Source of the DNA: Daejeonella sp. JGW-45
GTDB lineage: Bacteria; Bacteroidota; Bacteroidia; Sphingobacteriales; Sphingobacteriaceae
Assembly (NCBI RefSeq): GCF_029360805.1
Contig: NZ_JARKNC010000006.1
Location: 188,199-252,198, forward strand
DNA: 64,000 nt
Direction: 5' to 3'
The translations under genes were made by a program, and so were the position numbers. Below are positions 1 to 64,000 of the stretch, in pieces (positions within the stretch are counted from its first letter, which is position 1; each line of letters starts with the position of its first letter). The notes under the pieces are model-generated. The model worked only from the letters and a program-made list of their open reading frames with translations, made no database searches and had not been told where the DNA came from.

Positions 1-2121
1 AGTACTGTAAATAAGGTTCACTAGCTCAGCCTCCCTGAAGGGCTTCATTAGCAAGCCATCAAATCCTTGCCTCATTACATTTTCCTGCTCCCAGGGGAGT
101 GCTTGGGCTGTAAGAGCGAAAATATGTATACCAACGGGCAATTTCTTTCGTAAAATAGAACATAGTTCAGCCCCATTCAATCGCGGCATTCTCATGTCTA
201 ATAATACACAGCGAAGCTTTTCATCGTGCGTTTCTTTTAGCAAAGCCAACGGATCGCTGAAGCATTTGTAATCAATATTATTTTTTTCAAAAATAGCAGA
301 GCAAAGCTGCAGGATGAAACCGTCATCATCGACCATCCAGACACTACCGTCGTAAGGCTCCCTGTCTGTATGTTCTTGAATAGTAATAGCCTGCGCCGGT
401 TTCTCAGCCTTAATAAAGGGGAGATAAACAGTGAAGCAACTTCCTTCGCCCATCGTGCTTTTTACATAGATCCGGCCGCCGAGATGAGAGACGATGGTTT
501 GCACAATACTAAGGCCCAGGCCGGTGCCGGAACTGTTGTTCCTCGCTGCGTTTTCTGTACGTTCAAATTCACTAAAGATGTGACGGGTGTCTTCCGGACT
601 TATACCTATTCCGGTGTCTTCCACCTGGATATTGAGGTGTATTTTCCCGTTATTTTCCTTACCGGCAACCGTCAGCGTGATTGTTCCGGTTTCGGTATAT
701 TTTACGGCATTTCCAATTAAGTTGTAAAAGATCTGTTTTAAACGGAAAGGGTCGCCTTCAAGGTACAATTCAGTATTTAATTCATAGTTTGGGATCAATA
801 CAAGCGTCTTTTTCTCAGCATGAACCCTCATCACGGAGATCACTTCATCAACAAGATCTTCTAGTCTGAAAACGCAATTAGTAAAGTTAAATTTCCCTGA
901 GATAATATTGCTGTAGTCCAGGACTTCGTTCACTATTTGAAGCAGGTGGCCTGAAGAATTGTAGATTGCATCTATATTCTTGCTGCCTGCTTCATTCTGT
1001 TGTTTGGTCAGTTCTGCATAGCCCATTATGGCCTGTAGCGGGGTTCTTATTTCATGGCTCATATTTGACAGGAATCGTTGCTTAGCCATCGTGTGATAAG
1101 CGGCCTCCTGATTGGCGTGTTCAAGCATCTGACGGTATTTATTGTTCCTGGTAATGTCTGTCAGTATAAAATATCCCAGGCATGCAGTGACAAGAAAAAA
1201 CGCCATTATGATTAGCTTGATCTCCCTGCTACTTTTCGACACGACAAGAAGGGCTTGCAGATGATTTGCCCTGGATTGTTTCACAACTTCATTTTCAACC
1301 TGTTCCAGAATGGTGAGCATCTGACTGACCAGGACATTACCCGCATCGGTTAACTGTTTTTCGCGGGAAATAAATTGCACAGCCTGTTGTTTCTGTTTTT
1401 TCTGCAGATTCACTAAAACCGAATCTACACTCTTGACCAAGCTGTCTTTGACAGCCGACGGAAAGGTATCAATGGTAATACTCAGTTCTTCATTGATGAT
1501 TTTCTGAGGCGTTGTATTTTCTGAATTTGTTCTTTTACCAAATATTCTTTTAAGTAAACCAACGGGTGTTTCCTCTTTTCTGGCAGGAATAATGGTGGTT
1601 GTCGATCTGTTTTCTGCTTTAAGCACGGTTGTGCTGTCAGGGCGTTTGGAATTATCAAGCAGGAGCTCGTTCAGGCTGCTTAATTCTCCATTGAGTGCTT
1701 TATTATTCACAATTGCGCCCCTTATCGTCAGGTAGTCCGCAAATAATTTTTCGCGCTTTCGAAGCAATACTTTCATTGTGTAAATACGGCCCACCTGCGA
1801 TTTGTCACCTTTATAAAGTTTTTGAAGCGTGTCCAGGGAATGCATCAGGTGGCGGGATTCCCGGCGGAAAAGGGCAGGGGCTTCCGCGGCGGCCTTAGCG
1901 GAAAGTGATCGCTGAACCTGCTCCAGTTTCGTTATCCTCCGATAGAGGTTATTTACAACTGAAAGTCTTTCATCGGGTTCAGAAAACTGTTCAACCGTTT
2001 TTAACATCTCCCGGAACGCTACATTGCTAACGCTCCAGGCCAGGAAAAGGGCTGTACAGGCAATCAGGAAGGCTATTATAACCTTTCCCTTGATCATTTT
2101 TCTGAATGGTATCGGATTCAT
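1..2121 (-). CDS. Hybrid sensor histidine kinase with C-terminal receiver domain (cut by window edge)
   Basis: Reading the minus strand from ATG at 2121 gives 707 open codons down to base 1, so the C-terminal end lies outside. There is a membrane helix near residues 10-30, a long coiled-coil-rich periplasmic-type segment, and a second helix near 285-305. The HisKA box SHEIRTP follows, with phospho-acceptor His356. Next come the ATPase signatures DTGIGIS and GTGLGLSIV, and a receiver domain whose phospho-acceptor is Asp642 in VLLDMRMPRL. Only a few residues of the receiver should be missing. The order fits a membrane-bound hybrid kinase that passes phosphate from His to its own Asp. The sensed signal is not evident, and no partner regulator gene is visible here. 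Kinase identity is secure; its role is unknown. Confidence 0.93.
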   Translation of the reverse strand, partial: MNPIPFRKMIKGKVIIAFLIACTALFLAWSVSNVAFREMLKTVEQFSEPDERLSVVNNLYRRITKLEQVQRSLSAKAAAEAPALFRRESRHLMHSLDTLQKLYKGDKSQVGRIYTMKVLLRKREKLFADYLTIRGAIVNNKALNGELSSLNELLLDNSKRPDSTTVLKAENRSTTTIIPARKEETPVGLLKRIFGKRTNSENTTPQKIINEELSITIDTFPSAVKDSLVKSVDSVLVNLQKKQKQQAVQFISREKQLTDAGNVLVSQMLTILEQVENEVVKQSRANHLQALLVVSKSSREIKLIIMAFFLVTACLGYFILTDITRNNKYRQMLEHANQEAAYHTMAKQRFLSNMSHEIRTPLQAIMGYAELTKQQNEAGSKNIDAIYNSSGHLLQIVNEVLDYSNIISGKFNFTNCVFRLEDLVDEVISVMRVHAEKKTLVLIPNYELNTELYLEGDPFRLKQIFYNLIGNAVKYTETGTITLTVAGKENNGKIHLNIQVEDTGIGISPEDTRHIFSEFERTENAARNNSSGTGLGLSIVQTIVSHLGGRIYVKSTMGEGSCFTVYLPFIKAEKPAQAITIQEHTDREPYDGSVWMVDDDGFILQLCSAIFEKNNIDYKCFSDPLALLKETHDEKLRCVLLDMRMPRLNGAELCSILRKKLPVGIHIFALTAQALPWEQENVMRQGFDGLLMKPFREAELVNLIYST

Positions 2122-2344
2122 TAAAGATACTGAGTCTGCGGTCCTATTTTAAAACTCTCCGAATGGCTCTTTTATTGTCGCAGCAGTATTTGAGAAATTT
2201 TGGATCTGATTTTCCTTGTTTCTATGGGTAATGGCGGGTAAGGAGACACGAAAAGTGGAGCCCTTAGTCACAGCACTATTTACCCATAGATGATCTCTTC
2301 CCTTTTAATTAGGTATGCGACGGCATAGCAAGTCCTGAGGTCCC

Positions 2345-5047
2345 TCAGGTTTGGAATAGGCTTTGAGCCTTCTTAATAACCTGTTCAAGATCAATGCCCT
2401 TACCAAGAACTCCTTTAAAGATGTCACCCTCTTGTTTTAGGCGATCGACTGCAGTAAAGATGGTAAAGTCTTTCATTTTTAGTCCAGATTTGACCTCGTC
2501 CCAATGCAGGGGCATTGAAACCGTAGCGCCCGGCTTAGGCCGCAGGGAGTATGGCCCGGCAATGGTGGCACCAGGGCGGTTCTGTAAAAAATCCAGGTAC
2601 ATCTTCCCTTTACGTTTAGCAATCATTCGTTCCAGGCTCGTAAACGCTGGAAGGTGACTGTGTACAATATTTACAATGATCCGCGCAAACATCTGGGATT
2701 GATCATAGGAGTATTTAGCTCCCAGAGGAATGTAGATATGGATACCGGTAGAACCTGATGTTTTACAAAAGCAAGGGGTTTCAATTGCATCACAAATCTT
2801 TTTTACCTCCAGCGCTGCTTCTATCACTTGGTCAAACGTGTTTTTGTCGGGGTCGAGGTCGATAACGCAATAATCGGGCTGATCCGGCGATTGTACACGG
2901 CTGAACCATGGATTCATCTCAATACAGCCGAGCGAGGCCATCCAGAGAAGGGTGGCTTCATCCGCGCCAACAAGATATTCTTTATGCTCGCCTTCACCAT
3001 TTACGTATGGGAAGGTCTTAACCCAATCCGGTGCTTTCCCTTTCACATCTTTCTGATAAAAACTTTTTCCGTGTATACCCCCGGGGAAGCGGTTTAAAGA
3101 TTGCGGTCGGTCTTTCAGATAGGGTATTATATATTCAGCAATTTGATAGTAAAAGTTGAACATATCGCGTTTACTTACTCCATCTTCGGGCCAATAAAGC
3201 TTGCTCAGGCTTGTAAATTTCAGCTCGTGCCCGCAAACCTTCTTTACCTGGGTTTCATCTTTAGGGTTTAAAAGCGTCTTTTTGAATTTACCTTTTGGTG
3301 GCCTTACGGCATGCTGGTGGATGGCTTCGGGTTCATCATTAACGATATTCTCAGTATGTTCTGAGACTTCGAGAATAACCTCGTGTGCTTGTTTATCGGA
3401 GCGCATTCCCTGGAAGGAGGGATGCCTGAATACGCCATCACTGGTTATCTCGGTGAACGCTATCTCGCACACGAGTTCCGGTTTCAACCACGTAGCCTTG
3501 GCTTGTGGTGGATTCGGACGGAAGCGAGACGGTTTATTGTAGTCCGGTTCAATAGGGAAGGGGCTTTTGTCAATAATCAGTGGTTTGAACTTCGCAAGCA
3601 TCTCTTTTTGTTGGGAATGCGAAAAACCCGTTCCAACTTTTCCTGCGTACTGAAACTCTCCGTTTTTGTACACACCTAAGAGTAGTGAGCTGAAAGCTTT
3701 TGTCGTATCTTTGTTGCGAGTGTAACCGCCTATAACCACTTCCTGTTTTTTGCTGATTTTTATTTTTAACCATTCCCTGGAACGGATGTTAACCGAGTAA
3801 GTGCTGTCAGCTTTTTTTGCAATAATACCCTCCAGCCCCAGTCGTTCTGCGGCGCTAAAAAAGTCTGTCCCATTTGCATTAAAAACCTGACTCAACCGTA
3901 CATTGTCATCGTCGGTGGGCAAGATTTCTTTCAGCACCTTCTGGCGCTGGATCAGGGGTAATTCCATTAAGTTTTTCCCTTCATACCATAGCAGGTCGAA
4001 GACGTAAAAAGCGAGTTCTCCGTCAGCTTCACTTCGCCAGTTTTGCAAACTTCCAAAGTTCGATACGCCTTTATCATTTAGAACCAGGATCTCGCCATCA
4101 AGCACTGCATTGAACTTCCAGCTCTGCAGAGTTTTTTGAATTGGATAGAATTTATCATTAAAGCTTTTATTGTTCCTGGATAGAATGTCAGCTTCTCCAT
4201 TATTTAAGAAAGCCAAAGCTCTATAACCATCCCACTTGACCTCGTACACCCAGTCCGGATCGTCAAACGGCTCATCAACAAGTGTAGCAAGCATAGGTTT
4301 GATTCCGGTTGGAAATCTGGTTTTTTTCGCTCTTTTCAGTAAAGATTCGCTGTCTTCTCCGGATTTAGCATGTTCTTTTGCCGACGAGTTAGTCGTTACT
4401 CCTTTTTTTTTGAAATTTTCTTTTTTTAAAGCCTGCTCATGTCCTTCTTTCCAGACCTTTTCGCCGGTGTTTTCCATAGCCTCAATCGTTTTGCCAGAAA
4501 GTATAGATTTGTCCTTTTTGGTAATGTCCGTTGTCGAGGCGAATTCATCCTTATGCTTTATAAGCAGCCATGCATTTTCACCCATCCCCTGAGTATGAAC
4601 AAGTGCATATTCTCCTCGCAGCTTTTTCCCATGGAGTCTGATTTTGAGAGAACCATCCTTTAATTGTTTGATCAGATGTTTTTCCTGAGCTTTTTTCCCT
4701 TTGATTTTGTCGATCGGTTCGTAAGCGCCCTCATCCCACACAATAACTGTCCCGCCGCCATACTCACCCTGCGGGATAATACCTTCAAACAACCTGTAAT
4801 CATAAGGGTGATCCTCTACCATCATAGCCAGTCTTTTTGTGTTCGGGTCTGTGGAAGGGCCTTTCGGCACGGCCCAGCTTTTGAGCACGCCTTCCATCTC
4901 GAGCCTAAAATCATAATGTAGGCGGCTTGCGTCATGTTTTTGAATTACGAATCGAAGTTCGTCCTTTGCCTTACTTTTTCCTGCCTTCGGCTCTGAAGTT
5001 TTCGTAAAGTCTCGCTTATCTATATACTTTTTCAAACTCATAATCAT
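2345..5047 (-). CDS. ligD: ATP-dependent DNA ligase D (phosphoesterase-ligase-polymerase)
   Basis: This 900-residue protein carries all three LigD modules in the order phosphoesterase, ligase, polymerase. The N-terminal 3'-phosphoesterase shows His38-Asp39, Arg42, His44, Asp46 and His80. The ligase has the nucleotidyl-lysine motif EVKWDG with Lys271, followed by an OB-type region ending near residue 560. The polymerase/primase domain starts near residue 615 and contains the metal-binding motif VIDLDPD. In bacteria LigD repairs double-strand breaks with the Ku protein. No ku gene flanks it here, which is less common. The lysine-rich linker at about 195-245 joins the first two modules. A second in-frame ATG two codons later could also be the start. 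Identity is very secure. Confidence 0.97.
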   Translation of the reverse strand: MIMSLKKYIDKRDFTKTSEPKAGKSKAKDELRFVIQKHDASRLHYDFRLEMEGVLKSWAVPKGPSTDPNTKRLAMMVEDHPYDYRLFEGIIPQGEYGGGTVIVWDEGAYEPIDKIKGKKAQEKHLIKQLKDGSLKIRLHGKKLRGEYALVHTQGMGENAWLLIKHKDEFASTTDITKKDKSILSGKTIEAMENTGEKVWKEGHEQALKKENFKKKGVTTNSSAKEHAKSGEDSESLLKRAKKTRFPTGIKPMLATLVDEPFDDPDWVYEVKWDGYRALAFLNNGEADILSRNNKSFNDKFYPIQKTLQSWKFNAVLDGEILVLNDKGVSNFGSLQNWRSEADGELAFYVFDLLWYEGKNLMELPLIQRQKVLKEILPTDDDNVRLSQVFNANGTDFFSAAERLGLEGIIAKKADSTYSVNIRSREWLKIKISKKQEVVIGGYTRNKDTTKAFSSLLLGVYKNGEFQYAGKVGTGFSHSQQKEMLAKFKPLIIDKSPFPIEPDYNKPSRFRPNPPQAKATWLKPELVCEIAFTEITSDGVFRHPSFQGMRSDKQAHEVILEVSEHTENIVNDEPEAIHQHAVRPPKGKFKKTLLNPKDETQVKKVCGHELKFTSLSKLYWPEDGVSKRDMFNFYYQIAEYIIPYLKDRPQSLNRFPGGIHGKSFYQKDVKGKAPDWVKTFPYVNGEGEHKEYLVGADEATLLWMASLGCIEMNPWFSRVQSPDQPDYCVIDLDPDKNTFDQVIEAALEVKKICDAIETPCFCKTSGSTGIHIYIPLGAKYSYDQSQMFARIIVNIVHSHLPAFTSLERMIAKRKGKMYLDFLQNRPGATIAGPYSLRPKPGATVSMPLHWDEVKSGLKMKDFTIFTAVDRLKQEGDIFKGVLGKGIDLEQVIKKAQSLFQT

Positions 5048-5308
5048 GTTCTTCTATCAGGGATATAACAGCTGCTTCTGCTTAACATCGCGAAGCTCGA
5101 AAAGTTTAAGTCTTCGCAAGGGCCTACCATTTCGGTGCAGGATAGCTGAGACTTTGTATGCTATCGCTGGATATAATATATAGGGTTCCGGAAAAAAAAA
5201 CAGCTACTTTATACTTCTGATCAATTGGGAAATATATTGTAGTTTTACATCGTATCCGGACGAGGGTATTCCCCGTAGCGGAAGCGCCTCCTTAAATTAG
5301 GTATAACC

Positions 5309-5383
5309 GGGAAATTAGCTCAGCTGGTTTAGAGCACTACCTCGACAAGGTAGGGGTCGCTGGTTCGAACCCAGTATTTCCCA
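5309..5383 (+). tRNA. tRNA-Val (anticodon GAC)
   Basis: The sequence folds as a full cloverleaf of 75 nt. The acceptor stem GGGAAAT (5309-5315) pairs with ATTTCCC (5376-5382). The D stem is GCTC/GAGC, the anticodon stem CTACC/GGTAG, and the T arm closes a TTCGAAC loop. Anticodon GAC is at 5344-5346. There is a 5-nt variable loop, so it is not a Ser or Leu tRNA. The 3' CCA is not encoded. The base at position 33 reads C (5343) instead of the near-universal T. A clear terminator follows at 5420-5440. Confidence 0.93.
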
Positions 5384-5419
5384 CATCAGTCGCCGTTTAA
5401 ACGACGGCTTAAAGAAAAC

Positions 5420-5440
5420 AGGGACCTTAGTCCCTTTTTT
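5420..5440 (+). terminator. Intrinsic terminator behind tRNA-Val
   Basis: AGGGAC (5420-5425) pairs perfectly with GTCCCT (5430-5435) around a CTTA loop, and six T residues run through 5435-5440. This is a textbook Rho-independent terminator on the plus strand about 37 nt past the tRNA. Confidence 0.85.
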
Positions 5441-5559
5441 ATTGAAATTTTGCCGGCCCCGGCGTGACTGAAATTTGATCCTTTGGTAAGAGGTGGCGAC
5501 GACCCCTTTTGCCGCGACCTGGTAGCTTTTCGCACTCTTTTCGGGATCGCTCCCGACTA

Positions 5560-5584
5560 CCGGGACTGTTCCCGGAGATTTTTT
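5560..5584 (+). terminator. Terminator-like hairpin in gene-free region
   Basis: CCGGGA (5560-5565) pairs with TCCCGG (5570-5575) around CTGT, followed by AGA and a T run to 5584. A second perfect hairpin, TCGGGA/TCCCGA (5541-5556), sits directly before it. No open reading frame ends here, so what it terminates is unclear. Confidence 0.5.
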
Positions 5585-5666
5585 CTTGTTACTTACTATG
5601 GTTTAGAAGTGCTAAGAGATACATTTATAAAACTATTGTCCCAATGGCCAAGGCTCTATTCTAAAT

Positions 5667-5674
5667 TAAGTTTG
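5667..5674 (+). promoter_or_regulatory. Candidate -7 box for the symporter gene
   Basis: TAAGTTTG matches the Bacteroidota -7 consensus TAnnTTTG, 39 nt before the ATG at 5714. No good TTG box is found at the expected 19-21 nt upstream, so confidence is limited. Confidence 0.35.
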
Positions 5675-5713
5675 AGCGGTCGATAAACGGAAATATTAGC
5701 TGCTTAAATTAGT

Positions 5714-7408
5714 ATGAGCCCGGATTTAGATACCATAGTCATCTTTGTTTTTTCGGCCTTTGTATTATTCATAGGTTTGGTTTTTGCAAGGACCGGAATT
5801 AATTTAAAGTCTTTCTTCGCCGGCGGGGAGTCTGTTCCCTGGTTTATCGGAGGCCTATCGTTATTCATGAGTTTCTTTTCTGCAGGCACCTTTGTAGCGT
5901 GGGGATCAATAGCCTACAAATATGGATGGGTGGCTATTACCATTCAATGGACAATGTGTATCGGAGCGTTGATTAGCGGCGTGTATCTGGCACCGTTGTG
6001 GAAATCAACAGGTAACCTTACCGCAGCGGAGTTTATCAGAGAGCGTCTTGGCCCGCATGTGCAGAAAACCTATATCTACATTTTTATGCTGGTTTCCCTA
6101 TTTATTAAGGGAACTGTATTGTACCCGGTAGCCAAGCTTGTCAGTGCTTCATTAGGGTATCCATTGATGCCATCTACTGTAGTTTTGGGTCTATTTATGA
6201 TCGCTTATACAGCAGTTGGAGGGCTCTGGGCGGTTATGGTTACCGATATTCTTCAGTTTGTAATATTAACGGCTGCGGTTCTGATTATACTTCCGCTCTC
6301 ATTCGATGCAGCGGGAGGTCTGGAAAAGTTTCAGGCGAACGCCCCTGCAGGTTTTTTTGAATTGATAAATGGGGAATTTACTCTGGGATTCATCATCGCA
6401 TTCACCCTGTATCATATTTTTTATATCGGAGGGAACTGGACTTTTGTGCAGCGTTACACCAGTGTCAAGGATAACAGGTCAGCCAGTAAAGTGGCGTACC
6501 TGTTTGCAGGGTTGTATTTGATCAGCCCAGTGCTATGGATGCTTCCGCCTATGATTTATAAGACCATTAATCCGGCGCTGACCGGCCTCGATACTGAAAA
6601 TGCCTATCTTATGATCTGCCAGTTAGTACTTCCTCCAGGCTTATTAGGGTTGATGCTTACCGGAATGTATTTTTCAACTTCAGCATCTGCAAATACAACC
6701 CTGAATGTGGTCTCAGCAGTTTTTACAAACGACATTTATAAGGGCCGGATTAACCCTGGAGCAAGCGATCGGCGCTTGATGCGGGTTGCGCGATGGTCAT
6801 CGTGGCTAATTGGTCTGGGAATGATAGTAATCGCTTTGACCGTACCTTATATTGGCGGGCTGGTGAATGTTACAATTAGTGTAGGTGCCATAACAGGTGG
6901 GCCGATTCTCGCTCCTCCGCTATGGGCCCTGTTTTCTAAACGGCTGAGTGGGAAGGCAACCTTGGTTATTACCTACATTAGTCTGGCAATCAATCTGGTC
7001 TTTAAAATTATTTTACCATTCTTTATAGATTTCGGATTGACGAGAGGAGAGGAAATGCTTGTCGGTGTGGGCGTTCCTTTGATGCTTTTAATTGCCAACG
7101 AAATCAGGACATATTATGCTGGTTATATAAGCCCCCGGTACATCGAGTTTAGGAGACTTAAAAGCTCGAGAAAAGTTCAACAGGATAATTTGACGGAAGA
7201 AGAGATCAGGCAATCCTTACAGCAAAATAAGTTTGGTCTGAAAATTACAGCATTTGCTCTGGCATTTACCGCATTCTTGCTATTACTGCTTGGGCTGATT
7301 ACCGGCAAAAATCTTGATCTATTAGGTTCGATCGCTGCTTTAATCCTTATCCTGGCCTGGATTCCCTGGAGGGCGTCAGCTAAGATAGTCGCCGGTCCGT
7401 TGAACTAG
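5714..7408 (+). CDS. Sodium:solute symporter (SSS family)
   Basis: This 564-residue protein has about 13-14 hydrophobic helices and the look of the SSS (SLC5-like) family. The start is typical, with a helix, then a short loop FFAGGESVPWFIGG and helix SLFMSFFSAGTF, which resembles the sodium-site region of these carriers. It should import a small organic solute with Na+ across the inner membrane. The substrate cannot be read from sequence. The next gene, an FAD oxidoreductase, starts 26 bp downstream in the same direction and a LacI-type regulator follows, so the solute is probably a sugar or sugar derivative oxidised by that enzyme. This link is inference from context. Confidence 0.9.
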   Translation: MSPDLDTIVIFVFSAFVLFIGLVFARTGINLKSFFAGGESVPWFIGGLSLFMSFFSAGTFVAWGSIAYKYGWVAITIQWTMCIGALISGVYLAPLWKSTGNLTAAEFIRERLGPHVQKTYIYIFMLVSLFIKGTVLYPVAKLVSASLGYPLMPSTVVLGLFMIAYTAVGGLWAVMVTDILQFVILTAAVLIILPLSFDAAGGLEKFQANAPAGFFELINGEFTLGFIIAFTLYHIFYIGGNWTFVQRYTSVKDNRSASKVAYLFAGLYLISPVLWMLPPMIYKTINPALTGLDTENAYLMICQLVLPPGLLGLMLTGMYFSTSASANTTLNVVSAVFTNDIYKGRINPGASDRRLMRVARWSSWLIGLGMIVIALTVPYIGGLVNVTISVGAITGGPILAPPLWALFSKRLSGKATLVITYISLAINLVFKIILPFFIDFGLTRGEEMLVGVGVPLMLLIANEIRTYYAGYISPRYIEFRRLKSSRKVQQDNLTEEEIRQSLQQNKFGLKITAFALAFTAFLLLLLGLITGKNLDLLGSIAALILILAWIPWRASAKIVAGPLN

Positions 7409-7434
7409 AATATCTATTACCAAATAAGATAATT

Positions 7435-9711
7435 ATGATAAAAAGTGAGTTTTCATCTGTCGGCCGTTCCATTCAGGAGCGGTCATTGGATGCCGATCTG
7501 GTTATTGTTGGCGGAGGAATTGCCGGAACCTGCGGAGCCATTGCTGCTGCCCGGGAGGGTCTAAAGGTTATTCTGGTGCAAGACAGGCCAGTGCTTGGCG
7601 GTAATGCTTCAAGTGAAGTAAGACTGTGGATATTAGGAGCGACCTCAAGTATGGGAAATAATAATCGTTGGTCCAGAGAGGGCGGGGTATTAAATGAGAT
7701 ACTCGTCGAAAATATGTACCGAAACCCGGATGGAAATGCCATCATTCTGGATACTATTTTACTGGAAAAGGTAAAGGAGGAGCAGAACTTGATATTGCTT
7801 TTAAATACGGCAGTCTATGAAGTAGTTAAATCCGAAGCAGATATAATACGATCGGTAATAGGCTTCTGCAGCCAGAATTCTACCCGCTATATTTTGTCAG
7901 CACCCTACTTTTGCGATGCCTCAGGCGATGGTATCGTCGCCTTTCAGGCAGGAGCTGCATTCAGGATGGGGGCAGAATCAAAAGATGAATTTGACGAGGG
8001 GTTCGCCCCCGACAAAGAGTACGGGGAACTGTTAGGACATTCGATCTACTTTTTTACCAAGGATGCTGGCAGGCCCATTACATTTACTGCTCCATCTTAC
8101 GCGTTGAAAGATGTTTCTTCCATCGTGAAATATCGTTCATACGATGTTAGCGATCACGGATGCAAGCTCTGGTGGCTTGAATATGGTGGCAGACTTGATA
8201 CCATTCACCAAACCGAGGAGATCAAATGGGAATTATGGAAAGTGATCTATGGGATATGGGATCATGTAAAAAATTCCGGAAAGTATCCCGAAGCCGAAAC
8301 CCTTACCCTCGAATGGGTTGGTCATATTCCCGGAAAACGTGAAAGCCGTCGTTTTGAAGGCGACTACATGCTTTCGCAAAAAGACGTAGTTGAGCAACTG
8401 CATCATCCCGATGCTATTTCTTATGGTGGGTGGTCTTTAGATTTGCACCCCGCCGACGGCGTGTTTAGTGACCGTCCGGGATGTAATCAATGGCATTCGA
8501 AGGGCGTTTATCAAATTCCCCTCCGCTGTCTGTACAGCAAAAATATTAAGAACCTCTGGCTGGCCGGAAGGATAATCAGTGCAAGTCATGTAGCATTCGG
8601 GTCTGCAAGAGTAATGGCTACGGTCTCTTATTCAGCCCAGGTGCTCGGCCTGGCCACCCAGTATTGTCTGAGAAAAGCAATCACTCCATCCGAACTAGCT
8701 AATTCTTCCTCAGTTCAGGAATTGCAGCAGGAACTTATGCAAAAGGGGCATTTTATTCCCGGACTGATCGCTCAAGGAAAAAATTTGGCTCATCAGGCAA
8801 AGCTCAGCTCCACCTCCGAGTTTAGACTGATGGAAATGGCAGCTGATGGAGGCTGGCAAAAACTTGAATACTCCGCTTCTCAATTATTGCCTGGCGCTGC
8901 TGGTGATCAGATCCAGATCAGTTTTGAAGTTGAATCAGTGGAAGATACAATTTTGACTTTCCAGTTGCGCTCAAGTGAAAAGCCGTATAACTACACTCCC
9001 GAAGTTGTTCTTGAGACCCGTGAAGTTTCCGTTTCAAAAGGGAGAAGTACTGTAATTGCAGAATTCGATTATGTGATCGGCGTCGAACAGTATGTTTTTG
9101 CGTGCATATTGAAAAATGAACTGGTTTCTATTAAAACAAGTAATATGTTTTTAACGGGAACCATGATGTTAATGAACAGATACAATAAAGCAGTTGCCAC
9201 CAGCGGTGTGCAGCTGCCGCCTGATGATATTGGGATAGATACTTTTGAATTCTGGCTTCCTTCCAGACGACCCGCCGAGCAAAATCTGGCATTTAAACTT
9301 ACAAAGTCTCTCGAGCCATTTAAAGTCTCCAACCTGACCAATGGTTATTGCCGTCCAACAAACAAAACAAATGCTTGGGTTGCCGGTGTTGAAGACCCTG
9401 ATCCATGTGTAAGATTGCAGTGGGATCAGCCAGTTCAGATTAAGCGGATAGTATTGTTCTTCGACTCAGATTTTGATCATCCGTTGGAATCGACCTTAAG
9501 GGTGCATCCCGAGCGAGTTGTGCCTCATACGGTAAGAAATTATAAGATTCTCAGTGATAAGGGCCAGTTGATCGTCGAAAAGACAGGAAATTATCAGACG
9601 GTCAACGAGGTGTTTTTTGATCAGGGAATCACCACGGCTTCTATCGAAATTCACCTGGAGCATCCGGCGCACAATGTCCCGGTCGCATTATTCGAAATTC
9701 AGGTTTTCTAA
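7435..9711 (+). CDS. FAD-dependent oxidoreductase (FAD_oxidored family) with C-terminal beta-rich region
   Basis: The 758-residue protein starts with a Rossmann dinucleotide fold: VIVGGGIAGTCGAIAAAREG near residues 23-42, then a second nucleotide contact at LGGNASSEVRLW. The FAD-binding half ends near residue 430 with a closing motif around LWLAGRIISASHVAFGSARVMATV. The remaining 300 residues look beta-rich and could bind carbohydrate, as in several Bacteroidota relatives. No signal peptide is visible, so it probably acts in the cytoplasm. It lies 26 bp after the symporter gene and is likely co-transcribed with it; the pair may import and oxidise a sugar-like compound. FAD family is secure; the substrate is unknown. 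Confidence 0.85.
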   Translation: MIKSEFSSVGRSIQERSLDADLVIVGGGIAGTCGAIAAAREGLKVILVQDRPVLGGNASSEVRLWILGATSSMGNNNRWSREGGVLNEILVENMYRNPDGNAIILDTILLEKVKEEQNLILLLNTAVYEVVKSEADIIRSVIGFCSQNSTRYILSAPYFCDASGDGIVAFQAGAAFRMGAESKDEFDEGFAPDKEYGELLGHSIYFFTKDAGRPITFTAPSYALKDVSSIVKYRSYDVSDHGCKLWWLEYGGRLDTIHQTEEIKWELWKVIYGIWDHVKNSGKYPEAETLTLEWVGHIPGKRESRRFEGDYMLSQKDVVEQLHHPDAISYGGWSLDLHPADGVFSDRPGCNQWHSKGVYQIPLRCLYSKNIKNLWLAGRIISASHVAFGSARVMATVSYSAQVLGLATQYCLRKAITPSELANSSSVQELQQELMQKGHFIPGLIAQGKNLAHQAKLSSTSEFRLMEMAADGGWQKLEYSASQLLPGAAGDQIQISFEVESVEDTILTFQLRSSEKPYNYTPEVVLETREVSVSKGRSTVIAEFDYVIGVEQYVFACILKNELVSIKTSNMFLTGTMMLMNRYNKAVATSGVQLPPDDIGIDTFEFWLPSRRPAEQNLAFKLTKSLEPFKVSNLTNGYCRPTNKTNAWVAGVEDPDPCVRLQWDQPVQIKRIVLFFDSDFDHPLESTLRVHPERVVPHTVRNYKILSDKGQLIVEKTGNYQTVNEVFFDQGITTASIEIHLEHPAHNVPVALFEIQVF

Positions 9712-9730
9712 TATATTGATACCTTGAGCA

Positions 9731-10768
9731 TCAGACCGGCTCTGATTCCAGGCGTACGCTTGAATTTCTGATGATCAGGCTGGAATCGAGCGTCTTTGTA
9801 ATGGCTTTCCATTGAGAGGCTTCCTTATCCATGAGTTCCAGGAGTAATTGCACTGCTGTACTGCCCATTAGCCGTTGTGGCTGGGCAATTGTAGTGAGAC
9901 TTGGCTCGATGAGTTCGGAGCCATAGTCATTACTAAAACCTACTATCCCAATCTCTTCGGGGATCCGGATGCCAAGGTGCTTTATAGTCTGAATAGCTTC
10001 TATTGCGGCTGGGTCATTGACCATGAATAATCCATCCGGTGGGTATTTAAGTTCCATCAACTGTTTGACAAAGGCTTTTACCTTTCCGAGGGTAAGATCA
10101 TAAGGGATGATCAGCGATTCATCAAGAGGGATCTGATGCTTTTTTAGAGCATCCTCGTACCCTTTTAATCGCTTTCTGCTAGTGATCAACGATTCAGGTC
10201 CTGCCAGATGGGCTATTCTTCTTTTTCCCGTCTGGATAAGATGTTCGACAGCCCCAAACGCAGCTTCATAATCATTGATTACCACCTTTGGGACGAGCAT
10301 TTCATCGCACACCCTATTGAAAAATACGATGGGAATACCCTTGCGCTCAAAAACCTTGAGATGCTCAAAGCTTCGCGTTTCTTTAGTTACAGATACGAGT
10401 ATACCATCAACCTGGCTCGCCAGCATTACCTTTGTATTTTCTACTTCTGTTTCAAACTGCTCGTTTGATTGGCTGACGATAATGTTATAGCCATGTTTAC
10501 TAGCGGTCTCCTGTGCGCCTATAACAACCTGAGGAAAGAACGAGGTGTTGAATTCAGGAACAATAATTCCAATGAGGCTGCTCTTCCTGGCTATTAGATT
10601 AAGTGATAGTCTGCTGCGTTGATAATCAAGCTCTTCAGCAAGCCTCAGGACAGCCTGACGCGTCTCCGATTTTACTTCGGGATGGCCGGTTAGGGCACGG
10701 GATACCGTTGACTTCGAAATCTTTAATTCCTTTGCAATGTCGTATATCGTTGTTTGGTGTATCCTCAT
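9731..10768 (-). CDS. LacI family transcriptional regulator
   Basis: The 345-residue protein opens with the LacI helix-turn-helix TIYDIAKELKISKSTVSRAL at about residues 7-26, followed by the hinge region and a periplasmic-binding-like effector domain (SLIGIIVPEFNTSFFPQVV onward). Such proteins repress or activate sugar-catabolic genes and respond to a small sugar ligand. It converges on the symporter-oxidoreductase pair, ending 19 bp from the oxidoreductase stop, and is the natural candidate regulator for that unit. No operator was identified. A weak -7-like box TATTTTTA is present at 10784-10791. Confidence 0.95.
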   Translation of the reverse strand: MRIHQTTIYDIAKELKISKSTVSRALTGHPEVKSETRQAVLRLAEELDYQRSRLSLNLIARKSSLIGIIVPEFNTSFFPQVVIGAQETASKHGYNIIVSQSNEQFETEVENTKVMLASQVDGILVSVTKETRSFEHLKVFERKGIPIVFFNRVCDEMLVPKVVINDYEAAFGAVEHLIQTGKRRIAHLAGPESLITSRKRLKGYEDALKKHQIPLDESLIIPYDLTLGKVKAFVKQLMELKYPPDGLFMVNDPAAIEAIQTIKHLGIRIPEEIGIVGFSNDYGSELIEPSLTTIAQPQRLMGSTAVQLLLELMDKEASQWKAITKTLDSSLIIRNSSVRLESEPV

Positions 10769-10977
10769 GCTAATCTAATGCTATAAAAATAACATAAATT
10801 TCGGGCTATAGTCCTTAGAAGGCTAGCAGGCCGAGCAGATACTTAACTACAGGTTAATGGGAGAAAATTTTGTTTAAACTTGGTCTCCTGAAAAATGACC
10901 AGATGCCGGCGGTAAGCAAACCTAAGCTTAGGAATCCTGATCCGGGTACGGTCTGCCGATATTCTGTTCAGTCGATT

Positions 10978-11010
10978 TTTGCTGATAATTTAACGTTTTT
11001 GTTATTTTTG
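10978..11010 (+). promoter_or_regulatory. Promoter of the subtilase gene
   Basis: TTTG at 10978-10981 and TATTTTTG at 11003-11010 are separated by 21 nt, matching the Bacteroidota -33/-7 pattern TTTG-N19-21-TAnnTTTG. The ATG follows 14 nt later, giving a very short leader. Confidence 0.6.
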
Positions 11011-11024
11011 AGAAACGCCACTAC

Positions 11025-13829
11025 ATGAGAATCTTTTTACTGCTAATATTGTTCTTTCTTCAGCTGGCAGTTTATGGGCAAGACGGTTCTCATGGTATTC
11101 CAAGGACGTATAAAATGCCTAAAGGAGTATCCGGTAAGGATTATCTGCCGAATACCGTCATCGTTAAATTTAAGGTAGATGCTACTCCAGGTCAAATTCA
11201 GAATATCGCTACCATTTTCAAGACTAAACTCCCCAATATTACAAGCGGAAGCATTAGAAATGTAAACCAGTTATTCAAAAAATCGCTTCAGGCAACAACT
11301 AAAGCCACCGGCCGTATTGATTACAGCGATACGATAGGAGTTGATCGAATTTATGAGCTCCAGTTTGACGGGAGCAAGCCTATTGAAGCTGTTATTAACG
11401 AGGTTTTGAGAAGTCCGATGGTCGAATACGCTGAACCAAGTTATATTTATCATACCTCCTATGTTCCCTCTGATCCTTTTTACAATCCGTCACAGAGCTA
11501 TTTGAGGCAAATAAGAGCAAATCTGGCCTGGGACGTTATCAGGGGCTCAGCAGGCATTGTTATAGCGATTGTCGATTCAGGGTCGGATATGGATCATGAA
11601 GATTTGAAGCCCAACTTATTGCTGCCGGGCAAGGACCTTGTGGGTGCAAGTTATTTGACGACGGTCGAAGATAATGATCCTGATGTCAAAAGTGATTCAA
11701 CAGATCACGGTGTACGGGTAAGCGGCTTAGCATCCGCCATGTCAGATAACGGAATAGGAGTGAGCAGTACCGCGTTCAATGCTAAATTATTGATCGTAAA
11801 GGCCGGCGCCGACAATAACGCCACAGCCATTTACAGGGGTTATGAAGGTATTAAGTTTGCTGCGGATAATGGTGCAAATATAATCAACTGCTCTTGGGGA
11901 GGTCCGGCAGGCGGGGCTTATGGGCAGGACATTGTTAACTATGCTTTGGCCAAGGGGTGCCTTATAGTAGCTGCTGCTGGCAATGAGGGCTCTAACGAAC
12001 CTGAGTACCCTGCAGTTTATTCTGGTGTGATGTCGGTGGCTAGTGTCGATAACGCTGATAGAAAAAGTAACTTTTCCAATTTCGGATCTCACGTTTCAAT
12101 ATCCGCCCCAGGCGAAACTTTTACAACTGGAAACAGAAATAATTATACTGCAGCCAGGGGCACCTCATTTTCCGCCGCTATCGTTTCCAGCGCGGCTGCA
12201 TTGGTTAAAACTAGATTCCCAGGCTTCAATATGGATCAGGTAAAGGAGCAGTTAAGAGTTACAGCAGACAATATTGATCCCATCAACCTGGGTTTCGGTG
12301 GACTGTTGGGAAAGGGAAGATTAAATGTATTCCGCGCAGTTACAGAAACGCCACCCTCAATACGGCAACAAAAAATTACCTTGGTGGATAAAAGCAGGGG
12401 TTCAATCCCACCTGGTGACACTCTTCGGATATTTTTTGACCTGAAAAACTTTCTGTCTCCCGTATCGGCGCTTACCGCTACGCTTTCATCAACCAATCCC
12501 GATGTGCAGGTTATCGACGATCAGATGAACGTGGGTGCGCTCGGAACCTTGCAAACGCGAACTATGGTTGGGGCTTTTAGAGTGTATATCAAGCCGGGTA
12601 TCTCAGATAATGAAGAAGTGACTTTTAAAGTCACATATACCTCCGGTACAACTTATTCCGATTCAGAAAGTTTTACGATTCGTGTCGCTCTCGATTATAT
12701 GAATATTAACGTGAATGCAATCTCTACGACGATTAGCAGCAATGGGCGCGTTGGGTTTAGCGGGCCTGAAGCTACGAAAGGACAGGGATTCGTATATAAT
12801 GGTGAACAACTGTTGTTTGAAAGCGCGCTGATGATTGGAACGTCTACATCCCGGGTTTCTAACAATGCTCGGAACGACAGCGGAGGTGCAGACGAGCATT
12901 TCGTTAAGAAGGTGCGCGTCGGGAAAATCGATGACGGCCAGGCTGCGTTTAAAGCCACTTCAGAATTTGACGATTCAGGCGCCGTCAGTAATCTTAATTT
13001 GCTTGTCAGACATACTCAAACTGCATTCGCTTCCACACCTGATGACAAATATACAATTGCCGAATATGAGATCCGCAACACGGGTGGCACTGTTTTAAGC
13101 GGGGTTTATGCAGGTATGCTTACTGACTGGGATGTGGGAACCTCAGACGATAATGCCACGCGGTTTGATGTCGTGGAGCGACTGGCAATGGTTTACCCGA
13201 AATCGGGAAGCCGTCTTTATGCCGGTATTAAGTTATTAAATTCAGAATATGCACCTTCTTATTACCCCCTGTCAGATCAGGTTCTCGGCGACCCATCCCA
13301 AAGCGGTGGCGGCCTTAGTATCCGTGAAAAATTTGAAACTTTATCGAGTGGGGTGAAAGCAAGCTCGCTGGGCGAAACATCGGCCCATGGCCTTGATGTC
13401 ATGTTTGTGAGCGGTTATGGTCCTCTATCAATTCCAGCCAGCGGGTCGGTGAAAATAGCCTTTGCGTATATTGCGGGAGACAACCTGGCAGACCTCCAGT
13501 TGAGTGCCCAGTCTGCTCAGAAAAAATATAACGAAGTATTACAACCAGGTTCATCACTGCCTGCAGACAGGTTTACCCTGGATCAAAACTTTCCTAACCC
13601 GGCAAATGACCAAACTATTATAGAGTTTAGCGTGCCCGAGCTGGGATTGACATCACTTACCTTATATAATACCGGCGGACAGCAGATTCGTGAACTGGTG
13701 AATGCAAATTTGCCCAAAGGGGTGTATAATATAAATGTAAACCTCTCGGACCTCGAGGCAGGTGTATATTTATACAAGATGATGTATAAAGGAAAGGAAA
13801 AAACATTGAAAATGATCATTGCGAAATGA
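11025..13829 (+). CDS. Secreted S8 family serine peptidase with type IX sorting domain
   Basis: This 934-residue subtilase begins with a signal peptide of about 18 residues (hydrophobic core, then YGQD). A propeptide-like segment follows, with VIVKFKVDATPGQIQ near residue 48. The catalytic domain shows Asp184 in IVDSGSD, His228 in DHGVRVSG and Ser381 in GTSFSAA. The usual HGT and GTSMAxP boxes are slightly changed. After a middle region of unknown fold, the last 80 or so residues (FTLDQNFPNPAND onward, ending KTLKMIIAK) form a Por-type C-terminal sorting domain. The enzyme should therefore cross the outer membrane by the type IX system and act outside the cell. It has its own promoter and sits alone. 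Confidence 0.95.
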   Translation: MRIFLLLILFFLQLAVYGQDGSHGIPRTYKMPKGVSGKDYLPNTVIVKFKVDATPGQIQNIATIFKTKLPNITSGSIRNVNQLFKKSLQATTKATGRIDYSDTIGVDRIYELQFDGSKPIEAVINEVLRSPMVEYAEPSYIYHTSYVPSDPFYNPSQSYLRQIRANLAWDVIRGSAGIVIAIVDSGSDMDHEDLKPNLLLPGKDLVGASYLTTVEDNDPDVKSDSTDHGVRVSGLASAMSDNGIGVSSTAFNAKLLIVKAGADNNATAIYRGYEGIKFAADNGANIINCSWGGPAGGAYGQDIVNYALAKGCLIVAAAGNEGSNEPEYPAVYSGVMSVASVDNADRKSNFSNFGSHVSISAPGETFTTGNRNNYTAARGTSFSAAIVSSAAALVKTRFPGFNMDQVKEQLRVTADNIDPINLGFGGLLGKGRLNVFRAVTETPPSIRQQKITLVDKSRGSIPPGDTLRIFFDLKNFLSPVSALTATLSSTNPDVQVIDDQMNVGALGTLQTRTMVGAFRVYIKPGISDNEEVTFKVTYTSGTTYSDSESFTIRVALDYMNINVNAISTTISSNGRVGFSGPEATKGQGFVYNGEQLLFESALMIGTSTSRVSNNARNDSGGADEHFVKKVRVGKIDDGQAAFKATSEFDDSGAVSNLNLLVRHTQTAFASTPDDKYTIAEYEIRNTGGTVLSGVYAGMLTDWDVGTSDDNATRFDVVERLAMVYPKSGSRLYAGIKLLNSEYAPSYYPLSDQVLGDPSQSGGGLSIREKFETLSSGVKASSLGETSAHGLDVMFVSGYGPLSIPASGSVKIAFAYIAGDNLADLQLSAQSAQKKYNEVLQPGSSLPADRFTLDQNFPNPANDQTIIEFSVPELGLTSLTLYNTGGQQIRELVNANLPKGVYNINVNLSDLEAGVYLYKMMYKGKEKTLKMIIAK

Positions 13830-13846
13830 TCCGTTGAAATGCCTGC

Positions 13847-14425
13847 TTATGCAGGGGAGTTATAACACATCCTGCATAGCGGTTCATAGCTTTCCTTTTC
13901 TCCCAGGAGAATTTTTGCCTCGCTCGCTGCGGTTCTGTAGGAGTATGTTGCGGGCCCCCCGCATTGTACACAAACTGCATGTACCTTAGTTACCAGCTCA
14001 GCTATGGCCATCAGTGCTGGCATCGGGCCGAACGGTTTTCCCTGGAAATCCATATCCAGGCCGGCTATCACAACCCTGATTCCTCTGTTCGCCAGCTTAT
14101 TACAGACATCCGGCAGCTGATCGTCGAAAAACTGAGCTTCGTCGATCCCGACAACTTCAGTATTGGCGCTAAGCAAAAGAATTGAGCTGGCAGTTTCAAC
14201 CGGGGTCGAATGAATTGAATTCAGATCATGTGACACAACTGATGTTTCATCATATCTCGTGTCTGTTTTAGGCTTGAAGATCCCTACATTCAATTTCGCG
14301 ATCTGCGCCCTTCGCAGCCTTCTGATCAATTCTTCAGTCTTTCCCGAAAACATCGATCCGCAGATCACTTCAATGCTCCCGCCTAGTTTTTTTCTGCGTT
14401 TAAAGTTATGCTCGCTAAATAACAT
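13847..14425 (-). CDS. tdk: Thymidine kinase
   Basis: This is a 192-residue type II thymidine kinase. The P-loop GSMFSGKT lies at residues 23-30, the DEAQF motif places the catalytic base at Glu96, and a structural zinc site is formed by Cys152, Cys155, Cys184 and Cys187. It phosphorylates salvaged thymidine to dTMP in the cytoplasm. The N-terminal 14 residues before the core are slightly longer than usual but no closer ATG fits. A small CCTGC/GCAGG hairpin at its stop codon separates it from the convergent subtilase gene. Confidence 0.97.
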
Positions 14426-14529
14426 CTGTATGCTTTGTTAAGGTTTCTAATATCCGAATTTCAGCTGGGAATACGATGATTTGGGGACAATATGCAAAGA
14501 AAAATAGTCCCCGTTATTAATATTGTAAT

Positions 14530-14537
14530 TATCTTTG
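14530..14537 (+). promoter_or_regulatory. Promoter -7 box of the acidic protein gene
   Basis: TATCTTTG is a perfect match to the Bacteroidota -7 element and lies 58 nt before the ATG at 14596. A matching -33 box is not clear. Confidence 0.5.
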
Positions 14538-14595
14538 AAATAACGATTTTTAAGCCGGAACAGAGGAATTTTATAGAAGAAGCCATATTCAGACA

Positions 14596-15525
14596 ATGAT
14601 GAACAGTAAGGAAATTTTAAGAAAAGCGGGCGGTATACTCAATGAATTAAATGAGCAGTATGAATATCTTTCCCGGAACCCGGATAACCTGAGTGAATTG
14701 GAACTGGAGCTTTTTTCAGCTAATGCAACTTTCCTTTCAGATCACCTATCTATTCTTGTTAAACTAAACGAAAAGGCTTCCAATACGAACGCTAAGCAGA
14801 GTTTGCCAGATCCTTTGGAAAGAGTCGCGCAGGCACAAGCTCTTGAAGAAACAGAGCCTGGAACGACTGAAGAATCAGCTCATGCCGAGGAATCAATCTC
14901 ACCGGACTGGAAGTTTGAACTAGAGAAGGACTCCGGCTTAACCTTTGATTTTGAGGAGAAGGAAACGGATAAGCTCATCGACCCGCCTTTAACAGAAGAG
15001 AAGGAGAAGGTTATCGATGAAAAGACGAAAAAGGAAGATAATGAAATCGCAGATACCTTTAATGAACCTGCAAAAAAAGAGAATGTTGAGCCCGAAAGCA
15101 ATGACGAAATAAGTATCCGAAAAGAGGAAGCGGAAGAAATTCATGTAAAGGAGGTGGTAATTTCCGAACGGACTATTGCCGTTCCTTCAGATCAGGTTTT
15201 GGATGAAAATCCTAAGCTAACAGTGAATGATTTGCTTTCCAGAACTCTGCAGCAAAAATCCGTCAGCAGCCAGTTTAGTTCGAGACAAACTAAGGATCTT
15301 AAAGGCATGGTCAGCCTGAATGACAAACTTTTATTTGTGAGGGACCTGTTTAACGGCTATAGCCTGGCATATAGCGAAGCGATTGAATTGCTGAACAGGT
15401 TTGATAATTTTGAATCGGCGGATAATTTCCTGAAGCAGAACTATGCCGCCAAAAATAATTGGTCCGCTAAGCAGGATGTTGCTGATAAGTTTTATGAGAT
15501 ACTAAGCCGGAGATTTGCTAAATAA
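14596..15525 (+). CDS. Uncharacterised acidic protein with a conserved-looking C-terminal helical segment
   Basis: I do not recognise this 309-residue protein. The first 65 residues look like a helical hairpin with LNELNEQYEYL and LSILVKLNEKA. Residues about 75-195 are very acidic and low in complexity (runs of Glu, Lys, Asp), probably disordered. The last 100 residues are ordinary globular sequence, with DKLLFVRDLFNGYSLAYSEA and a helical end FYEILSRRFAK. No signal peptide or membrane helix is seen. It has its own promoter and its 3' end overlaps the rodA stop by 8 bp on the opposite strand. It is a real gene by codon use and structure, but the function is unknown. Confidence 0.75.
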   Translation: MMNSKEILRKAGGILNELNEQYEYLSRNPDNLSELELELFSANATFLSDHLSILVKLNEKASNTNAKQSLPDPLERVAQAQALEETEPGTTEESAHAEESISPDWKFELEKDSGLTFDFEEKETDKLIDPPLTEEKEKVIDEKTKKEDNEIADTFNEPAKKENVEPESNDEISIRKEEAEEIHVKEVVISERTIAVPSDQVLDENPKLTVNDLLSRTLQQKSVSSQFSSRQTKDLKGMVSLNDKLLFVRDLFNGYSLAYSEAIELLNRFDNFESADNFLKQNYAAKNNWSAKQDVADKFYEILSRRFAK

Positions 15526-16777
15526 TTCCCATCCTGTTTGAATCCAGCTTCAGCAGGATAAACAGTAGAATAGTAAAACTCCACAATGAAGATCCGCCAT
15601 AGCTTAGAAATGGCAGCGGAATACCGATGACGGGAATGAGGCCAATAGTCATACCTATGTTGATGAAAAAGTGGAAGAATAGTATGGATGCAACCCCGTA
15701 ACCGTATATCCTGGAAAATGCAGACCGTTGCCTTTCGGCGATAACAACTATTCTTAAAAGAAGGAACAGGTAGAGGCCAATCACAACAGAACAGCCTGCA
15801 AATCCCCATTCTTCACCTACTGTACAGAAAATGAAGTCTGTACTCTGCTCGGGAACAAAGTTGTATTTCGTCTGAGTTCCCTGAAGATAGCCTTTCCCCC
15901 ACATCCCACCAGAACCAATAGCAATCTTTGACTGATTTAGGTTGTACCCCACTCCACGAGGATCGTTTACCTTTCCCAATATTACATCGATCCGGTTCTT
16001 CTGGTGCGGTTTTAATATGCTGTTATATGCGAAGTCAACTGAAAAAACAAACAGGATGGAGAAAAAGAATCCGATAGCAAAGACAGTGATCATTTTTCTG
16101 TTCTTCCGGAAAAGATATACCAGCAACCCTACCACAGCCATAAGGCCTAGCAGTACGTAATACTTATTGTATAACACTGTCAGGATGAACAGCAAAATAG
16201 CAAGGCCCTCGATTACCAGGAAATATCCCGATAGCCCTTCCCTGTATAGTACAAGGATCAGGGAACTGAATGTAAGCGCTGAGCCTGCGTCTGGTTGCAA
16301 AAGGATGAGAGCGGTTGGGATCAAAATGATCATTGCTGCTACAAGCTGTGTCTTTATCTCCTGAACTTTGACCGTACTGGAGCTGAGGTACCTGGCAAGC
16401 AATAGGCAGGTAGCAAATTTTGCAAACTCCGAGGGTTGCAGCCTGAAGTTTCCTATGGGTATCCAGGCTTGATTTCCTCCGACATTTCTTCCTATGATCA
16501 AGACAACAACCAGGAGAAGTAATGTTACACCATAAAAGACCGGAGAGAAGGCGTTAAAAAATTTCCCGTCTAATAATAATATGACGAAGCCTATAATTAC
16601 GGCGGAGACTATGAAAATTAATTGTTTCCCATAATTTGTGTCAAGGTCAATAATGCTGGGGTTTTCAGGATCGTAAACGGCTGCATGAATATTAAACCAG
16701 CCAATTATACATAGTGCCAGATATGTAAGAATTATAAACCAGTCGACATTAAAGAATAGGCTTCGCTGATTATTCAT
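15518..16777 (-). CDS. rodA: Rod shape-determining protein RodA (SEDS peptidoglycan polymerase)
   Basis: The 419-residue protein has about ten membrane helices and the SEDS family hallmark block KIAIGSGGMWGKGYLQGTQ with VPEQSTDFIF downstream. RodA polymerises glycan strands in the elongation machinery together with PBP2. Its start overlaps the PBP2 stop by 4 bp (ATGA), so the two are translated from one message. It belongs to the same minus-strand series as mreBCD at 20.3-22.8 kb, although two plus-strand genes lie between. Identity is secure. Confidence 0.97.
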   Translation of the reverse strand: MNNQRSLFFNVDWFIILTYLALCIIGWFNIHAAVYDPENPSIIDLDTNYGKQLIFIVSAVIIGFVILLLDGKFFNAFSPVFYGVTLLLLVVVLIIGRNVGGNQAWIPIGNFRLQPSEFAKFATCLLLARYLSSSTVKVQEIKTQLVAAMIILIPTALILLQPDAGSALTFSSLILVLYREGLSGYFLVIEGLAILLFILTVLYNKYYVLLGLMAVVGLLVYLFRKNRKMITVFAIGFFFSILFVFSVDFAYNSILKPHQKNRIDVILGKVNDPRGVGYNLNQSKIAIGSGGMWGKGYLQGTQTKYNFVPEQSTDFIFCTVGEEWGFAGCSVVIGLYLFLLLRIVVIAERQRSAFSRIYGYGVASILFFHFFINIGMTIGLIPVIGIPLPFLSYGGSSLWSFTILLFILLKLDSNRMGII

Positions 16778-18690
16778 CTTGTTGTTAAGGCTATTGGTTT
16801 GTTAATTTCTCCCTGTGTATTTACAGTATCAGAGCCTGCTTTTTTAGGCGCTTTTGGTTTAACCGTTGCTCCCGGTAAAAGATTTGCCTCCAGCAACCTG
16901 TCTATATAGTACTTCGGTCTTGAAATGGAATCTGTAAGGTATTTTTCAACCATCAGGCTCGCGATAGGAGCAGACCACGTAGAACCGAAACCGGCATTTT
17001 CAACTACAACCGCGATAGCGATCTTTGGATTAACTCTGGGCGCAAATGCCACGAACACCGAGTGGTCTTTACCATGGGGGTTCTGAACCGTACCCGTTTT
17101 GCCGCACATTTCAATATTGGTGATCTTCGAATAATACCCCGTTCCGCCGCCCTGGTTTACAACATCACTCATCCCCTGGATTACAGCTTCGAAATATTTG
17201 GGGTCGATACCTGCATCATTTTTTATTGTAAACTCGTCTTTCACGACTTTTTTATCACCTATGGCTTTAATAAGGTGAGGTTTGTAAAAGAAGCCCCGGT
17301 TAGCAACAATCGCCATTACATTGGCCATCTGTAAAGGTGTGATTCCCAGTTCACCTTGCCCGATTGATAAAGAAATGGTGTAAGAAGATCCCCACTTGTC
17401 ACTTTTAAATCGTTTAGTATAAAGTTCATCGGTAGGTAACAGGCCCCTGCGTTCCCCCGGAAGATCAATCCCAAGCTGGCTGCCAATTCCAAATGCGGAT
17501 ACAGCGTTGCGCCACCTTTTATACGCATTTACAGGTCGCATACCCGCCTGATCGATCATTCTGGCGTAAGTATATCCATAATAAGTATTGCAGGACCCCT
17601 GAATAGAGCGGCGGAGGTTAGTAGCACCATGAACATGTGTGCAGCCCATCCAGCCTCGCCGGCCATACCTGTAGCCTCCGGGGCAAAAAAACAATGTTTT
17701 ATCATTGATCACACCGAACTGCTGGGCAACCAGGGCATTCACTACCTTGAAAATTGAACCGGGAGGATACTCCGCCTGTATAGGGCGAACAAACATTGGT
17801 TTGTATTTGTCATTAAGAAGTGCCATGTAATTATTTCCGCGCTGACGGCCAACCATTAAGTTTGGATCGTAACCAGGGCTGCTTACAAAAGATAATATCT
17901 CCCCTGTTGCGGGTTCGATAGCCACGATACTGCCAATCTTATTCTTCATAAGTCGCTCGCCAAGTCCCTGAAGTTCTTTATCGAGGGAAGAAATCATGTG
18001 CTCACCCGCCACTGCAACAGTATCATACTTACCATCAGCATAATGTCCTTTTGGCCGGTTCAGTGCATCTACCATAAGGTTTTGTACCCCGCGCTGGCCG
18101 CGCAAAAGTTCCTCGTACGATTTCTCAACCCCGGTTATACCGTGGTAATCGCCCTGGTTATAAAAGCCGTTTGAATTTGCGATAACCTTTTGATTTACTT
18201 CCCCGATATAGCCCAGGAAATGAGCCCCCAGACTATCAGGATAACGGCGGACTGTCCGGTTTTGAACGAAGAAACCGGAAAAATCCGAGAGCCGTTCCTG
18301 AAAGGAAGCATAGATCTGGACAGAAAGTTGCTTTTCAAAAATAGAGGCTTTGTAAGGAGAATATGATTTTGCTTTTTTGAATTGCCGGTCGAATCTTGCT
18401 TTGTCTATACCGATGAGTTTGCAAAACTCGAGCGTATCAAAAGGTTTAACTTCCCGGGGTATGACCATCAGATCATAAACCGGCTCGTTCTGAACAAGGA
18501 TCTTTTCTTTCCTGTCCAGAATTACTCCCCTGGCAGGATATACAGGCAAACGCCTGATGACATTATTTTCTGCTGATAGGATATATTCGTCGGTGATAAC
18601 CTGAATGTAGAATAATCGTGCAAGCAGAATAATCGCAATGACAATAAAAATACCCTGAACAACAAACTTTCTTGCAAAAAAACTATTCAT
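16774..18690 (-). CDS. mrdA: Penicillin-binding protein 2 (elongation transpeptidase)
   Basis: This 638-residue class B PBP has one N-terminal membrane helix (about residues 9-30), a dimerisation/pedestal domain, and a transpeptidase domain. The active site motifs are Ser312-x-x-Lys315 (SIFK), Ser366-Cys-Asn368, and Lys531-Thr-Gly533. It cross-links peptidoglycan during cell elongation, partnered by RodA, encoded directly after it with a 4-bp overlap. The Cys336/Cys350/His352 region may hold the zinc reported for some PBP2 proteins; that is inference. The last 40 residues form a Lys/Pro-rich tail. Confidence 0.96.
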   Translation of the reverse strand: MNSFFARKFVVQGIFIVIAIILLARLFYIQVITDEYILSAENNVIRRLPVYPARGVILDRKEKILVQNEPVYDLMVIPREVKPFDTLEFCKLIGIDKARFDRQFKKAKSYSPYKASIFEKQLSVQIYASFQERLSDFSGFFVQNRTVRRYPDSLGAHFLGYIGEVNQKVIANSNGFYNQGDYHGITGVEKSYEELLRGQRGVQNLMVDALNRPKGHYADGKYDTVAVAGEHMISSLDKELQGLGERLMKNKIGSIVAIEPATGEILSFVSSPGYDPNLMVGRQRGNNYMALLNDKYKPMFVRPIQAEYPPGSIFKVVNALVAQQFGVINDKTLFFCPGGYRYGRRGWMGCTHVHGATNLRRSIQGSCNTYYGYTYARMIDQAGMRPVNAYKRWRNAVSAFGIGSQLGIDLPGERRGLLPTDELYTKRFKSDKWGSSYTISLSIGQGELGITPLQMANVMAIVANRGFFYKPHLIKAIGDKKVVKDEFTIKNDAGIDPKYFEAVIQGMSDVVNQGGGTGYYSKITNIEMCGKTGTVQNPHGKDHSVFVAFAPRVNPKIAIAVVVENAGFGSTWSAPIASLMVEKYLTDSISRPKYYIDRLLEANLLPGATVKPKAPKKAGSDTVNTQGEINKPIALTTR

Positions 18691-19006
18691 TAACGGGTTA
18701 CTCTAAATGCCGGGTTACTTAAGGACGTGACAGCCAGTAGTGCAGATCTCAAAAAAAGCATCTGTTTATTGCTGCAATTACAGTGTAAAAGTAATAAAAG
18801 AAATTGTTCAAATTGAGTATTATACACGTTCTGTTAAGATTTTGATTAGCGGAATTTTTCTTGAAATTTTGCCGGGCAATTCAATATTTAACGCCTCTTC
18901 CGCCACCCTCATTGTGCTTAAAGTAAATTCAGATAAATAAGTAAAAAATGCCATTGATTCAATAAATTCTACCATGGAATGATGTCTTTAATAGGTAATT
19001 TTGTAT
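18691..19006. other. Intergenic region between PBP2 and the AraC-type gene
   Basis: This divergent, AT-rich region of about 316 bp should hold the promoters of the PBP2-rodA pair and of the AraC-type gene. A minus-strand TACTTTTA (18786-18793) is one base off the -7 consensus. A plus-strand TAATTTTG (18996-19003) fits it fully but lies only 3 nt before the likely ATG. I see no RNA gene and no credible coding frame. Confidence 0.4.
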
Positions 19007-19879
19007 ATGGAAAATGAAATTCCCGTATATGATATCTCCTCTGTATCCGAATTTCGTAAAGACCGCATCCAGGTAAGTCGCTTTAGTCCGTATTTTGAAG
19101 CACACAATCATCTGAGGCACGCTCACCGCCACAACTTCTATCACGTTCTATTATTTACTCAGGGTAGGGGTACGCACTCGATTGATTTTGAAACGTTTGC
19201 TATCAGGCCCTATCAGATATATTTCATGGCCCCTGGTCAGGTGCATAGCTGGGATCTTGATGGCTTTGTAGACGGATACATCATCAATTTCTCCGCTGAA
19301 GTATTTCAGTCGTTTCTGCTCAAGCCTGATTTTATTGACTCTTTCAGATTTTTTAGAGGGAACGTTTCGGATTCAGTGATAGACATCCCCATTAGCTTGC
19401 AGTCTAAAATTGAATCTTTTTTCGAGGATATGCTGTTGGAAAGTGCTTGTGACGATCATTTTGGCTTAACTATGGTGAAGGTATTAGCGATTAATGTTTT
19501 CGTGCTGGTAGCGCGTTTGTTTCCTTCTTTGCCAAAAGATGACACATCTTCGTACAACTATACATTGTTGAAGAACTTCCAGAAGCTCATATCAATAAAT
19601 TACAGAACGCTTAAATTCCCTAAAGAATACGCCGAACTGCTCTATATAACTCCTAATCACCTGAATGCCTTATGTAACGATCTATTGGGATTATCAGCAG
19701 GTGAGGTAATCAGAAACAGGATCTTTTTGGAAGCCAGGCGGCTACTGATTAACCCTGACCTCAGTGTTTCGGAGATAGCACATCTGTTGAACTTTACTGA
19801 TAACTCCTATTTCACAAAAGCCTTTAAAAAGCATGTCGGGCAGACACCCGAGGAATTTAAAAAAGCATATAAACCATGA
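19007..19879 (+). CDS. AraC family transcriptional regulator with N-terminal cupin
   Basis: The 290-residue protein has an AraC-type cupin sensor in the first 150 residues (HNHLRHAHRHNFYHVLLFTQG) and two helix-turn-helix units in the last 100 (LLYITPNHLNALCNDLLG and LSVSEIAHLLNFTDNSYFTKAFKKHVGQTPEEF). I chose ATG 19007 over TTG 19001. It probably senses a small ligand and controls nearby genes. Its stop overlaps the next start by 4 bp, so it is coupled to the DUF983 gene. The pair runs opposite to the flanking cell-shape genes and may be an insertion into that cluster. Confidence 0.93.
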   Translation: MENEIPVYDISSVSEFRKDRIQVSRFSPYFEAHNHLRHAHRHNFYHVLLFTQGRGTHSIDFETFAIRPYQIYFMAPGQVHSWDLDGFVDGYIINFSAEVFQSFLLKPDFIDSFRFFRGNVSDSVIDIPISLQSKIESFFEDMLLESACDDHFGLTMVKVLAINVFVLVARLFPSLPKDDTSSYNYTLLKNFQKLISINYRTLKFPKEYAELLYITPNHLNALCNDLLGLSAGEVIRNRIFLEARRLLINPDLSVSEIAHLLNFTDNSYFTKAFKKHVGQTPEEFKKAYKP

Positions 19880-20313
19880 AACTATTTACTGAAAAAAAGG
19901 AAGATCATAGGATCTCACAATTGTACGCTCTTGTTAACTCGAAATGTCCGAGGTGCCGAAGAGGCGATGTTTTTCAGAACTCTATGTATGGATTTAGAGC
20001 ACAGAAGATGAACGAGAATTGTCCGCATTGTAACCTTAAATTCGAAAGGGAACCCGGATATTTTTACGTCGCCATGTTCGTGAGTTATGGTTTCAACGTA
20101 GCGCAGATGATAATAGCAGGTTTGCTGACCTATTTCATTACGCATAACAGCGAAAGCCCATGGTTATATATGGCAGTAATCTTCCCGGTGGTTGTTGTTC
20201 TGGCGCCATTTAATTACCGGTATTCAAGGCTTATCCTCTTATACTACCTGACACCAGGGCTTCATTACGTTCCCGAAATGAGCCGGGATAAGAAGGTCAA
20301 AACAGCTATCTGA
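19876..20313 (+). CDS. DUF983 family membrane protein with zinc-ribbon cysteines
   Basis: The 145-residue protein carries two CxxC pairs, CPRCRRGDVF and CPHCNLKFEREPGYFY, near residues 24-60, then two membrane helices (about 75-95 and 100-118). This is the DUF983 pattern, whose function is not known. It starts within the AraC-type stop codon and overlaps the mreD 3' end by 8 bp on the opposite strand. The tight coupling suggests a shared message with the regulator. Confidence 0.85.
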   Translation: MKLFTEKKEDHRISQLYALVNSKCPRCRRGDVFQNSMYGFRAQKMNENCPHCNLKFEREPGYFYVAMFVSYGFNVAQMIIAGLLTYFITHNSESPWLYMAVIFPVVVVLAPFNYRYSRLILLYYLTPGLHYVPEMSRDKKVKTAI

Positions 20314-20821
20314 CTTTTTTGCGATAAAACACAAACTCTGTTACCAGGATTAAAAACGTACTGAGAAGGGAACTGAGCACCACTCTTACTAAGGTGTGGC
20401 CCAGATCAGATAGACGGAATGCCTCGAAGATAAACAGGACAAGATGGTGGAAGAACGCGAGGATAATAGCATAAAATACAAACCATCTGAATCCCATGAT
20501 TCCGAGACGAGGTTCCGGCTCATTGTCGAAGCCGTCGCGCTGCACCGTAATACTAATAAATATAATCCTGACAAACGCCATTACACTACATGCAAGCGCA
20601 TGCAAGCCCAGGGTATCGTAGAAAACGTCAACGGTTAGTCCTGTAACAAAGGCAAGTAAGAAAAGCAGTCCGTTCGGGATGTTGAAAGGCAGCAATAAGA
20701 TGAAAAGAATATAAAGGTATGGAACGCTGAGGTTATAATATCCGGTATTCTTCAGCAGAAAAACCTGGGTGGCTATCAGCAGCACAAATCGAATCGCATT
20801 AATAATAACCGCCCTTCCCAT
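20306..20821 (-). CDS. mreD: Rod shape-determining protein MreD
   Basis: This 171-residue, strongly hydrophobic protein has about five membrane helices and follows mreC with a 1-bp overlap. Size, hydropathy and position identify it as MreD, the inner membrane partner of MreC in the elongation complex. Sequence motifs are weak in this family, so the call rests largely on context. In related genomes PBP2 and rodA usually follow directly; here two plus-strand genes come first. Confidence 0.88.
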   Translation of the reverse strand: MGRAVIINAIRFVLLIATQVFLLKNTGYYNLSVPYLYILFILLLPFNIPNGLLFLLAFVTGLTVDVFYDTLGLHALACSVMAFVRIIFISITVQRDGFDNEPEPRLGIMGFRWFVFYAIILAFFHHLVLFIFEAFRLSDLGHTLVRVVLSSLLSTFLILVTEFVFYRKKVR

Positions 20822-21648
20822 TATTCAGCTTTGTTTAGCGCTTCAAGGGATAACTGCTCCCTGGATAGCACATTGTTAATTACGTATACATAATGCAGCG
20901 CAGAGAAGTCAGTATCCAGTTTAACCTCGATATTTAATGCGCTTTCAGTACCTTTTAAACCTGTCTTTGACACCACCCCGATGTTCGTTCCTTGCGGGAA
21001 TAACGAAAATTCAGACGTAATTACCCGGGAACCTTTTTTAACAACAAGGTGGCCCTGGATGTCTTTAAGAGTGGCATAGCGGGCATCGAAATTTCCCTCT
21101 CCCCAAACGAGTGAACCTATGTTTCCGTTAACGCTTGCACTGACCTTTGTTTCGGTATGCAAAAGAGAACGAATGGTGGAGAAATTATCAGAGACATTCA
21201 ATACGATTCCCACAACGCCTGTAGCCGATGTAACGCCCATCCCTTTTTCGATCCCGTGTTTTTTACCGCGGTTGATGGTGATATAATTATTCTTCTGATG
21301 AATGGAATTATTGATAACCTTCGCAACGGTATACGTATATTGCTGCTTAAGCAGGGTGTCATTGACCGTAACCCGTTTAATGCTGTCGCTGTAGAAGGAA
21401 GACTTTAATAAATTACGCAGCCGCGCGTTCTCGGCCACAAGACTGTCATTGGTTTTTCCAAGCACCAGGTAACTGCTGAATTCATTCATTTTTTCGTAAG
21501 CACTCCCAACAAATTGATTCGAAGAGTTCCACACGCTGGCCCGCTGATAAGAATTGTTGTTTACCAGCATGATCAGCGAAGTTGTGAAGAAAATCACCAG
21601 CAAAAAGAATGCGTTGTACTTACTTATGAAAAGCCAGAGATTACGCAT
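20821..21648 (-). CDS. mreC: Rod shape-determining protein MreC
   Basis: The 275-residue protein has an N-terminal membrane helix (residues about 12-30), a coiled coil near 60-85, and the two beta-barrel MreC core with GVTSATGVVGIVLNVSDNFS and KKGSRVITSEFSLFPQGTNIGVV. MreC is periplasmic and links MreB filaments to PBP2. It follows mreB after an 84-bp gap that holds an inverted repeat. Confidence 0.95.
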   Translation of the reverse strand: MRNLWLFISKYNAFFLLVIFFTTSLIMLVNNNSYQRASVWNSSNQFVGSAYEKMNEFSSYLVLGKTNDSLVAENARLRNLLKSSFYSDSIKRVTVNDTLLKQQYTYTVAKVINNSIHQKNNYITINRGKKHGIEKGMGVTSATGVVGIVLNVSDNFSTIRSLLHTETKVSASVNGNIGSLVWGEGNFDARYATLKDIQGHLVVKKGSRVITSEFSLFPQGTNIGVVSKTGLKGTESALNIEVKLDTDFSALHYVYVINNVLSREQLSLEALNKAE

Positions 21649-21661
21649 AGGTGAGTTATAG

Positions 21662-21728
21662 GTTGTAAGTTATACGTTATAAGTGCCATATTCAACGGAA
21701 ATCAAACTTAATACTTATAACTTACAAC
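21662..21728. repeat. Inverted repeat in the mreB-mreC gap
   Basis: GTTGTAAGTTAT (21662-21673) is the exact reverse complement of ATAACTTACAAC (21717-21728). The arms are built from AT-rich words that recur between them (GTTATAAGT, TTATAACTT). The hairpin would sit in the mreBC message. It could tune read-through or RNA stability, or be one of the word-like intergenic repeats seen elsewhere in this window. Confidence 0.7.
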
Positions 21729-21732
21729 TCGT

Positions 21733-22755
21733 TTACTGCATTAAGAATTTGAAATTACCTATATTTTTTAAAGCAATGCCCGTTCCTCTGACCACTGCCC
21801 TCAGCGGATCTTCAGCAACGTGAACCGGAAGTTTGGTTTTTGCTGCAATACGTTTATCAAGACCTCGAAGTAGTGCTCCACCACCGGTTAGATATATCCC
21901 TGTCTGGTAAATGTCTGCTGAAAGCTCCGGCGGAGTGATCTCAAGTGCTTTCAATATTGCCTCTTCTATCTTGGAAATAGATTTATCAAGGCAGTGTGCA
22001 ATTTCAGTATATGAAACAGTGATCTGTTTTGGAACACCGGTCATGAGGTCGCGTCCTTGTACCGCGTAGTCTGATGGCGGATCAGAAAGCTCTGGCAAGG
22101 CAGCGCCTACCTCAATTTTGATCTTTTCGGCCGTACGGTCACCGATCATAATATTATGCTGGCGGCGGATATATTGAACGATATCGCTATCGAAATTATC
22201 TCCGGCAACACGGATAGATTGATCACAGACAATTCCGGAAAGAGCAATAACTGCAATTTCAGTAGTTCCACCACCAATATCAATGATCATATTTCCCATC
22301 GGTTCTTCAACATCAATACCAATACCTACAGCTGCTGCCATTGGCTCATGTATTAAATAAACTTCTTTCGCTCCGGCGATCTCGGCAGAATCGCGTACAG
22401 CGCGTTTTTCAACCTCTGTGATGCCAGAAGGGATACAAATAACCATACGCAGCGATGGAAAAAACCAGCCTTTACCATTATTGATCATTTTGATCATACC
22501 GCGGATCATGTATTCCGCAGCATTAAAATCGGCAATCACTCCGTCTTTTAGAGGTCTTACGGTCCGGATATTATCATGAGTTTTACCTTCCATCTGCATG
22601 GCCTGTCGGCCAATGGCAATTACCTTGTTGGTAGTGCGGTCAAAAGCCACGATAGAGGGCTCATCTACCACAACCTTGTCATTATGAATAATAAGAGTGT
22701 TTGCGGTGCCGAGGTCAATCGCGATCTCTTGTGTAAACCAGTTAAATAAACCCAT
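21733..22755 (-). CDS. mreB: Actin-like cell-shape protein MreB
   Basis: This 340-residue actin homolog shows the phosphate-binding loop IDLGTANTLI near the start, the second phosphate motif IDIGGGTTEIAVI, and the adenosine motif LTGGGALLRGLD near residue 291. MreB polymerises under the inner membrane and guides the elongation machinery. It is the first gene of the mreBCD run. Length and motifs are typical. A near-consensus -7 box lies 31 nt upstream. Confidence 0.98.
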   Translation of the reverse strand: MGLFNWFTQEIAIDLGTANTLIIHNDKVVVDEPSIVAFDRTTNKVIAIGRQAMQMEGKTHDNIRTVRPLKDGVIADFNAAEYMIRGMIKMINNGKGWFFPSLRMVICIPSGITEVEKRAVRDSAEIAGAKEVYLIHEPMAAAVGIGIDVEEPMGNMIIDIGGGTTEIAVIALSGIVCDQSIRVAGDNFDSDIVQYIRRQHNIMIGDRTAEKIKIEVGAALPELSDPPSDYAVQGRDLMTGVPKQITVSYTEIAHCLDKSISKIEEAILKALEITPPELSADIYQTGIYLTGGGALLRGLDKRIAAKTKLPVHVAEDPLRAVVRGTGIALKNIGNFKFLMQ

Positions 22756-22785
22756 TCCTGTGTTGTTAGATGTTGAAAATGTATG

Positions 22786-22793
22786 CTAAGATA
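22786..22793 (-). promoter_or_regulatory. Candidate -7 box of mreB
   Basis: TATCTTAG on the minus strand differs from TAnnTTTG at one position and lies 31 nt before the mreB ATG. Confidence 0.35.
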
Positions 22794-22857
22794 AACTCTT
22801 TTTACTAATCATTATTGTGAAAAAAGGCTTATCAGAATTTATTTTTATGGCGTTATT

Positions 22858-24384
22858 TTAATGTTTAAAATGACGTACACCGGTGGTTACCATACCGATT
22901 CCTTTTTCGTTCGCCATGTCTATTGATTCCTGATCCTTGATCGATCCTCCTGGTTGTAAAACCATCACAACACCCGCATCGGCAGCAATAGACACACAGT
23001 CAGGGAAGGGGAAGAAGGCATCTGATGCCATTACACTACCCGAAAGTTCAAAATGAAATGCTTTGGCCTTTACAATTGCTTGCTGTAGTGCATCTACACG
23101 GGATGTCTGACCAACGCCGCTGGCAATCAAACAGGCATCTTTTACCAGCACAATCGTGTTAGATTTAGTATGTTTCACAATCTTATTTGCGAAAGCCAGG
23201 TCTTTCAGCTGCTGTTCATCAGGCTTGCGGTCAGTAACCGGGATCATTTGTTCCGGGCCTTCTATCAGAAGATCTTTATCCTGTTCGATAACGCCGTTTA
23301 AAAGCGTTTTGAATTGCTTTGGCGGAAGCTGTATATCGTTTCTTTTCAGGATAATCCGGTTCTTTTTTCCGCTAAGGATCTTAAGGGCATCTTCATTATA
23401 GGAAGGCGCTATCAGCACTTCAAAGAAAAGGTTGTTTATTTCAGCAGCTGTTTGCGCATCAATCTCACGGTTACATATCAAAACGCCACCGAACGCAGAA
23501 ACAGGATCGCAGGCGAGGGCCGTTTTCCATGCATCCAGGATTGAATCTTTAGAAGCCACACCGCAGGCATTCGTATGCTTTAAGATCGCAAAGGTAGGCT
23601 CGTTAAATTCGTCTATCAGTGATACGGCTGCATCCACGTCGACAAGGTTGTTGTAGGAAAGCTCTTTTCCGTTCAGTTTATCGAACATCTCACCCAAGTC
23701 ACCATAAAAGACACCCTTCTGATGGGGATTTTCTCCATAACGAAGCGAACTCACGTTCTGCTCGCTGTATTTAAAGACGGTTAGTGGATCCTGTTGATTG
23801 AAATAATTAAATATAGCGGTATCATAATGCGAAGAAATGTTAAATGCCTGGCGGGCAAATGACTTACGATGCGATAACATCGTATATCCTGCATTTTCAG
23901 TCAGAATATTGCTTAAGGTTGTGTAGTCGTTTTTTGACGCGATGATAACCACATCATTGTAATTTTTTGCCGCTGCACGGATAAGGGAGATCCCTCCAAT
24001 GTCGATCTTCTCAATAATATCCTGTTCTTTTGCGCCCGATTTCACGGTTTCTTCAAAAGGGTACAGATCGACGATCACCAGGTCAAGCTCCGGAATCTCG
24101 TACTGCCCGATCTGCGCTTTATCTTCATTATTATCCCTGCGATTCAAAATGCCCCCGAAAACTTTTGGGTGAAGTGTTTTTACGCGACCGCCAAGAATGG
24201 AAGGATAGCCGGTAAGATCTTCTACAGCGACAACATCGATACCGAGGTCACGGATGAATTTTTCAGTTCCGCCTGTGGAGTAAAAAGTAACACCGTCTGC
24301 ATGTAACTGGCGGATAAGCGGTTCTAAATTATCTTTATAATAGACTGAAATTAAGGCGTTTTTGATCTTAACGGGATGGCTCAT
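22858..24384 (-). CDS. purH: Bifunctional AICAR formyltransferase / IMP cyclohydrolase
   Basis: The 508-residue protein has the MGS-like IMP cyclohydrolase domain at the N-terminus (ALISVYYKDNLEPLIRQL, FYSTGGTEKFI) and the AICAR transformylase domain after about residue 195, with its catalytic block LKHTNACGVA. It performs the last two steps of IMP synthesis, formyl transfer to AICAR and ring closure. It is transcribed from its own TATCTTTG promoter, with purN upstream in the same direction. Confidence 0.98.
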   Translation of the reverse strand: MSHPVKIKNALISVYYKDNLEPLIRQLHADGVTFYSTGGTEKFIRDLGIDVVAVEDLTGYPSILGGRVKTLHPKVFGGILNRRDNNEDKAQIGQYEIPELDLVIVDLYPFEETVKSGAKEQDIIEKIDIGGISLIRAAAKNYNDVVIIASKNDYTTLSNILTENAGYTMLSHRKSFARQAFNISSHYDTAIFNYFNQQDPLTVFKYSEQNVSSLRYGENPHQKGVFYGDLGEMFDKLNGKELSYNNLVDVDAAVSLIDEFNEPTFAILKHTNACGVASKDSILDAWKTALACDPVSAFGGVLICNREIDAQTAAEINNLFFEVLIAPSYNEDALKILSGKKNRIILKRNDIQLPPKQFKTLLNGVIEQDKDLLIEGPEQMIPVTDRKPDEQQLKDLAFANKIVKHTKSNTIVLVKDACLIASGVGQTSRVDALQQAIVKAKAFHFELSGSVMASDAFFPFPDCVSIAADAGVVMVLQPGGSIKDQESIDMANEKGIGMVTTGVRHFKH

Positions 24385-24406
24385 TGAAAAAGTTTACTTG
24401 AAGCCG

Positions 24407-24414
24407 CAAAGATA
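24407..24414 (-). promoter_or_regulatory. Promoter -7 box of purH
   Basis: A perfect TATCTTTG on the minus strand lies 22 nt before the purH ATG and just past the purN stop, so purH can be transcribed separately from purN. Confidence 0.6.
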
Positions 24415-24435
24415 GTTTTTTTGACGAGAAAGTTT

Positions 24436-25014
24436 TTAAGATTTCATCTTTTTCAAAAGCCCTTCAACGATCTTCGGGTAATGCAAATGTTCCAGCTGTT
24501 GCCCTTTAAACTTGATCATTTCCAGATCGTCACCACTCTCAATTTTGAAGCGCGATTGATGGATAACCTCACCATCGTCGAAATGCTCATTTACAAAATG
24601 GATGGTAATGCCAGATTCTTCTTCTTTTTCATTAAGAATAGTTTGATGAACTTTATCACCGTACATGCCCTTGCCGCCAAATTTAGGCAGAAGTGAGGGA
24701 TGGATGTTAATGATCTTATTAGGAAAGGCCTTCAGGAGATTCTGCGGAATGAGCCATAGAAAGCCAGCAAGTACAATGAGATCGATCTGAAGGTTTTTCA
24801 GAAGTTGTACCACATCGTCGGTTTTGGTAAACTCGTGTTTATCAAAAATATGCGATGGTATCTCAAAATTATCTGCACGCTGTAAAACGTAGGCCTCGGG
24901 GTTATTTGTAAGGACTATAGCTACTTCTGCGTCGTCGTGTTTTTTGAAATACTCCATGATCTTCTGTGCATTTGATCCGGAACCTGAGGCAAAAATGGCT
25001 ATTCGTTTCTTCAA
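24436..25014 (-). CDS. purN: Phosphoribosylglycinamide formyltransferase
   Basis: The 192-residue protein shows the GART fold: IAIFASGSGSNAQKIMEYF near the start, the catalytic block IINIHPSLLPKFGG, and downstream IHFVNEHFDDGEVIHQ. It transfers a formyl group from 10-formyl-THF to GAR, the third step of purine synthesis. Size is typical for PurN. It lies 51 bp upstream of purH and has its own -7 box. Confidence 0.97.
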   Translation of the reverse strand: MKKRIAIFASGSGSNAQKIMEYFKKHDDAEVAIVLTNNPEAYVLQRADNFEIPSHIFDKHEFTKTDDVVQLLKNLQIDLIVLAGFLWLIPQNLLKAFPNKIINIHPSLLPKFGGKGMYGDKVHQTILNEKEEESGITIHFVNEHFDDGEVIHQSRFKIESGDDLEMIKFKGQQLEHLHYPKIVEGLLKKMKS

Positions 25015-25030
25015 ACTATATGTTTTTTAA

Positions 25031-25038
25031 CAAAGATA
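25031..25038 (-). promoter_or_regulatory. Promoter -7 box of purN
   Basis: A perfect TATCTTTG on the minus strand lies 16 nt before the purN ATG. Confidence 0.6.
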
Positions 25039-25134
25039 TTATTTTGGTCGCTTCATGAAAGCGAATTTAATAAATACGTGGTCATAACGCGATTGCTGTT
25101 GATTTGTTGGACCAAAGTGAATTTAAAATTACGA

Positions 25135-26259
25135 TTACAAATTTCCTCTCAGCTCCTGTTCCCTTTCCAGCGCTTCAAATAATGCTTTAAAGTTTCCTGC
25201 ACCGAATGATTTGGCTCCCTTCCGTTGTATGATCTCAAAGAAGAGAGTGGGCCGGTCTTCCACTGGTTTGGTAAATATCTGCAGCAAATAACCCTCTTCA
25301 TCACGATCTACCAGAATACCTAGCTGTTTAAGTGGTTCTATGTCCTCTTCAATTTTGCCCACACGGCTTTCAAGATCATCATAATATACAGTTGGAACCT
25401 TAAGAAACTCGATTCCCCGATCCTGTAGTTTCGTAACCGTGTCAACGATGTCGTTTGTTGCTATAGCGATATGCTGGACCCCTTCGTCTCCGTAAAAGTC
25501 CAGGTATTCCTCAACCTGTGACTTCTTTTTACCTTCCGCAGGCTCATTAATCGGGAATTTAACGTAGCCATTCCCATTGCTCATTACCTTGCTCATCAAG
25601 GCAGAGTATTCCGTAGAGATCTGTTTGTCATCGAACGTAAGGATGTTTTTGAAGCCCATTACATCCTCGTAGAACTTCACCCATTTGTTCATCTGGTGCC
25701 AGCCGACGTTGCCTACGCAATGGTCAATATACAAAAGCCCCGTTTCTTCGGGATTGTAATGGCTTTCCCACTTTTCGTACCCTGGCATAAAAAGCCCCCG
25801 GTAATTTAGCCGTTCAATAAATAGATGCACAGTTTCGCCATAGGTGTATATTCCGCTCATTTTTAGTACACCGTCCTCATCTTCCAGAGTTTGAGGATCC
25901 ATATAGCTCTCGGCTCCCCTTGAGGTTGTTTCTTTATGAGATCTATAAGCGTCATCAACCCAAAGCGCAATGATCTTTACTCCATCTCCATGCCTGGTCA
26001 GTTGTTCGGAGATCGGGTGCTCCGGATAAAGTGGCGTCGTTAGCACAAGCCTGATCTTATTCTGCACCAGCACATATGAGGCGCGGTCCTTTACGCCGGT
26101 TTCAGGTCCGGCATAGGCCAGACTCTGAAATCCGAATGCGGTTTTGTAAAAGTGGGCCGCCTGCTTAGCGTTCCCAACGTATAGCTCAATATAGTCAGTC
26201 CCGTTCAAGGGAAGGAAGTCTGTATCCTGAGCTTTATTTGCAAGAATGTCAGTTTTCAT
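25135..26259 (-). CDS. hppD: 4-hydroxyphenylpyruvate dioxygenase
   Basis: This 374-residue enzyme has two vicinal-oxygen-chelate domains. The iron ligands are His180 (YIDHCVGNV), His263 (GVQHIAIA) and Glu342 (LFFEIIQRKG), all in the C-terminal domain. It converts 4-hydroxyphenylpyruvate to homogentisate in tyrosine breakdown. I placed the start at ATG 26259 (MKTDILANKA). A longer frame from 26319 would run 41 bp into hmgA and adds residues not seen in the family. hmgA ends 19 bp upstream, so the two form an operon. Confidence 0.97.
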   Translation of the reverse strand: MKTDILANKAQDTDFLPLNGTDYIELYVGNAKQAAHFYKTAFGFQSLAYAGPETGVKDRASYVLVQNKIRLVLTTPLYPEHPISEQLTRHGDGVKIIALWVDDAYRSHKETTSRGAESYMDPQTLEDEDGVLKMSGIYTYGETVHLFIERLNYRGLFMPGYEKWESHYNPEETGLLYIDHCVGNVGWHQMNKWVKFYEDVMGFKNILTFDDKQISTEYSALMSKVMSNGNGYVKFPINEPAEGKKKSQVEEYLDFYGDEGVQHIAIATNDIVDTVTKLQDRGIEFLKVPTVYYDDLESRVGKIEEDIEPLKQLGILVDRDEEGYLLQIFTKPVEDRPTLFFEIIQRKGAKSFGAGNFKALFEALEREQELRGNL

Positions 26260-26278
26260 AAGATGAATTTCTACAAGG

Positions 26279-27445
26279 TTACTCCACGTTTTCCTGCCAG
26301 CTTTTGTGATAGGACTCATCCTCGATGCTTATGGCATAGTCTGTCAGCATCAGGGGTTTAAATGGATCGATCATTACGGCGAGTTCTTCGGTCTTCTCTT
26401 TGCCTATCGATTTTTCTACTGTTCCGGGATGCGGACCATGGGGAATCCCCCCGGGATGCAGAGTGATCTGGCCTTTTGCCACACTCTTCCGGCTCATGAA
26501 ATCGCCATCTACATAATACAATACCTCGTCACTGTCTACATTGCTGTGATTATACGGTGCGGGAATAGACTCGGGGTGATAATCGTATTTGCGCGGTACG
26601 AAGGAGCAAATTACGAAGTTATGTCCTTCGAAGGTTTGGTGAACTGGCGGCGGCTGATGGACCCTGCCGGTAATAGGCTCAAAATCATGGATTGAAAATG
26701 CCCATGGATAATGAAATCCGTCCCAGCCAATGAAATCAAATGGGTGAGTACCGTAAACGTAGGGATAAATAAGTCCTTGTTTTTTGATAAGGACTTTAAA
26801 ATCTCCTATTTCATCATTCGTTTCGAGGCCTTGTGGTCTTTTGATATCACGTTCACAAAAGGGAGAATGTTCCATTAATTGTCCCCACTGGTTCCTGTAT
26901 CTTTTAGGTGTTCTTATCGGGCTAAAGCTTTCGACAATGAAGAGCCGGTTGTTTTCCGTATCAAATTCTATCTGATATATCGTGCCCCGCGGAATTACCA
27001 GGTAATCCCCGTACGTGAATTTGATCTTCCCGAAGCCTGTTTTAAGTACGCCGCTGCCTTCATGTATAAAAATGACCTCATCTGCCTGACTGTTTTTGTA
27101 ATAATAATCAGTCATTGAACGGCGCGGGGCGGCCAGGGAGATATGGAGATCGCTATTGACGAGAACCGGCTTTCTGCTTTCCAGGAAATCATCTTCAGGC
27201 TTTATGTTAAAACCGATCAGGCTGGTATGCTTCAAATGCTTCTCCCTGGCGATCTTCGGTTCTACAGAGTAGGATTCGCCCAACGATTTAACAATAGTGG
27301 GCGGGTGACAATGGTAAACCAGGGAATACAAACTGGAAAACCCTTCAGTAGAGACCAGTTCCTCAGCATACAAACTGCCATCCGGTTTACGGAATGCGGT
27401 ATGTCGTTTGTGCGGAATAGATCCTAATGTATGGTAGACAGGCAT
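26279..27445 (-). CDS. hmgA: Homogentisate 1,2-dioxygenase
   Basis: The 388-residue protein is a cupin-type homogentisate dioxygenase. It shows the jelly-roll segment VIFIHEGSGVLKTGFGKI and the metal-site region DEVLYYVDGDFMSR followed by LHPGGIPHGPHPG. It opens the ring of homogentisate to maleylacetoacetate. It is shorter than the eukaryotic enzyme (about 440) but normal for bacterial members. hppD follows 19 bp later and the fumarylacetoacetase-like gene diverges from it, completing a tyrosine catabolic locus. A minus-strand TACCTTTA at 27480-27487 may be its -7 box. Confidence 0.94.
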   Translation of the reverse strand: MPVYHTLGSIPHKRHTAFRKPDGSLYAEELVSTEGFSSLYSLVYHCHPPTIVKSLGESYSVEPKIAREKHLKHTSLIGFNIKPEDDFLESRKPVLVNSDLHISLAAPRRSMTDYYYKNSQADEVIFIHEGSGVLKTGFGKIKFTYGDYLVIPRGTIYQIEFDTENNRLFIVESFSPIRTPKRYRNQWGQLMEHSPFCERDIKRPQGLETNDEIGDFKVLIKKQGLIYPYVYGTHPFDFIGWDGFHYPWAFSIHDFEPITGRVHQPPPVHQTFEGHNFVICSFVPRKYDYHPESIPAPYNHSNVDSDEVLYYVDGDFMSRKSVAKGQITLHPGGIPHGPHPGTVEKSIGKEKTEELAVMIDPFKPLMLTDYAISIEDESYHKSWQENVE

Positions 27446-27568
27446 ATATTAGAATTATTGGTTAGTATAATTGGTAGCATAAAGGTAACGTTTTCTGCTA
27501 ATGAAAGTTCAATGGTAAATGAAAGTTCCGGGCATCTTTATAATTTCGGAAACCTTATTTCAATTCAT

Positions 27569-27576
27569 TAGTTTTG
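27569..27576 (+). promoter_or_regulatory. Candidate -7 box of the fumarylacetoacetase-like gene
   Basis: TAGTTTTG matches TAnnTTTG and lies 28 nt before the ATG at 27605. The -33 region (TTTCGG) is weak. Confidence 0.4.
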
Positions 27577-27604
27577 AGTAAGCCGCTAACCAAACAGAAA
27601 TTTT

Positions 27605-28609
27605 ATGAAACTGATATCCTATAAAACCGAAGACCAAGAGCATCTCGGTGTTTTTGTAAAAGGTCATATTTATAATCTTAACTCATGCGATAAGCTTATC
27701 CCGGATAATATGAACGAATTTTTGTACGGGGGCGAGGAATTAATGGATAGGGCAAAAAAGGTAGTTCTGGACATTAAGTCCGGGAAGCAGGAAGCTAAGG
27801 AGGAAGTGTTCTTCGAAGTGCTTGCTCCCGTGCCTCATCCATCTTCATGCCGGGATGGTTACGCCTTTCGACAGCACGTCGCCTCAGCCAGGAGGAATCG
27901 CAGGGTTGAAATGATCCCGGAATTTGATCAGTATCCGATCTTTTATTTTACCAATCATAACGCAATTCAGGGAGCTGGTGATATTGAGTGTATGCCTGAT
28001 CATTTTGAGAAGCTGGATTTCGAACTTGAGGCTGCCATCGTCATCGGTAAGAAGGGCCGAAACATTCCCGCCGCAGAGGCGGATTCATATATTGCAGGAT
28101 ATATGGTTATGAACGATCTCAGTGCCCGTACTTTGCAGATGGAGGAAATGCTTCTCAACCTTGGTCCGGCAAAAGGAAAAGATTTCTCAACGGTTATTGG
28201 TCCATGGCTGGTAACTCCTGACGAGCTGGAAGAATTTAAAACATCTCCAAAGGCTGGCCATGTTGGGAATGCTTATGATCTTGCGATGAAATGCTGGGTC
28301 AATGGGGTAGAGGTTTCTTCCGGATCAATGGCAGATATGGACTGGACCTTTGCAGAGATCATCGAGCGGTGTTCTTACGGAGCGGATATTTTACCTGGCG
28401 ATGTGATCGGGTCCGGCACTGTAGGCACAGGATGTTTCCTGGAGTTAAACGGTACCGGGCTGTTAAACGATCCGAACTACAAGCCCCAGTGGCTGCAGCC
28501 AGGTGATATTGTTGAAATGGAGATCACCGGGCTTGGCCGTCTGACCAATACGATTCTTAAATCAGATACAGATTGGTCGATACTTAAATTAAAAAAGAAC
28601 AGAGAATAA
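27605..28609 (+). CDS. Fumarylacetoacetate hydrolase family protein
   Basis: The 334-residue protein has the FAH fold. A small N-terminal domain is followed by the catalytic domain with FELEAAIVIGKKGRN (a metal-binding Glu pair), the block YMVMNDLSARTLQMEE, and GSGTVGTGCFLELNGTG near the end. The family splits fumarylacetoacetate to fumarate and acetoacetate. Divergence from hmgA-hppD makes that role likely here, although related family members act on other 2,4-dioxo acids. A 13-bp inverted repeat separates it from the next gene. Confidence 0.9.
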   Translation: MKLISYKTEDQEHLGVFVKGHIYNLNSCDKLIPDNMNEFLYGGEELMDRAKKVVLDIKSGKQEAKEEVFFEVLAPVPHPSSCRDGYAFRQHVASARRNRRVEMIPEFDQYPIFYFTNHNAIQGAGDIECMPDHFEKLDFELEAAIVIGKKGRNIPAAEADSYIAGYMVMNDLSARTLQMEEMLLNLGPAKGKDFSTVIGPWLVTPDELEEFKTSPKAGHVGNAYDLAMKCWVNGVEVSSGSMADMDWTFAEIIERCSYGADILPGDVIGSGTVGTGCFLELNGTGLLNDPNYKPQWLQPGDIVEMEITGLGRLTNTILKSDTDWSILKLKKNRE

Positions 28610-28610
28610 A

Positions 28611-28678
28611 GAGCAAAGAACAAGGACTGACTTTCGGGCGGAATCGAAGGTGCAAACATTGGTCTTTGTTCTTTGCTC
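28611..28678. repeat. Inverted repeat after the FAH-family gene
   Basis: GAGCAAAGAACAA (28611-28623) is the exact reverse complement of TTGTTCTTTGCTC (28666-28678), with a 42-nt spacer. It lies just past the stop codon at 28609. It could act as an mRNA end or stabiliser for the first gene. No T tract follows the right arm, so it is not a classic terminator. Confidence 0.7.
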
Positions 28679-28699
28679 CTTGTTCATTAATCCATTACT

Positions 28700-29587
28700 A
28701 TGCTAACCCTGAACCCCTCAGATCTCAGTACCGCCGAACTGCAGAATTACCTGCAATATGCCATAGCGCCGCGCCCGATCTGTTTCGTGTCTACCATTGA
28801 TAAAGCGGGAAATATCAACCTTAGTCCTTTTAGCTTTTTTAATATGTTCAGTACAAATCCTCCAATATGCGTGTTTTCGCCTGCGCGCAGGGTGAGGGAT
28901 AATACTACTAAACATAGCCTGGAGAATGTTCTCCAGGTGCCGGAATGCGTAATTAACATCGTGAATTACGATATGGTCAGGCAAACCTCTCTTGCAAGTG
29001 TTGAATATCCAAAAGGAGTAAATGAGTTTATAAAGGCTGGATTTACCCAGTTAGCGTCCGATCTTGTAAAGCCGCCCAGAGTAGCTGAATCACCTGTGCA
29101 GATGGAATGCATTGTAAGCCGGGTTATTCATTTAGGAGATAATGGTGGCGCCGGGAACCTTGTAATAGTTGAAGTAAAGCGGATCCATATCCGCGAAGAT
29201 ATTCTTGACGAGAACGGCAAGATAGACCAGGCTAAAATTGATCTGGTAGCCCGGTTAGGAGGAGATTGGTATTGCCGCGTAGGAGAAGATAATCTCTTTA
29301 AAGTCGAAAAACCTGTACGGACGCTGGGAATAGGAGTGGATTCTATCCCTTTAGCTATCAGAAGTTCGCATATTCTTACGGGGAACAATTTGGGGCAGCT
29401 TGGAAATGTCGAACACTTGCCTGCTGACGATGAGATTGCTCAATTTCAATCGGATCCTGAGCTAAAACAGATCATGGATGCAACTATCGGTGATAGCACC
29501 AACCGCGAACGTGAGCTGCATCAGTATGCCCGAAGGCTTCTGGAGGAGGGTAGGGTTATTGAGGCGTGGAAGGCACTTCTTTCTTGA
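28700..29587 (+). CDS. Flavin reductase-like (split beta-barrel FMN-binding) protein
   Basis: The first 180 residues match the flavin reductase-like split barrel: YAIAPRPICFVSTIDKAGNINLSPFSFFNMFSTNPP, then RDNTTKHSLENVLQ and the substrate/flavin region SVEYPKGVNEF. The C-terminal 100 residues are less familiar and helical at the end. Such proteins bind FMN and either supply reduced flavin to an oxygenase or act on their own substrate. It follows the FAH-family gene in the same direction, so a link with aromatic catabolism is possible but unproven. Confidence 0.85.
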   Translation: MLTLNPSDLSTAELQNYLQYAIAPRPICFVSTIDKAGNINLSPFSFFNMFSTNPPICVFSPARRVRDNTTKHSLENVLQVPECVINIVNYDMVRQTSLASVEYPKGVNEFIKAGFTQLASDLVKPPRVAESPVQMECIVSRVIHLGDNGGAGNLVIVEVKRIHIREDILDENGKIDQAKIDLVARLGGDWYCRVGEDNLFKVEKPVRTLGIGVDSIPLAIRSSHILTGNNLGQLGNVEHLPADDEIAQFQSDPELKQIMDATIGDSTNRERELHQYARRLLEEGRVIEAWKALLS

Positions 29588-29627
29588 GTTGTAAATAATA
29601 CGTTGTACGTCTGGGCGAAAAAGCAAA

Positions 29628-29717
29628 GCTGAAAGTGGAAAACTGAAAACTGAAGCAAAACGTACAAGCACGTGTCGGAAATCCAGAACTTTCAGTTTTC
29701 AGCTTTCCACTTTCACC
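29628..29717. repeat. Long imperfect inverted repeat between convergent genes
   Basis: A 27-nt left arm (29628-29654) pairs with a 27-nt right arm (29691-29717) with about two or three mismatches. Both arms are built of the words GAAAGTGGAAA and CTGAAAACTGAA. The loop is 36 nt. It lies between the flavin reductase-like gene and the LytTR regulator, which converge, and could stop transcription in both directions. Its word-like composition resembles the other intergenic repeats of this window. Confidence 0.75.
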
Positions 29718-29719
29718 TA

Positions 29720-30460
29720 TTAAAGTCCCAGGACTTGTCTCAATTTCGGATACCCCGTCTTACTTACTGGAATTTTCTCTCCCGATTTAAGAATAGCCAG
29801 ATGGGATTCTTTTTCATAGGGGTCTATTCGCGTGATCTCATCAATCTTTACAATGTATGAACGGTGAACACGCACAAAATCAACGTCGCCTAGAAGTTTT
29901 TCAAAATAAGACATTGTTTTGTTCTTCAGGAAAGAGCCTTCAGCAGTATGGATCTTTACATAATCGTCATCTGCAGCGAGGAATATAATATCGTTTAAGG
30001 GGATGATCTTGATTTTGTTACCTGTTTTTACAACTACACGTTCGTTCTTGGGAGATGATGTTTGAATATTGTCAAGGATCTGGGTAGTGTCTTTTTTGGC
30101 TTCTGCTGTTGGCTTTGTGTCCAGCCATTTTTGGACAGCCCTGTCAAATCGTTCTTTGGTAAAAGGCTTCAGCAAATAATCGATCGCATGCTCTTCAAAA
30201 GCCTTAATAGCATATTCATCAAAAGCGGTGGTAAAAATCACGGACGGTGGCTGGTCGATCAATTCCAGCATCTCAAAGCCATTTATTTTAGGCATCTGAA
30301 TGTCCAGGAAGATCAGGTCAGGTTCATGCTGTGCAATGGCTTTGACACCTTCAAACCCATCACTGCACTCCTGTACGATTTCAATCTGCGGCCACGACTG
30401 CAAATATTCTATTACTACTGAACGGGCCAGAGGCTCGTCATCAATTAAAATAACACGCAT
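29720..30460 (-). CDS. LytTR family response regulator
   Basis: The 246-residue protein pairs a receiver domain (phospho-acceptor Asp53 in FLDIQMPKING, conserved Lys in YLLKPFTKERF) with a C-terminal LytTR DNA-binding domain (FVRVHRSYIVKIDEITRIDP). It is the output half of the two-component system whose kinase gene lies 2 bp upstream. Targets are unknown; the LiaF-like gene upstream of the kinase is probably in the same transcription unit. Confidence 0.96.
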   Translation of the reverse strand: MRVILIDDEPLARSVVIEYLQSWPQIEIVQECSDGFEGVKAIAQHEPDLIFLDIQMPKINGFEMLELIDQPPSVIFTTAFDEYAIKAFEEHAIDYLLKPFTKERFDRAVQKWLDTKPTAEAKKDTTQILDNIQTSSPKNERVVVKTGNKIKIIPLNDIIFLAADDDYVKIHTAEGSFLKNKTMSYFEKLLGDVDFVRVHRSYIVKIDEITRIDPYEKESHLAILKSGEKIPVSKTGYPKLRQVLGL

Positions 30461-30462
30461 TT

Positions 30463-31521
30463 TTATACCTGAGGGATTTTTACAGTTGTTGTAAATATAT
30501 GGGTATAAGATGTAGTTTCCAATAGGTCGGTGCGGCCAAATAATAAATGAAGCCGGCGTTTTACCCCACTGAGCCCGAATCCAGTTCCGTGCTTAGGCCG
30601 GGTGGTATCCGGATCGTACGGGTTTTGAACAGTCACATGGAGCTCATTTTCAACACACTCGGCAAAAATACTGATGGTAACCACCCCGGTGGTATCGTAA
30701 AGGCCGAATTTTATGGCATTTTCTACAATCGGCTGCAGGAGCATTGGCGGTAATAATAAAGCCCTGCAAGCTTCATGAAATGAAATCTCCGTTGATAAGC
30801 GATGTCCGAACCTTACTTTCTCAATGTCCAGATAGAGCTGAAGATGTTCCAGTTCTGCCTCTAAGGTAACAGGTGCCTGATCCTCCTTTTTTAAAGTCCC
30901 GCGCAGAAAGTCGGATAATTGATGAATCATCTTACGCGCTTCTTCCGGCCGGCTGCCAATTAATGCTGTAATTGAATTTAAGCTGTTAAAAAGAAAGTGA
31001 GGCTGCAACTGTTGCCGAAGATTATAAAGCTCTGCATCCCGTGCAAGGGTTTCGGCTTCAATCTTTCGTTTCTCCGTTTCTTTCTGATCTTGCTGCGTAT
31101 AATAAACCACGCTTATCATTGCCATCAAACTAATGATCAGGAGTCCCAGGAAGAATCTCACCGGCAGTGAATTATAAAGGAACTCTGCATAATGCGGATC
31201 TGTTAACACCAATGAATCTAATATCCAATGGTTGACTAGAAGCCAGATCGAAGCCAGGATAGCGCAATACATCAACATCAACAGGTACCGGTTCTTCTCA
31301 GGCCTGTAATATTTAAGGTTGTTCCCAATAAGGTAACAGGCTATGGCGAGTAAGATCGTGCTGATAGACCCATCTATCATAGAGGTCTCGGGTGTAAACC
31401 CATACCAAAGTAATATAGCCGATTGCGCAATAACGCACACTACAATACATTGAATAACGATCAGGAAGATCTTATTCCTTGATAGTACAGAGTTAGTTGA
31501 CCGGATTTGATGTTGAGACAC
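30463..31521 (-). CDS. LytS-type sensor histidine kinase
   Basis: The 352-residue protein has four membrane helices (about 18-40, 52-68, 80-102, 120-142), a short coiled coil, and the His_kinase motif LRQQLQPHFLFNSLNSITAL with phospho-acceptor His175, followed by an HATPase domain (PMLLQPIVENAIKFGL, GTGFGLSGVKRRL). Translation appears to start at GTG 31521. It works with the LytTR regulator that follows after 2 bp. No extracellular sensor domain is visible, so the signal is probably sensed in the membrane. Confidence 0.95.
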   Translation of the reverse strand: MSQHQIRSTNSVLSRNKIFLIVIQCIVVCVIAQSAILLWYGFTPETSMIDGSISTILLAIACYLIGNNLKYYRPEKNRYLLMLMYCAILASIWLLVNHWILDSLVLTDPHYAEFLYNSLPVRFFLGLLIISLMAMISVVYYTQQDQKETEKRKIEAETLARDAELYNLRQQLQPHFLFNSLNSITALIGSRPEEARKMIHQLSDFLRGTLKKEDQAPVTLEAELEHLQLYLDIEKVRFGHRLSTEISFHEACRALLLPPMLLQPIVENAIKFGLYDTTGVVTISIFAECVENELHVTVQNPYDPDTTRPKHGTGFGLSGVKRRLHLLFGRTDLLETTSYTHIFTTTVKIPQV

Positions 31522-31560
31522 CGCTGTGATTATCTGGTTTAAAATAAATTACCGCTTATC

Positions 31561-32361
31561 CTAAAAACTCTTGATGTCTATTCCGCCGAATAGTGACGTG
31601 CCTGTAATAACTAATATTTTGTCGGGAACTGAGTTTAGCTGGGGAGGCCGTTTATCTTCCACGCCACCAAAAATGGCCACCATTTCGGAGTGTATTGTCC
31701 AGTTAGAAGGCACGATGATCTTCGTACCCCCGAACACCTGAACAACCTCCAGGTTTACCCTGCCATTTATGTCGGCCTGCATTAAGTTGATCTCTGAACC
31801 GCCGAAGAAATTTACAATATCACCGCCACGGAAGTTCTTTGACACAACGTTCTTCTTGATCCCTCCGAATATGGAGACCGAGTCTATCCTGTCTTCCGGA
31901 AACTGTCCCTCACCTGCTGTACTGCCAGTGTTCGACGGATCAGCACTTCCGCCTACGGGTTGGTCGGAACGTGCCGACCAGCTATTTGAATCATTGCTTT
32001 TGTCCCAGTTCCCGAAATTATCCAGGCCTTTTGGCGTCTTTCTTCCCATGATCATCCATACTCCAAAGGCAATGATCAGCAGCGGCCAGAAAAACCTGCT
32101 TAGGTCCATATCCGGAAGCACCCTGTTGCTTAAAAATATTACACCAATAACGATGGGAACAAAAGCCGATGGCCGGTCATATCCCTGGCGGTAGCCAATA
32201 TAACAGCCGATGATTATCAAAAATACCGGCCAGCTGAATATCCATCCGGGCACGAAAAATATATCTAAAGTTCTGAGTAATAATAAACATCCCACACCAA
32301 GCATTATTAAGCCCACGAGAGCTTTGCCTGATTTTTGATTGGAGCTTTTTAGATTTTGCAT
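31561..32361 (-). CDS. LiaF-like membrane protein with repeated FGG motifs
   Basis: The 266-residue protein has four hydrophobic helices in the first 110 residues, then a Ser/Asn/Gly-rich linker. The C-terminal part has five spaced FGG motifs (SIFGG, NFFGG, QVFGG, AIFGG, SLFGG). This matches the LiaF/YvqF type, where a short beta-solenoid follows a membrane domain. In Firmicutes LiaF restrains a cell-envelope two-component system. Here it directly precedes a LytS-LytTR pair, so a similar controlling role is a reasonable inference. Confidence 0.82.
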   Translation of the reverse strand: MQNLKSSNQKSGKALVGLIMLGVGCLLLLRTLDIFFVPGWIFSWPVFLIIIGCYIGYRQGYDRPSAFVPIVIGVIFLSNRVLPDMDLSRFFWPLLIIAFGVWMIMGRKTPKGLDNFGNWDKSNDSNSWSARSDQPVGGSADPSNTGSTAGEGQFPEDRIDSVSIFGGIKKNVVSKNFRGGDIVNFFGGSEINLMQADINGRVNLEVVQVFGGTKIIVPSNWTIHSEMVAIFGGVEDKRPPQLNSVPDKILVITGTSLFGGIDIKSF

Positions 32362-32474
32362 ATCATTAAATTTGAATCTAATCTAGGGCAAAAAAGGTCA
32401 CTGGCAAACGTATATTAGGCGAGGTTACCCTAGTTCTCGGTGAATGTCGGTAATTTGTCGGTAAAAATCTAACC

Positions 32475-33218
32475 CTAAATCACCTTGAAGAACTGATTGT
32501 ACTTCTCTAGTTTCTTATCGCCAGGCGCCAGGTCAGTCAGTAAAAAATCAATTGTGTTTAAACTGCAAACCTGTAGTTTGTGATTAGTTTCAAGCTTTTC
32601 GGCGATACTCATCACGGCAACTCTTCGTGAAGCCTTGATTATCGCCTTTTTAACCTGTACAATCTCCCAGTCATAATCCGTCAGGCCTGCCTCTGCTGAT
32701 ATCCCGTTCGTTCCTAAAAAGCATAAGTCCACATGTATCTCCGAAAGCTGGCTCACAACAGAGGCTCCCGTACATATATAAGAATTAGGCGCCAGCTGTC
32801 CGGCAAGCAGGATCACGTTTACACTTGATCGTTGCGCTACCTCGAGGGCTACCAGTGGGCTTACCGTAAAAAGAGTACCTGTCAGGTCAGCGGGAATCAT
32901 CTTGGCAAACTCCACCATAATAGTCCCGCCTCCCGTAAGAAGGGTCATGCCGTTCTGAACCAGGCTTAATGCCTTTTCGGCTATTCGCATCTTTTCCTCT
33001 TTCGCATATACAGCTGCCTGCTGAAAAGGTTGATGAAAGGTCTTAGCCAAAGCGCCACCATGAACCTTTAGGATCTTGCCTTCTTTTTCAAGCTCCATAA
33101 GATCCCTGCGCACCGTATCAAGTGAAACACCTAACAAAGTGCAGAGCTCGTTCGATAAAACCTTGTGATGAAGGCTGATCTGTTCTAGAATTATTTTCTG
33201 CCGTTCTTCCTGAAGCAT
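32475..33218 (-). CDS. DeoR/GlpR family transcriptional regulator
   Basis: The 247-residue protein begins with a DeoR helix-turn-helix (LLGVSLDTVRRDLMELEKEGKILKVHGGA) and continues with the DeoRC sugar-phosphate sensor domain, including GGGTIMVEFAKMIP and CFLGTNGISAEAGLTDYDWE. Such proteins usually repress sugar genes and are released by a sugar phosphate. It diverges from the GH9 gene, and palindromes containing GCAA/TTGC lie within and just after the GH9 promoter. It is the likely regulator of the 33.4-41.3 kb glycan locus. Confidence 0.95.
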   Translation of the reverse strand: MLQEERQKIILEQISLHHKVLSNELCTLLGVSLDTVRRDLMELEKEGKILKVHGGALAKTFHQPFQQAAVYAKEEKMRIAEKALSLVQNGMTLLTGGGTIMVEFAKMIPADLTGTLFTVSPLVALEVAQRSSVNVILLAGQLAPNSYICTGASVVSQLSEIHVDLCFLGTNGISAEAGLTDYDWEIVQVKKAIIKASRRVAVMSIAEKLETNHKLQVCSLNTIDFLLTDLAPGDKKLEKYNQFFKVI

Positions 33219-33255
33219 TCGTTTAATTATGGAATTATTTACTGAAATTAATGGT

Positions 33256-33263
33256 CAAATATA
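33256..33263 (-). promoter_or_regulatory. Promoter -7 box of the DeoR-type gene
   Basis: TATATTTG on the minus strand matches TAnnTTTG and lies 37 nt before the ATG. A TTTG at 33281-33284 (17-nt spacer) or a TTG at 33286-33288 (22-nt spacer) could be the -33 box. Confidence 0.5.
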
Positions 33264-33326
33264 ATCTAAACTCTGATTCACAAATCAAGGACACTGCCGG
33301 ATTAATTCGCTAAACTAAATATTTTG

Positions 33327-33357
33327 TTTGCGTTTTATTGCAATTATTATACATTTG
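33327..33357 (+). promoter_or_regulatory. Promoter of the GH9 gene and downstream locus
   Basis: TTTG (33327-33330), a 19-nt spacer and TACATTTG (33350-33357) match the Bacteroidota promoter pattern. The expected transcription start is near 33364, giving a leader of about 35 nt before the ATG at 33399. This is one of the best promoter matches in the window. Confidence 0.6.
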
Positions 33358-33382
33358 AAAATAAGATATCGCAAAATATTGC
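33337..33382. promoter_or_regulatory. Candidate operator palindromes around the GH9 promoter
   Basis: ATTGCAAT (33337-33344) is a perfect palindrome inside the promoter spacer, and GCAAAATATTGC (33371-33382), with GCAA/TTGC ends, lies just past the expected start point. Both share the word ATTGCA and are placed where a repressor would block polymerase. The divergent DeoR-type protein is the natural candidate. Binding is inferred, not shown. Confidence 0.35.
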
Positions 33383-33398
33383 ATTCTTAATAAGCATT

Positions 33399-35210
33399 AT
33401 GGCTATTATCAGAAAATCATTAATTATTTCTTTAATTGCTTTCATTTCATCCGGTCTTGTGGCGCAGGAGAAAGCCAGCAGTTGGATCAGGATTAACCAG
33501 ATGGGATATTCGGATAAGGCAGTAAAAGTTGCTGTTCTTGCCTCCAAGAATTCGAACAGGGTAAGAAGCTTCGAACTGGTCGATGCCCTTACTTCCAAAA
33601 CAGTTTTAAAGAAGGCTGCCGGTAAGAATTTTGGAGAATACGGTCCTTTTATATCCTCTTATCGTCTTGATTTTTCGGAGGTTGAAAAGCCAGGAACATA
33701 TTATCTTCAGGCAGGAGAAACCCGGTCGCCCCAATTCTCCATTGGCTCGGAAGCCTATAAAGGGTCGGCAGATTTTGCTCTCAGATATATGCGCCAGCAG
33801 CGATGCGGGTATAATCCATATCTCAAAGCCAGCTGCCATGTACACGACGGTTATAGCGTCTACGGCCCAATGCCCGACAAGACGCCTGTTGATGTTACAG
33901 GAGGCTGGCATGACGCGTCGGATTACCTTCAATATTCAACTACTTCAGCTAATGCGACCTATCACCTGCTTGCTGCCTACCGCGACTTTCCCGCTGTTTT
34001 TAACGACAGACATCTGGCCAACGGACTTGAAGGCACTAACGGAACCTCTGACGTGCTGGATGAAGCCAGGTGGGGACTGGACTGGCTGTTGAAAATGCAC
34101 CCGAGGGAAGGCTGGATGTTTAATCAGATAGCTGACGACCGGGATCATGCGGGATACCGCCTGCCTCATCTTGATTCTGTGGATTACGGCTATGGCAGGG
34201 GGACAGGAAGGCCGGTTTATTTTATAACTGGTGAAAAGCAAGGCCTGGGTAAATTTAAAAACAACGCAACAGGTACAGCTTCTACTGCCGGTAAATTTGC
34301 AAGCGCATTTGCCCTTGCATCCCAGGTTTATAATGGGCAGGATAAGTTTATGGCCGATATCTTTCGGAACCGGTCGATTTCCGCATATAATTTCGGCCTT
34401 GCAAAGCCAGGGAATGCCCAAACCGCTTCAGTAAGGGCTCCTTATATTTATGCCGAAGGTAATTGGGTAGATGACATGGAGTTGGGTGCAGCCGCAATTT
34501 ACCAGCTTACCGGCGATAAGAAATATATGGAGCAAGGCTTGAAATACAGTGATGAGGAAAAGATTACACCATGGATGGGCGCAGATACTGCCAACCATTA
34601 TCAATATTATCCGTTCCATAATTTCGGTCATTTTGAACTTGCAAAAAGCGGCGACGCTGCTGCTAAGGCGAAGCTGATCAGCTACTACAAGGAAGGTATT
34701 GAAAAGGTCTGGCAAAAATCAAAAGGAAACGCTTTCTACCGTGGGGTTCCGTTTATCTGGTGCTCTAATAACCTGACCACATCTTTTGCGATACAATGTT
34801 ATTTATACCGGAAACTTAGCGGTGACAATACTTATGTACAGTTAGAGCAGTCAAGCTTCGACTGGCTTTTCGGACTTAATCCATGGGGCACCAGCATGGT
34901 GTTCGGTCTCCCCTCGCATGGCGATACCCCGGTCGATCCGCATTCATCACTGACCGTTCTTAAAAACTATCCATTGGATGGAGGTTTAGTCGACGGGCCG
35001 GTATACGGCAGTATTTATGGAAACCTGATAGGTATTGAGTTGTCAAAAGAGGATGAGTATGCTGAATTCCAATCAAAACTGGCGGTTTACCACGATGATA
35101 TAGGTGATTACAGTACCAATGAGCCAACCATGGATGGAACGGCGGCACTGGTTTATTTACTGGCAGCTAAAGAACATGATTCACGGGAGGGAGTCGCCGA
35201 AAAAAAGTAG
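33399..35210 (+). CDS. Glycoside hydrolase family 9 enzyme (possible first half of a frameshift fusion)
   Basis: The 603-residue protein starts at ATG 33399 with a signal peptide (about 22 residues, ending LVAQE). An N-terminal Ig-like CelD domain (SSWIRINQMGYSDKAVKVAVLA) is followed by the GH9 alpha barrel with WHDASDY holding Asp172 and Asp175 and the catalytic acid Glu575 in STNEPTMD. GH9 enzymes split beta-1,4-glucans; some cut glucosaminyl or chitobiosyl bonds. The amino-sugar context here favours the latter, but this is inference. An upstream ATG-less extension from 33324 was rejected because it precedes the signal peptide and overlaps the promoter. The frame ends in GAA AAA AAG TAG, and a deacetylase continues in the -1 frame. 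Confidence 0.93.
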   Translation: MAIIRKSLIISLIAFISSGLVAQEKASSWIRINQMGYSDKAVKVAVLASKNSNRVRSFELVDALTSKTVLKKAAGKNFGEYGPFISSYRLDFSEVEKPGTYYLQAGETRSPQFSIGSEAYKGSADFALRYMRQQRCGYNPYLKASCHVHDGYSVYGPMPDKTPVDVTGGWHDASDYLQYSTTSANATYHLLAAYRDFPAVFNDRHLANGLEGTNGTSDVLDEARWGLDWLLKMHPREGWMFNQIADDRDHAGYRLPHLDSVDYGYGRGTGRPVYFITGEKQGLGKFKNNATGTASTAGKFASAFALASQVYNGQDKFMADIFRNRSISAYNFGLAKPGNAQTASVRAPYIYAEGNWVDDMELGAAAIYQLTGDKKYMEQGLKYSDEEKITPWMGADTANHYQYYPFHNFGHFELAKSGDAAAKAKLISYYKEGIEKVWQKSKGNAFYRGVPFIWCSNNLTTSFAIQCYLYRKLSGDNTYVQLEQSSFDWLFGLNPWGTSMVFGLPSHGDTPVDPHSSLTVLKNYPLDGGLVDGPVYGSIYGNLIGIELSKEDEYAEFQSKLAVYHDDIGDYSTNEPTMDGTAALVYLLAAKEHDSREGVAEKK

Positions 35211-35212
35211 TT
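35185..35212 (+). promoter_or_regulatory. Candidate -1 ribosomal frameshift site between GH9 and deacetylase
   Basis: The GH9 frame ends with the heptamer A AAA AAG (35201-35207) in the correct phase, immediately followed by stop TAG (35208-35210). A purine run GGGAGGGAG (35185-35193) lies 7 nt upstream and resembles the Shine-Dalgarno stimulator of the Escherichia coli dnaX site, where the spacer is 10 nt. After a -1 slip the frame reads GTA GTT ATT GAT and stays open to the deacetylase stop at 35935. No strong downstream stem-loop was seen. A lost A in the run of seven, real or from sequencing, is the alternative. Confidence 0.5.
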
Positions 35213-35935
35213 ATTGATGCCAACGGAGCGATAATTCGTGGTGATATAACAAAGAAGCAGATAGCCCTGGTGTTTACAGGAGACGAATTTGCTGATGGCG
35301 GAGAAGTGATCAGGAGTGCACTCAAACAGAACAATGTACCCGCTTCGTTTTTCCTTACGGGCAACTTCTATGCTGACGCTCGTTTTAAGGGACTTATTAA
35401 GGGCTTGAAAAAGGACGGGCATTATCTAGGAGCGCATTCAGACAGGCACCTTTTGTACGCGGATTGGACGAAAAGAGGCAGCCTGCTGGTCAGCCGCCAA
35501 GAGTTTAATGATGACTTGCTTAAGAACTATGAACGAATGGCAGGTTTCGGTATAAGAAGGAAAGATGCGCCGTATTTCCTTCCTCCATATGAATGGTACA
35601 ATTCTACCATCGCTAAATGGACGGATGAGATGGGCTTAAAGCTGATTAACTTTTCGCCGGGCACGCGGTCTGCAGCCGATTATACATACCCTGAGATGGG
35701 CGCGGCTTACCGGCCTGCTGATGAGATTTATCGGTCGATAATTGAGAAAGAAAGAACAGATACCAATGGTCTAAACGGCTTTATTTTGCTTGTACACATC
35801 GGTACCGATCCGCGCCGGACAGATAAATTTTATAACAGGCTGGATGAATTGCTGAGAGAATTAAAGAGTATGGGATACAGTTTCGTGAAGCTGAATGATC
35901 TTATGGATGATCAGCCTGGATTTGCTAAGAGATAA
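35207..35935 (+). CDS. NodB/CE4-type polysaccharide deacetylase domain (lacks a proper own start)
   Basis: This frame holds a NodB-homology domain. The first strand is QIALVFTGDEFADGG, the metal-binding pair is HSDRH (35435-35449), a third motif is FLPPYEWYN, and the last is LLVHIGTD. CE4 enzymes remove N-acetyl groups from chitin-like sugars using a metal ion. The only usable start codon is GTG 35270, which would cut into the first core strand, and no signal peptide is present. In-frame sequence continues upstream as a natural linker to 35207, where it meets the GH9 3' end. It is therefore probably translated as the C-terminal half of a GH9 fusion, or is a gene broken by a one-base deletion. 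Coordinates begin at the first -1 frame codon. Confidence 0.8.
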   Translation, partial: VVIDANGAIIRGDITKKQIALVFTGDEFADGGEVIRSALKQNNVPASFFLTGNFYADARFKGLIKGLKKDGHYLGAHSDRHLLYADWTKRGSLLVSRQEFNDDLLKNYERMAGFGIRRKDAPYFLPPYEWYNSTIAKWTDEMGLKLINFSPGTRSAADYTYPEMGAAYRPADEIYRSIIEKERTDTNGLNGFILLVHIGTDPRRTDKFYNRLDELLRELKSMGYSFVKLNDLMDDQPGFAKR

Positions 35936-35943
35936 TCTAACTA

Positions 35944-35985
35944 CAAAATACTTGGTGCTAAATACTTTGTACTAAATACTAACTA
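35944..35985 (+). repeat. Three imperfect 14-bp tandem repeats before the ROK gene
   Basis: The units CAAAATACTTGGTG, CTAAATACTTTGTA and CTAAATACTAACTA follow one another directly and fill most of the 52-bp gap before ATG 35988. They may be word-like intergenic repeats or repeated binding sites. Confidence 0.6.
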
Positions 35986-35987
35986 TT

Positions 35988-36944
35988 ATGTCGGTACTCG
36001 GAATTGATTTAGGCGGGACAAAAATAGCAGCAGCTCTTTTTAGTGCCGCGGGAGATATGGTCAGCAAGGAGTCTGTTGCGCTCCATGGTAAAAAAGGCAG
36101 CGAAGTCGGCGGCCTGGTCACAGAGCTTGTAGAAAAGTTCTTACGAACTTCAGCGGAAAGCGGCATAACTGCTATCGGCGTTTGTGTTCCGGGTATAAGC
36201 AGGATTAGTAGCGGGACCGTTTGGGCACCAAATATTCCTGGATGGGATGACTATCCGCTGCTTAAAGAATTGCAGGATGTTTGCGGATCTATACCGGTTG
36301 TTATTGACAGCGACAGGGCATGTTATATACTGGGCGAAAATTGGAAAGGTGCTGCAAAGGGCTGCAGCGATGCGATCTATCTTTCTGTCGGAACGGGAAT
36401 CGGGGCGGGTATTCTGATTAACGATACGATACTTCGGGGAGCGCATGACATAGCAGGCTGTATAGGCTGGATGGCGCTTGATGGGCACTTCAAGGATAAA
36501 TATATCCCGTGCGGATGTTTCGAATACCACGCTTCAGGAGAAGGCATCGCTAAAGTGTGCCGCGAGCTTTTGCAGGAAACTACCGAATACGACGGCATTT
36601 TAAGCGATAAAGCTCTGGACGATATAACAGCAGCAGATGTGTTTTCAGCTTATGATCAAGGCGACGGTATTGCACGCGAGGTAATAGATCAGTGTATCCG
36701 CTTCTGGGGAATGGCCATAGCTAACCTGATCAGTCTTTTCAATCCCGAAAAAATAATTATGGGAGGCGGGGTTTTTGGTCCTGCAGCCCGTTGTATACCT
36801 GAAATCAAAGCAGAGGCCGATAAATGGGCTCAACCTATTTCTGTAACCCAGGTCAGCATTGAACATTCCCGCCTGGGCGGTGATGCAGGTGTTTACGGTG
36901 CAGCATATCTGGCTCTAAAAAGCATTAAACCAATTGATAAGTGA
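35988..36944 (+). CDS. ROK family sugar kinase
   Basis: The 318-residue protein has the ROK phosphate loop VLGIDLGGTKIAAALF, the block IYLSVGTGIGAGIL, and a catalytic-region HDIAGCIGWMAL. The zinc loop is short: where most ROK kinases read CxCGxxGCxE, this protein reads IPCGCFEYHASGEG. It probably phosphorylates a hexose or N-acetylhexosamine in the cytoplasm; the glycan locus suggests an amino sugar. The MFS gene starts 1 bp after its stop, so the two are coupled. Family secure, substrate inferred. Confidence 0.93.
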   Translation: MSVLGIDLGGTKIAAALFSAAGDMVSKESVALHGKKGSEVGGLVTELVEKFLRTSAESGITAIGVCVPGISRISSGTVWAPNIPGWDDYPLLKELQDVCGSIPVVIDSDRACYILGENWKGAAKGCSDAIYLSVGTGIGAGILINDTILRGAHDIAGCIGWMALDGHFKDKYIPCGCFEYHASGEGIAKVCRELLQETTEYDGILSDKALDDITAADVFSAYDQGDGIAREVIDQCIRFWGMAIANLISLFNPEKIIMGGGVFGPAARCIPEIKAEADKWAQPISVTQVSIEHSRLGGDAGVYGAAYLALKSIKPIDK

Positions 36945-36945
36945 A

Positions 36946-38112
36946 ATGTATAAAGCCAGACTAGTTTTCTTTGCTGCCTGTTTAGGCTTATTGTTGTTCG
37001 GGATAGGGCTGATAACGCTGGGTTCAGTAGCCACGGGCCTTCGCGAGAAGTTTATGCTGGACGAAATTACCGCCGGCACTCTGTTCTCAATTATGCCTTT
37101 TGGCATCCTTACCGGTTCGCTGGTCTTTGGACCGCTTTGTGATAAATATGGCTACAAAGCCTTTCTAATAATATCTTCCCTTTGCATGTTCGCAGGTTTT
37201 CAAGGCATAGCATACGCCGGTGATCTGAGTCTCCTTAAAATATTCATTTTTCTATTTGGATTGGCAGGAGGTGCTATAAATGGAGCAACGAATGCTGTAG
37301 TTGCCGACATCAGTATGGAGAATAAAGGTGCAAATTTGAGTTTGCTTGGCGTGTCATTCGCGGTAGGGGCGCTCGGTATGCCGTTTATATTGGGCATACT
37401 TGAAGGCCGGTATTCTTTCAGTGCAATCCTTTCGTCTGTCGGGTTTCTGACACTTCTGGCAGCGGCATTCTTTGCCCTGATCAATTTTCCTCCTGCAAAG
37501 CAGAAGCAGGACATACCTGTGTTACAGGGTATGAAATTGCTTGGCGATAATTTCATACTTCTTGTAGGTTTTTTTCTCTTCTGTCAGAGCGCTTACGAGG
37601 CAGTGATCAACAATTGGACGACCAGTTACCTTATCGACCAGCTCAGCGTTTCAAGAAGTAACGCACTTTATGCCCTATCGCTTTACGTGGTAGGTATGGC
37701 TGTTACACGACTTTTGGCTGGCAGTGTGTTCAGGAAGGCAAAACCGCACAGTATTATGTACGTTTCATTAGGGCTTCTTTTCCTGGGGGCCACGCTGCTG
37801 CGTTTAAATCATTCCTTTGAACTGGCTGTGTGCGGACTGATCATTACCGGCGCGGGTCTTGCCTCCGGTTTCCCGGTGATGCTTGGATTTGTGGGCGAAC
37901 GTTATGCCGCCCTTTCTGCAACGGCATTCAGCGTTGTGCTGGTTATCGCGCTGATCGGAAATATACTGGTCACTTACCTGATGGGCCTTATAGCCCAGGG
38001 TTATGGGATATCCAATCTGACCCTGGTTACCTATTTGTTGAACGCCGTCATGTTCATCTTAACACTTTTAATCATCAGAAAAATAAATATCAATCCACTC
38101 AACAATAAATAA
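36946..38112 (+). CDS. MFS family sugar transporter
   Basis: The 388-residue protein has about twelve membrane helices and MFS signatures, including the loop 2-3 segment FGPLCDKYGYKAFLI. I placed the start at ATG 36946, one base after the ROK stop, instead of the in-frame TTG at 36934. It probably imports the sugar that the neighbouring kinase phosphorylates. No SusC/SusD genes are found here, so this is the only transporter of the locus. Confidence 0.92.
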   Translation: MYKARLVFFAACLGLLLFGIGLITLGSVATGLREKFMLDEITAGTLFSIMPFGILTGSLVFGPLCDKYGYKAFLIISSLCMFAGFQGIAYAGDLSLLKIFIFLFGLAGGAINGATNAVVADISMENKGANLSLLGVSFAVGALGMPFILGILEGRYSFSAILSSVGFLTLLAAAFFALINFPPAKQKQDIPVLQGMKLLGDNFILLVGFFLFCQSAYEAVINNWTTSYLIDQLSVSRSNALYALSLYVVGMAVTRLLAGSVFRKAKPHSIMYVSLGLLFLGATLLRLNHSFELAVCGLIITGAGLASGFPVMLGFVGERYAALSATAFSVVLVIALIGNILVTYLMGLIAQGYGISNLTLVTYLLNAVMFILTLLIIRKININPLNNK

Positions 38113-38120
38113 TACAAATT

Positions 38121-38882
38121 ATGTTAGCACAACAATGGCTTAAGAATGCAAGGGATGTAATGACCCGTATCGAGGAAACCCAAATGGATAATATCCGCAT
38201 TGCAGCAGAAATAATGGCCGATTCAATTGAAGCCGGGAGATGGGTCCATACGTTCGGATGCGGCCATGCCACCATACCGATCGAAGAGATGTACCCGCGT
38301 ATAGGGGGCTTTGTAGGCTTCCATCCGATGGTGGAACTTCCTCTTACATTTTTTACCAGGATAACCGGAGAAATGGGCGTGCACCAGTTTGTGTTTCTTG
38401 AACGTGTTGAAGGATATGGCGTAGAGATCATGAAAGGCTATACTTTCGATACCCGCGATACTATGTGGCTTTTTTCTCATACTGGAATAAATAATGTAAA
38501 CATCGATGTAGCGCTCGAAGCGAAGAAAAAAGGTATGAAGGTGATCGTATTCGGGTCTGCATCTGAAGCCGTAGGGAAGAAAACCCGTCATTCGAGCGGT
38601 AAAACCATATTTGACATCGCTGACCATGTGGTAGATTCATGCGCTCCTATAGGCGATGCCTCAGTAGACCTTAAAAACCACCAGGATAAAATTGGCCCCG
38701 TTTCCACAATGGCATTTATTACCTGTGTATGGATGACAGTTACTACTGTAGCTGAGATCCTCGCTGAGCGTGGTGTCAAATTATTTATTCATCCATCACA
38801 TAATGTTCCGGGTGATGACACGGCTAAAGAAAGATTGGAAGATTGCCTGGCTGAGTATAAGAGAAGGATAGCGGGAGTTTAA
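38121..38882 (+). CDS. SIS-domain sugar-phosphate protein (UPF0309-like)
   Basis: The 253-residue protein carries a SIS domain with VHTFGCGHATIPIEEMYPRIGG at the front and TMWLFSHTGINNVNIDVALEAKKKGMKVIVFGS in the middle. It resembles the UPF0309 group of sugar-phosphate isomerase-like proteins; the exact reaction is not known. It follows the MFS gene by 8 bp in the presumed operon and likely acts on the phosphosugar made by the ROK kinase. Isomerase, deaminase-like or binding roles are all possible. Confidence 0.85.
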   Translation: MLAQQWLKNARDVMTRIEETQMDNIRIAAEIMADSIEAGRWVHTFGCGHATIPIEEMYPRIGGFVGFHPMVELPLTFFTRITGEMGVHQFVFLERVEGYGVEIMKGYTFDTRDTMWLFSHTGINNVNIDVALEAKKKGMKVIVFGSASEAVGKKTRHSSGKTIFDIADHVVDSCAPIGDASVDLKNHQDKIGPVSTMAFITCVWMTVTTVAEILAERGVKLFIHPSHNVPGDDTAKERLEDCLAEYKRRIAGV

Positions 38883-38896
38883 ATCCGATCAAACAG

Positions 38897-38939
38897 ATTC
38901 ATTCCTTCAGACTTGTTTGTCAAGTTTGAAGGGATGAAT
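38897..38939 (+). terminator. Long hairpin at the end of the SIS gene
   Basis: A 19-nt left arm (38897-38915) pairs along its full length with the right arm (38921-38939), counting two G-U pairs, around a 5-nt loop. It starts 15 nt past the SIS stop. No T run follows, so termination or mRNA protection are both possible. Confidence 0.55.
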
Positions 38940-38997
38940 TCTGTGAGTGATGGCCAGTTTAAAGTATAGACAACATTGTATTGACACGGCTTATTAC

Positions 38998-39041
38998 TCG
39001 GATATTAGTCGGACGTTAGTCGGATATTGGTCGGACATATG
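38998..39041 (+). repeat. Four 11-bp direct repeats (TCGGAYRTTRG type)
   Basis: The units TCGGATATTAG, TCGGACGTTAG, TCGGATATTGG and TCGGACATATG follow without spacers. An 11-bp step places each copy on nearly the same face of the DNA. They lie about 180 bp upstream of the GH18 promoter. Confidence 0.7.
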
Positions 39042-39220
39042 ACAATTGAAGACGACTGAAATACGACTTATACATGAATTATATATGAGGAACTAGCCGC
39101 ATAGAGTATACCTAATCACGTAGTCATTCCAGATAAAACTGGAACTCATCATTAATAAAATTCGGGCAACTGGTCCACGTTGGGGTCTTGAAAGTAAGTT
39201 TTAACAAATCATTATCCCCA

Positions 39221-39251
39221 TTGCACCCCTAAGTGTCATTGATTACATTTA
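39221..39251 (+). promoter_or_regulatory. Candidate promoter of the GH18-like gene
   Basis: TTG (39221-39223), a 20-nt spacer and TACATTTA (39244-39251, one base off TAnnTTTG) precede the ATG at 39274 by 22 nt. Confidence 0.4.
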
Positions 39252-39273
39252 CACCAACCAAAACCATCACCTC

Positions 39274-40329
39274 ATGCTGAAAAGGATATTCTTAATGGCG
39301 GTGCTCATAATTGCAGCATCCATTACAAAAGCACAGACAAAATCAGAAAACCTGTTTTACATGGTTAACACCCCTGAATCTTTCGAGAGCTTCAGAGCGA
39401 ATGTGGACCAAATATCAATCGTCTGTCCGCAGACATTTTTAGTGAGTAAAGAGGGCACGCTGTCCGGATCAGTAGACCCGCGTGTGCTTTCTCTGGCTAA
39501 GGCAAATAATGTGAAGGTTATGCCCCTGATTGTAAACAGCGGCTTTGATCAAAAACTGCTGCATGATATTGTGTCAAATCCTGTAGCACGCAAGCGCTCC
39601 ATAGAAATGATGCTTGAGTACGCTAAGAAATATGATCTGGATGGCTGGCAGTTTGATCTGGAAGGATTAAGCATCCGCGACATGGCATATTTTACTCAGT
39701 ATTTCAAGGAGACTGCAGACGCACTTCACAAAAATAAGCTGCAGTTATCTGCTGCCCTGGTCCATGCAACAGAGAATGTAGGCGGACCTACCGCATATCA
39801 CCTCTTTTTATATGAAAACTGGAGAGCGGGATACTCTTTCAAAGAATTATCAGAGATCGGCGATTTTATCTCTATCATGACCTACGATCAGCATACAAGG
39901 CGTACTCCGCCAGGACCGGTTGCAAGTCCGGAGTGGATGGAAAAGGTTATTAAATACCTTCTTGATCAAGGTGTTAAACCCGAGAAACTCTCGATGGGGA
40001 TTCCAAACTATTCGGTGCACTGGTTTACCGATTATACTACTGAGCGTGGCGGTTTTGCAAATGGCAGAAGTGCCAAATACCCAATGGTGCAGCATCTTTT
40101 GGGACAGAATAACGCGAAGAAGGTTTGGCATGAGAAAGCTCAGGTGAATTGGGCGATGTGGGACAAAGATGGCGTGTTCGAGTATTTATTTATCGAGGAT
40201 GCGCAGTCGTTAAAGCCAAAACTTGACTTGCTGAAGAAATATAACCTGAGAGGTATTTCCGTGTGGGTACTTGGTGGTGAAGACCCTGAGGGATGGAATG
40301 TGCTGAGGAAAGAAACGGTTCGTAAATAA
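39274..40329 (+). CDS. Secreted GH18-like glycosidase (chitinase/SleL type)
   Basis: The 351-residue protein has a signal peptide (about 20 residues, ending TKAQ). The barrel shows the GH18 catalytic motif in DGWQFDLEG, with Asp123, Asp128 and the catalytic acid Glu130, and the later strand SIMTYDQH. GH18 enzymes cut beta-1,4 bonds next to N-acetylglucosamine in chitin or peptidoglycan. The short form without binding modules resembles SleL/YaaH-type domains. It lies at the end of an amino-sugar locus and precedes the Gfo/Idh gene by 19 bp. Substrate could be chitin oligomers, peptidoglycan or host glycans. Confidence 0.9.
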   Translation: MLKRIFLMAVLIIAASITKAQTKSENLFYMVNTPESFESFRANVDQISIVCPQTFLVSKEGTLSGSVDPRVLSLAKANNVKVMPLIVNSGFDQKLLHDIVSNPVARKRSIEMMLEYAKKYDLDGWQFDLEGLSIRDMAYFTQYFKETADALHKNKLQLSAALVHATENVGGPTAYHLFLYENWRAGYSFKELSEIGDFISIMTYDQHTRRTPPGPVASPEWMEKVIKYLLDQGVKPEKLSMGIPNYSVHWFTDYTTERGGFANGRSAKYPMVQHLLGQNNAKKVWHEKAQVNWAMWDKDGVFEYLFIEDAQSLKPKLDLLKKYNLRGISVWVLGGEDPEGWNVLRKETVRK

Positions 40330-40348
40330 GCTTGACTACTATAAGATC

Positions 40349-41272
40349 GTGCTAAAGATAGGTATCATTGGCCTCGGGGATATTGCTCAAAAAGCATATT
40401 TACCGGTATTATGCAATAAGGAGCTGGATTTTCACCTATATACTCCAGACCAGGAAAAGCTTTCGCGGATTGGCAGGCAGTACCGTTTTCAAAACCTGCA
40501 CCGTGATTTTGAGTCGATATTGAACAGCGGTATCCAGGCAGCATTTGTCCATGCCTCAACGAGCAGTCATGTGGAGATTATCCAGCTGTTGCTGATGAAT
40601 GATATTCATGTGTATGTAGATAAGCCGATCACTTACGATTATGCGTCTTCGAAAAGCCTGGTTCGATTAGCTGAAAGCAGGAAGCTGCTATTGATGGTAG
40701 GCTTCAACCGGCGGTACGCCCCGGCTTACCGTGAACTGAAACAAGTAGCCGAACCTAATATGATCATCATGCAAAAGAACCGGGTAGCCTTGCCAGGCGA
40801 CGTAAGGAACTTCATTTTCGATGATTTTATTCATGTTGTAGATACTATACGTTACCTATTCCCTTACCCTGTTAAAGAGCTGAAGGTAAGTGGTATGAAG
40901 AAGGATAATCTGCTTTACCATGTGGTCATCCAACTGATAGCAGATAACGGGGCGATCGCAATGGGTATAATGAACCGTGACTCGGGACTGGTAGAAGAAA
41001 AAGTAGAAGTGTTTAGCTCCGGAGAGAAGCGAAGTGTTCTGAACGTATCCGCAGTACATATTCAATCTAACAGGGACGATACGAGTAAAGGGATGGGCGA
41101 CTGGGATTCCACGCTTTATAAAAGAGGATTTGAGCAGATAGTGGGAGATTTTCTGCAGGCTGTTGGATCTGGCGGAAAGCCGGAGTTTTCAAGTGCGGAA
41201 TCGTTGCAGACGCATCAGATGTGTGAGGAGATTACCGGTTCACTTTCCATTGATGTGATTCGCCCCCTATGA
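40349..41272 (+). CDS. Gfo/Idh/MocA family oxidoreductase
   Basis: The 307-residue protein begins at GTG 40349 with a Rossmann fold (LKIGIIGLGDIAQKAYLPVL) and shows the family motif as VYVDKPITYD, then MVGFNRRYAPAYRELK. These enzymes oxidise or reduce sugars and related polyols with NAD(P). It follows the GH18-like gene by 19 bp and probably belongs to the same message. Its last 41 bp overlap moaE on the opposite strand. Confidence 0.9.
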   Translation: MLKIGIIGLGDIAQKAYLPVLCNKELDFHLYTPDQEKLSRIGRQYRFQNLHRDFESILNSGIQAAFVHASTSSHVEIIQLLLMNDIHVYVDKPITYDYASSKSLVRLAESRKLLLMVGFNRRYAPAYRELKQVAEPNMIIMQKNRVALPGDVRNFIFDDFIHVVDTIRYLFPYPVKELKVSGMKKDNLLYHVVIQLIADNGAIAMGIMNRDSGLVEEKVEVFSSGEKRSVLNVSAVHIQSNRDDTSKGMGDWDSTLYKRGFEQIVGDFLQAVGSGGKPEFSSAESLQTHQMCEEITGSLSIDVIRPL

Positions 41273-41675
41273 TCTCTTTGCCCCAAACGGGCAGCTCAGC
41301 CTTCAAGCGCTCTACAGTCTCCTCGCAAGCGTTTATTGCAGCCTTGCGGTGTGCCGAAGAGGTGAAAACGAATAAGCATATTTCACCGGCTTCAACCGTG
41401 CCAAGGCTATGATGTACATGCATGCAGGTAAGCGGGTATTTGGCAAATATATCTTCCCTTATCAGGTGCATTTTCTCCAATGCCATTTCCTCAAAAGCGG
41501 TGTACTCGATAGCTGATACCACTCCCTTTTCCGTTTCATCAGCCCTTACCTGGCCGAGGAATATACTATGACCGCCAATAGCCTTTTGGGTGCTGTGCTT
41601 CTGTATGCTTTCTGCAATAAATGATGCGGGTATCGGCCCGTCCTTAAATATATTTTTAGGTTTTCTCTCCGTCAT
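41232..41675 (-). CDS. moaE: Molybdopterin synthase catalytic subunit MoaE
   Basis: The 147-residue protein shows the MoaE core: IFLGQVRADETEKGVVSAIEYTAFEEMA, then HVHHSLGTVEAGEICLFVFTSSAHRKAA. It transfers sulfur from MoaD to cyclic pyranopterin phosphate to form molybdopterin. It is the last gene of the molybdenum cofactor operon and its 3' end overlaps the Gfo/Idh gene by 41 bp on the opposite strand. Confidence 0.95.
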   Translation of the reverse strand: MTERKPKNIFKDGPIPASFIAESIQKHSTQKAIGGHSIFLGQVRADETEKGVVSAIEYTAFEEMALEKMHLIREDIFAKYPLTCMHVHHSLGTVEAGEICLFVFTSSAHRKAAINACEETVERLKAELPVWGKEIIGGESHQWKVNR

Positions 41676-41676
41676 A

Positions 41677-42795
41677 TCAGGATCTTTTTAGATTTTTCCA
41701 ATTGAGAATTCCACCCCTTAAACTATATACTTTTTTTGAATTGCCGTACTTTTCAGTTAAGGCACCCGCCGCCGTTAAGCTTCTTATTCCGGATTGACAG
41801 AATAAGACAATTGTCTCTGTGTCAACAACAGCCGCATTTTCCAGTATTTCGCCCAGGGGGATTTTTATGTGATCGAATTCCGTGATAAATGGCATTTCAT
41901 CCGGCTCCCTGACATCAATAAAGGTTGCGGATTTATCATTTATCAGCCTATCAAATGAAACGCGGTCGACCTCTAGTTCCGAGCGGCTTGAACACAGCCA
42001 CTCGTAATCTGTATTCCTGAATTCGGTTTGATCTGCCGGGATCAGCGACCTGGTGTGCTCCGCCGCCTGAATTTCCATCTCATACATCAGGTTGTTTAAT
42101 GAGTTATAGGTCATCAAAGTATTAATGAGCGGCTTGCCAATTCCGGTGATCAGTTTTATAGCTTCGTTTGCCATCATTGTCCCGATAATTCCGGGCAGTG
42201 TCCCAAGCACTCCGGCTTCCTCGCAGTTAAGGATCTCACCTTCCCCCGGTGGGTCAGGGAAAAGATCGCGATAGTTGGCCGGAACGGGTGTATCGTTTGT
42301 TAGCTGATTAAAAACTGCTATTTGTCCTTCGAATCTTGAAATCGCACCATATACCAGGGGCTTGTTCAAAAGCACACAGGCATCGTTGATCAGGTAACGG
42401 CTTGCAAAATTATCCGTGCCGTCGAGTATGATCCCGAAACCAGAAATGATATTCAGCGCGTTAGACGAGTTAAGCATCTCATTATAAGAAATGATATCAA
42501 TTTCCGGGTTAAGAGCCGCCAGGATTTCCTGTGCCCTTAGAGCTTTTGAAAGGCCGGTATCGTCGGCCGAGTAAAGGGTCTGCCTGTGCAGATTGCTTAA
42601 AGAAACCAAGTCATGGTCCACGATACCGAGGGTTCCTATGCCTGCCCCGGCCAGGTATTGCAGCGCAGGTGAGCCGAGCCCGCCTGCTCCAATAACCAGT
42701 ACTTTGGCATCTTGAAGCTTTTCCTGGCCCTGGTCGCCCAGTTCCTTAAGAGCTGTTTGGCGCTGATATCTGGGGTTTCCCTGTTTATATGCCAT
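41677..42795 (-). CDS. moeB: MoeB/ThiF-type adenylyltransferase fused to rhodanese
   Basis: The 372-residue protein opens with an E1-like ATP-binding fold (LVIGAGGLGSPALQYLAGAGIGTLGIVDHD), contains the adenylation region DGTDNFASRYLINDAC, and ends with a rhodanese domain (about 275-372) with its active Cys in VLFCQSGIRS. It should activate the MoaD C-terminus by adenylation and supply sulfur by its rhodanese part. It lies between moaD and moaE with 1-3 bp gaps. A role for ThiS cannot be excluded, but context favours MoaD. Confidence 0.93.
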   Translation of the reverse strand: MAYKQGNPRYQRQTALKELGDQGQEKLQDAKVLVIGAGGLGSPALQYLAGAGIGTLGIVDHDLVSLSNLHRQTLYSADDTGLSKALRAQEILAALNPEIDIISYNEMLNSSNALNIISGFGIILDGTDNFASRYLINDACVLLNKPLVYGAISRFEGQIAVFNQLTNDTPVPANYRDLFPDPPGEGEILNCEEAGVLGTLPGIIGTMMANEAIKLITGIGKPLINTLMTYNSLNNLMYEMEIQAAEHTRSLIPADQTEFRNTDYEWLCSSRSELEVDRVSFDRLINDKSATFIDVREPDEMPFITEFDHIKIPLGEILENAAVVDTETIVLFCQSGIRSLTAAGALTEKYGNSKKVYSLRGGILNWKNLKRS

Positions 42796-42798
42796 ATT

Positions 42799-43032
42799 CT
42801 ATCCTCCGGAAAAGGGTGGAAGCAGAGCCACAGTGCTATTGTCAGGCAGTTGGGTTTCCTGACTGATAACCTTCTTATCGAGAGCGACCACATATTTAGC
42901 AGTTGCGAGTTCAGGATATTTTCCGGTAAGAGATTCAATAAGTTCATTGCTCGTAGAAACATCAGTCACCAAAAGCTCCGAAAGACCCGTAATGTCCGTC
43001 AGTTGTCCGAATATTAAAACCTTAACCTGCAT
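42799..43032 (-). CDS. moaD: Molybdopterin synthase sulfur carrier MoaD
   Basis: The 77-residue protein is a ubiquitin-fold carrier ending in the required Gly-Gly (PPFSGG). ATG 43032 (MQVKVLIFGQL) fits the family; a longer frame from 43134 adds unrelated residues that overlap the previous gene. The start codon shares one base with the stop of the TauE-type gene. The C-terminal glycine is adenylated and thiolated to donate sulfur to molybdopterin. Confidence 0.93.
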   Translation of the reverse strand: MQVKVLIFGQLTDITGLSELLVTDVSTSNELIESLTGKYPELATAKYVVALDKKVISQETQLPDNSTVALLPPFSGG

Positions 43033-43763
43033 TATGTAAAGATAAGCTTCCAGCCGGCCATCATCAGAACAACCGCCAGGGTGTTTTTTAAAATATTTTG
43101 GTTGAACTTCAAGGCACCGAGGTAAGCTCCGCACAAGCCTCCGGCAAAGGCAACGCTCACATAACCGAGCATATCGGGACTGAAGTTAATTCCTTTGGTG
43201 AGCTGCCCGGCCAATCCCGATAATGAGTTCACAAAAATAAACAGCGCGCTGATCGCTGCTGTCTGCTTTTGGTTTGTCCATCTCAGCAGCAGGAGTATTG
43301 GTGATAGTATAATTCCGCCGCCTATGCCGATCAGCCCGGATAAAAAGCCAATAAGAGATCCGATGAGCACTGACAGGAATATATTGCTCTTTCTTAATTC
43401 GCTATCAGGAATATTTGCGAAGAACAAAAACCGGATGACGGGAATAAAGAGCAAGGAACCGAGTATCTTCTTATAAACAGAGGCTTCCATTATAACCAAT
43501 CCGCCAAGAAATGCCAATGGAATGGACGCTAATGCCAATGGCATGAATATCTTCCATTTGAAATGCTCCCCCCGGTAGAACTGGATAAAGGAGGTCAGCG
43601 AAACAAATAGATTCAGGATCAGTGCTGTAGGCTTCATTACCTCCGGGCTGAAGGCATAGATTGCCATTAAAGCCAGATAGCCGCTTGCTCCGCCATGTCC
43701 GACCGACGAGTACAACATTGCAACAATGAACAGAAGGCAATAAAATAAATAGATGCTTTCCAT
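43032..43763 (-). CDS. TauE/SafE family membrane permease
   Basis: The 243-residue protein has about eight membrane helices with the repeated family pattern SSVGHGGASGYLALMAI and SGLIGIGGGIILSPIL. The TauE/SafE family moves sulfite or other sulfur-containing anions. It sits inside the molybdenum cofactor operon between moeA and moaD. It could therefore handle sulfur compounds or an oxyanion connected with the cofactor; this is inference. Family assignment is good, substrate unknown. Confidence 0.88.
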   Translation of the reverse strand: MESIYLFYCLLFIVAMLYSSVGHGGASGYLALMAIYAFSPEVMKPTALILNLFVSLTSFIQFYRGEHFKWKIFMPLALASIPLAFLGGLVIMEASVYKKILGSLLFIPVIRFLFFANIPDSELRKSNIFLSVLIGSLIGFLSGLIGIGGGIILSPILLLLRWTNQKQTAAISALFIFVNSLSGLAGQLTKGINFSPDMLGYVSVAFAGGLCGAYLGALKFNQNILKNTLAVVLMMAGWKLIFT

Positions 43764-43764
43764 A

Positions 43765-44958
43765 TTATTCCGGTAACATGTGGATTTCTACCAGTTCATT
43801 TTCCGTATAATCTGTCCGGTATTCCTCAAGTATTATCAGGCAGTTTGCTTTGGCAAATGAGCTTAGCCGGAAGGATTCCTGGGCTTTCAGGTCGCTCACA
43901 GTTTTTCCATCATAATGTCCTTTTAGAAACTGGGTAAGTCCGGCAGGTTTCTTTAATGCCATATTTAATGGAACTTTCCGGCTTTCCAAAGCAGTTTCGC
44001 GCTTGCTCATCCGGCCCAGGCAGGGCAGTACGTACTCATAGAAGCAGCTTAATACGGACGCCGGGTTGCCGGGCAGCCCGAATACGATCTTTTCGTCTCT
44101 CTTTCCGAAGAATAGTGGTTTCCCGGGCTTCTGCCGTATTTTGTGAAATACCTGGTCCACTCCGTTCGCTTCTGCCGCCCGGATCACGAAGTCGTAATCG
44201 CCTACACTTACTCCACCAGTCAATAAGACAACATCGCTTTTTTCCAGGGCATACGCCAGAACTGCTGTAAGCTTTAGCAAGGTATCTTCGACAACAAGAA
44301 AGTCGATCTCAGCGACAGTTTGAATCAGGGCGGCTTTTAGGGTAAAAGAGTTGGACTCGTAAACCTGGCCATACTGTAGCGGTTCTCCAGGTACCTGCAG
44401 CTCGTTGCCGGTCAGGATAACGGTTATAGACGGTTTGGGGTACACGCTGACTTCGCTTACTCCGACGCCAGCAAGATAGCCCAGCGCAGCGGGTGTAAGA
44501 AAGCTTCCTGCTTCCATAGCCAGTGCGCCTGCTTTTATCTCTATTCCCTTTGGGCGGAAGTTTAAGCCTTCTGCCAGGTTTTCGTCTTCAACTATCAGCT
44601 TTCCTGCATCTACGCGGGTCCTTTCCTGCATTACAACCGTATCTGCACCCTCCGGAACGGGCGCCCCGGTAAATATCCGCACCGCCTGCCCTGGCTCAAG
44701 AGGTGCTAGTTGTCGCGAGCCGGCAGCAGCCTCACCTTTGAGGTCAAGCTTGCCAAATTGTTTCCAATGGCTGTAATTCAAGGCGTAGCCGTCCATTGAC
44801 GACTGGTTGAAAGGCGGTACATCGGTTTTAGAAAAGACATCTTCGGAAAGGACGTGACCGCCGGCATCTATCAGCGGCACGATAACCGGATTGAGCAGCC
44901 CGGTGTATTTATCTATTAAGTTCTTAGCTTCTGAAACTGAGATAAATTCTCCCCCCAT
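43765..44958 (-). CDS. moeA: Molybdopterin molybdenumtransferase MoeA
   Basis: The 397-residue protein shows the MoeA pattern: VPPFNQSSMDGYALN, RIFTGAPVPEGADTVVMQE, the LTGGVSVGDYDFV motif and VFGLPGNPASVLSCFYEY. It inserts molybdate into adenylated molybdopterin. It begins 3 bp after moaA and ends 1 bp before the permease gene. Length is typical. Confidence 0.97.
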   Translation of the reverse strand: MGGEFISVSEAKNLIDKYTGLLNPVIVPLIDAGGHVLSEDVFSKTDVPPFNQSSMDGYALNYSHWKQFGKLDLKGEAAAGSRQLAPLEPGQAVRIFTGAPVPEGADTVVMQERTRVDAGKLIVEDENLAEGLNFRPKGIEIKAGALAMEAGSFLTPAALGYLAGVGVSEVSVYPKPSITVILTGNELQVPGEPLQYGQVYESNSFTLKAALIQTVAEIDFLVVEDTLLKLTAVLAYALEKSDVVLLTGGVSVGDYDFVIRAAEANGVDQVFHKIRQKPGKPLFFGKRDEKIVFGLPGNPASVLSCFYEYVLPCLGRMSKRETALESRKVPLNMALKKPAGLTQFLKGHYDGKTVSDLKAQESFRLSSFAKANCLIILEEYRTDYTENELVEIHMLPE

Positions 44959-44961
44959 GGC

Positions 44962-45942
44962 TTATCCCCCAATGCTGATCATGCTTCTATTGTGAAGGTC
45001 ATCAGCGTCTATTTTTTCAAAATCTTTGGTGAATTGCCCGCCAAGTTCCTTTGCCTTGGAATGTATGCTTTCCAGGATCAGCGGGAGTACATCCTGTTTG
45101 TTTCTCAGCGCGGAAAGAAGGTCTGTTTCTTTATCGGAGAACAGGCAGTTCTTCATTTTTCCATCTGCTGTCAGGCGCATGCGGTTGCATCCGCTGCAGA
45201 AAGGGGAGCTCATTGTGCTGATGACAGAGAAACTTCCCTTGTGCCCTTCAATCCTGTATTTTTTATCAGTATCGTGAACGCCGTCGTGCAAACGCAGGGG
45301 AGTATACTGAGTTTCTATCTGTTCCAGCATATCCTTCCAAGTAAATACCTGGTTGCTCGTCCAGCGATTTCCATCAAAGGGCATAAATTCGATGAACCTC
45401 ACCTGCAACGGCAGGTCTTTAGTCCAGGCGATGAAGTCGTTGATCTCGCCGTCGTTCAATCCTTTCATTACCACAACATTTATCTTCACGATGATATTGC
45501 AGCTCAGCATCAAATGGATATTATCCATCACTTTCGCAAAACCATCACGGCGGGTAATGATGTTGAATTTGTCGGCGTCCAGGGTATCGAGGCTGATGTT
45601 GACAGATCTTACTTTTGCTTTTGTAAGAACATCTGCAAAATCGTGAAGGCGGGTTGCGTTTGTCGTAAGCGTGAGATCGACAGGAAGGCGTGACAAGCGG
45701 GTTATAATATCTGCAGCATCTTTTCTGACAAGTGGTTCACCGCCGGTAAGACGGATCTTATTTACCCCATTCTCTACAAATATTTTTGCGAGCGACTCAA
45801 TTTCATCCGGCTGCATTAACCTTGCTGCCGGCGTAAATTCATAGTTCTCTTCCGGCATACAGTAAAAGCAGCGAAGGTTGCAGTTATCTGTAAGAGATAT
45901 CCGCAGGTAATTATGAGCTCTGTTGAATGAATCAATAAGCAT
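44962..45942 (-). CDS. moaA: GTP 3',8-cyclase MoaA (radical SAM)
   Basis: The 326-residue enzyme has the N-terminal radical SAM cluster Cys21-x3-Cys25-x2-Cys28 and the C-terminal second cluster Cys249, Cys252 and Cys266. It ends in SIGG, the conserved Gly-Gly tail needed for activity. It converts GTP to 3',8-cyclo-GTP in the first step of molybdenum cofactor synthesis. The usual partner MoaC is not found in this operon. Antisense frames of up to 233 codons over this gene are shadows. Confidence 0.97.
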   Translation of the reverse strand: MLIDSFNRAHNYLRISLTDNCNLRCFYCMPEENYEFTPAARLMQPDEIESLAKIFVENGVNKIRLTGGEPLVRKDAADIITRLSRLPVDLTLTTNATRLHDFADVLTKAKVRSVNISLDTLDADKFNIITRRDGFAKVMDNIHLMLSCNIIVKINVVVMKGLNDGEINDFIAWTKDLPLQVRFIEFMPFDGNRWTSNQVFTWKDMLEQIETQYTPLRLHDGVHDTDKKYRIEGHKGSFSVISTMSSPFCSGCNRMRLTADGKMKNCLFSDKETDLLSALRNKQDVLPLILESIHSKAKELGGQFTKDFEKIDADDLHNRSMISIGG

Positions 45943-45955
45943 GTATAAAGTTAAG

Positions 45956-46561
45956 TTATTTAGGCAATTTCTGGTAGTCCTCGCTTGTATCTATGTCGAT
46001 ACCGCCTTTGTCAAAAGAAACGAAGAATGACTGGCTTTGATATTTCTCGAATAACTTTTTAGCTCCGCTGTCTCCTGTAAGCTCCAAAAGATCGGGAAAG
46101 AGGCTGGAGTGGAAAAGGGCAGGAGTACCGTACGCCCCGTCATAGCTGCATCCTATAATAGTTTTCCCCGTCGTCTTTTGCGCGTCAATTAATTTTTGCA
46201 GGATAGTTGAGTCGGCGAAGGGTTGGTCGCAAACCATAAGTATTACACCATCTGCAGCGGGGTAGGTGCTGTTTAATGCCTTTAAGCCGGTTTTAATAGA
46301 CGAGGCAATGCCGCTTTCCCATTTCGGGTTTTCGACGACGGATCCTTCCTGGAGTTCGATATGATTCAGGATAAGTTCTTTATTGGCTCCCAGTACCACG
46401 ATGAGCTGCTGCGGGTGGACTTGCCTGGCGCTGTCTATAGCATGCTGTAAAAGCATTTTGCCCTTGTAAGCCAGAAGCTGCTTCGCTTGCCCGAGTCGTG
46501 AAGATCTGCCCGCAGCGAGGATGATTACCGAATAGTTCTTTACATTATAAGACAATTTCAT
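45956..46561 (-). CDS. MobA/MocA-like molybdenum cofactor nucleotidyltransferase
   Basis: The 201-residue protein shows the nucleotidyltransferase motif IILAAGRSSRLGQAKQLL and the metal site VILMVCDQPF, then GAYGTPALFHSSLF. These features are close to MocA, which adds CMP to molybdopterin, the form used by xanthine dehydrogenase-type enzymes. The neighbour XdhC supports this. MobA (GMP) is the alternative. Confidence 0.88.
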   Translation of the reverse strand: MKLSYNVKNYSVIILAAGRSSRLGQAKQLLAYKGKMLLQHAIDSARQVHPQQLIVVLGANKELILNHIELQEGSVVENPKWESGIASSIKTGLKALNSTYPAADGVILMVCDQPFADSTILQKLIDAQKTTGKTIIGCSYDGAYGTPALFHSSLFPDLLELTGDSGAKKLFEKYQSQSFFVSFDKGGIDIDTSEDYQKLPK

Positions 46562-46570
46562 GGGTGGTCT

Positions 46571-47686
46571 TTAAGTCCTGGGATGGATAGGGGTATCCCT
46601 GAATTTCAGGAAAGCTCCGTTTCGTTTTGCGAAGGCAGCTTTGACTCCCGCAGCCATGGAAAGAGCAATCTCCTCGGGAGTCACCGCACCGATATCCAGG
46701 CCAACGGGAGCATGGATACGATCCATATCAGCCTGGCTTATTGCAGAACCTTCTTCTTCAAGTTCCCTCCAGATCCTTTCTGAACGCACTCTTGGACCCA
46801 GCATTCCAATGAAAGAAGCAGAAGTCGCCAATACCCTGGAAAGGTTTTTTTTGTCGGTTTTATAATCGTGCGACATCAGGACGACTGCTGTATGCTCATC
46901 AATGGTGAGATCGGAAAGGCCTGCGGGCGCTACAATGACATCCGTATGAGCCAGCACCAGGGGGTTGATCTTCATCACATCACCGCAGACGCTTACGCGC
47001 CAATCCAATTCCTTTAACAGCCGGCTCATGGGATAAATATCATATTGGTGCCCCATTAAAACAATATGAATTTCCGGAGGCAAGATCTCTATAAAGAGCT
47101 CAAGTCTTCTATCAGCACTTTTAAATTGGGCCGGGGCAGACTTTGCTTCCGACATCTGGAGGTGGATGCGATCATTGATCTCTCGTGCGAGGTCATCAGA
47201 AAAGAGCTTACTCAGATTATCAGGCCCGGTATACCTGATCACGTCGCCGCGTTGGATGTGATTCCATTTGCCTTCAACGTTGGTTATCGTAATCAGAGTA
47301 TGGGTGTCCCTGCCGTTTGCTGTACAGCTCTTCAATGTCTCCACAGGATTATTCGCATCATTCAGATCAAGCGGAGTGAAGAGGACATCAATAATGCCGT
47401 TGCAGCCGAGGCCTACACCGATCTGATGAGGGTCGTCTTCCGTGGTGTCGTAGGTTATTAAGGTTGGCCTGGAACTGTTTATAGCCAGACGCGCCCGTTT
47501 GAGGGCATCTCCTTCAAGACAGCCGCCGCTGATGCCCCCGGTCCATGAACCATTATCAAGCACCAGCATTCTCGCCCCTGTGCGTCTGTATGAAGAGCCT
47601 TCAACCCGTACCACGGTGGCTAATGCCGCATGGATTCCTGGTTCTATCGCTTCGTAAGCTTTGATAATTGCTTTTATCTCTTTCAT
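46571..47686 (-). CDS. xdhC: XdhC/CoxI family protein
   Basis: The 371-residue protein has the XdhC N-terminal domain (ALATVVRVEGSSYRRTGARMLV, GGISGGCLEGDAL) and a Rossmann-like C-terminal part (IHIVLMGHQYDIYPM, then TSASFIGMLGPRVRSERIW). XdhC helps insert sulfurated cofactor into xanthine dehydrogenase. It is the first gene of the cofactor operon. No dehydrogenase subunit gene lies in the window, so the client enzyme must be encoded elsewhere. Confidence 0.93.
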   Translation of the reverse strand: MKEIKAIIKAYEAIEPGIHAALATVVRVEGSSYRRTGARMLVLDNGSWTGGISGGCLEGDALKRARLAINSSRPTLITYDTTEDDPHQIGVGLGCNGIIDVLFTPLDLNDANNPVETLKSCTANGRDTHTLITITNVEGKWNHIQRGDVIRYTGPDNLSKLFSDDLAREINDRIHLQMSEAKSAPAQFKSADRRLELFIEILPPEIHIVLMGHQYDIYPMSRLLKELDWRVSVCGDVMKINPLVLAHTDVIVAPAGLSDLTIDEHTAVVLMSHDYKTDKKNLSRVLATSASFIGMLGPRVRSERIWRELEEEGSAISQADMDRIHAPVGLDIGAVTPEEIALSMAAGVKAAFAKRNGAFLKFRDTPIHPRT

Positions 47687-47825
47687 TGAGGGAATACCTT
47701 TTTTCGTCTGGTAACAGGCGGAATAAAATTAACAGAAAAACTTCTTGTATTATTTTATTACCAACATTGATACATGTGAAACTTGGAAAGGTATTTTGCA
47801 AATTCGTTAAGCCAATATAAACCGA

Positions 47826-48287
47826 ATGAAAAGATTAATCCTAATAGCGGCAGTTCTTACCTGCGTCCTAACTGCGAATGCGCAATCAGACAATTTTAAA
47901 TTTGACCAGGCGTTGGCAACCAAGCTCGGCGCTGACGACTATGGTATGAAAAGGTACGTGCTCGTAATGCTTAAAACGGGTACGGCGGGTATTACCGACA
48001 AAAAGGTGGTTGACAGTCTTTTTAGGGGGCATTTCAGTAATATGCAGAAACTTACTGGCGAAGGAAAGCTTGTGGTAGCTGGTCCGATAGGGAAAAACGA
48101 CAAGAACTACCGTGGTATTTTTATACTGAACGTACCTAAGGTGGAAGAGGCCCGGGCGCTTGTGGATACAGATCCTGCGGTAAAGGCCGGAATGCTGGAT
48201 GCGGATTTGTTCCCCTGGTATGGTTCTGCTGCTTTGTCTGAATATTTACCGTACCACGACAAGGTGCAAAAAAGGAAAACCTTCTGA
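47826..48287 (+). CDS. Secreted YciI-like protein
   Basis: The 153-residue protein has a signal peptide (MKRLILIAAVLTCVLTANAQ) and a YCII-related fold: RYVLVMLKTGTAG, HFSNMQKLTGEGKLVVAGPIG and the C-terminal VDTDPAVKAGMLDADLFPWYG. YCII-domain proteins are usually cytoplasmic and small. This one is exported. Function is unknown; an active His in HFSNM is consistent with the family. It stands alone between convergent or divergent neighbours. Confidence 0.8.
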   Translation: MKRLILIAAVLTCVLTANAQSDNFKFDQALATKLGADDYGMKRYVLVMLKTGTAGITDKKVVDSLFRGHFSNMQKLTGEGKLVVAGPIGKNDKNYRGIFILNVPKVEEARALVDTDPAVKAGMLDADLFPWYGSAALSEYLPYHDKVQKRKTF

Positions 48288-48353
48288 GAAGCTACAAAGT
48301 TCGCCGATAAATTATGGATTCGTCACAACAGTGACAATGAAATGAGTGCGGGC

Positions 48354-49445
48354 TTACCATGATGATTTGAAAGTAATTATGAATTTGGCGCCTTCATTGA
48401 TACCGCTAACTACCTCAATGGTGCCTTTTAAATTCGTTACATGATTATAGACGAGGTATAAGCCTATGCCTTTACTATCTATATGATCATGGAATTTTTG
48501 GTTGAGGCCAAAGATCCTCTCGCTGACGCGCTCCATATCAAAGCCCATCCCATTATCACTTATTATCAACTGTTTTTTATCGTTGTTGATTGCCGTTATT
48601 ATTGAAATGGCCGGTGTTATTCCCGGCTGTGCATATTTAATGGAGTTCGTGATCAGGTTGAGAAAGATACTTTCCATATATGCCCGGTTGAATTTGATTT
48701 CGCCAAATGCAGAGAAATCGGATGTTATTTCGGCATTTGACACCTGGATAAGCGATTTTATCGACGTAAGTACCGATTGAAGGCTCTCGTTAAGTTGTAC
48801 AGTTTCCACTGTTACAGGAAGCTTATCTTTTTGGATAAGTGTGTCAACTGAGTTGTTCAGGACTTCGCTTAAATTTTCTGCTGTAGCCCTCAGAACCGCC
48901 ATATATTCTCTTGTCTCTTCGTCAAATATCTTAGCAGGATCCAGCAAACTGAACAGGGAAAGTAGATTGTTTACCGGCGCCCTGAGATCGTGAGACGTGG
49001 TATAACTGAGTTGCTTCAGTTCTTTATTGATATTGGTGAGATTGGCGAGGTGCAGATTTCTTTCTTCTTCCAGTTTCTTTTTTGCGGTAACATTCTTAGC
49101 GATGGCGTATACTAACTCATCTTTTGGGGATGGCATTGATGTCCATGCGAGCCAGACGATCTCGCCACTTTTGGTTTGATAGCGGTTCTCGAAGTTAAGC
49201 AGTGGATTAGAGCTGAGAACAATCTCCCTTGATGCCTTGGTAATAATTTTGTCTTCGTCGTACACAAAGGTACTGATCGGCTGGGATAAAAGTTCCTCAT
49301 TGGTATAGCCGAGGAGCTTAGACACGGCTGGATTTATACGCCGAAAATAGCCGTCAAAACCAGCTATGCAAAGCAGATCCGGCGATAACTCAAAAAAGTG
49401 CTCAAACTTATATAATGGGTCTTGGCTATGATCGGTATCGCTCAT
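48354..49445 (-). CDS. PAS domain sensor histidine kinase
   Basis: The 363-residue protein has an N-terminal PAS domain (LLCIAGFDGYFRRINPAVSKLLGY through about residue 125), the histidine box TTSHDLRAPVNN with His152, and an HATPase domain (NSIKYAQPG, ISDNGMGFDMERV). No membrane helix is visible, so it is cytoplasmic. It lacks a receiver, and no partner regulator lies beside it. Kinase identity secure; signal unknown. Confidence 0.94.
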   Translation of the reverse strand: MSDTDHSQDPLYKFEHFFELSPDLLCIAGFDGYFRRINPAVSKLLGYTNEELLSQPISTFVYDEDKIITKASREIVLSSNPLLNFENRYQTKSGEIVWLAWTSMPSPKDELVYAIAKNVTAKKKLEEERNLHLANLTNINKELKQLSYTTSHDLRAPVNNLLSLFSLLDPAKIFDEETREYMAVLRATAENLSEVLNNSVDTLIQKDKLPVTVETVQLNESLQSVLTSIKSLIQVSNAEITSDFSAFGEIKFNRAYMESIFLNLITNSIKYAQPGITPAISIITAINNDKKQLIISDNGMGFDMERVSERIFGLNQKFHDHIDSKGIGLYLVYNHVTNLKGTIEVVSGINEGAKFIITFKSSW

Positions 49446-49610
49446 CTGTCATTTGGTAAAATGCACTATAAAGTAAATGAAAAGTTACTGATTTCTCAAA
49501 ATCTTTAAAGCTCAACTTGAGCAATTAAATAAAGATGATAAAAAGATGGAAGCAACCCTTTGCCATACGCTGACGTAGTCTCTATAACTAACACTAATCA
49601 AACTAATTTT

Positions 49611-50096
49611 ATGAAAGCTATTTTGAAAAGCCAATTGTTTTCGCTGATTGCGATAGGCGCAATTCTGCTTGTTTCGTTTTCCGGTTGTAAGAAGGATGAC
49701 GATGAGGAAGTGGATCCGATGAAACGGGTGACAGTTACTCTTAGCGGAGCCCAGGAAGTACCAGCTGTTACATCTTCAGGGACAGGTTCTGCTAAATTGG
49801 TGTTCGACCCGGTGCTGAAAACCATTAATTATAATATGACCTGGACCCTCGGTTCTGCCTCGGCTACCACAACCAATATGCACTTTCATGGTGCAGAGGA
49901 TGGTTCCCCGACAAAGAGTTCTGGAGTTATAATTGGGATTACTGGATTTACCACAGCTAACACGGGAACAATTTCGGGAACTACCAGGGTGTTAACAGAT
50001 GTCGAAGTGGCACAGTTACTCGCCGGTAAATGGTACCTCAATATTCACAGTTCAACCGTACCGGCGGGCGAACTAAGAGGGAACATCAATTTCTAA
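49611..50096 (+). CDS. CHRD domain lipoprotein
   Basis: The 161-residue protein begins at ATG 49611 with a lipoprotein signal (LLVSFSGCKK, lipidated Cys). The rest is a CHRD domain: VTLSGAQEVPAVTSSGTGSAKLVFD, NMHFHGAEDG and WYLNIHSSTVPAGELRGNI. A frame open from 49560 adds residues before the signal and is not used. The function of CHRD proteins is poorly known; it is likely exposed at the cell surface or periplasm. A hairpin terminator follows. Confidence 0.88.
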   Translation: MKAILKSQLFSLIAIGAILLVSFSGCKKDDDEEVDPMKRVTVTLSGAQEVPAVTSSGTGSAKLVFDPVLKTINYNMTWTLGSASATTTNMHFHGAEDGSPTKSSGVIIGITGFTTANTGTISGTTRVLTDVEVAQLLAGKWYLNIHSSTVPAGELRGNINF

Positions 50097-50126
50097 TTAA
50101 CGCAAGCTCATAAGGGTTAATCAATT

Positions 50127-50156
50127 AAACAGGTGGGATTATGATCCTGCCTGTTT
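50127..50156 (+). terminator. Terminator after the CHRD lipoprotein gene
   Basis: AAACAGG (50127-50133) pairs with CCTGTTT (50150-50156), with an inner GGAT/ATCC pair, followed by AG and five T residues. Confidence 0.7.
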
Positions 50157-50203
50157 AGTTTTTGTATTGGTTCGCCAGGATTCACATTTAATCCCTCTTC
50201 GCA

Positions 50204-51019
50204 TTGATCAGTACCTTCAAGATTGCTTGCTGTAGTTTTCTTATCGCTGTGTCAACAGGTTCAAGTAGCCAGGAGCTATTTGTAACTACGGAGCCTGCAA
50301 GTAATATGCCGAAGAACTCCATACGCGTCAGGCTGACCAACGAAGGCGTTAACGAATCAGACCTTAAGAGCCGCAACAGCCTGGGAGTGATGTATGGGCT
50401 CAGCAGCGATCTGATGATAAACGCGAATGCTTATATGGCCGACTTCTATCAGAGAAAGCAGCGAATCAGCGGTTATTCTTTCTATGCCAAATACCGTTTC
50501 CTTAATGTTGACAATGTGCAAAAGCATTTCAGGGGCGCTGTCTTTGGCCAATATACAACTGTTAAATTTCCGATCGTGCATGATGAGATCAATCTCGCGG
50601 GCGAAAATAATGGTTTGCAGGGTGGAGTTGTGTTCACTCAACTGATGCATAAGTTAGCTCTTTCCGGCTCAGTTTCTTATACACAGTCGCTCGATAAGTT
50701 TGCTCCCGGCCACGAGATGATGCACGACAATGCTCATAACAGCTTCGTTTACACACTCTCTTCTGGCTACCTTTTGTTCCCGAGGGAGTATAAAAACTAT
50801 AAGCAGCTGAACACAAATCTATATCTTGAGTTCATGGGTGATTCTCATACCGGATCCGGCAGAAACTTTATGGATGCTTCCCCTTCGCTGCAATTCATAA
50901 TAGGTAGTAAACTCAGGCTCGACCTTTCGAAGCGGGTTCAGCTATGGGGAAATATGGAAAGGAGATTTAAGAATTTGTATTTAGCAAGAATAGAATACAA
51001 TTTGTTCAACGTCTTTTAG
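50204..51019 (+). CDS. Putative outer-membrane beta-barrel protein
   Basis: I do not recognise the family of this 271-residue protein. The start is TTG 50204; an in-frame stop lies just upstream and no ATG is available. The first 22 residues look like a signal peptide. The rest alternates short beta strands with aromatic residues and ends in ARIEYNLFNVF, a C-terminal aromatic residue common in outer-membrane barrels. The pattern suggests a small barrel in the outer membrane. It has no close partner gene. Confidence 0.65.
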   Translation: MISTFKIACCSFLIAVSTGSSSQELFVTTEPASNMPKNSIRVRLTNEGVNESDLKSRNSLGVMYGLSSDLMINANAYMADFYQRKQRISGYSFYAKYRFLNVDNVQKHFRGAVFGQYTTVKFPIVHDEINLAGENNGLQGGVVFTQLMHKLALSGSVSYTQSLDKFAPGHEMMHDNAHNSFVYTLSSGYLLFPREYKNYKQLNTNLYLEFMGDSHTGSGRNFMDASPSLQFIIGSKLRLDLSKRVQLWGNMERRFKNLYLARIEYNLFNVF

Positions 51020-51030
51020 GCCCTGCAGCT

Positions 51031-51513
51031 TTAATAGACCCTTTTCATACCAAATCTCTGCTTCCGCGTCTTGCCATTACTAGTTCCGGAAACTTCAGCG
51101 TACAAAGAATCTGCCGTGATCCTGGTGTAAGAAACTACCTGTGGAAAATCATGTGCGAGATTTTCAAACACCAGTTGCGTTGCGGTATTTGTTTTTAGTG
51201 GAAATATGACCGGCTTGTCATTATTCTGGCCTTTAACTGTCGGGATATAATGCAGCACATTGTTCCTTTCTATCAGTTGGATGGTCTCAAATACAAGTGT
51301 GTCCTTATCTTTAATCATGTAGCTTTTCCCGGAAAATTCCGCATTGCTGATTTTTTTCCAGGTCTCATACAGGTTTCCTCTGGCCATTTTGGTTTCCCAG
51401 GTCCCCACCAGCCAGTCGGGCCTTCCGTTTTGCAGGTGCGGTAGCGCTACGAAGCCGCTTAGCAGGTATGCCGTTATAGCGGCAAGTACAAGGGTCTTGA
51501 TCGGGCGAATCAT
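51031..51513 (-). CDS. DUF6265-like exported protein
   Basis: The 160-residue protein has an N-terminal hydrophobic segment (LAAITAYLLSGFVALP), then WLVGTWETKMARGNLYETWKKIS and ENLAHDFPQVVSYTRI, a pattern I associate with the DUF6265 family. The domain resembles small lipocalin-like ligand-binding folds, but no function is known. It converges on the barrel protein gene, ending 11 bp from it. Confidence 0.7.
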   Translation of the reverse strand: MIRPIKTLVLAAITAYLLSGFVALPHLQNGRPDWLVGTWETKMARGNLYETWKKISNAEFSGKSYMIKDKDTLVFETIQLIERNNVLHYIPTVKGQNNDKPVIFPLKTNTATQLVFENLAHDFPQVVSYTRITADSLYAEVSGTSNGKTRKQRFGMKRVY

Positions 51514-51532
51514 TAGGTATAAAATGGGTATA

Positions 51533-51697
51533 TTAAGATAGCGATAAAAACTGATATAGAAGATCTATTCGTTCGATATGCCCGACAGCATGTGCTTGAG
51601 AATGGGTCTGCATTTCTCTCGGCAGCAAGGGTAAAACCTCCTGTGCTGCCATTGTTCTGATTTTGGAGACATGCCCCACCAGAATACCGGCTGTCAT
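51533..51697 (-). CDS. Candidate small protein (54 codons)
   Basis: ATG 51697 opens a 54-codon frame (MTAGILVGHVSKIRTMAAQE at the start) ending at TAA 51533. It begins 13 nt after the stop of the zinc-finger-like gene on the same strand and fills the gap up to the next gene. It has no recognisable motif. An open frame of this length occurs by chance fairly often, so evidence is weak. Confidence 0.25.
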   Translation of the reverse strand: MTAGILVGHVSKIRTMAAQEVLPLLPREMQTHSQAHAVGHIERIDLLYQFLSLS

Positions 51698-51709
51698 GTA
51701 ATTGTAATT

Positions 51710-52072
51710 CTAGCTAAGTGGTTTTCTGTGTTTTTTTACTACCAAAAATACTTCCCCATCCAACCTCATATATCCGTAGTCGTAACAAAAATAGTAAGTA
51801 TTACCAGTCTGAGTATTGTAAAGATGTGTATGATAATTTAGATCAAAGCCATTTCGGAGTAAGTCCTCTCTTTTTAATTTGATCTTATCCCGGGTACACA
51901 GCCGGGATAAAATAGAGTGGTTTTTGCGAAGTATCGCATTTACCGGTCGCAGGGCAGAGGCAGCGCCTGCTTTGCGATGATTGTTGTAATTACTGCGGCA
52001 ATGATCATCGCAGAATTTCTTATCAGTTCTGCCTCGCAGTGCGGTACCACAGTCTAAACACGGACGTTCCAT
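51710..52072 (-). CDS. Small zinc-ribbon-like protein of unknown function
   Basis: The 120-residue protein begins with a four-cysteine cluster (CLDCGTALRGRTDKKFCDDHC) likely to bind zinc, followed by a basic segment and a Tyr-rich C-terminal half (NGFDLNYHTHLYNTQTG, YYFCYDYGYMRL). I do not know its function; nucleic acid binding is possible. It diverges from the ssb gene and shares its upstream region. Confidence 0.7.
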   Translation of the reverse strand: MERPCLDCGTALRGRTDKKFCDDHCRSNYNNHRKAGAASALRPVNAILRKNHSILSRLCTRDKIKLKREDLLRNGFDLNYHTHLYNTQTGNTYYFCYDYGYMRLDGEVFLVVKKHRKPLS

Positions 52073-52169
52073 AGGGTAAATATTTAGACTGAATTTAACA
52101 CTCGGCGTTTAGAAACGGATATAGCCGTGTATATCCGTTTAGTTTCCGGTAAATTTTTCTTCTACTGCG

Positions 52170-52177
52170 CATCTTTG
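52170..52177 (+). promoter_or_regulatory. Candidate -7 box of ssb
   Basis: CATCTTTG is one base off the TATCTTTG form seen elsewhere in the window and lies 61 nt before the ssb ATG. Confidence 0.3.
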
Positions 52178-52238
52178 ACTTGTTGCTGGACGATGGCTGA
52201 CCAGTATTCTATAATGGATATTTTAAATTTTTTAACAA

Positions 52239-52574
52239 ATGAGTAACTTAAGAAACAGTGTGCGCCTGATTGGATTTCTCGGCGCTGATCCGGAGATTAA
52301 AATAATCGGAGAAAAGAAAAAACTTGCTAAACTGACTATTGCCACAAATGATTCGTACAAGAACGACAAGGGTGAGAAAGTAGAGGAAACGCAGTGGCAT
52401 AATCTGGTGATGTGGGACGGGCTTGCAGTTATCGCAGAGAAATACCTGCACAAAGGCTCTGAAGTAACTGTCGAGGGTAAGTTAACGAGCCGTTCCTATA
52501 CCGATAAGGAAGGAGTTAAAAAGTATTTCACCGAAATCGTGGTGAATGAGGTACTCATGCTTGGCAAAAAGTAG
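52239..52574 (+). CDS. ssb: Single-stranded DNA-binding protein (short form)
   Basis: The 111-residue OB-fold protein has NSVRLIGFLGADPEIK, TIATNDSYKNDKGEKVEETQWHNLV and VTVEGKLTSRSYTDKEG, the standard SSB core. It ends in EVLMLGKK and lacks the disordered acidic tail that most SSBs use to recruit partners. It may be a secondary paralogue, for example one used in stress or DNA uptake. A terminator follows directly. Confidence 0.96.
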   Translation: MSNLRNSVRLIGFLGADPEIKIIGEKKKLAKLTIATNDSYKNDKGEKVEETQWHNLVMWDGLAVIAEKYLHKGSEVTVEGKLTSRSYTDKEGVKKYFTEIVVNEVLMLGKK

Positions 52575-52591
52575 GAGTAGATTTAGATGGG

Positions 52592-52620
52592 AGGGCAGGA
52601 GCCAGTCTCCTGTCCTTTTT
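52592..52620 (+). terminator. Intrinsic terminator of ssb
   Basis: AGGGCAGGAG (52592-52601) pairs with CTCCTGTCCT (52607-52616), with one G-U pair, around a 5-nt loop and followed by a T tract. It starts 17 nt past the ssb stop. Confidence 0.85.
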
Positions 52621-52643
52621 ATTTGGGACTGAGCCTCACGTTA

Positions 52644-53117
52644 CTAAAACTTGAAATCCTCTCTGGTATAAATTCCGGGCCGCGCGTGATCGCCTTCCTT
52701 AAAACTGAATTCAACGACAGCTATTCCTGCTATCTCTGTTAGCGAATAGGTGGCCTCGGCAAGGTATGCCTCGGCACCCCCGCTTCCGGACTGTTGCGTA
52801 AGGTATGTGGCGTCGGCGATACTAACAAAGGCCTTGTCTCCCTCCTGCTTGTTCCAGCTTAGGATGATTTGGGGGTATTTTAAATTTAAAGCATCGACCA
52901 TATCTTCGGGCTGCAGGTTGTTTGTATCTGCATTGGGATCTCTTCGGATCTCCATAACCTGTGTACTGTCATTCATTTGCACACTCCATGGAAGTACAAG
53001 TGATTTTTCGTGGTCCAGGTTTACAGGTTCTTCTTTTAGGTCTATTGTTTTTGTGGGTTCACCCTGGCAGGATAAAATAAACAGTGCGACAATACTTAAA
53101 TATATGAGGTTTTTCAT
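52644..53117 (-). CDS. Uncharacterised lipoprotein
   Basis: The 157-residue protein has a lipoprotein signal (ALFILSCQGEP, lipidated Cys near residue 17). The mature part is about 140 residues, mostly beta-like, with no motif that I recognise. It follows the SDR gene in the same direction after only 3 bp, so it may share a message with the SDR and phenylalanine hydroxylase genes. The function is unknown. Confidence 0.75.
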   Translation of the reverse strand: MKNLIYLSIVALFILSCQGEPTKTIDLKEEPVNLDHEKSLVLPWSVQMNDSTQVMEIRRDPNADTNNLQPEDMVDALNLKYPQIILSWNKQEGDKAFVSIADATYLTQQSGSGGAEAYLAEATYSLTEIAGIAVVEFSFKEGDHARPGIYTREDFKF

Positions 53118-53120
53118 TTT

Positions 53121-53825
53121 TTAAGGGTTAGTGTGTGCCACAGGGATGATCTTGCCATTAAAGAATTTATGTCCGGTCAGTGCAAAATCAGCGATATACT
53201 TTCCCATTTCGAATGCCATGACCGGCGACTGGTAATCGGGGAAAGCCTTCTCCAGCATTTCTGTCTGTGCTGAACCCAGAGCGAGGCAATTGACGCTGAT
53301 CTCCCGATCAGCTAGTTCTCTGGCCAGGCATTCTGTCAATACGTGCAAGGCGCCCTTGCTTGCAGAGTATGCGGACAAGCCAGGAAATTTATGGCTTCCG
53401 GGGAAACCTCCCATACTTCCTATATTAACAATATGGCTTTTAGGTGGCATTAAAGGCACCATGTTTTGGATCATCTTTACATGGCCCAACAGGTTATTCT
53501 GAAGCATCTCGGCAAAATCGAGCTGCGAGATCTCCATAAAAGGCTTGTTAATCAGAGAACCAGCGTTGTTGATCAGAACATCAACCGTACCCATTCGCTC
53601 TTTGATGAATGGAACAAGTCCTGTTTCGTAATCATCATGCGCGATATCGAATTTGGCGCTATAGAGGAAACACTCAGGATTAAGTGCAAGGGCAATTTCC
53701 TGCAGTTTACTTAGTTTATCTTCAGATCGTGCCAGCGCAACGACTTTATTTGAACTGAATCCGGTGAGCTCCAATACTGCTTCAAAGCCGACACCGCTAC
53801 TTGCACCTGTAATTACAATATTCAT
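53121..53825 (-). CDS. Short-chain dehydrogenase/reductase next to phenylalanine hydroxylase
   Basis: The 234-residue SDR has the cofactor motif TGASSGVG (residues 6-13), NNAG at 86-89, and the catalytic triad Ser137, Tyr153, Lys157. It starts 4 bp after the stop of the phenylalanine hydroxylase gene, so the two are co-transcribed. A role in recycling the pterin cofactor (dihydropteridine reductase activity) is suggested by context, but sequence alone does not show it. Confidence 0.92.
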   Translation of the reverse strand: MNIVITGASSGVGFEAVLELTGFSSNKVVALARSEDKLSKLQEIALALNPECFLYSAKFDIAHDDYETGLVPFIKERMGTVDVLINNAGSLINKPFMEISQLDFAEMLQNNLLGHVKMIQNMVPLMPPKSHIVNIGSMGGFPGSHKFPGLSAYSASKGALHVLTECLARELADREISVNCLALGSAQTEMLEKAFPDYQSPVMAFEMGKYIADFALTGHKFFNGKIIPVAHTNP

Positions 53826-53829
53826 TTTA

Positions 53830-55605
53830 CTAATTTGTTAATTGCCTTACCGGATTTTTGATCAGGTAAAAACCGTCACGGATCAATTTATTCAGCCCGG
53901 GCTCACTCTCGGCTTTCATTTCCAGGTATATTCTGATATCGCGGGCAATATCAGGAAAGATGTTTTCATGGACGAGGATCTCCAGGATTTCCATTGAGCA
54001 GAGCCAATCTCTACGGAAGTTCTTTTGCAGGGTCTCCCAAACGGTTACTAATTTTTCATATAACCGATGATGTTCCCGGCAATCCCGTACAATAGCGAAA
54101 AGTTCATGATATTTCTTCGTTGGGCCGTCGTATTCCGGATGAAAGGTACTTGTCTTTGAAACAGGCGCTGCCTGTTCGAAAGAATCCTTATCCGCGGCGC
54201 CGCAATAAACAGATATTACTTTTTCGCCGACAGCCATGTCATAAGCTCCCCACTCTGGCTTGAAGAATATATTTCCGGCTTCGTCGCTGACTGTACATTC
54301 GGAAAAGCTAATCAAAATAACCTTATCGTTCTCTTTGGTCACCGACTGCACAATTCCTTTTAGGGTCAAACCGCTTTCAAAAGAGAGGTAAGCCTCCTTG
54401 TTTTCTATTAGTCCGAGGTTTTCCAGTTCGTTTTCAGTTGCATCTTCCAGAGGCTTATTGAAATTCTTAAGTCTTCCAACCGGTGATGAGAAGCCTTCGG
54501 CATGATAATTCTTACCGTGACCGGCTAACTCTTTGTCGTGATAAGCCAATGCGCTGGGTCCGCTGGTTTTTATGAACTGAAGCTCGTCGTCAGAGCCCAT
54601 GCCCATATCAGTGAATATCCCTGTGACCTGCAGTCCCGAACTATATACCGCTGTGCAGACATTTCTGCATTCGATAGCTTTAAGTACGCTTTCAGAGCCG
54701 CCTCGTCTGAATGCCATCGTGTCTGCAAATCGTTCCAATACATCAATGAGATTCTGAAAATTGGGGGTGACAAAAAGCTGGGGCTGCGGTTTGGTTATAT
54801 CAAAAGGATAGTTGAGTGCATCGATTGTGTACCAGATCTTTGTGACCTTCGGATCCATACAGCTTGTACTTTCTCCGATAGACGAAAGTAAACCTGCACC
54901 ATAAATTTTAGGATCGTCGATGGTGCCGATAAGGCCGTACTCAACAGTCCACCAATGCAGACGGCTGAGCAAAGCCATCTCCGATGGTTCGCCAATATTC
55001 TTCTGACAAAAATTAACTTTCTTTTCAGCTTTCCTTAGATCTGCCGGATCAGCATCGTGCATCTCCTTGAGTATAGAGAGTTGCCTGATAGCCTCGTATA
55101 ATTCAAAGTCTTTCGATGAGAACATCGCTTTGGCGCCAATTGATCCGAAATAGCTCAAATACTCGTGGTAATCTTTGTCGGCAATTATCGGTGCATGGCC
55201 GGCAGATTCATGAATAATATCCGGAGCGGGAGTATATTCAATATGATGCAACTGACGGATATCGGCAGCTATTACCAGAACCCGGTACGATTGGTACTCC
55301 ATAAACGCAGAAGGCGGAATAAATCCATCGACAGTTACCGCGCCCCATCCTATTTTCTTCAGGGCATTGTTCATGTCCTGCAGGTCGGGAATCTTTTCAA
55401 TGGTCAGGCCCGCGGCTTCAAGTCCGGGAATATAAGGGTAGTATGCTATGTCTTTCAGGTAGCTATAATTTTGACGCATCACATATCGCCACACAGCATG
55501 GTCAACTGGTGTATAGTGTGCATACTGCTGTTCAACTATAAACTGACGCAGATGATTCGGTAATTTTCTTACCTGTGGATTGCCAAAATCATTAAAGCTT
55601 GTCAT
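53830..55605 (-). CDS. phhA: Phenylalanine 4-monooxygenase with long C-terminal extension
   Basis: The 591-residue protein contains a pterin-dependent aromatic amino acid hydroxylase domain with iron ligands His132 and His137 (IIHESAGHAPI) and Glu222 (HWWTVEYGLIG). Most bacterial enzymes have 260-300 residues, so the C-terminal 250-300 residues are an extension without a recognised domain. The enzyme turns phenylalanine into tyrosine, which the hppD-hmgA-FAH locus at 25-28.6 kb could break down. The SDR gene follows after 4 bp and may regenerate the pterin. A -7-like TAACTTTA lies at 55631-55638. Confidence 0.93.
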   Translation of the reverse strand: MTSFNDFGNPQVRKLPNHLRQFIVEQQYAHYTPVDHAVWRYVMRQNYSYLKDIAYYPYIPGLEAAGLTIEKIPDLQDMNNALKKIGWGAVTVDGFIPPSAFMEYQSYRVLVIAADIRQLHHIEYTPAPDIIHESAGHAPIIADKDYHEYLSYFGSIGAKAMFSSKDFELYEAIRQLSILKEMHDADPADLRKAEKKVNFCQKNIGEPSEMALLSRLHWWTVEYGLIGTIDDPKIYGAGLLSSIGESTSCMDPKVTKIWYTIDALNYPFDITKPQPQLFVTPNFQNLIDVLERFADTMAFRRGGSESVLKAIECRNVCTAVYSSGLQVTGIFTDMGMGSDDELQFIKTSGPSALAYHDKELAGHGKNYHAEGFSSPVGRLKNFNKPLEDATENELENLGLIENKEAYLSFESGLTLKGIVQSVTKENDKVILISFSECTVSDEAGNIFFKPEWGAYDMAVGEKVISVYCGAADKDSFEQAAPVSKTSTFHPEYDGPTKKYHELFAIVRDCREHHRLYEKLVTVWETLQKNFRRDWLCSMEILEILVHENIFPDIARDIRIYLEMKAESEPGLNKLIRDGFYLIKNPVRQLTN

Positions 55606-55673
55606 TGTATTGGTTGTAGAGTACCCGGTATAAAGTTAAGGTTTTTTAAGCCTCTTGTTTTGCCCCAGGCATT

Positions 55674-55707
55674 TTTGGCCTATAACGTGGATAATTTTGT
55701 ACTTTTG
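55674..55707 (+). promoter_or_regulatory. Promoter of the epimerase gene at 55722
   Basis: TTTG (55674-55677), a 22-nt spacer and TACTTTTG (55700-55707) match the Bacteroidota pattern. A second -7 match, TAATTTTG (55692-55699), abuts it. The ATG follows 14 nt after the box. Confidence 0.5.
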
Positions 55708-55721
55708 ACGATAACATTGCT

Positions 55722-56684
55722 ATGAAAAAGCGAATTCTTATAACTGGCGCTGCGGGTTTTATCGGAAGCAACCTGATACATAAGTTGTTGAAGACTGGCT
55801 GCTATTGTGTCATTGGTTTGGATAACTTTGATGCTTTTTATCCGCGTGCCGCAAAGGAACAAAATATAGCCCCCTTTGCTGAGGATAAGAACTTTCGATT
55901 TTATGAGGGGGATATCAGAAATCGTGCCGATCTGGATGCATTGGATGATATAGATGTGATCGTACATCTTGCAGCAAAGGCTGGAGTACGGCCGAGCATT
56001 AAAGATCCCATCCTTTATCAGGATGTTAACGTTGGCGGCACACAAAATCTTTTAGAATTCGCCCGCAGGCGGGGCATTAAGCAGTTTGTTTTCGCATCGT
56101 CCAGTAGTGTTTATGGAATTAACGCTCATGTTCCCTGGTCGGAGGATGATAAATTAATGCCGATCAGTCCATACGCGTCCACCAAGTTGTCCTGTGAAAT
56201 GCTTGGCCACGTTTATAGTCATTTGTATGGGATCAGGTTTCTGGCTCTGAGGTTCTTTACGGTTTACGGGCCTGGACAGAGACCGGATCTTGCTATTCAC
56301 AAATTCTTCAGGGCAATTAGCAGTGGTCAGCCTATCCCGGTATTTGGCGACGGTTCCACGAGCCGCGACTATACCTATGTTGAGGATACTGTAAGGGGTA
56401 TTGAAGCGGCCATCTTGTATGAATCATCCGATTTCGAGGTAATTAACCTGGGCAATCATCGTACGATTACGTTAGAAGGACTTATTGAAGCTATAGAAGA
56501 GTCATGTGGTAAAAAAGCGATAATTGACCGGCAGCCCGAACAACCAGGCGATGTGCCGCAGACGTATGCTGATATTGCTAAAGCCAGGAAGATTTTACAA
56601 TATAGTCCCTCAACCGATCTTAAGACCGGCCTTGACAATTTCTACTCGTGGTACAGGCAAACCCAAGAACAAGATCCATTGTAG
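55722..56684 (+). CDS. NAD-dependent nucleotide-sugar epimerase (UDP-glucuronate epimerase-like)
   Basis: The 320-residue protein has the NAD-binding motif GAAGFIG (residues 9-15) and the active pair Tyr151 and Lys155 in SPYASTKLSCE. The segment FTVYGPGQRPDLAIHKF is typical of UDP-glucuronate 4-epimerase-type enzymes. It should supply an activated sugar for a surface glycan. It converges with the flippase-like gene by 1 bp. Exact substrate not proven. Confidence 0.9.
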   Translation: MKKRILITGAAGFIGSNLIHKLLKTGCYCVIGLDNFDAFYPRAAKEQNIAPFAEDKNFRFYEGDIRNRADLDALDDIDVIVHLAAKAGVRPSIKDPILYQDVNVGGTQNLLEFARRRGIKQFVFASSSSVYGINAHVPWSEDDKLMPISPYASTKLSCEMLGHVYSHLYGIRFLALRFFTVYGPGQRPDLAIHKFFRAISSGQPIPVFGDGSTSRDYTYVEDTVRGIEAAILYESSDFEVINLGNHRTITLEGLIEAIEESCGKKAIIDRQPEQPGDVPQTYADIAKARKILQYSPSTDLKTGLDNFYSWYRQTQEQDPL

Positions 56685-56685
56685 A

Positions 56686-57567
56686 TTATTTTAGTTCGAT
56701 CTTCTTCTCCCCGAGTTCTTTTGGATAGAACACAAAATAGATACCGCTAAAAGACAGTATCGCAGAGATACAATAGAATAAAAGACTTATAATCACGGCA
56801 AGATGCTGATCCATCTGAAAGTATTGGGCACCATACAGAAATACTAATTCCCTTGCTCCCAGGCCGCCGACGGTGAACGGGAAAATAGCTACCAAAGACG
56901 AAGCAAGGAACATAAACAAATACGGTGCAAATTTCCCCTCATAGTTCAGTGCGTAAAGAATTATAATTACGCAAACAACTTGCATGGACTGGACGAGCAG
57001 TGCTTTGCTATGAATAAGTAAAAAGTTGCGGCTGTATTCCTGAAAATAGCGGGTCATCACCAGATAATACGCAACAGTTCCAACCAGAACGACTATTATC
57101 GGAATCCAGTTGGGTACACCCAGATAAGGGATAAAAATCACGAGCGTTGATATGATCAATCCTAATGCCCATAAACCGCTCAGACGATCAAAGAATATAG
57201 CCTGAAAAAGCTTCCGGCCCTTTATGGAGAATTTCTTTCGCAGTAAAAAAATCTTATATCCATCGCCTCCAATCCCACCCGGAAGGAAAAGATTATAGAA
57301 CATTCCCAGAAGATAGATCTTGAAGTTGTAAACACCAGATATTTTTAAGCCTATCCCTCTAAAAAAAGTATTTAAACGCGACGCTGAGATTATTTGGGAA
57401 ATGACAAAGGCCACCAAGGCAAATAGAAGATAAACCGGATCAGATTCAACAAAAGCTTCCCTGAGGTCTTTTAATTCGACTTTTCTTGATACCAGGTACA
57501 AAGATAGGCCGGTGACTAACAGCTTCAAAAGCAGCTTAACTATTTTCCAGCTTTTCGTTTTGTCCAT
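56686..57567 (-). CDS. Flippase-like integral membrane protein (UPF0104/LPG synthase TM type)
   Basis: The 293-residue protein has about seven or eight membrane helices and the family signature LPGGIGGDGYKIFLLRKKF, then PFTVGGLGARELVFLYG. The family includes the membrane domain of lysylphosphatidylglycerol synthase and proteins thought to move lipid-linked sugars. It overlaps the preceding GT2 gene by 32 bp, so it works with that gene and the GT39 in one unit. Moving the lipid-linked sugar is a plausible but unproven role. Confidence 0.88.
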   Translation of the reverse strand: MDKTKSWKIVKLLLKLLVTGLSLYLVSRKVELKDLREAFVESDPVYLLFALVAFVISQIISASRLNTFFRGIGLKISGVYNFKIYLLGMFYNLFLPGGIGGDGYKIFLLRKKFSIKGRKLFQAIFFDRLSGLWALGLIISTLVIFIPYLGVPNWIPIIVVLVGTVAYYLVMTRYFQEYSRNFLLIHSKALLVQSMQVVCVIIILYALNYEGKFAPYLFMFLASSLVAIFPFTVGGLGARELVFLYGAQYFQMDQHLAVIISLLFYCISAILSFSGIYFVFYPKELGEKKIELK

Positions 57568-58492
57568 TAAATATTCTTCTAACCTGGTATGTTTTTCTGT
57601 TAGTTCCTTCGAAGTAAGTACGTACGTTTATTTCGGCTAATATCCCGAAAGTTATTAGTTGAATGCCTGCCAGCAGAAATATCAATCCTAAAGTAAGCAA
57701 CGGCTTGCCCCCGATATCCTGGCCCATGAGTTTTAATGTCAGGAGATATAAGTTTATCACCAGTCCCAGGCCAAATGATATAAAGCCCAGTGTTCCAAAC
57801 AAATGCATAGGCTTTTGAATGTACTTTCTGAAGAACACCATCGTGACAAGATCGGCCATCACTTTGAAGGTACGGCCCAAGCCATATTTAGAGGTACCGT
57901 GGATACGGGCATGATGCTTTACATCGACTTGGGTAATGCTGGCGCCCTGAAGCTTAGCCAGTACCGGAATGAATCGGTGAAGTTCCCCGTAAATACCGAG
58001 GTCTTCAGCTATTTCCCGTTTAAATATCTTTAGCGTACAGCCATAATCCTTTATATATACGCCGGTCATGCGGCGGATGATAGCGTTGGCAATTCTGGAT
58101 GGGATTTTTCTCAGGAACATACCGTCCTGGCGATTCGCCCGGTTGCCTGCAACTACATCCCAATCCTCGTCTTTAAGCTTCTGCAGCATAAAAGGAATAT
58201 CTGAGGGATCATTTTGGAGATCACCATCAATCAGAGCAATGTATTTGCCGCTGGCATGATCAATTCCGGCAGTCATCGCCGTACTCTGACCATAGTTTTT
58301 GCGCAGTTCCACTAAACTGTTGCGCTCATCAGCATTCTCCCTGATCTTTTTCTGAGTGCCATCTTCCGATCCGTCATCTACAAAAATCACCTCATAATCA
58401 ATGGTATTCAAAGCGGCACGGATCTCTGCCAGCAAAGGCTCAATATTATCCCGTTCATTTAAGACAGTGATCACAACAGAGAGTTCTCTCAT
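57536..58492 (-). CDS. Family 2 glycosyltransferase (polyprenyl-phosphate sugar synthase type)
   Basis: The 318-residue protein has a GT2 domain with VVITVLNERDNIEPL, IFVDDGSEDGT and ALIDGDLQNDP, followed by two membrane helices near residues 232-255 and 267-290. This is the layout of dolichyl/undecaprenyl-phosphate sugar synthases such as ArnC. It should load a sugar onto a lipid carrier. It overlaps the GT39 gene by 4 bp (ATGA) and the flippase-like gene by 32 bp. Confidence 0.93.
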   Translation of the reverse strand: MRELSVVITVLNERDNIEPLLAEIRAALNTIDYEVIFVDDGSEDGTQKKIRENADERNSLVELRKNYGQSTAMTAGIDHASGKYIALIDGDLQNDPSDIPFMLQKLKDEDWDVVAGNRANRQDGMFLRKIPSRIANAIIRRMTGVYIKDYGCTLKIFKREIAEDLGIYGELHRFIPVLAKLQGASITQVDVKHHARIHGTSKYGLGRTFKVMADLVTMVFFRKYIQKPMHLFGTLGFISFGLGLVINLYLLTLKLMGQDIGGKPLLTLGLIFLLAGIQLITFGILAEINVRTYFEGTNRKTYQVRRIFNGQNEKLENS

Positions 58493-60084
58493 TTTAGCTC
58501 GTAGAGTTTTAAGTTCTGGTAGTTCTTTATCAACAACGCTTTTGGATGCTCCAACTCCCTGTCAAAGGTAAAATAATAACCTGGCTTCGAAGCATCCTCA
58601 GTGAATTTCACTTGTGCCATACGCTCTCGTTGGATGTAAAAGATCAGACGGTCGTGGAACGGGATTCCCGCTTCTTGGGGATGATATTGGTAGAAAAAGA
58701 AGGGTGCTCCTTTGCTAACCCTTCCCATTTCTATAGCAGCGCTTTTGTAATAATTTTCGACTTTGTGATGAGCGCGATGGGGAAGGATAAAAAGGCTGAA
58801 TGCCAGGCGGACAATTAACATTAAGCCCAGGAACGCCACTATCTTTTGGCTTTTTAATTTGTAGATGAGGAGGGCGAAAAAAGCGCTGATCAGAATAAGC
58901 AGGAAAACTTTTAACACAATATGATCCACGAATTCCGAAAGATCGAACAATAAGGCGGCGGGCATAGCGAGTGTGACAAGGGTGCCGAGAACCATCAGGG
59001 ATATCTCGAAGACACGCTTTGTTTTTGGTAGCTTATCGCGATAAGTGTAATATGCATGGCTCCAGATGATAAATAACAGCGGATAGAGCATCAGCAGGTA
59101 CCTGGGCCTGGTTTGGGGCGATAGCCAGTATACCCAGATATTTGCAAGGAAGACAATTGCGATATATTTAAGAAAAGGGTTTGCTTTGATCCCCCGTATA
59201 AAGTCTTTGTGAAAGCAAAAAATCAAAAGGATACTCGCGGGGAACAGGTGCCCGGCATGTTCAAAAGGAAAAGACAGCATGTGCAACGCAGTAGTAATAA
59301 AGCCGAACTCGGTGGCTGTTCTCCTGCTACTTTGATCCCATATTGTGCTAAAATATCCCTCAAGGTTTGGGTTATACTGGTAATAATTTAAAAAATACCC
59401 ACCGATGATCGTCAGACAGAACAATCCGCTAAGGATATGCTGCCAGCTGAACAATTTTTTTAAATTGCCAGTGTAGGTGAGCAAGGCGACTAGTGTAAAT
59501 CCCTGGAATACTACTGAAGGCAGGCCTTTGCATAAAAAGGTAACAGCGGTAATAAGATAGGAGATAAAGAACAGCCAAAACCACTTTCTCTGCTGAAAAA
59601 AATAAAATATCAGCATAAATGAGCCAAAGGTTAACCAGGAGTAAAAAATATCAATGTGCCCCAGCATCGAATCGTAAATAAGCATGCGGCCATTCACCAG
59701 GAATAATAATCCGCTTAGAAGGGCGATATGGCGGTTTTTAAGGAAATAGCTGACCGAATAGAAAATAGTGATCGCAAAGAAAAACATGGGGATTATAGCC
59801 GGCAGCCGCGTATTAAACTCCGTAAAGGCTCCGCTAAGCTGATAAACACCAGCTAATATCCAATTATAAAAAGGAGGTTTATTATAATAATACTCGCCGC
59901 CGATGGTTGGTACCGAGTAGTTTTTCGTAAGGATCATTTCCAGCGCCACATTTGCGCGTGTTGGTTCGTCAGCGAAAAGGGGGAGGAGGCCGAGGTTGAT
60001 AAAAAATACAGGTAAAGCGACTAGTAACAGAAGGAAAAACCCTCTCTCGGGGTGTCGGTCAAGGAAGTTTTCCAGTCTCTCCAT
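58489..60084 (-). CDS. ArnT-like family 39 glycosyltransferase
   Basis: The 531-residue protein has about twelve membrane helices. The front loop has PLFADEPTRANVALEMI, where the acidic DE pair matches the catalytic site of ArnT/PMT-type enzymes, and YYNKPPFYNWI follows. Such enzymes move a sugar from a lipid carrier to lipid A or a protein on the periplasmic side. I chose ATG 60084 because a promoter box lies at 60094-60101; the frame extension to 60111 would place the start inside the promoter. Confidence 0.93.
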   Translation of the reverse strand: MERLENFLDRHPERGFFLLLLVALPVFFINLGLLPLFADEPTRANVALEMILTKNYSVPTIGGEYYYNKPPFYNWILAGVYQLSGAFTEFNTRLPAIIPMFFFAITIFYSVSYFLKNRHIALLSGLLFLVNGRMLIYDSMLGHIDIFYSWLTFGSFMLIFYFFQQRKWFWLFFISYLITAVTFLCKGLPSVVFQGFTLVALLTYTGNLKKLFSWQHILSGLFCLTIIGGYFLNYYQYNPNLEGYFSTIWDQSSRRTATEFGFITTALHMLSFPFEHAGHLFPASILLIFCFHKDFIRGIKANPFLKYIAIVFLANIWVYWLSPQTRPRYLLMLYPLLFIIWSHAYYTYRDKLPKTKRVFEISLMVLGTLVTLAMPAALLFDLSEFVDHIVLKVFLLILISAFFALLIYKLKSQKIVAFLGLMLIVRLAFSLFILPHRAHHKVENYYKSAAIEMGRVSKGAPFFFYQYHPQEAGIPFHDRLIFYIQRERMAQVKFTEDASKPGYYFTFDRELEHPKALLIKNYQNLKLYELK

Positions 60085-60093
60085 ACAGTACGG

Positions 60094-60101
60094 CAAAGAT
60101 A
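60094..60101 (-). promoter_or_regulatory. Promoter -7 box of the glycosyltransferase unit
   Basis: A perfect TATCTTTG on the minus strand lies 9 nt before ATG 60084 and supports that start codon. Confidence 0.6.
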
Positions 60102-60112
60102 TAAAAAGCAAA

Positions 60113-60145
60113 AGAGAGATCCGGGGATCAGGATCTCTCTTTTTT
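60113..60145 (-). terminator. Terminator of the L,D-transpeptidase gene
   Basis: AGAGAGATCC (60113-60122) pairs perfectly with GGATCTCTCT (60131-60140) around an 8-nt loop. T runs are found on both strands, so it can act in both directions. It lies between the L,D-transpeptidase stop at 60160 and the promoter of the glycosyltransferase unit. Confidence 0.85.
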
Positions 60146-60159
60146 AACGCTTAATATTC

Positions 60160-60975
60160 TTATATGCTGGCCTGGACTGTATTTCCTGACGAAACAAAAT
60201 TTGATACCGCAATCTCCTGATCCAGGTAGTTTGAGGTATAATCATTTCCTGGCCCGTTAATGAACATGCAGGTCTGGCCCTTGATCGTATTTATGATCGT
60301 TTTTGTCAGTTCTGCAGGAAGAGCCGGGCAACCATGACTTCGGCCTAAACGGCCAGTTTTATCTATGAACGATTGGCTTACATAATCGGCTCCGTGAACT
60401 ACTACTGCACGGTCCCTGGCGTTGGTATTAAATCCTTTGTCCATGCCTTCCAGCTTCATTGAAAGACCATGTTTTCCAAAGTAAGTTTCACTTGTAATAT
60501 AGAAACCAAGGCTGCTTTGATGTGAATTTGCAAGATTAGAAAAACTTGTCGCCATATCGCCGCCACTTCCCCGGCCATGCGCTACTAAAGTATTAAATAA
60601 GACTTTGTTGCTGGCAAGATCCACAATCCAGAGACGCTTCTGCGTACTTTTCAGATTAAAATCAATGATGGTAAGGATCTGACGTTCCGGGGAAATCAGA
60701 TTTGTTTTTTTAAGATTATAATAGCCAATTAACGCTTTCTTGAAAACCGCTGCATCCAGATCTCTGGCTGCCAGGCCAATTTTTTCATATGCCGAATTAA
60801 CATATTGATCGAAGATCTGGGTATTTGAATAATTAGCAGTTACCTTAACGGCGGCCGAGTCTTTTGCTGAATTAAAGAACTGCAATTGTGATTTTTTTGC
60901 CGATACCCAGCTTATAGCAGGTAAGGTACAAATAAGTAAGAGCATGCCAATCGCCCACACGGTGTATTTCTTCAT
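60160..60975 (-). CDS. Murein L,D-transpeptidase catalytic-domain family protein
   Basis: The 271-residue protein has an N-terminal signal/anchor segment (about residues 5-26) and a YkuD_2-type catalytic domain with GRSHGCPALP holding the active Cys216 and the upstream His194. It belongs to the murein L,D-transpeptidase catalytic-domain family, probably acting on periplasmic peptidoglycan. The exact reaction of this subgroup is not well described. It is monocistronic, with its own terminator. Confidence 0.9.
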   Translation of the reverse strand: MKKYTVWAIGMLLLICTLPAISWVSAKKSQLQFFNSAKDSAAVKVTANYSNTQIFDQYVNSAYEKIGLAARDLDAAVFKKALIGYYNLKKTNLISPERQILTIIDFNLKSTQKRLWIVDLASNKVLFNTLVAHGRGSGGDMATSFSNLANSHQSSLGFYITSETYFGKHGLSMKLEGMDKGFNTNARDRAVVVHGADYVSQSFIDKTGRLGRSHGCPALPAELTKTIINTIKGQTCMFINGPGNDYTSNYLDQEIAVSNFVSSGNTVQASI

Positions 60976-61124
60976 AGATTTCCTCAGTTAATGTTTATTA
61001 AACGAAACAGTTTATTAAAATATTGTTGTGAGTAAGGATATGAATTAGGTATAGTTTTGGCTTTTGTGATATACAAATATACGATTTTATGAAAAGTCAA
61101 TTGTCATCTGAAAGTAGAAGAATT

Positions 61125-62126
61125 TCAGCTAGTTATCGTCCACGGGGCATCTATAAGCTGTTTCAGATAGCTATTGGGTGTTCCGAAACTATGCACCCAG
61201 CTGGCGATCTCAGAACATGAATTATGAAAGTTTTTGGTAGGTCTGTAATTTAGTTCCCGCTTAATTAGAGAAATGTCCAGCACAGAATTATTTTCCATTG
61301 ATTGTAGAACGGGCTTACTAATGTTTCTGACAACCCCTTTTTTAGTGTTAAGCAGAAGAAACATCCGGACAAGAGGCGCGGGCAGCCCCAGAGGGATTAA
61401 GTTAACTTTCTTAACCGCAGAGGCACATTCTAATGCCAGCTCCCATAGCAAGTACGGTTTTTCATCGGTAATATTAAATACCTGAAACTGCTTTTGATCC
61501 TTTCTGGCTAAATAAAGGTCAATTGCGTAACCAATATTGTCAATATGGGTGAGAGAGCTCTGTGTTTCTTTTTTAAACGGGCATAATAGGAAATTACCTT
61601 TTACCAGGCTGAGAAGTTTAGGTAATAAAATGCGGTCTCCAACGCCATATATAGCCCTTGGGCGAAGTATAAGGCGTTTTTGATGCTCCGGTATGTCCAA
61701 TTCCACAATGTCTTCTGCCAGCAATTTGGTTTCGCCGTAATCGCTTAGTTCAGATTGTATGCTAGCATCGTCTTCTGTAACCGGAAGGCCTTTGAACTGG
61801 TAAACAGATGAGGACGAAATGTGGATGAAAAACCGGCAATTTCTGGCCGCTTCTACGACGTTAAGCGTGCCTTCTACGTTGCTTAGAATAAGGTTTTTGT
61901 AGGTATCTGTATCAGAAGCCAGAGCGGCCGCATGGATACATACATCAGCATCGATAAGGTTCATAACCCCCGTTATATCTTCCTTAATATATCCTGCTAC
62001 TTTCAGTAGATTTCGATTGGGTGTTTCCCGGTTCCCGATCGCAAGGATCTCATGCCCTTCTGAATGAAAATATCTGCAAAGAGCAGCCCCTACGAATCCA
62101 TTGGCACCAGTGATCGCTATTTTCAT
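61125..62126 (-). CDS. NAD-dependent epimerase/dehydratase family protein
   Basis: The 333-residue protein has the Rossmann motif ITGANGFVGAALCRYF near the start, and the Tyr/Lys pair in DYGETKLLAEDIVELD. I used ATG 62126; a longer frame from 62162 adds 12 residues with no Rossmann character. The substrate is unknown; similar proteins make surface-polysaccharide sugars. It stands alone. Confidence 0.88.
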   Translation of the reverse strand: MKIAITGANGFVGAALCRYFHSEGHEILAIGNRETPNRNLLKVAGYIKEDITGVMNLIDADVCIHAAALASDTDTYKNLILSNVEGTLNVVEAARNCRFFIHISSSSVYQFKGLPVTEDDASIQSELSDYGETKLLAEDIVELDIPEHQKRLILRPRAIYGVGDRILLPKLLSLVKGNFLLCPFKKETQSSLTHIDNIGYAIDLYLARKDQKQFQVFNITDEKPYLLWELALECASAVKKVNLIPLGLPAPLVRMFLLLNTKKGVVRNISKPVLQSMENNSVLDISLIKRELNYRPTKNFHNSCSEIASWVHSFGTPNSYLKQLIDAPWTITS

Positions 62127-62288
62127 TTCTATAATTATTTTCAAAAGCAGTACTTCTGCCAAAGTAATAGAAGGATTCCAACCAAGACTAAATATTTCCT
62201 CGAGTTTATTCTACTATTACATTAAATGAATGAGAATGTTTTAATTAAGATGCGAATTATGACGAAGAAAAAACGGAGGGGTAATAAA

Positions 62289-62322
62289 CAAGAAACGCCG
62301 CTCACAGGAGCGGCGTTTCTTG
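62289..62322 (-). terminator. Terminator of glyS
   Basis: A perfect 15-bp stem (62289-62303 with 62308-62322) encloses the loop ACAG. On the minus strand it follows the glyS stop by 14 nt and is followed by a T-rich run. Confidence 0.85.
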
Positions 62323-62335
62323 TGTTAATCTGGTT

Positions 62336-63796
62336 TTATTTTAATAAATTCTTCCAGCTGACAAGGTCGCCTATGATCTTCTCCAGCTCATCAGAGCCAA
62401 CACGTTCTTGCTGCATGCTATCTCTATGTCTTATAGTAACGGTATTATCTTCCAATGTCTGGTGATCAATAGTGATACAAAAAGGTGTACCAATGGCGTC
62501 CTGCCTGCGGTAGCGTTTTCCTATGGAGTCTTTTTCGTCGTACTGAAGGTTGAAATCCAGCTTCAGGTTATCCATTATTTCTCTCGCTTTTTCAGGAAGG
62601 CCGTCTTTTTTTGTAAGCGGCAATACCGCAGCCTTAACGGGTGCCAGGCAAGGGTGCAGTCTTAAGACAGTCCTTGAATCTTGTTTTTCTTCGGTGCTGA
62701 GGTCTTGTTCTTCATATGCATTACACATGGTGAGCAAAAACATACGGTCCAATCCTATTGAAGTTTCAATAACATAGGGAACGTAGTTCTTATTCTCTAC
62801 AGTATCAAAATACTGGAGCTTCTTTCCAGAGAATTTCTCATGCTGACTCAGATCAAAATCTGTCCTGCTGTGAATTCCCTCAACTTCTTTGAATCCAAAG
62901 GGGAATTCAAACTCAATATCCACCGCAGCATTTGCATAATGTGCAAGCTTAACGTGATCATGAAAACGGTACTTTTCCGGCTTGGTACCTACAGCGAGAT
63001 GCCATTTTAGCCTGGATTCTTTCCAATGTGCGTACCATTGCATTTCTGTTCCGGGCTTTACGAAGAACTGCATTTCCATCTGTTCAAATTCGCGCATACG
63101 CATGATGAACTGACGGGCAATAACTTCATTTCTGAATGCTTTCCCAATTTGGGCAATTCCAAATGGAATTCGCATCCTGCCTGACTTTTGCACGTTAAGA
63201 AAGTTTACAAATATACCTTGGGCAGTTTCCGGACGCAGATAAACCTGATCGGAGTCTTCTGCCATAGCTCCCATCTGCGTAGAAAACATCAGATTGAACT
63301 GACGGACATCAGTCCAGTTACGAGTACCGGAAACCGGGCACACTATTTCATGCTGTTCGATTAGCGCTTTTAATGCCGGAAGATCATCAGCAGCCAGGGC
63401 CGCATCCATATCAGACTGCAGTTTATTTGCCTTATCAGCCTTACCGTCCTTTTCATAACGGGCTATCTTATCTTCAATTAAGTTGTCGGCACGGTACCGC
63501 TTCTTGGAATCTTTATTATCGATCATCGGGTCAGCAAAGCCATCCACGTGGCCGCTGGCTTTCCAGACCTTTGGATGCATAAAGATCGCTGAATCAATAC
63601 CCACGATGTTCTCGTTAAGCTGGACCATGGATTTCCACCAGTAAGTCTTGATGTTGTTTTTTAGTTCAGCACCCAGTTGTCCGTAATCATATACGGCGCC
63701 TAATCCATCATATATTTCGCTTGATTGAAATACAAAACCATACTCTTTGGTGTGGGATATAACGTTTTTAAATAGTTCGTCGTTGTTTTTGCTCAT
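62336..63796 (-). CDS. glyS: Glycyl-tRNA synthetase (single-chain type)
   Basis: The 486-residue class II synthetase starts at ATG 63796 (MSKNNDELFKNVISHTKEYGF). It shows YDYGQLGAELKNNIKTYWW, RPETAQGIFVNF and FNLMFST in the catalytic domain, and motif 3 in YVIETSIGLDRMFLL, followed by the anticodon-binding domain. It charges tRNA-Gly. A frame extension to 63913 adds residues that overlap the promoter (63804-63811) and an inverted repeat, so it was rejected. Confidence 0.97.
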   Translation of the reverse strand: MSKNNDELFKNVISHTKEYGFVFQSSEIYDGLGAVYDYGQLGAELKNNIKTYWWKSMVQLNENIVGIDSAIFMHPKVWKASGHVDGFADPMIDNKDSKKRYRADNLIEDKIARYEKDGKADKANKLQSDMDAALAADDLPALKALIEQHEIVCPVSGTRNWTDVRQFNLMFSTQMGAMAEDSDQVYLRPETAQGIFVNFLNVQKSGRMRIPFGIAQIGKAFRNEVIARQFIMRMREFEQMEMQFFVKPGTEMQWYAHWKESRLKWHLAVGTKPEKYRFHDHVKLAHYANAAVDIEFEFPFGFKEVEGIHSRTDFDLSQHEKFSGKKLQYFDTVENKNYVPYVIETSIGLDRMFLLTMCNAYEEQDLSTEEKQDSRTVLRLHPCLAPVKAAVLPLTKKDGLPEKAREIMDNLKLDFNLQYDEKDSIGKRYRRQDAIGTPFCITIDHQTLEDNTVTIRHRDSMQQERVGSDELEKIIGDLVSWKNLLK

Positions 63797-63803
63797 AACA
63801 CGA

Positions 63804-63811
63804 CAAAGATA
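63804..63811 (-). promoter_or_regulatory. Promoter -7 box of glyS
   Basis: A perfect TATCTTTG on the minus strand lies 7 nt before the glyS ATG at 63796 and fixes that start. Confidence 0.6.
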
Positions 63812-63837
63812 GTAATGGAATCGAGAAACGAGATGCG

Positions 63838-63931
63838 AGAAGCGAGAAGATCTGAGGCACGGCTTGATATAACGGAATGTCTTTACCCGATTCCGAAAAA
63901 TCTCGTGTCTCATGTCTCGATTCTCGCTTCT
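63838..63931. repeat. Inverted repeat between glyS and the ABC transporter gene
   Basis: AGAAGCGAGAA (63838-63848) is the reverse complement of TTCTCGCTTCT (63921-63931). Inside lies a second small hairpin CGGAAT/ATTCCG. The arms are made of the words GAGA and GCGAGAA and are related to further words nearby. It lies in the divergent region. Confidence 0.6.
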
Positions 63932-63948
63932 ATCCTTAACTTTGAGCC

Positions 63949-64000
63949 ATGAGCATCTCCGTAACGAATCTTAGCAAAGATTATGGTCTGCAGAAAGCTG
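63949..64000 (+). CDS. ABC transporter ATP-binding protein, N-terminal fragment (possible GldA)
   Basis: ATG 63949 opens a frame (SISVTNLSKDYGLQKA) that runs off the right edge after 17 codons. The pattern VTNLSKDYGLQKA is the typical start of an ABC ATPase, and in this group resembles gliding protein GldA. TAACTTTG at 63937-63944 could be a promoter box, but only 4 nt separate it from the ATG. Only the family is reasonably supported. Confidence 0.6.
   Translation, partial: MSISVTNLSKDYGLQKA

Follow-up and report, generated by a model that had tools for sequence, protein, structure and literature searches.

Probable −1 frameshifting between a GH9 glycosidase and a deacetylase-like domain, with a signal conserved across three families of Bacteroidota

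The best-known recoding genes of bacteria are those of insertion sequences, prfB and dnaX, and the same survey predicts 146 clusters (PMC3711429). In dnaX of Escherichia coli, as in the gene described here, the slippery heptamer A AAA AAG lies downstream of an SD-like element at a distance of 10 nt (PMC11162774). A glycosidase is also among the described cases, as the alpha-L-fucosidase of the archaeon Saccharolobus solfataricus is expressed via −1 programmed frameshifting (PMC8037382), and the initial annotation of the present locus, which knew of no described glycosidase that uses frameshifting, has to be qualified to that extent. The titles and abstract openings listed from the open-licence literature hold no earlier description of this GH9-deacetylase gene, and the excerpted texts of PMC3711429 and PMC5009743 make no mention of a deacetylase, glycosidase, cellulase or endoglucanase. 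A frameshift signal of this kind deserves notice, since the anti-SD is normally hidden in the ribosomes of Bacteroidota. Judging from the comparison of related loci, it is very probable that conserved programmed −1 frameshifting yields GH9 alone and GH9-deacetylase from a single gene.

The GH9 frame and its −1 extension

The window, a stretch of 64,000 nucleotides from Daejeonella sp. JGW-45, carries the gene on its forward strand. The GH9 ORF (33399..35210, +) encodes 603 aa, the product of non-slipping ribosomes, and is made up of CelD_N and Glyco_hydro_9, both matched in Pfam. The match to PF00759 reaches 241.5 bits against a cut-off of 27.7 and spans positions 1-444 of a 444-position profile, a complete GH9 domain. 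Most of the solved GH9 chains that were found are endoglucanases, and no substrate is therefore claimed. Inspected by eye, the translation begins with a putative Sec signal peptide, MAIIRKSLIISLIAFISSGLVA (33399..33464), the sole export signal seen for the GH9 and GH9-deacetylase products.

The GH9 frame closes with the codons GTC GCC GAA AAA AAG TAG, the last four of which occupy 35199-35210. Seven A residues (35200-35206) are followed by G 35207 and by TAG (35208..35210), the 0-frame stop, which adjoins the slip site. The slippery heptamer A AAA AAG (35201..35207) lies in the X XXY YYZ phase and is read as AAA AAG in the 0 frame and as AAA AAA, then GTA, in the −1 frame. Upstream lies the purine run GGGAGGGAG (35185-35193), separated from the heptamer by a spacer of 7 nt; inside it is the SD-like core GGAGG (35186..35190), 10 nt upstream of the heptamer and common to relatives. 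The frame end, the phase of the heptamer and the position of the purine run all agree with the initial annotation. The final −1-frame stop upstream of the slip site is TGA (35177..35179), after which that frame stays open as far as TAA (35933-35935). Entered at the heptamer, it provides an extension of 244 aa (35201..35935) consisting of a linker and a NodB/CE4-like domain.

This domain matches PF01522 (Polysacc_deac_1) with 43.1 bits against a cut-off of 23.1. The AlphaFold model of the −1 product has a mean pLDDT of 88.7 and forms its first core strand from residues 20-26, and the structure match is to 4m1b (best VIA Z 23.0, rmsd 2.0 over 197 residues). Motif 1 of canonical NodB/CE4 domains is T/S-F-D-D. 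By eye, motif 1 is here F-T-[GA]-[DH]-[ED] in 34 of 35 aligned members and F-S-G-D-E in the other (L134), while motif 2 shows no variation at H79, S80 and H83. The label "deacetylase" is thus borne out by fold and profile and not by motif 1, and since this motif is non-canonical, catalytic activity is not claimed for the deacetylase-like domain.

It had also been proposed that the deacetylase has no good start, and the window indeed contains no start codon before the first core strand. In the −1 frame the earliest start codon, GTG (35270..35272), encodes residue 24 of the −1 product and is a poor start site because it falls within that strand in the AlphaFold model, as claimed. Neither ATG, GTG nor TTG is found before residue 15 in 65 of the 80 −1 members, the other 15 having some start, and ATG precedes the core in only 2; an independent start was accordingly rejected for most members. 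Full-length deacetylase ORFs are present in 79 of the 80, the last (L107) being truncated by the end of its locus. With a median dN/dS of 0.115 over 91 pairs of more than 80% nucleotide identity, the −1 deacetylases are, by this measure, under purifying selection. As most of them lack a normal start codon, gene callers may break them up, truncate them or overlook them.

The 16S gene copies of the window genome end in ACCTCC, the anti-SD. Its prfB has AGGAGG before CTTTGAC, an SD-like +1 site, so a second internal SD-like signal exists in this genome; its dnaX, a single ORF, runs to 604 codons and does not contain A AAA AAG in phase. The heptamer-stop arrangement is more than a chance match: among 368 other ORFs of at least 250 codons around named orthologues, none ends in A AAA AAG-stop, and the heptamer occurs within the last 20 codons of 3. 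The pattern GGAGGN{8,14}AAAAAAGTA has 1 match in the 4.1-Mb genome, the window locus, against 3 for a backwards control, which makes the pattern alone weak evidence; conservation is the evidence. Scanned across 201 family genomes, the bare pattern gave 123 listed places, 23 of them on listed GH9 genes (hand count), and it was rejected as a detector for lack of specificity, the controls also giving many matches.

The junction among orthologues

The census comprises 164 distinct junctions (176 loci minus 12 duplicates). The best 80 of 585 confirmed relatives were kept, a first set of 131 loci was reduced by 11 with weak GH9 (<500 bits), and 56 further regions were picked mainly for non-fused open-frame lengths. 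Some 57 listed genomes whose open frames measure 820-880 aa, and which are presumably fused, were left out (hand count), and since further matches exist beyond those listed, fused loci are under-counted. With that under-sampling, the adjacent deacetylase lies in the −1 frame in 82 junctions, in the 0 frame in 56 and in the +1 frame in none, and is absent from 26.

An in-phase A AAA AAR heptamer is present in 80 of the 82 distinct −1 junctions, and in 61 A AAA AAG stands directly before the stop. The remaining two (L018, L133) keep one frame across the junction and break inside the deacetylase. The A run is short in 64 of the −1 junctions (exactly 6 in 61 of the 82) and long, A9 or more, in 16; in L107 the assignment is ambiguous, its A9 run lying at the deacetylase start and not at the junction. 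Of the 56 in-frame fusions, 55 could be anchored, and within the homologous interval, 42-60 nt past a DG.A anchor, only L031, L072, L103, L117 and L139 have A AAA AAN in phase. L031 has an A11 run and is in frame; L139, scored as in-frame, has A10, a stop, a second break and GGAGG upstream, and so belongs with the A10 group. With the interval widened to 15-120 nt past the anchor, a heptamer also turns up in 16 of the 51 fused loci included in the tree; in 12 of these it is not at the junction but at the conserved Lys-Lys that lies further on, ahead of the first core strand.

Records showing the heptamer-stop arrangement come from three NCBI families, Sphingobacteriaceae, Hymenobacteraceae and Chitinophagaceae. 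Of the five from Chitinophagaceae, Flavihumibacter soli is assigned here to the window's own genus. A Pontibacter locus (L062) keeps GGAGG and A AAA AAG TAG with no deacetylase found beside its GH9. The comparison of orthologues suggested in the initial annotation, for a continuous frame as against a kept heptamer, favours frameshifting by way of the 80 retained heptamers, though 56 of 164 are continuous. To judge by these natural in-frame fusions, the joined GH9-deacetylase protein is real.

An SD-like core (GGAGG or GGAG) lies no more than 27 nt upstream in all 64 short-run junctions, with a GGAGG spacer of 10 nt in 47 and 13 nt in 7, and is lacking in 12 of the 16 long-run cases. Codon −5 is GAG 52 times and GAA once, where the bodies of the same genes use 45% GAG, and Lys-Lys is coded AAA AAG in 63 of 64 against a background of 19%; the p-values of both comparisons ignore relatedness. 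As read from codon usage, this bias is an RNA-level constraint on the signal. Of 8 independent pairs on the tree, 5-7 link the heptamer to the −1 state and none shows the opposite (median p 0.03). The association of the SD-like element alone with frame is not significant once relatedness is allowed for (1-3 of 8 pairs, median p 0.25), and an SD-like string is present in the homologous stretch of 14 of 55 in-frame fusions as well. The tree, a quick one with long branches flagged, holds 114 loci with >400 GH9 residues, a filter that leaves out most loci from the 56 added regions. It requires at least 23 changes among the frameshifted, fused and GH9-alone states.

Downstream structure was rejected as a general feature, with a mean z of −0.75 over the 64 short-run loci and 12 of them below −2; the window shows no significant downstream fold and is not among the 12. 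A GCC-GGC stem 5 nt past the heptamer, picked by eye, is present in 8 of the 64 and is kept in L179 via a paired change; among these eight, L098 and L177 alone have z < −2. An alignment of 3 hairpin loci has one out of register, and its structure was left unused. The hairpin of E. coli dnaX lies 6 nt downstream (PMC11162774), compared with about 5 nt in the eight relatives. The description of the signal as dnaX-like fits the heptamer and the SD-like element; the window has no clear downstream hairpin and so shows two of the three dnaX elements clearly.

Alternative explanations

It is possible, if unlikely, that frameshifting has no regulatory role: the fusion would be the functional form, indels would be tolerated and the states would flip neutrally. 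This is compatible with the frameshift mechanism and disputes only its purpose, and the at least 23 state changes fit it. Against it, the slip site occurs with an SD-like element and sometimes a hairpin, no junction is in +1 and the stop adjoins the slip site in 61 of 82, which suggests selection for two products. GH9 is, moreover, a complete domain on its own and stands alone in 26 of 164 junctions.

RNA-polymerase slippage at the A run, instead of ribosomal slippage, is very improbable. It does fit the A10 group, as 14 of the 16 long runs are exactly 10 A, all 14 from Sphingobacterium, and it fits the long runs that lack an SD core; the A10 run that replaces the signal in this genus suggests such slippage there. 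Orthologues of dnaX interchange both mechanisms, and it has been argued that even those dnaX genes that have only 8 or 7 A may rely on transcriptional slippage (PMC3711429), which would cover the A7 of the window. However, typical slippage runs are given as at least 8 (PMC3711429) or nine (PMC5009743) residues, while 61 of the 82 junctions have 6, and the window's 7 are fewer than the about 8-9 or more of programmed transcriptional realignment. Slippage by the polymerase also needs neither the phase, nor AAA AAG coding, nor a spaced SD, all of which are kept.

Translational coupling, in which the deacetylase is a second gene and translation restarts near the GH9 stop, has hardly any likelihood. 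The frames overlap around the stop like those of coupled genes, and the 15 members with some start codon before the core could be accommodated, but 65 of 80 have none and just 2 have ATG. A protein begun at GTG 35270 would lack an export signal and the greater part of the first core strand, and 56 orthologues are continuous fusions. Finally, the loss of an A from a run of eight, by sequencing error or a recent one-base deletion (a pseudogene), was raised in the initial annotation and can practically be dismissed: the 56 in-frame orthologues and the longer in-frame run of L031 are in its favor, but the same arrangement in dozens of related species and three families, with 82 junctions in −1, none in +1 and 80 heptamers kept, refutes it and means that it is not a sequencing error, and purifying selection and codon bias for the signal also count against it.

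Mechanism, context and known systems

Under programmed −1 frameshifting, ribosomes that keep the frame would end GH9 at TAG 35208, a frame that can be read directly. Some ribosomes, with tRNA-Lys on AAA and AAG, would slip by −1 at A AAA AAG and, as conservation indicates, read AAA AAA GTA GTT, continuing along the short linker to the NodB/CE4-like domain. The slip is most likely favored, as it is in dnaX, by pairing of the 16S anti-SD with the GGAGG that precedes the heptamer by 10 nt. A single putative signal peptide at the N-terminus would serve both products, and the deacetylase-like domain would then depend on fusion to GH9 to get to the envelope. Relatives carry a slip site with SD and hairpin, an A10 run or a plain in-frame fusion, and these may all lead to the same outcome.

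Bacteroidia ribosomes fail in SD recognition, the 16S tail being held by bS21, bS18 and bS6 (PMC9976891), and frameshifting at the prfB motif of F. johnsoniae is low (PMC12421855), so that the SD-like stimulator may be weak in the window. A tentative and rather doubtful extension is that the gene is a switch of enzyme architecture, in which ribosome composition sets the ratio of two exported enzymes. Because the Bacteroidota 30S pockets the anti-SD with bS21, the share of deacetylase-bearing GH9 would follow the freedom of the anti-SD, for example through bS21 occupancy, and lineages would swap the SD signal for a hairpin, a slippage tract or a plain fusion.

The neighbors in the window are DeoR, ROK kinase, MFS, SIS, GH18 and Gfo/Idh. 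In named records (E <= 1e-15), ROK, MFS and SIS recur in 2 of 20 short-run −1 loci and GH18 and Gfo/Idh in none, and a conserved operon was rejected. Pontibacter and Parapedobacter loci have a peptidoglycan/amino-sugar context (GHL10, Amidase_2, MurQ-like SIS, SSF, SusC/D). GHL10, Amidase_2 and MurQ-like genes accompany 12, 11 and 9 of 19 long short-run loci, compared with 1, 0 and 1 of 28 long fused loci; these loci are related, so that a role in trimming N-acetylated, perhaps peptidoglycan-derived, glycans is only a weak guess.

The locus would represent a broadly conserved case of recoding in probably exported carbohydrate enzymes. It makes testable how an SD-like stimulator acts on ribosomes with an occluded anti-SD, and its fused, frameshifted and single-domain orthologues would, side by side, form a ready-made evolutionary series.

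Compared with dnaX, where the slip leads to the shorter product (PMC3711429), the stop here follows the slip site and the slip would give the longer one; the gene is also a different one, with a probably exported product, in a phylum with an occluded anti-SD, and the window shows no hairpin that stands out clearly. The Sphingobacterium group resembles the two-ORF dnaX genes with A10 (GeneTack; programmed transcriptional realignment) and the dnaX of Thermus in its −1 ORFs and A10 run (PMC3711429); here A10 belongs to that group only and not to the window. The prfB frameshift, which includes Bacteroidia, shares an SD-like element within the coding region, but is +1, occurs at UGA and is autoregulatory. 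The S. solfataricus fucosidase is likewise a glycosidase from −1 frameshifting, although there the shift produces one functional enzyme (PMC8037382), whereas here a second domain would be added to a complete one, in many genera. The in-frame GH9-deacetylase fusions of Pedobacter, Niastella and Chitinophaga have the same two domains in the same order, but they do so in one frame, in which the genome dictates the fusion alone.

The GH9 frame and the domain behind it

On the plus strand of the window, the GH9 frame ends GAA AAA AAG TAG, with seven A residues at 35200-35206, the slippery heptamer A AAA AAG at 35201-35207, and the stop at 35208-35210. The -1 frame is open from 35180 to a stop at 35933-35935 and encodes 244 residues from the slip site on, including a NodB/CE4-like domain. 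The GH9 profile is matched along its full length. The unshifted product would thus be a whole domain, and a putative signal peptide can be read from the translation at its N-terminus. The initial annotation held that the deacetylase has no good start and that GTG 35270 falls in its first core strand, which is borne out: this GTG is the earliest start codon in the -1 frame and residue 24 of the -1 product, within the strand formed by residues 20-26 of a confident AlphaFold model (mean pLDDT 88.7). A likely sugar-use cluster at 32475-41272 is made up of a DeoR regulator, the GH9/deacetylase, a ROK kinase, MFS, a SIS protein, GH18, and Gfo/Idh, and is seldom common to other carriers. The window neighbors hint at sugar uptake and phosphorylation as a possible role, and those in Pontibacter and Parapedobacter to peptidoglycan or amino-sugar use.

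On sequence evidence, the downstream domain is kept by relatives. Deacetylase frames in the -1 position are full length in 79 of 80 cases, the remaining one being cut by its locus end, and their median dN/dS is 0.115 (91 close pairs). No ATG, GTG, or TTG precedes the core in 65 of the 80, and an ATG does in 2. The model of the window domain matches CE4 structures, the best being 4m1b (VIA Z 23.0, rmsd 2.0, 197 residues), with the CE4 pseudoenzyme 7bkf also among the matches (Z 20.5). Motif 1, read by eye, is F-T-[GA]-[DH]-[ED] in 34 of 35 members, which differs from the canonical CE4 motif 1, while the HSxxH residues are retained; the domain is thus named deacetylase-like.

Orthologous junctions: error or signal

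As far as sequence can, the orthologues decide between an error and a signal. Classification of 176 loci that match GH9 strongly (two sets, 120 and 56) gave 164 distinct junctions, at which the deacetylase is in the -1 frame in 82, fused in frame in 56 (an under-count because one set was fetched mainly by non-fused lengths), absent in 26, and in the +1 frame in none, where random frame loss would be expected to yield both shifted frames. The alignment that the initial annotation proposed as a check also speaks against a one-off base loss: A AAA AAR is kept in phase at 80 of the 82 -1 junctions, and A AAA AAG lies directly 5' of the stop at 61. The two loci lacking the heptamer, L018 and L133, have one frame through the junction and a break inside the deacetylase. 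Named carriers include 12 Pontibacter records, Daejeonella lutea, Arcticibacter pallidicorallinus, two Parapedobacter, Sphingobacterium alimentarium, and Chitinophagaceae, and a quick 114-row tree requires at least 23 state changes. In a record titled Williamsia sp. MAG (L069), the GH9-deacetylase nests among Bacteroidota, and the genus label is probably wrong for that contig.

The signal looks to be selected as RNA. All 64 -1 junctions with a short A run carry a Shine-Dalgarno (SD)-like core, GGAGG or GGAG, at most 27 nt upstream; the spacer from GGAGG to the heptamer is exactly 10 nt in 47 and 13 nt in 7, the former matching the 10-nt SD spacing of a dnaX-based signal (PMC11162774). With relatedness ignored, glutamate at the SD-carrying codon is written GAG in 52 cases and GAA in one, against 45% GAG in gene bodies, and the lysine pair is AAA AAG in 63 of 64 versus 19% elsewhere in the same genes. 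When relatedness is allowed for, 5-7 of 8 independent pairs show the heptamer tracking the -1 state and none shows the reverse; the SD alone shows no significant association with frame (1-3 of 8), and an SD-like string occurs in the same stretch of 14 of 55 fused loci. Among 368 other ORFs taken as background, none ends in A AAA AAG-stop and 3 contain the heptamer within their final 20 codons, as do 3 of the 26 junctions without a deacetylase. Directly before the stop, it is found in one of these, a Pontibacter (L062) that keeps GGAGG and A AAA AAG TAG with no deacetylase alongside. TGA is the 0-frame stop in 0 of the 64 short-run junctions versus 70 of 368 neighboring ORFs (relatedness ignored).

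Proposed slippage and the occluded anti-SD

In the proposed mechanism, ribosomes would arrive at AAA AAG with GGAGG behind them, and pairing of GGAGG with the 16S tail (ACCTCC in the 16S genes of the window genome) would favor a slip back, as in dnaX. Slipped ribosomes would continue and append the second domain, and unslipped ones would stop and release GH9. SD sequences are reported to go unrecognized by Bacteroidia ribosomes because their 16S tail is sequestered by bS21, bS18, and bS6 (PMC9976891). The occluded anti-SD is both a difficulty for the proposed pairing and the source of its interest. Residue 54 of bS21, which was mutated in the published occlusion work (PMC9976891), is tyrosine in the window genome. 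The prfB frameshift is retained in 523 of 726 Bacteroidia genomes (PMC8710568), and the F. johnsoniae motif is described as a poor shifter (PMC12421855). In the window genome, prfB (G000:C2 283716, L189) also has a +1 frameshift site, CTGAGGAGGCATCTTTGAC, that includes an SD-like element. That a second, unrelated gene retains an SD-like element at constant spacing within its coding region suggests that the anti-SD is available in elongation at least sometimes.

Other junction solutions and known systems

Frameshifting of the -1 type is already known, and the initial statement that no described glycosidase is known to use it needs qualifying, as a -1 frameshifted glycosidase is reported from Saccharolobus (PMC8037382). 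In the open-licence papers searched, none of the matches listed describes the gene, the direction (here a slip would yield the longer protein, with two domains), the phylum, or the interchange of solutions.

Several solutions occur among relatives. A stem with a GCC-GGC core starts 5 nt 3' of the heptamer in eight short-run loci picked by eye; one of them (L179) keeps it through a paired change, and two of the eight stand out in a general fold test (z < -2). Runs of A9 or longer occupy 16 -1 junctions, 12 of which have no SD core. Exactly ten A are present in fourteen loci, each either of genus code g17 or named Sphingobacterium. This matches the A10 run that, for two-ORF dnaX genes, has been proposed as a signature of programmed transcriptional realignment (PMC3711429). 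The dnaX of the window genome (G000:C7 146993-148057, L195) forms a single long ORF and contains ten A in frame at about codons 384-386 of the open frame, a run resembling the transcriptional-slippage run of Thermus dnaX (PMC3711429).

The remaining loci with a deacetylase are in-frame fusions. Upstream additions are also seen: the 1213-aa GH9 ORF of Parapedobacter pyrenivorans (L122:4090-7728) has a metallophosphatase and a PQQ-type beta-propeller fused in frame upstream, and with its -1 frame may yield a three-part protein from one gene. Judged by length, G022 and G101 have similar open frames (1213-1223 aa), and the 1077-aa frame of L039 (G391), more than 200 aa beyond most GH9-deacetylase fusions, has an extra part. 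One in-frame fusion, L031 (G121), has an A11 run and keeps an SD-like GGGAGGG. Here a -1 slip would end within a few codons, so the deacetylase would be removed rather than added, the same direction as in E. coli dnaX, where the slip shortens the product.
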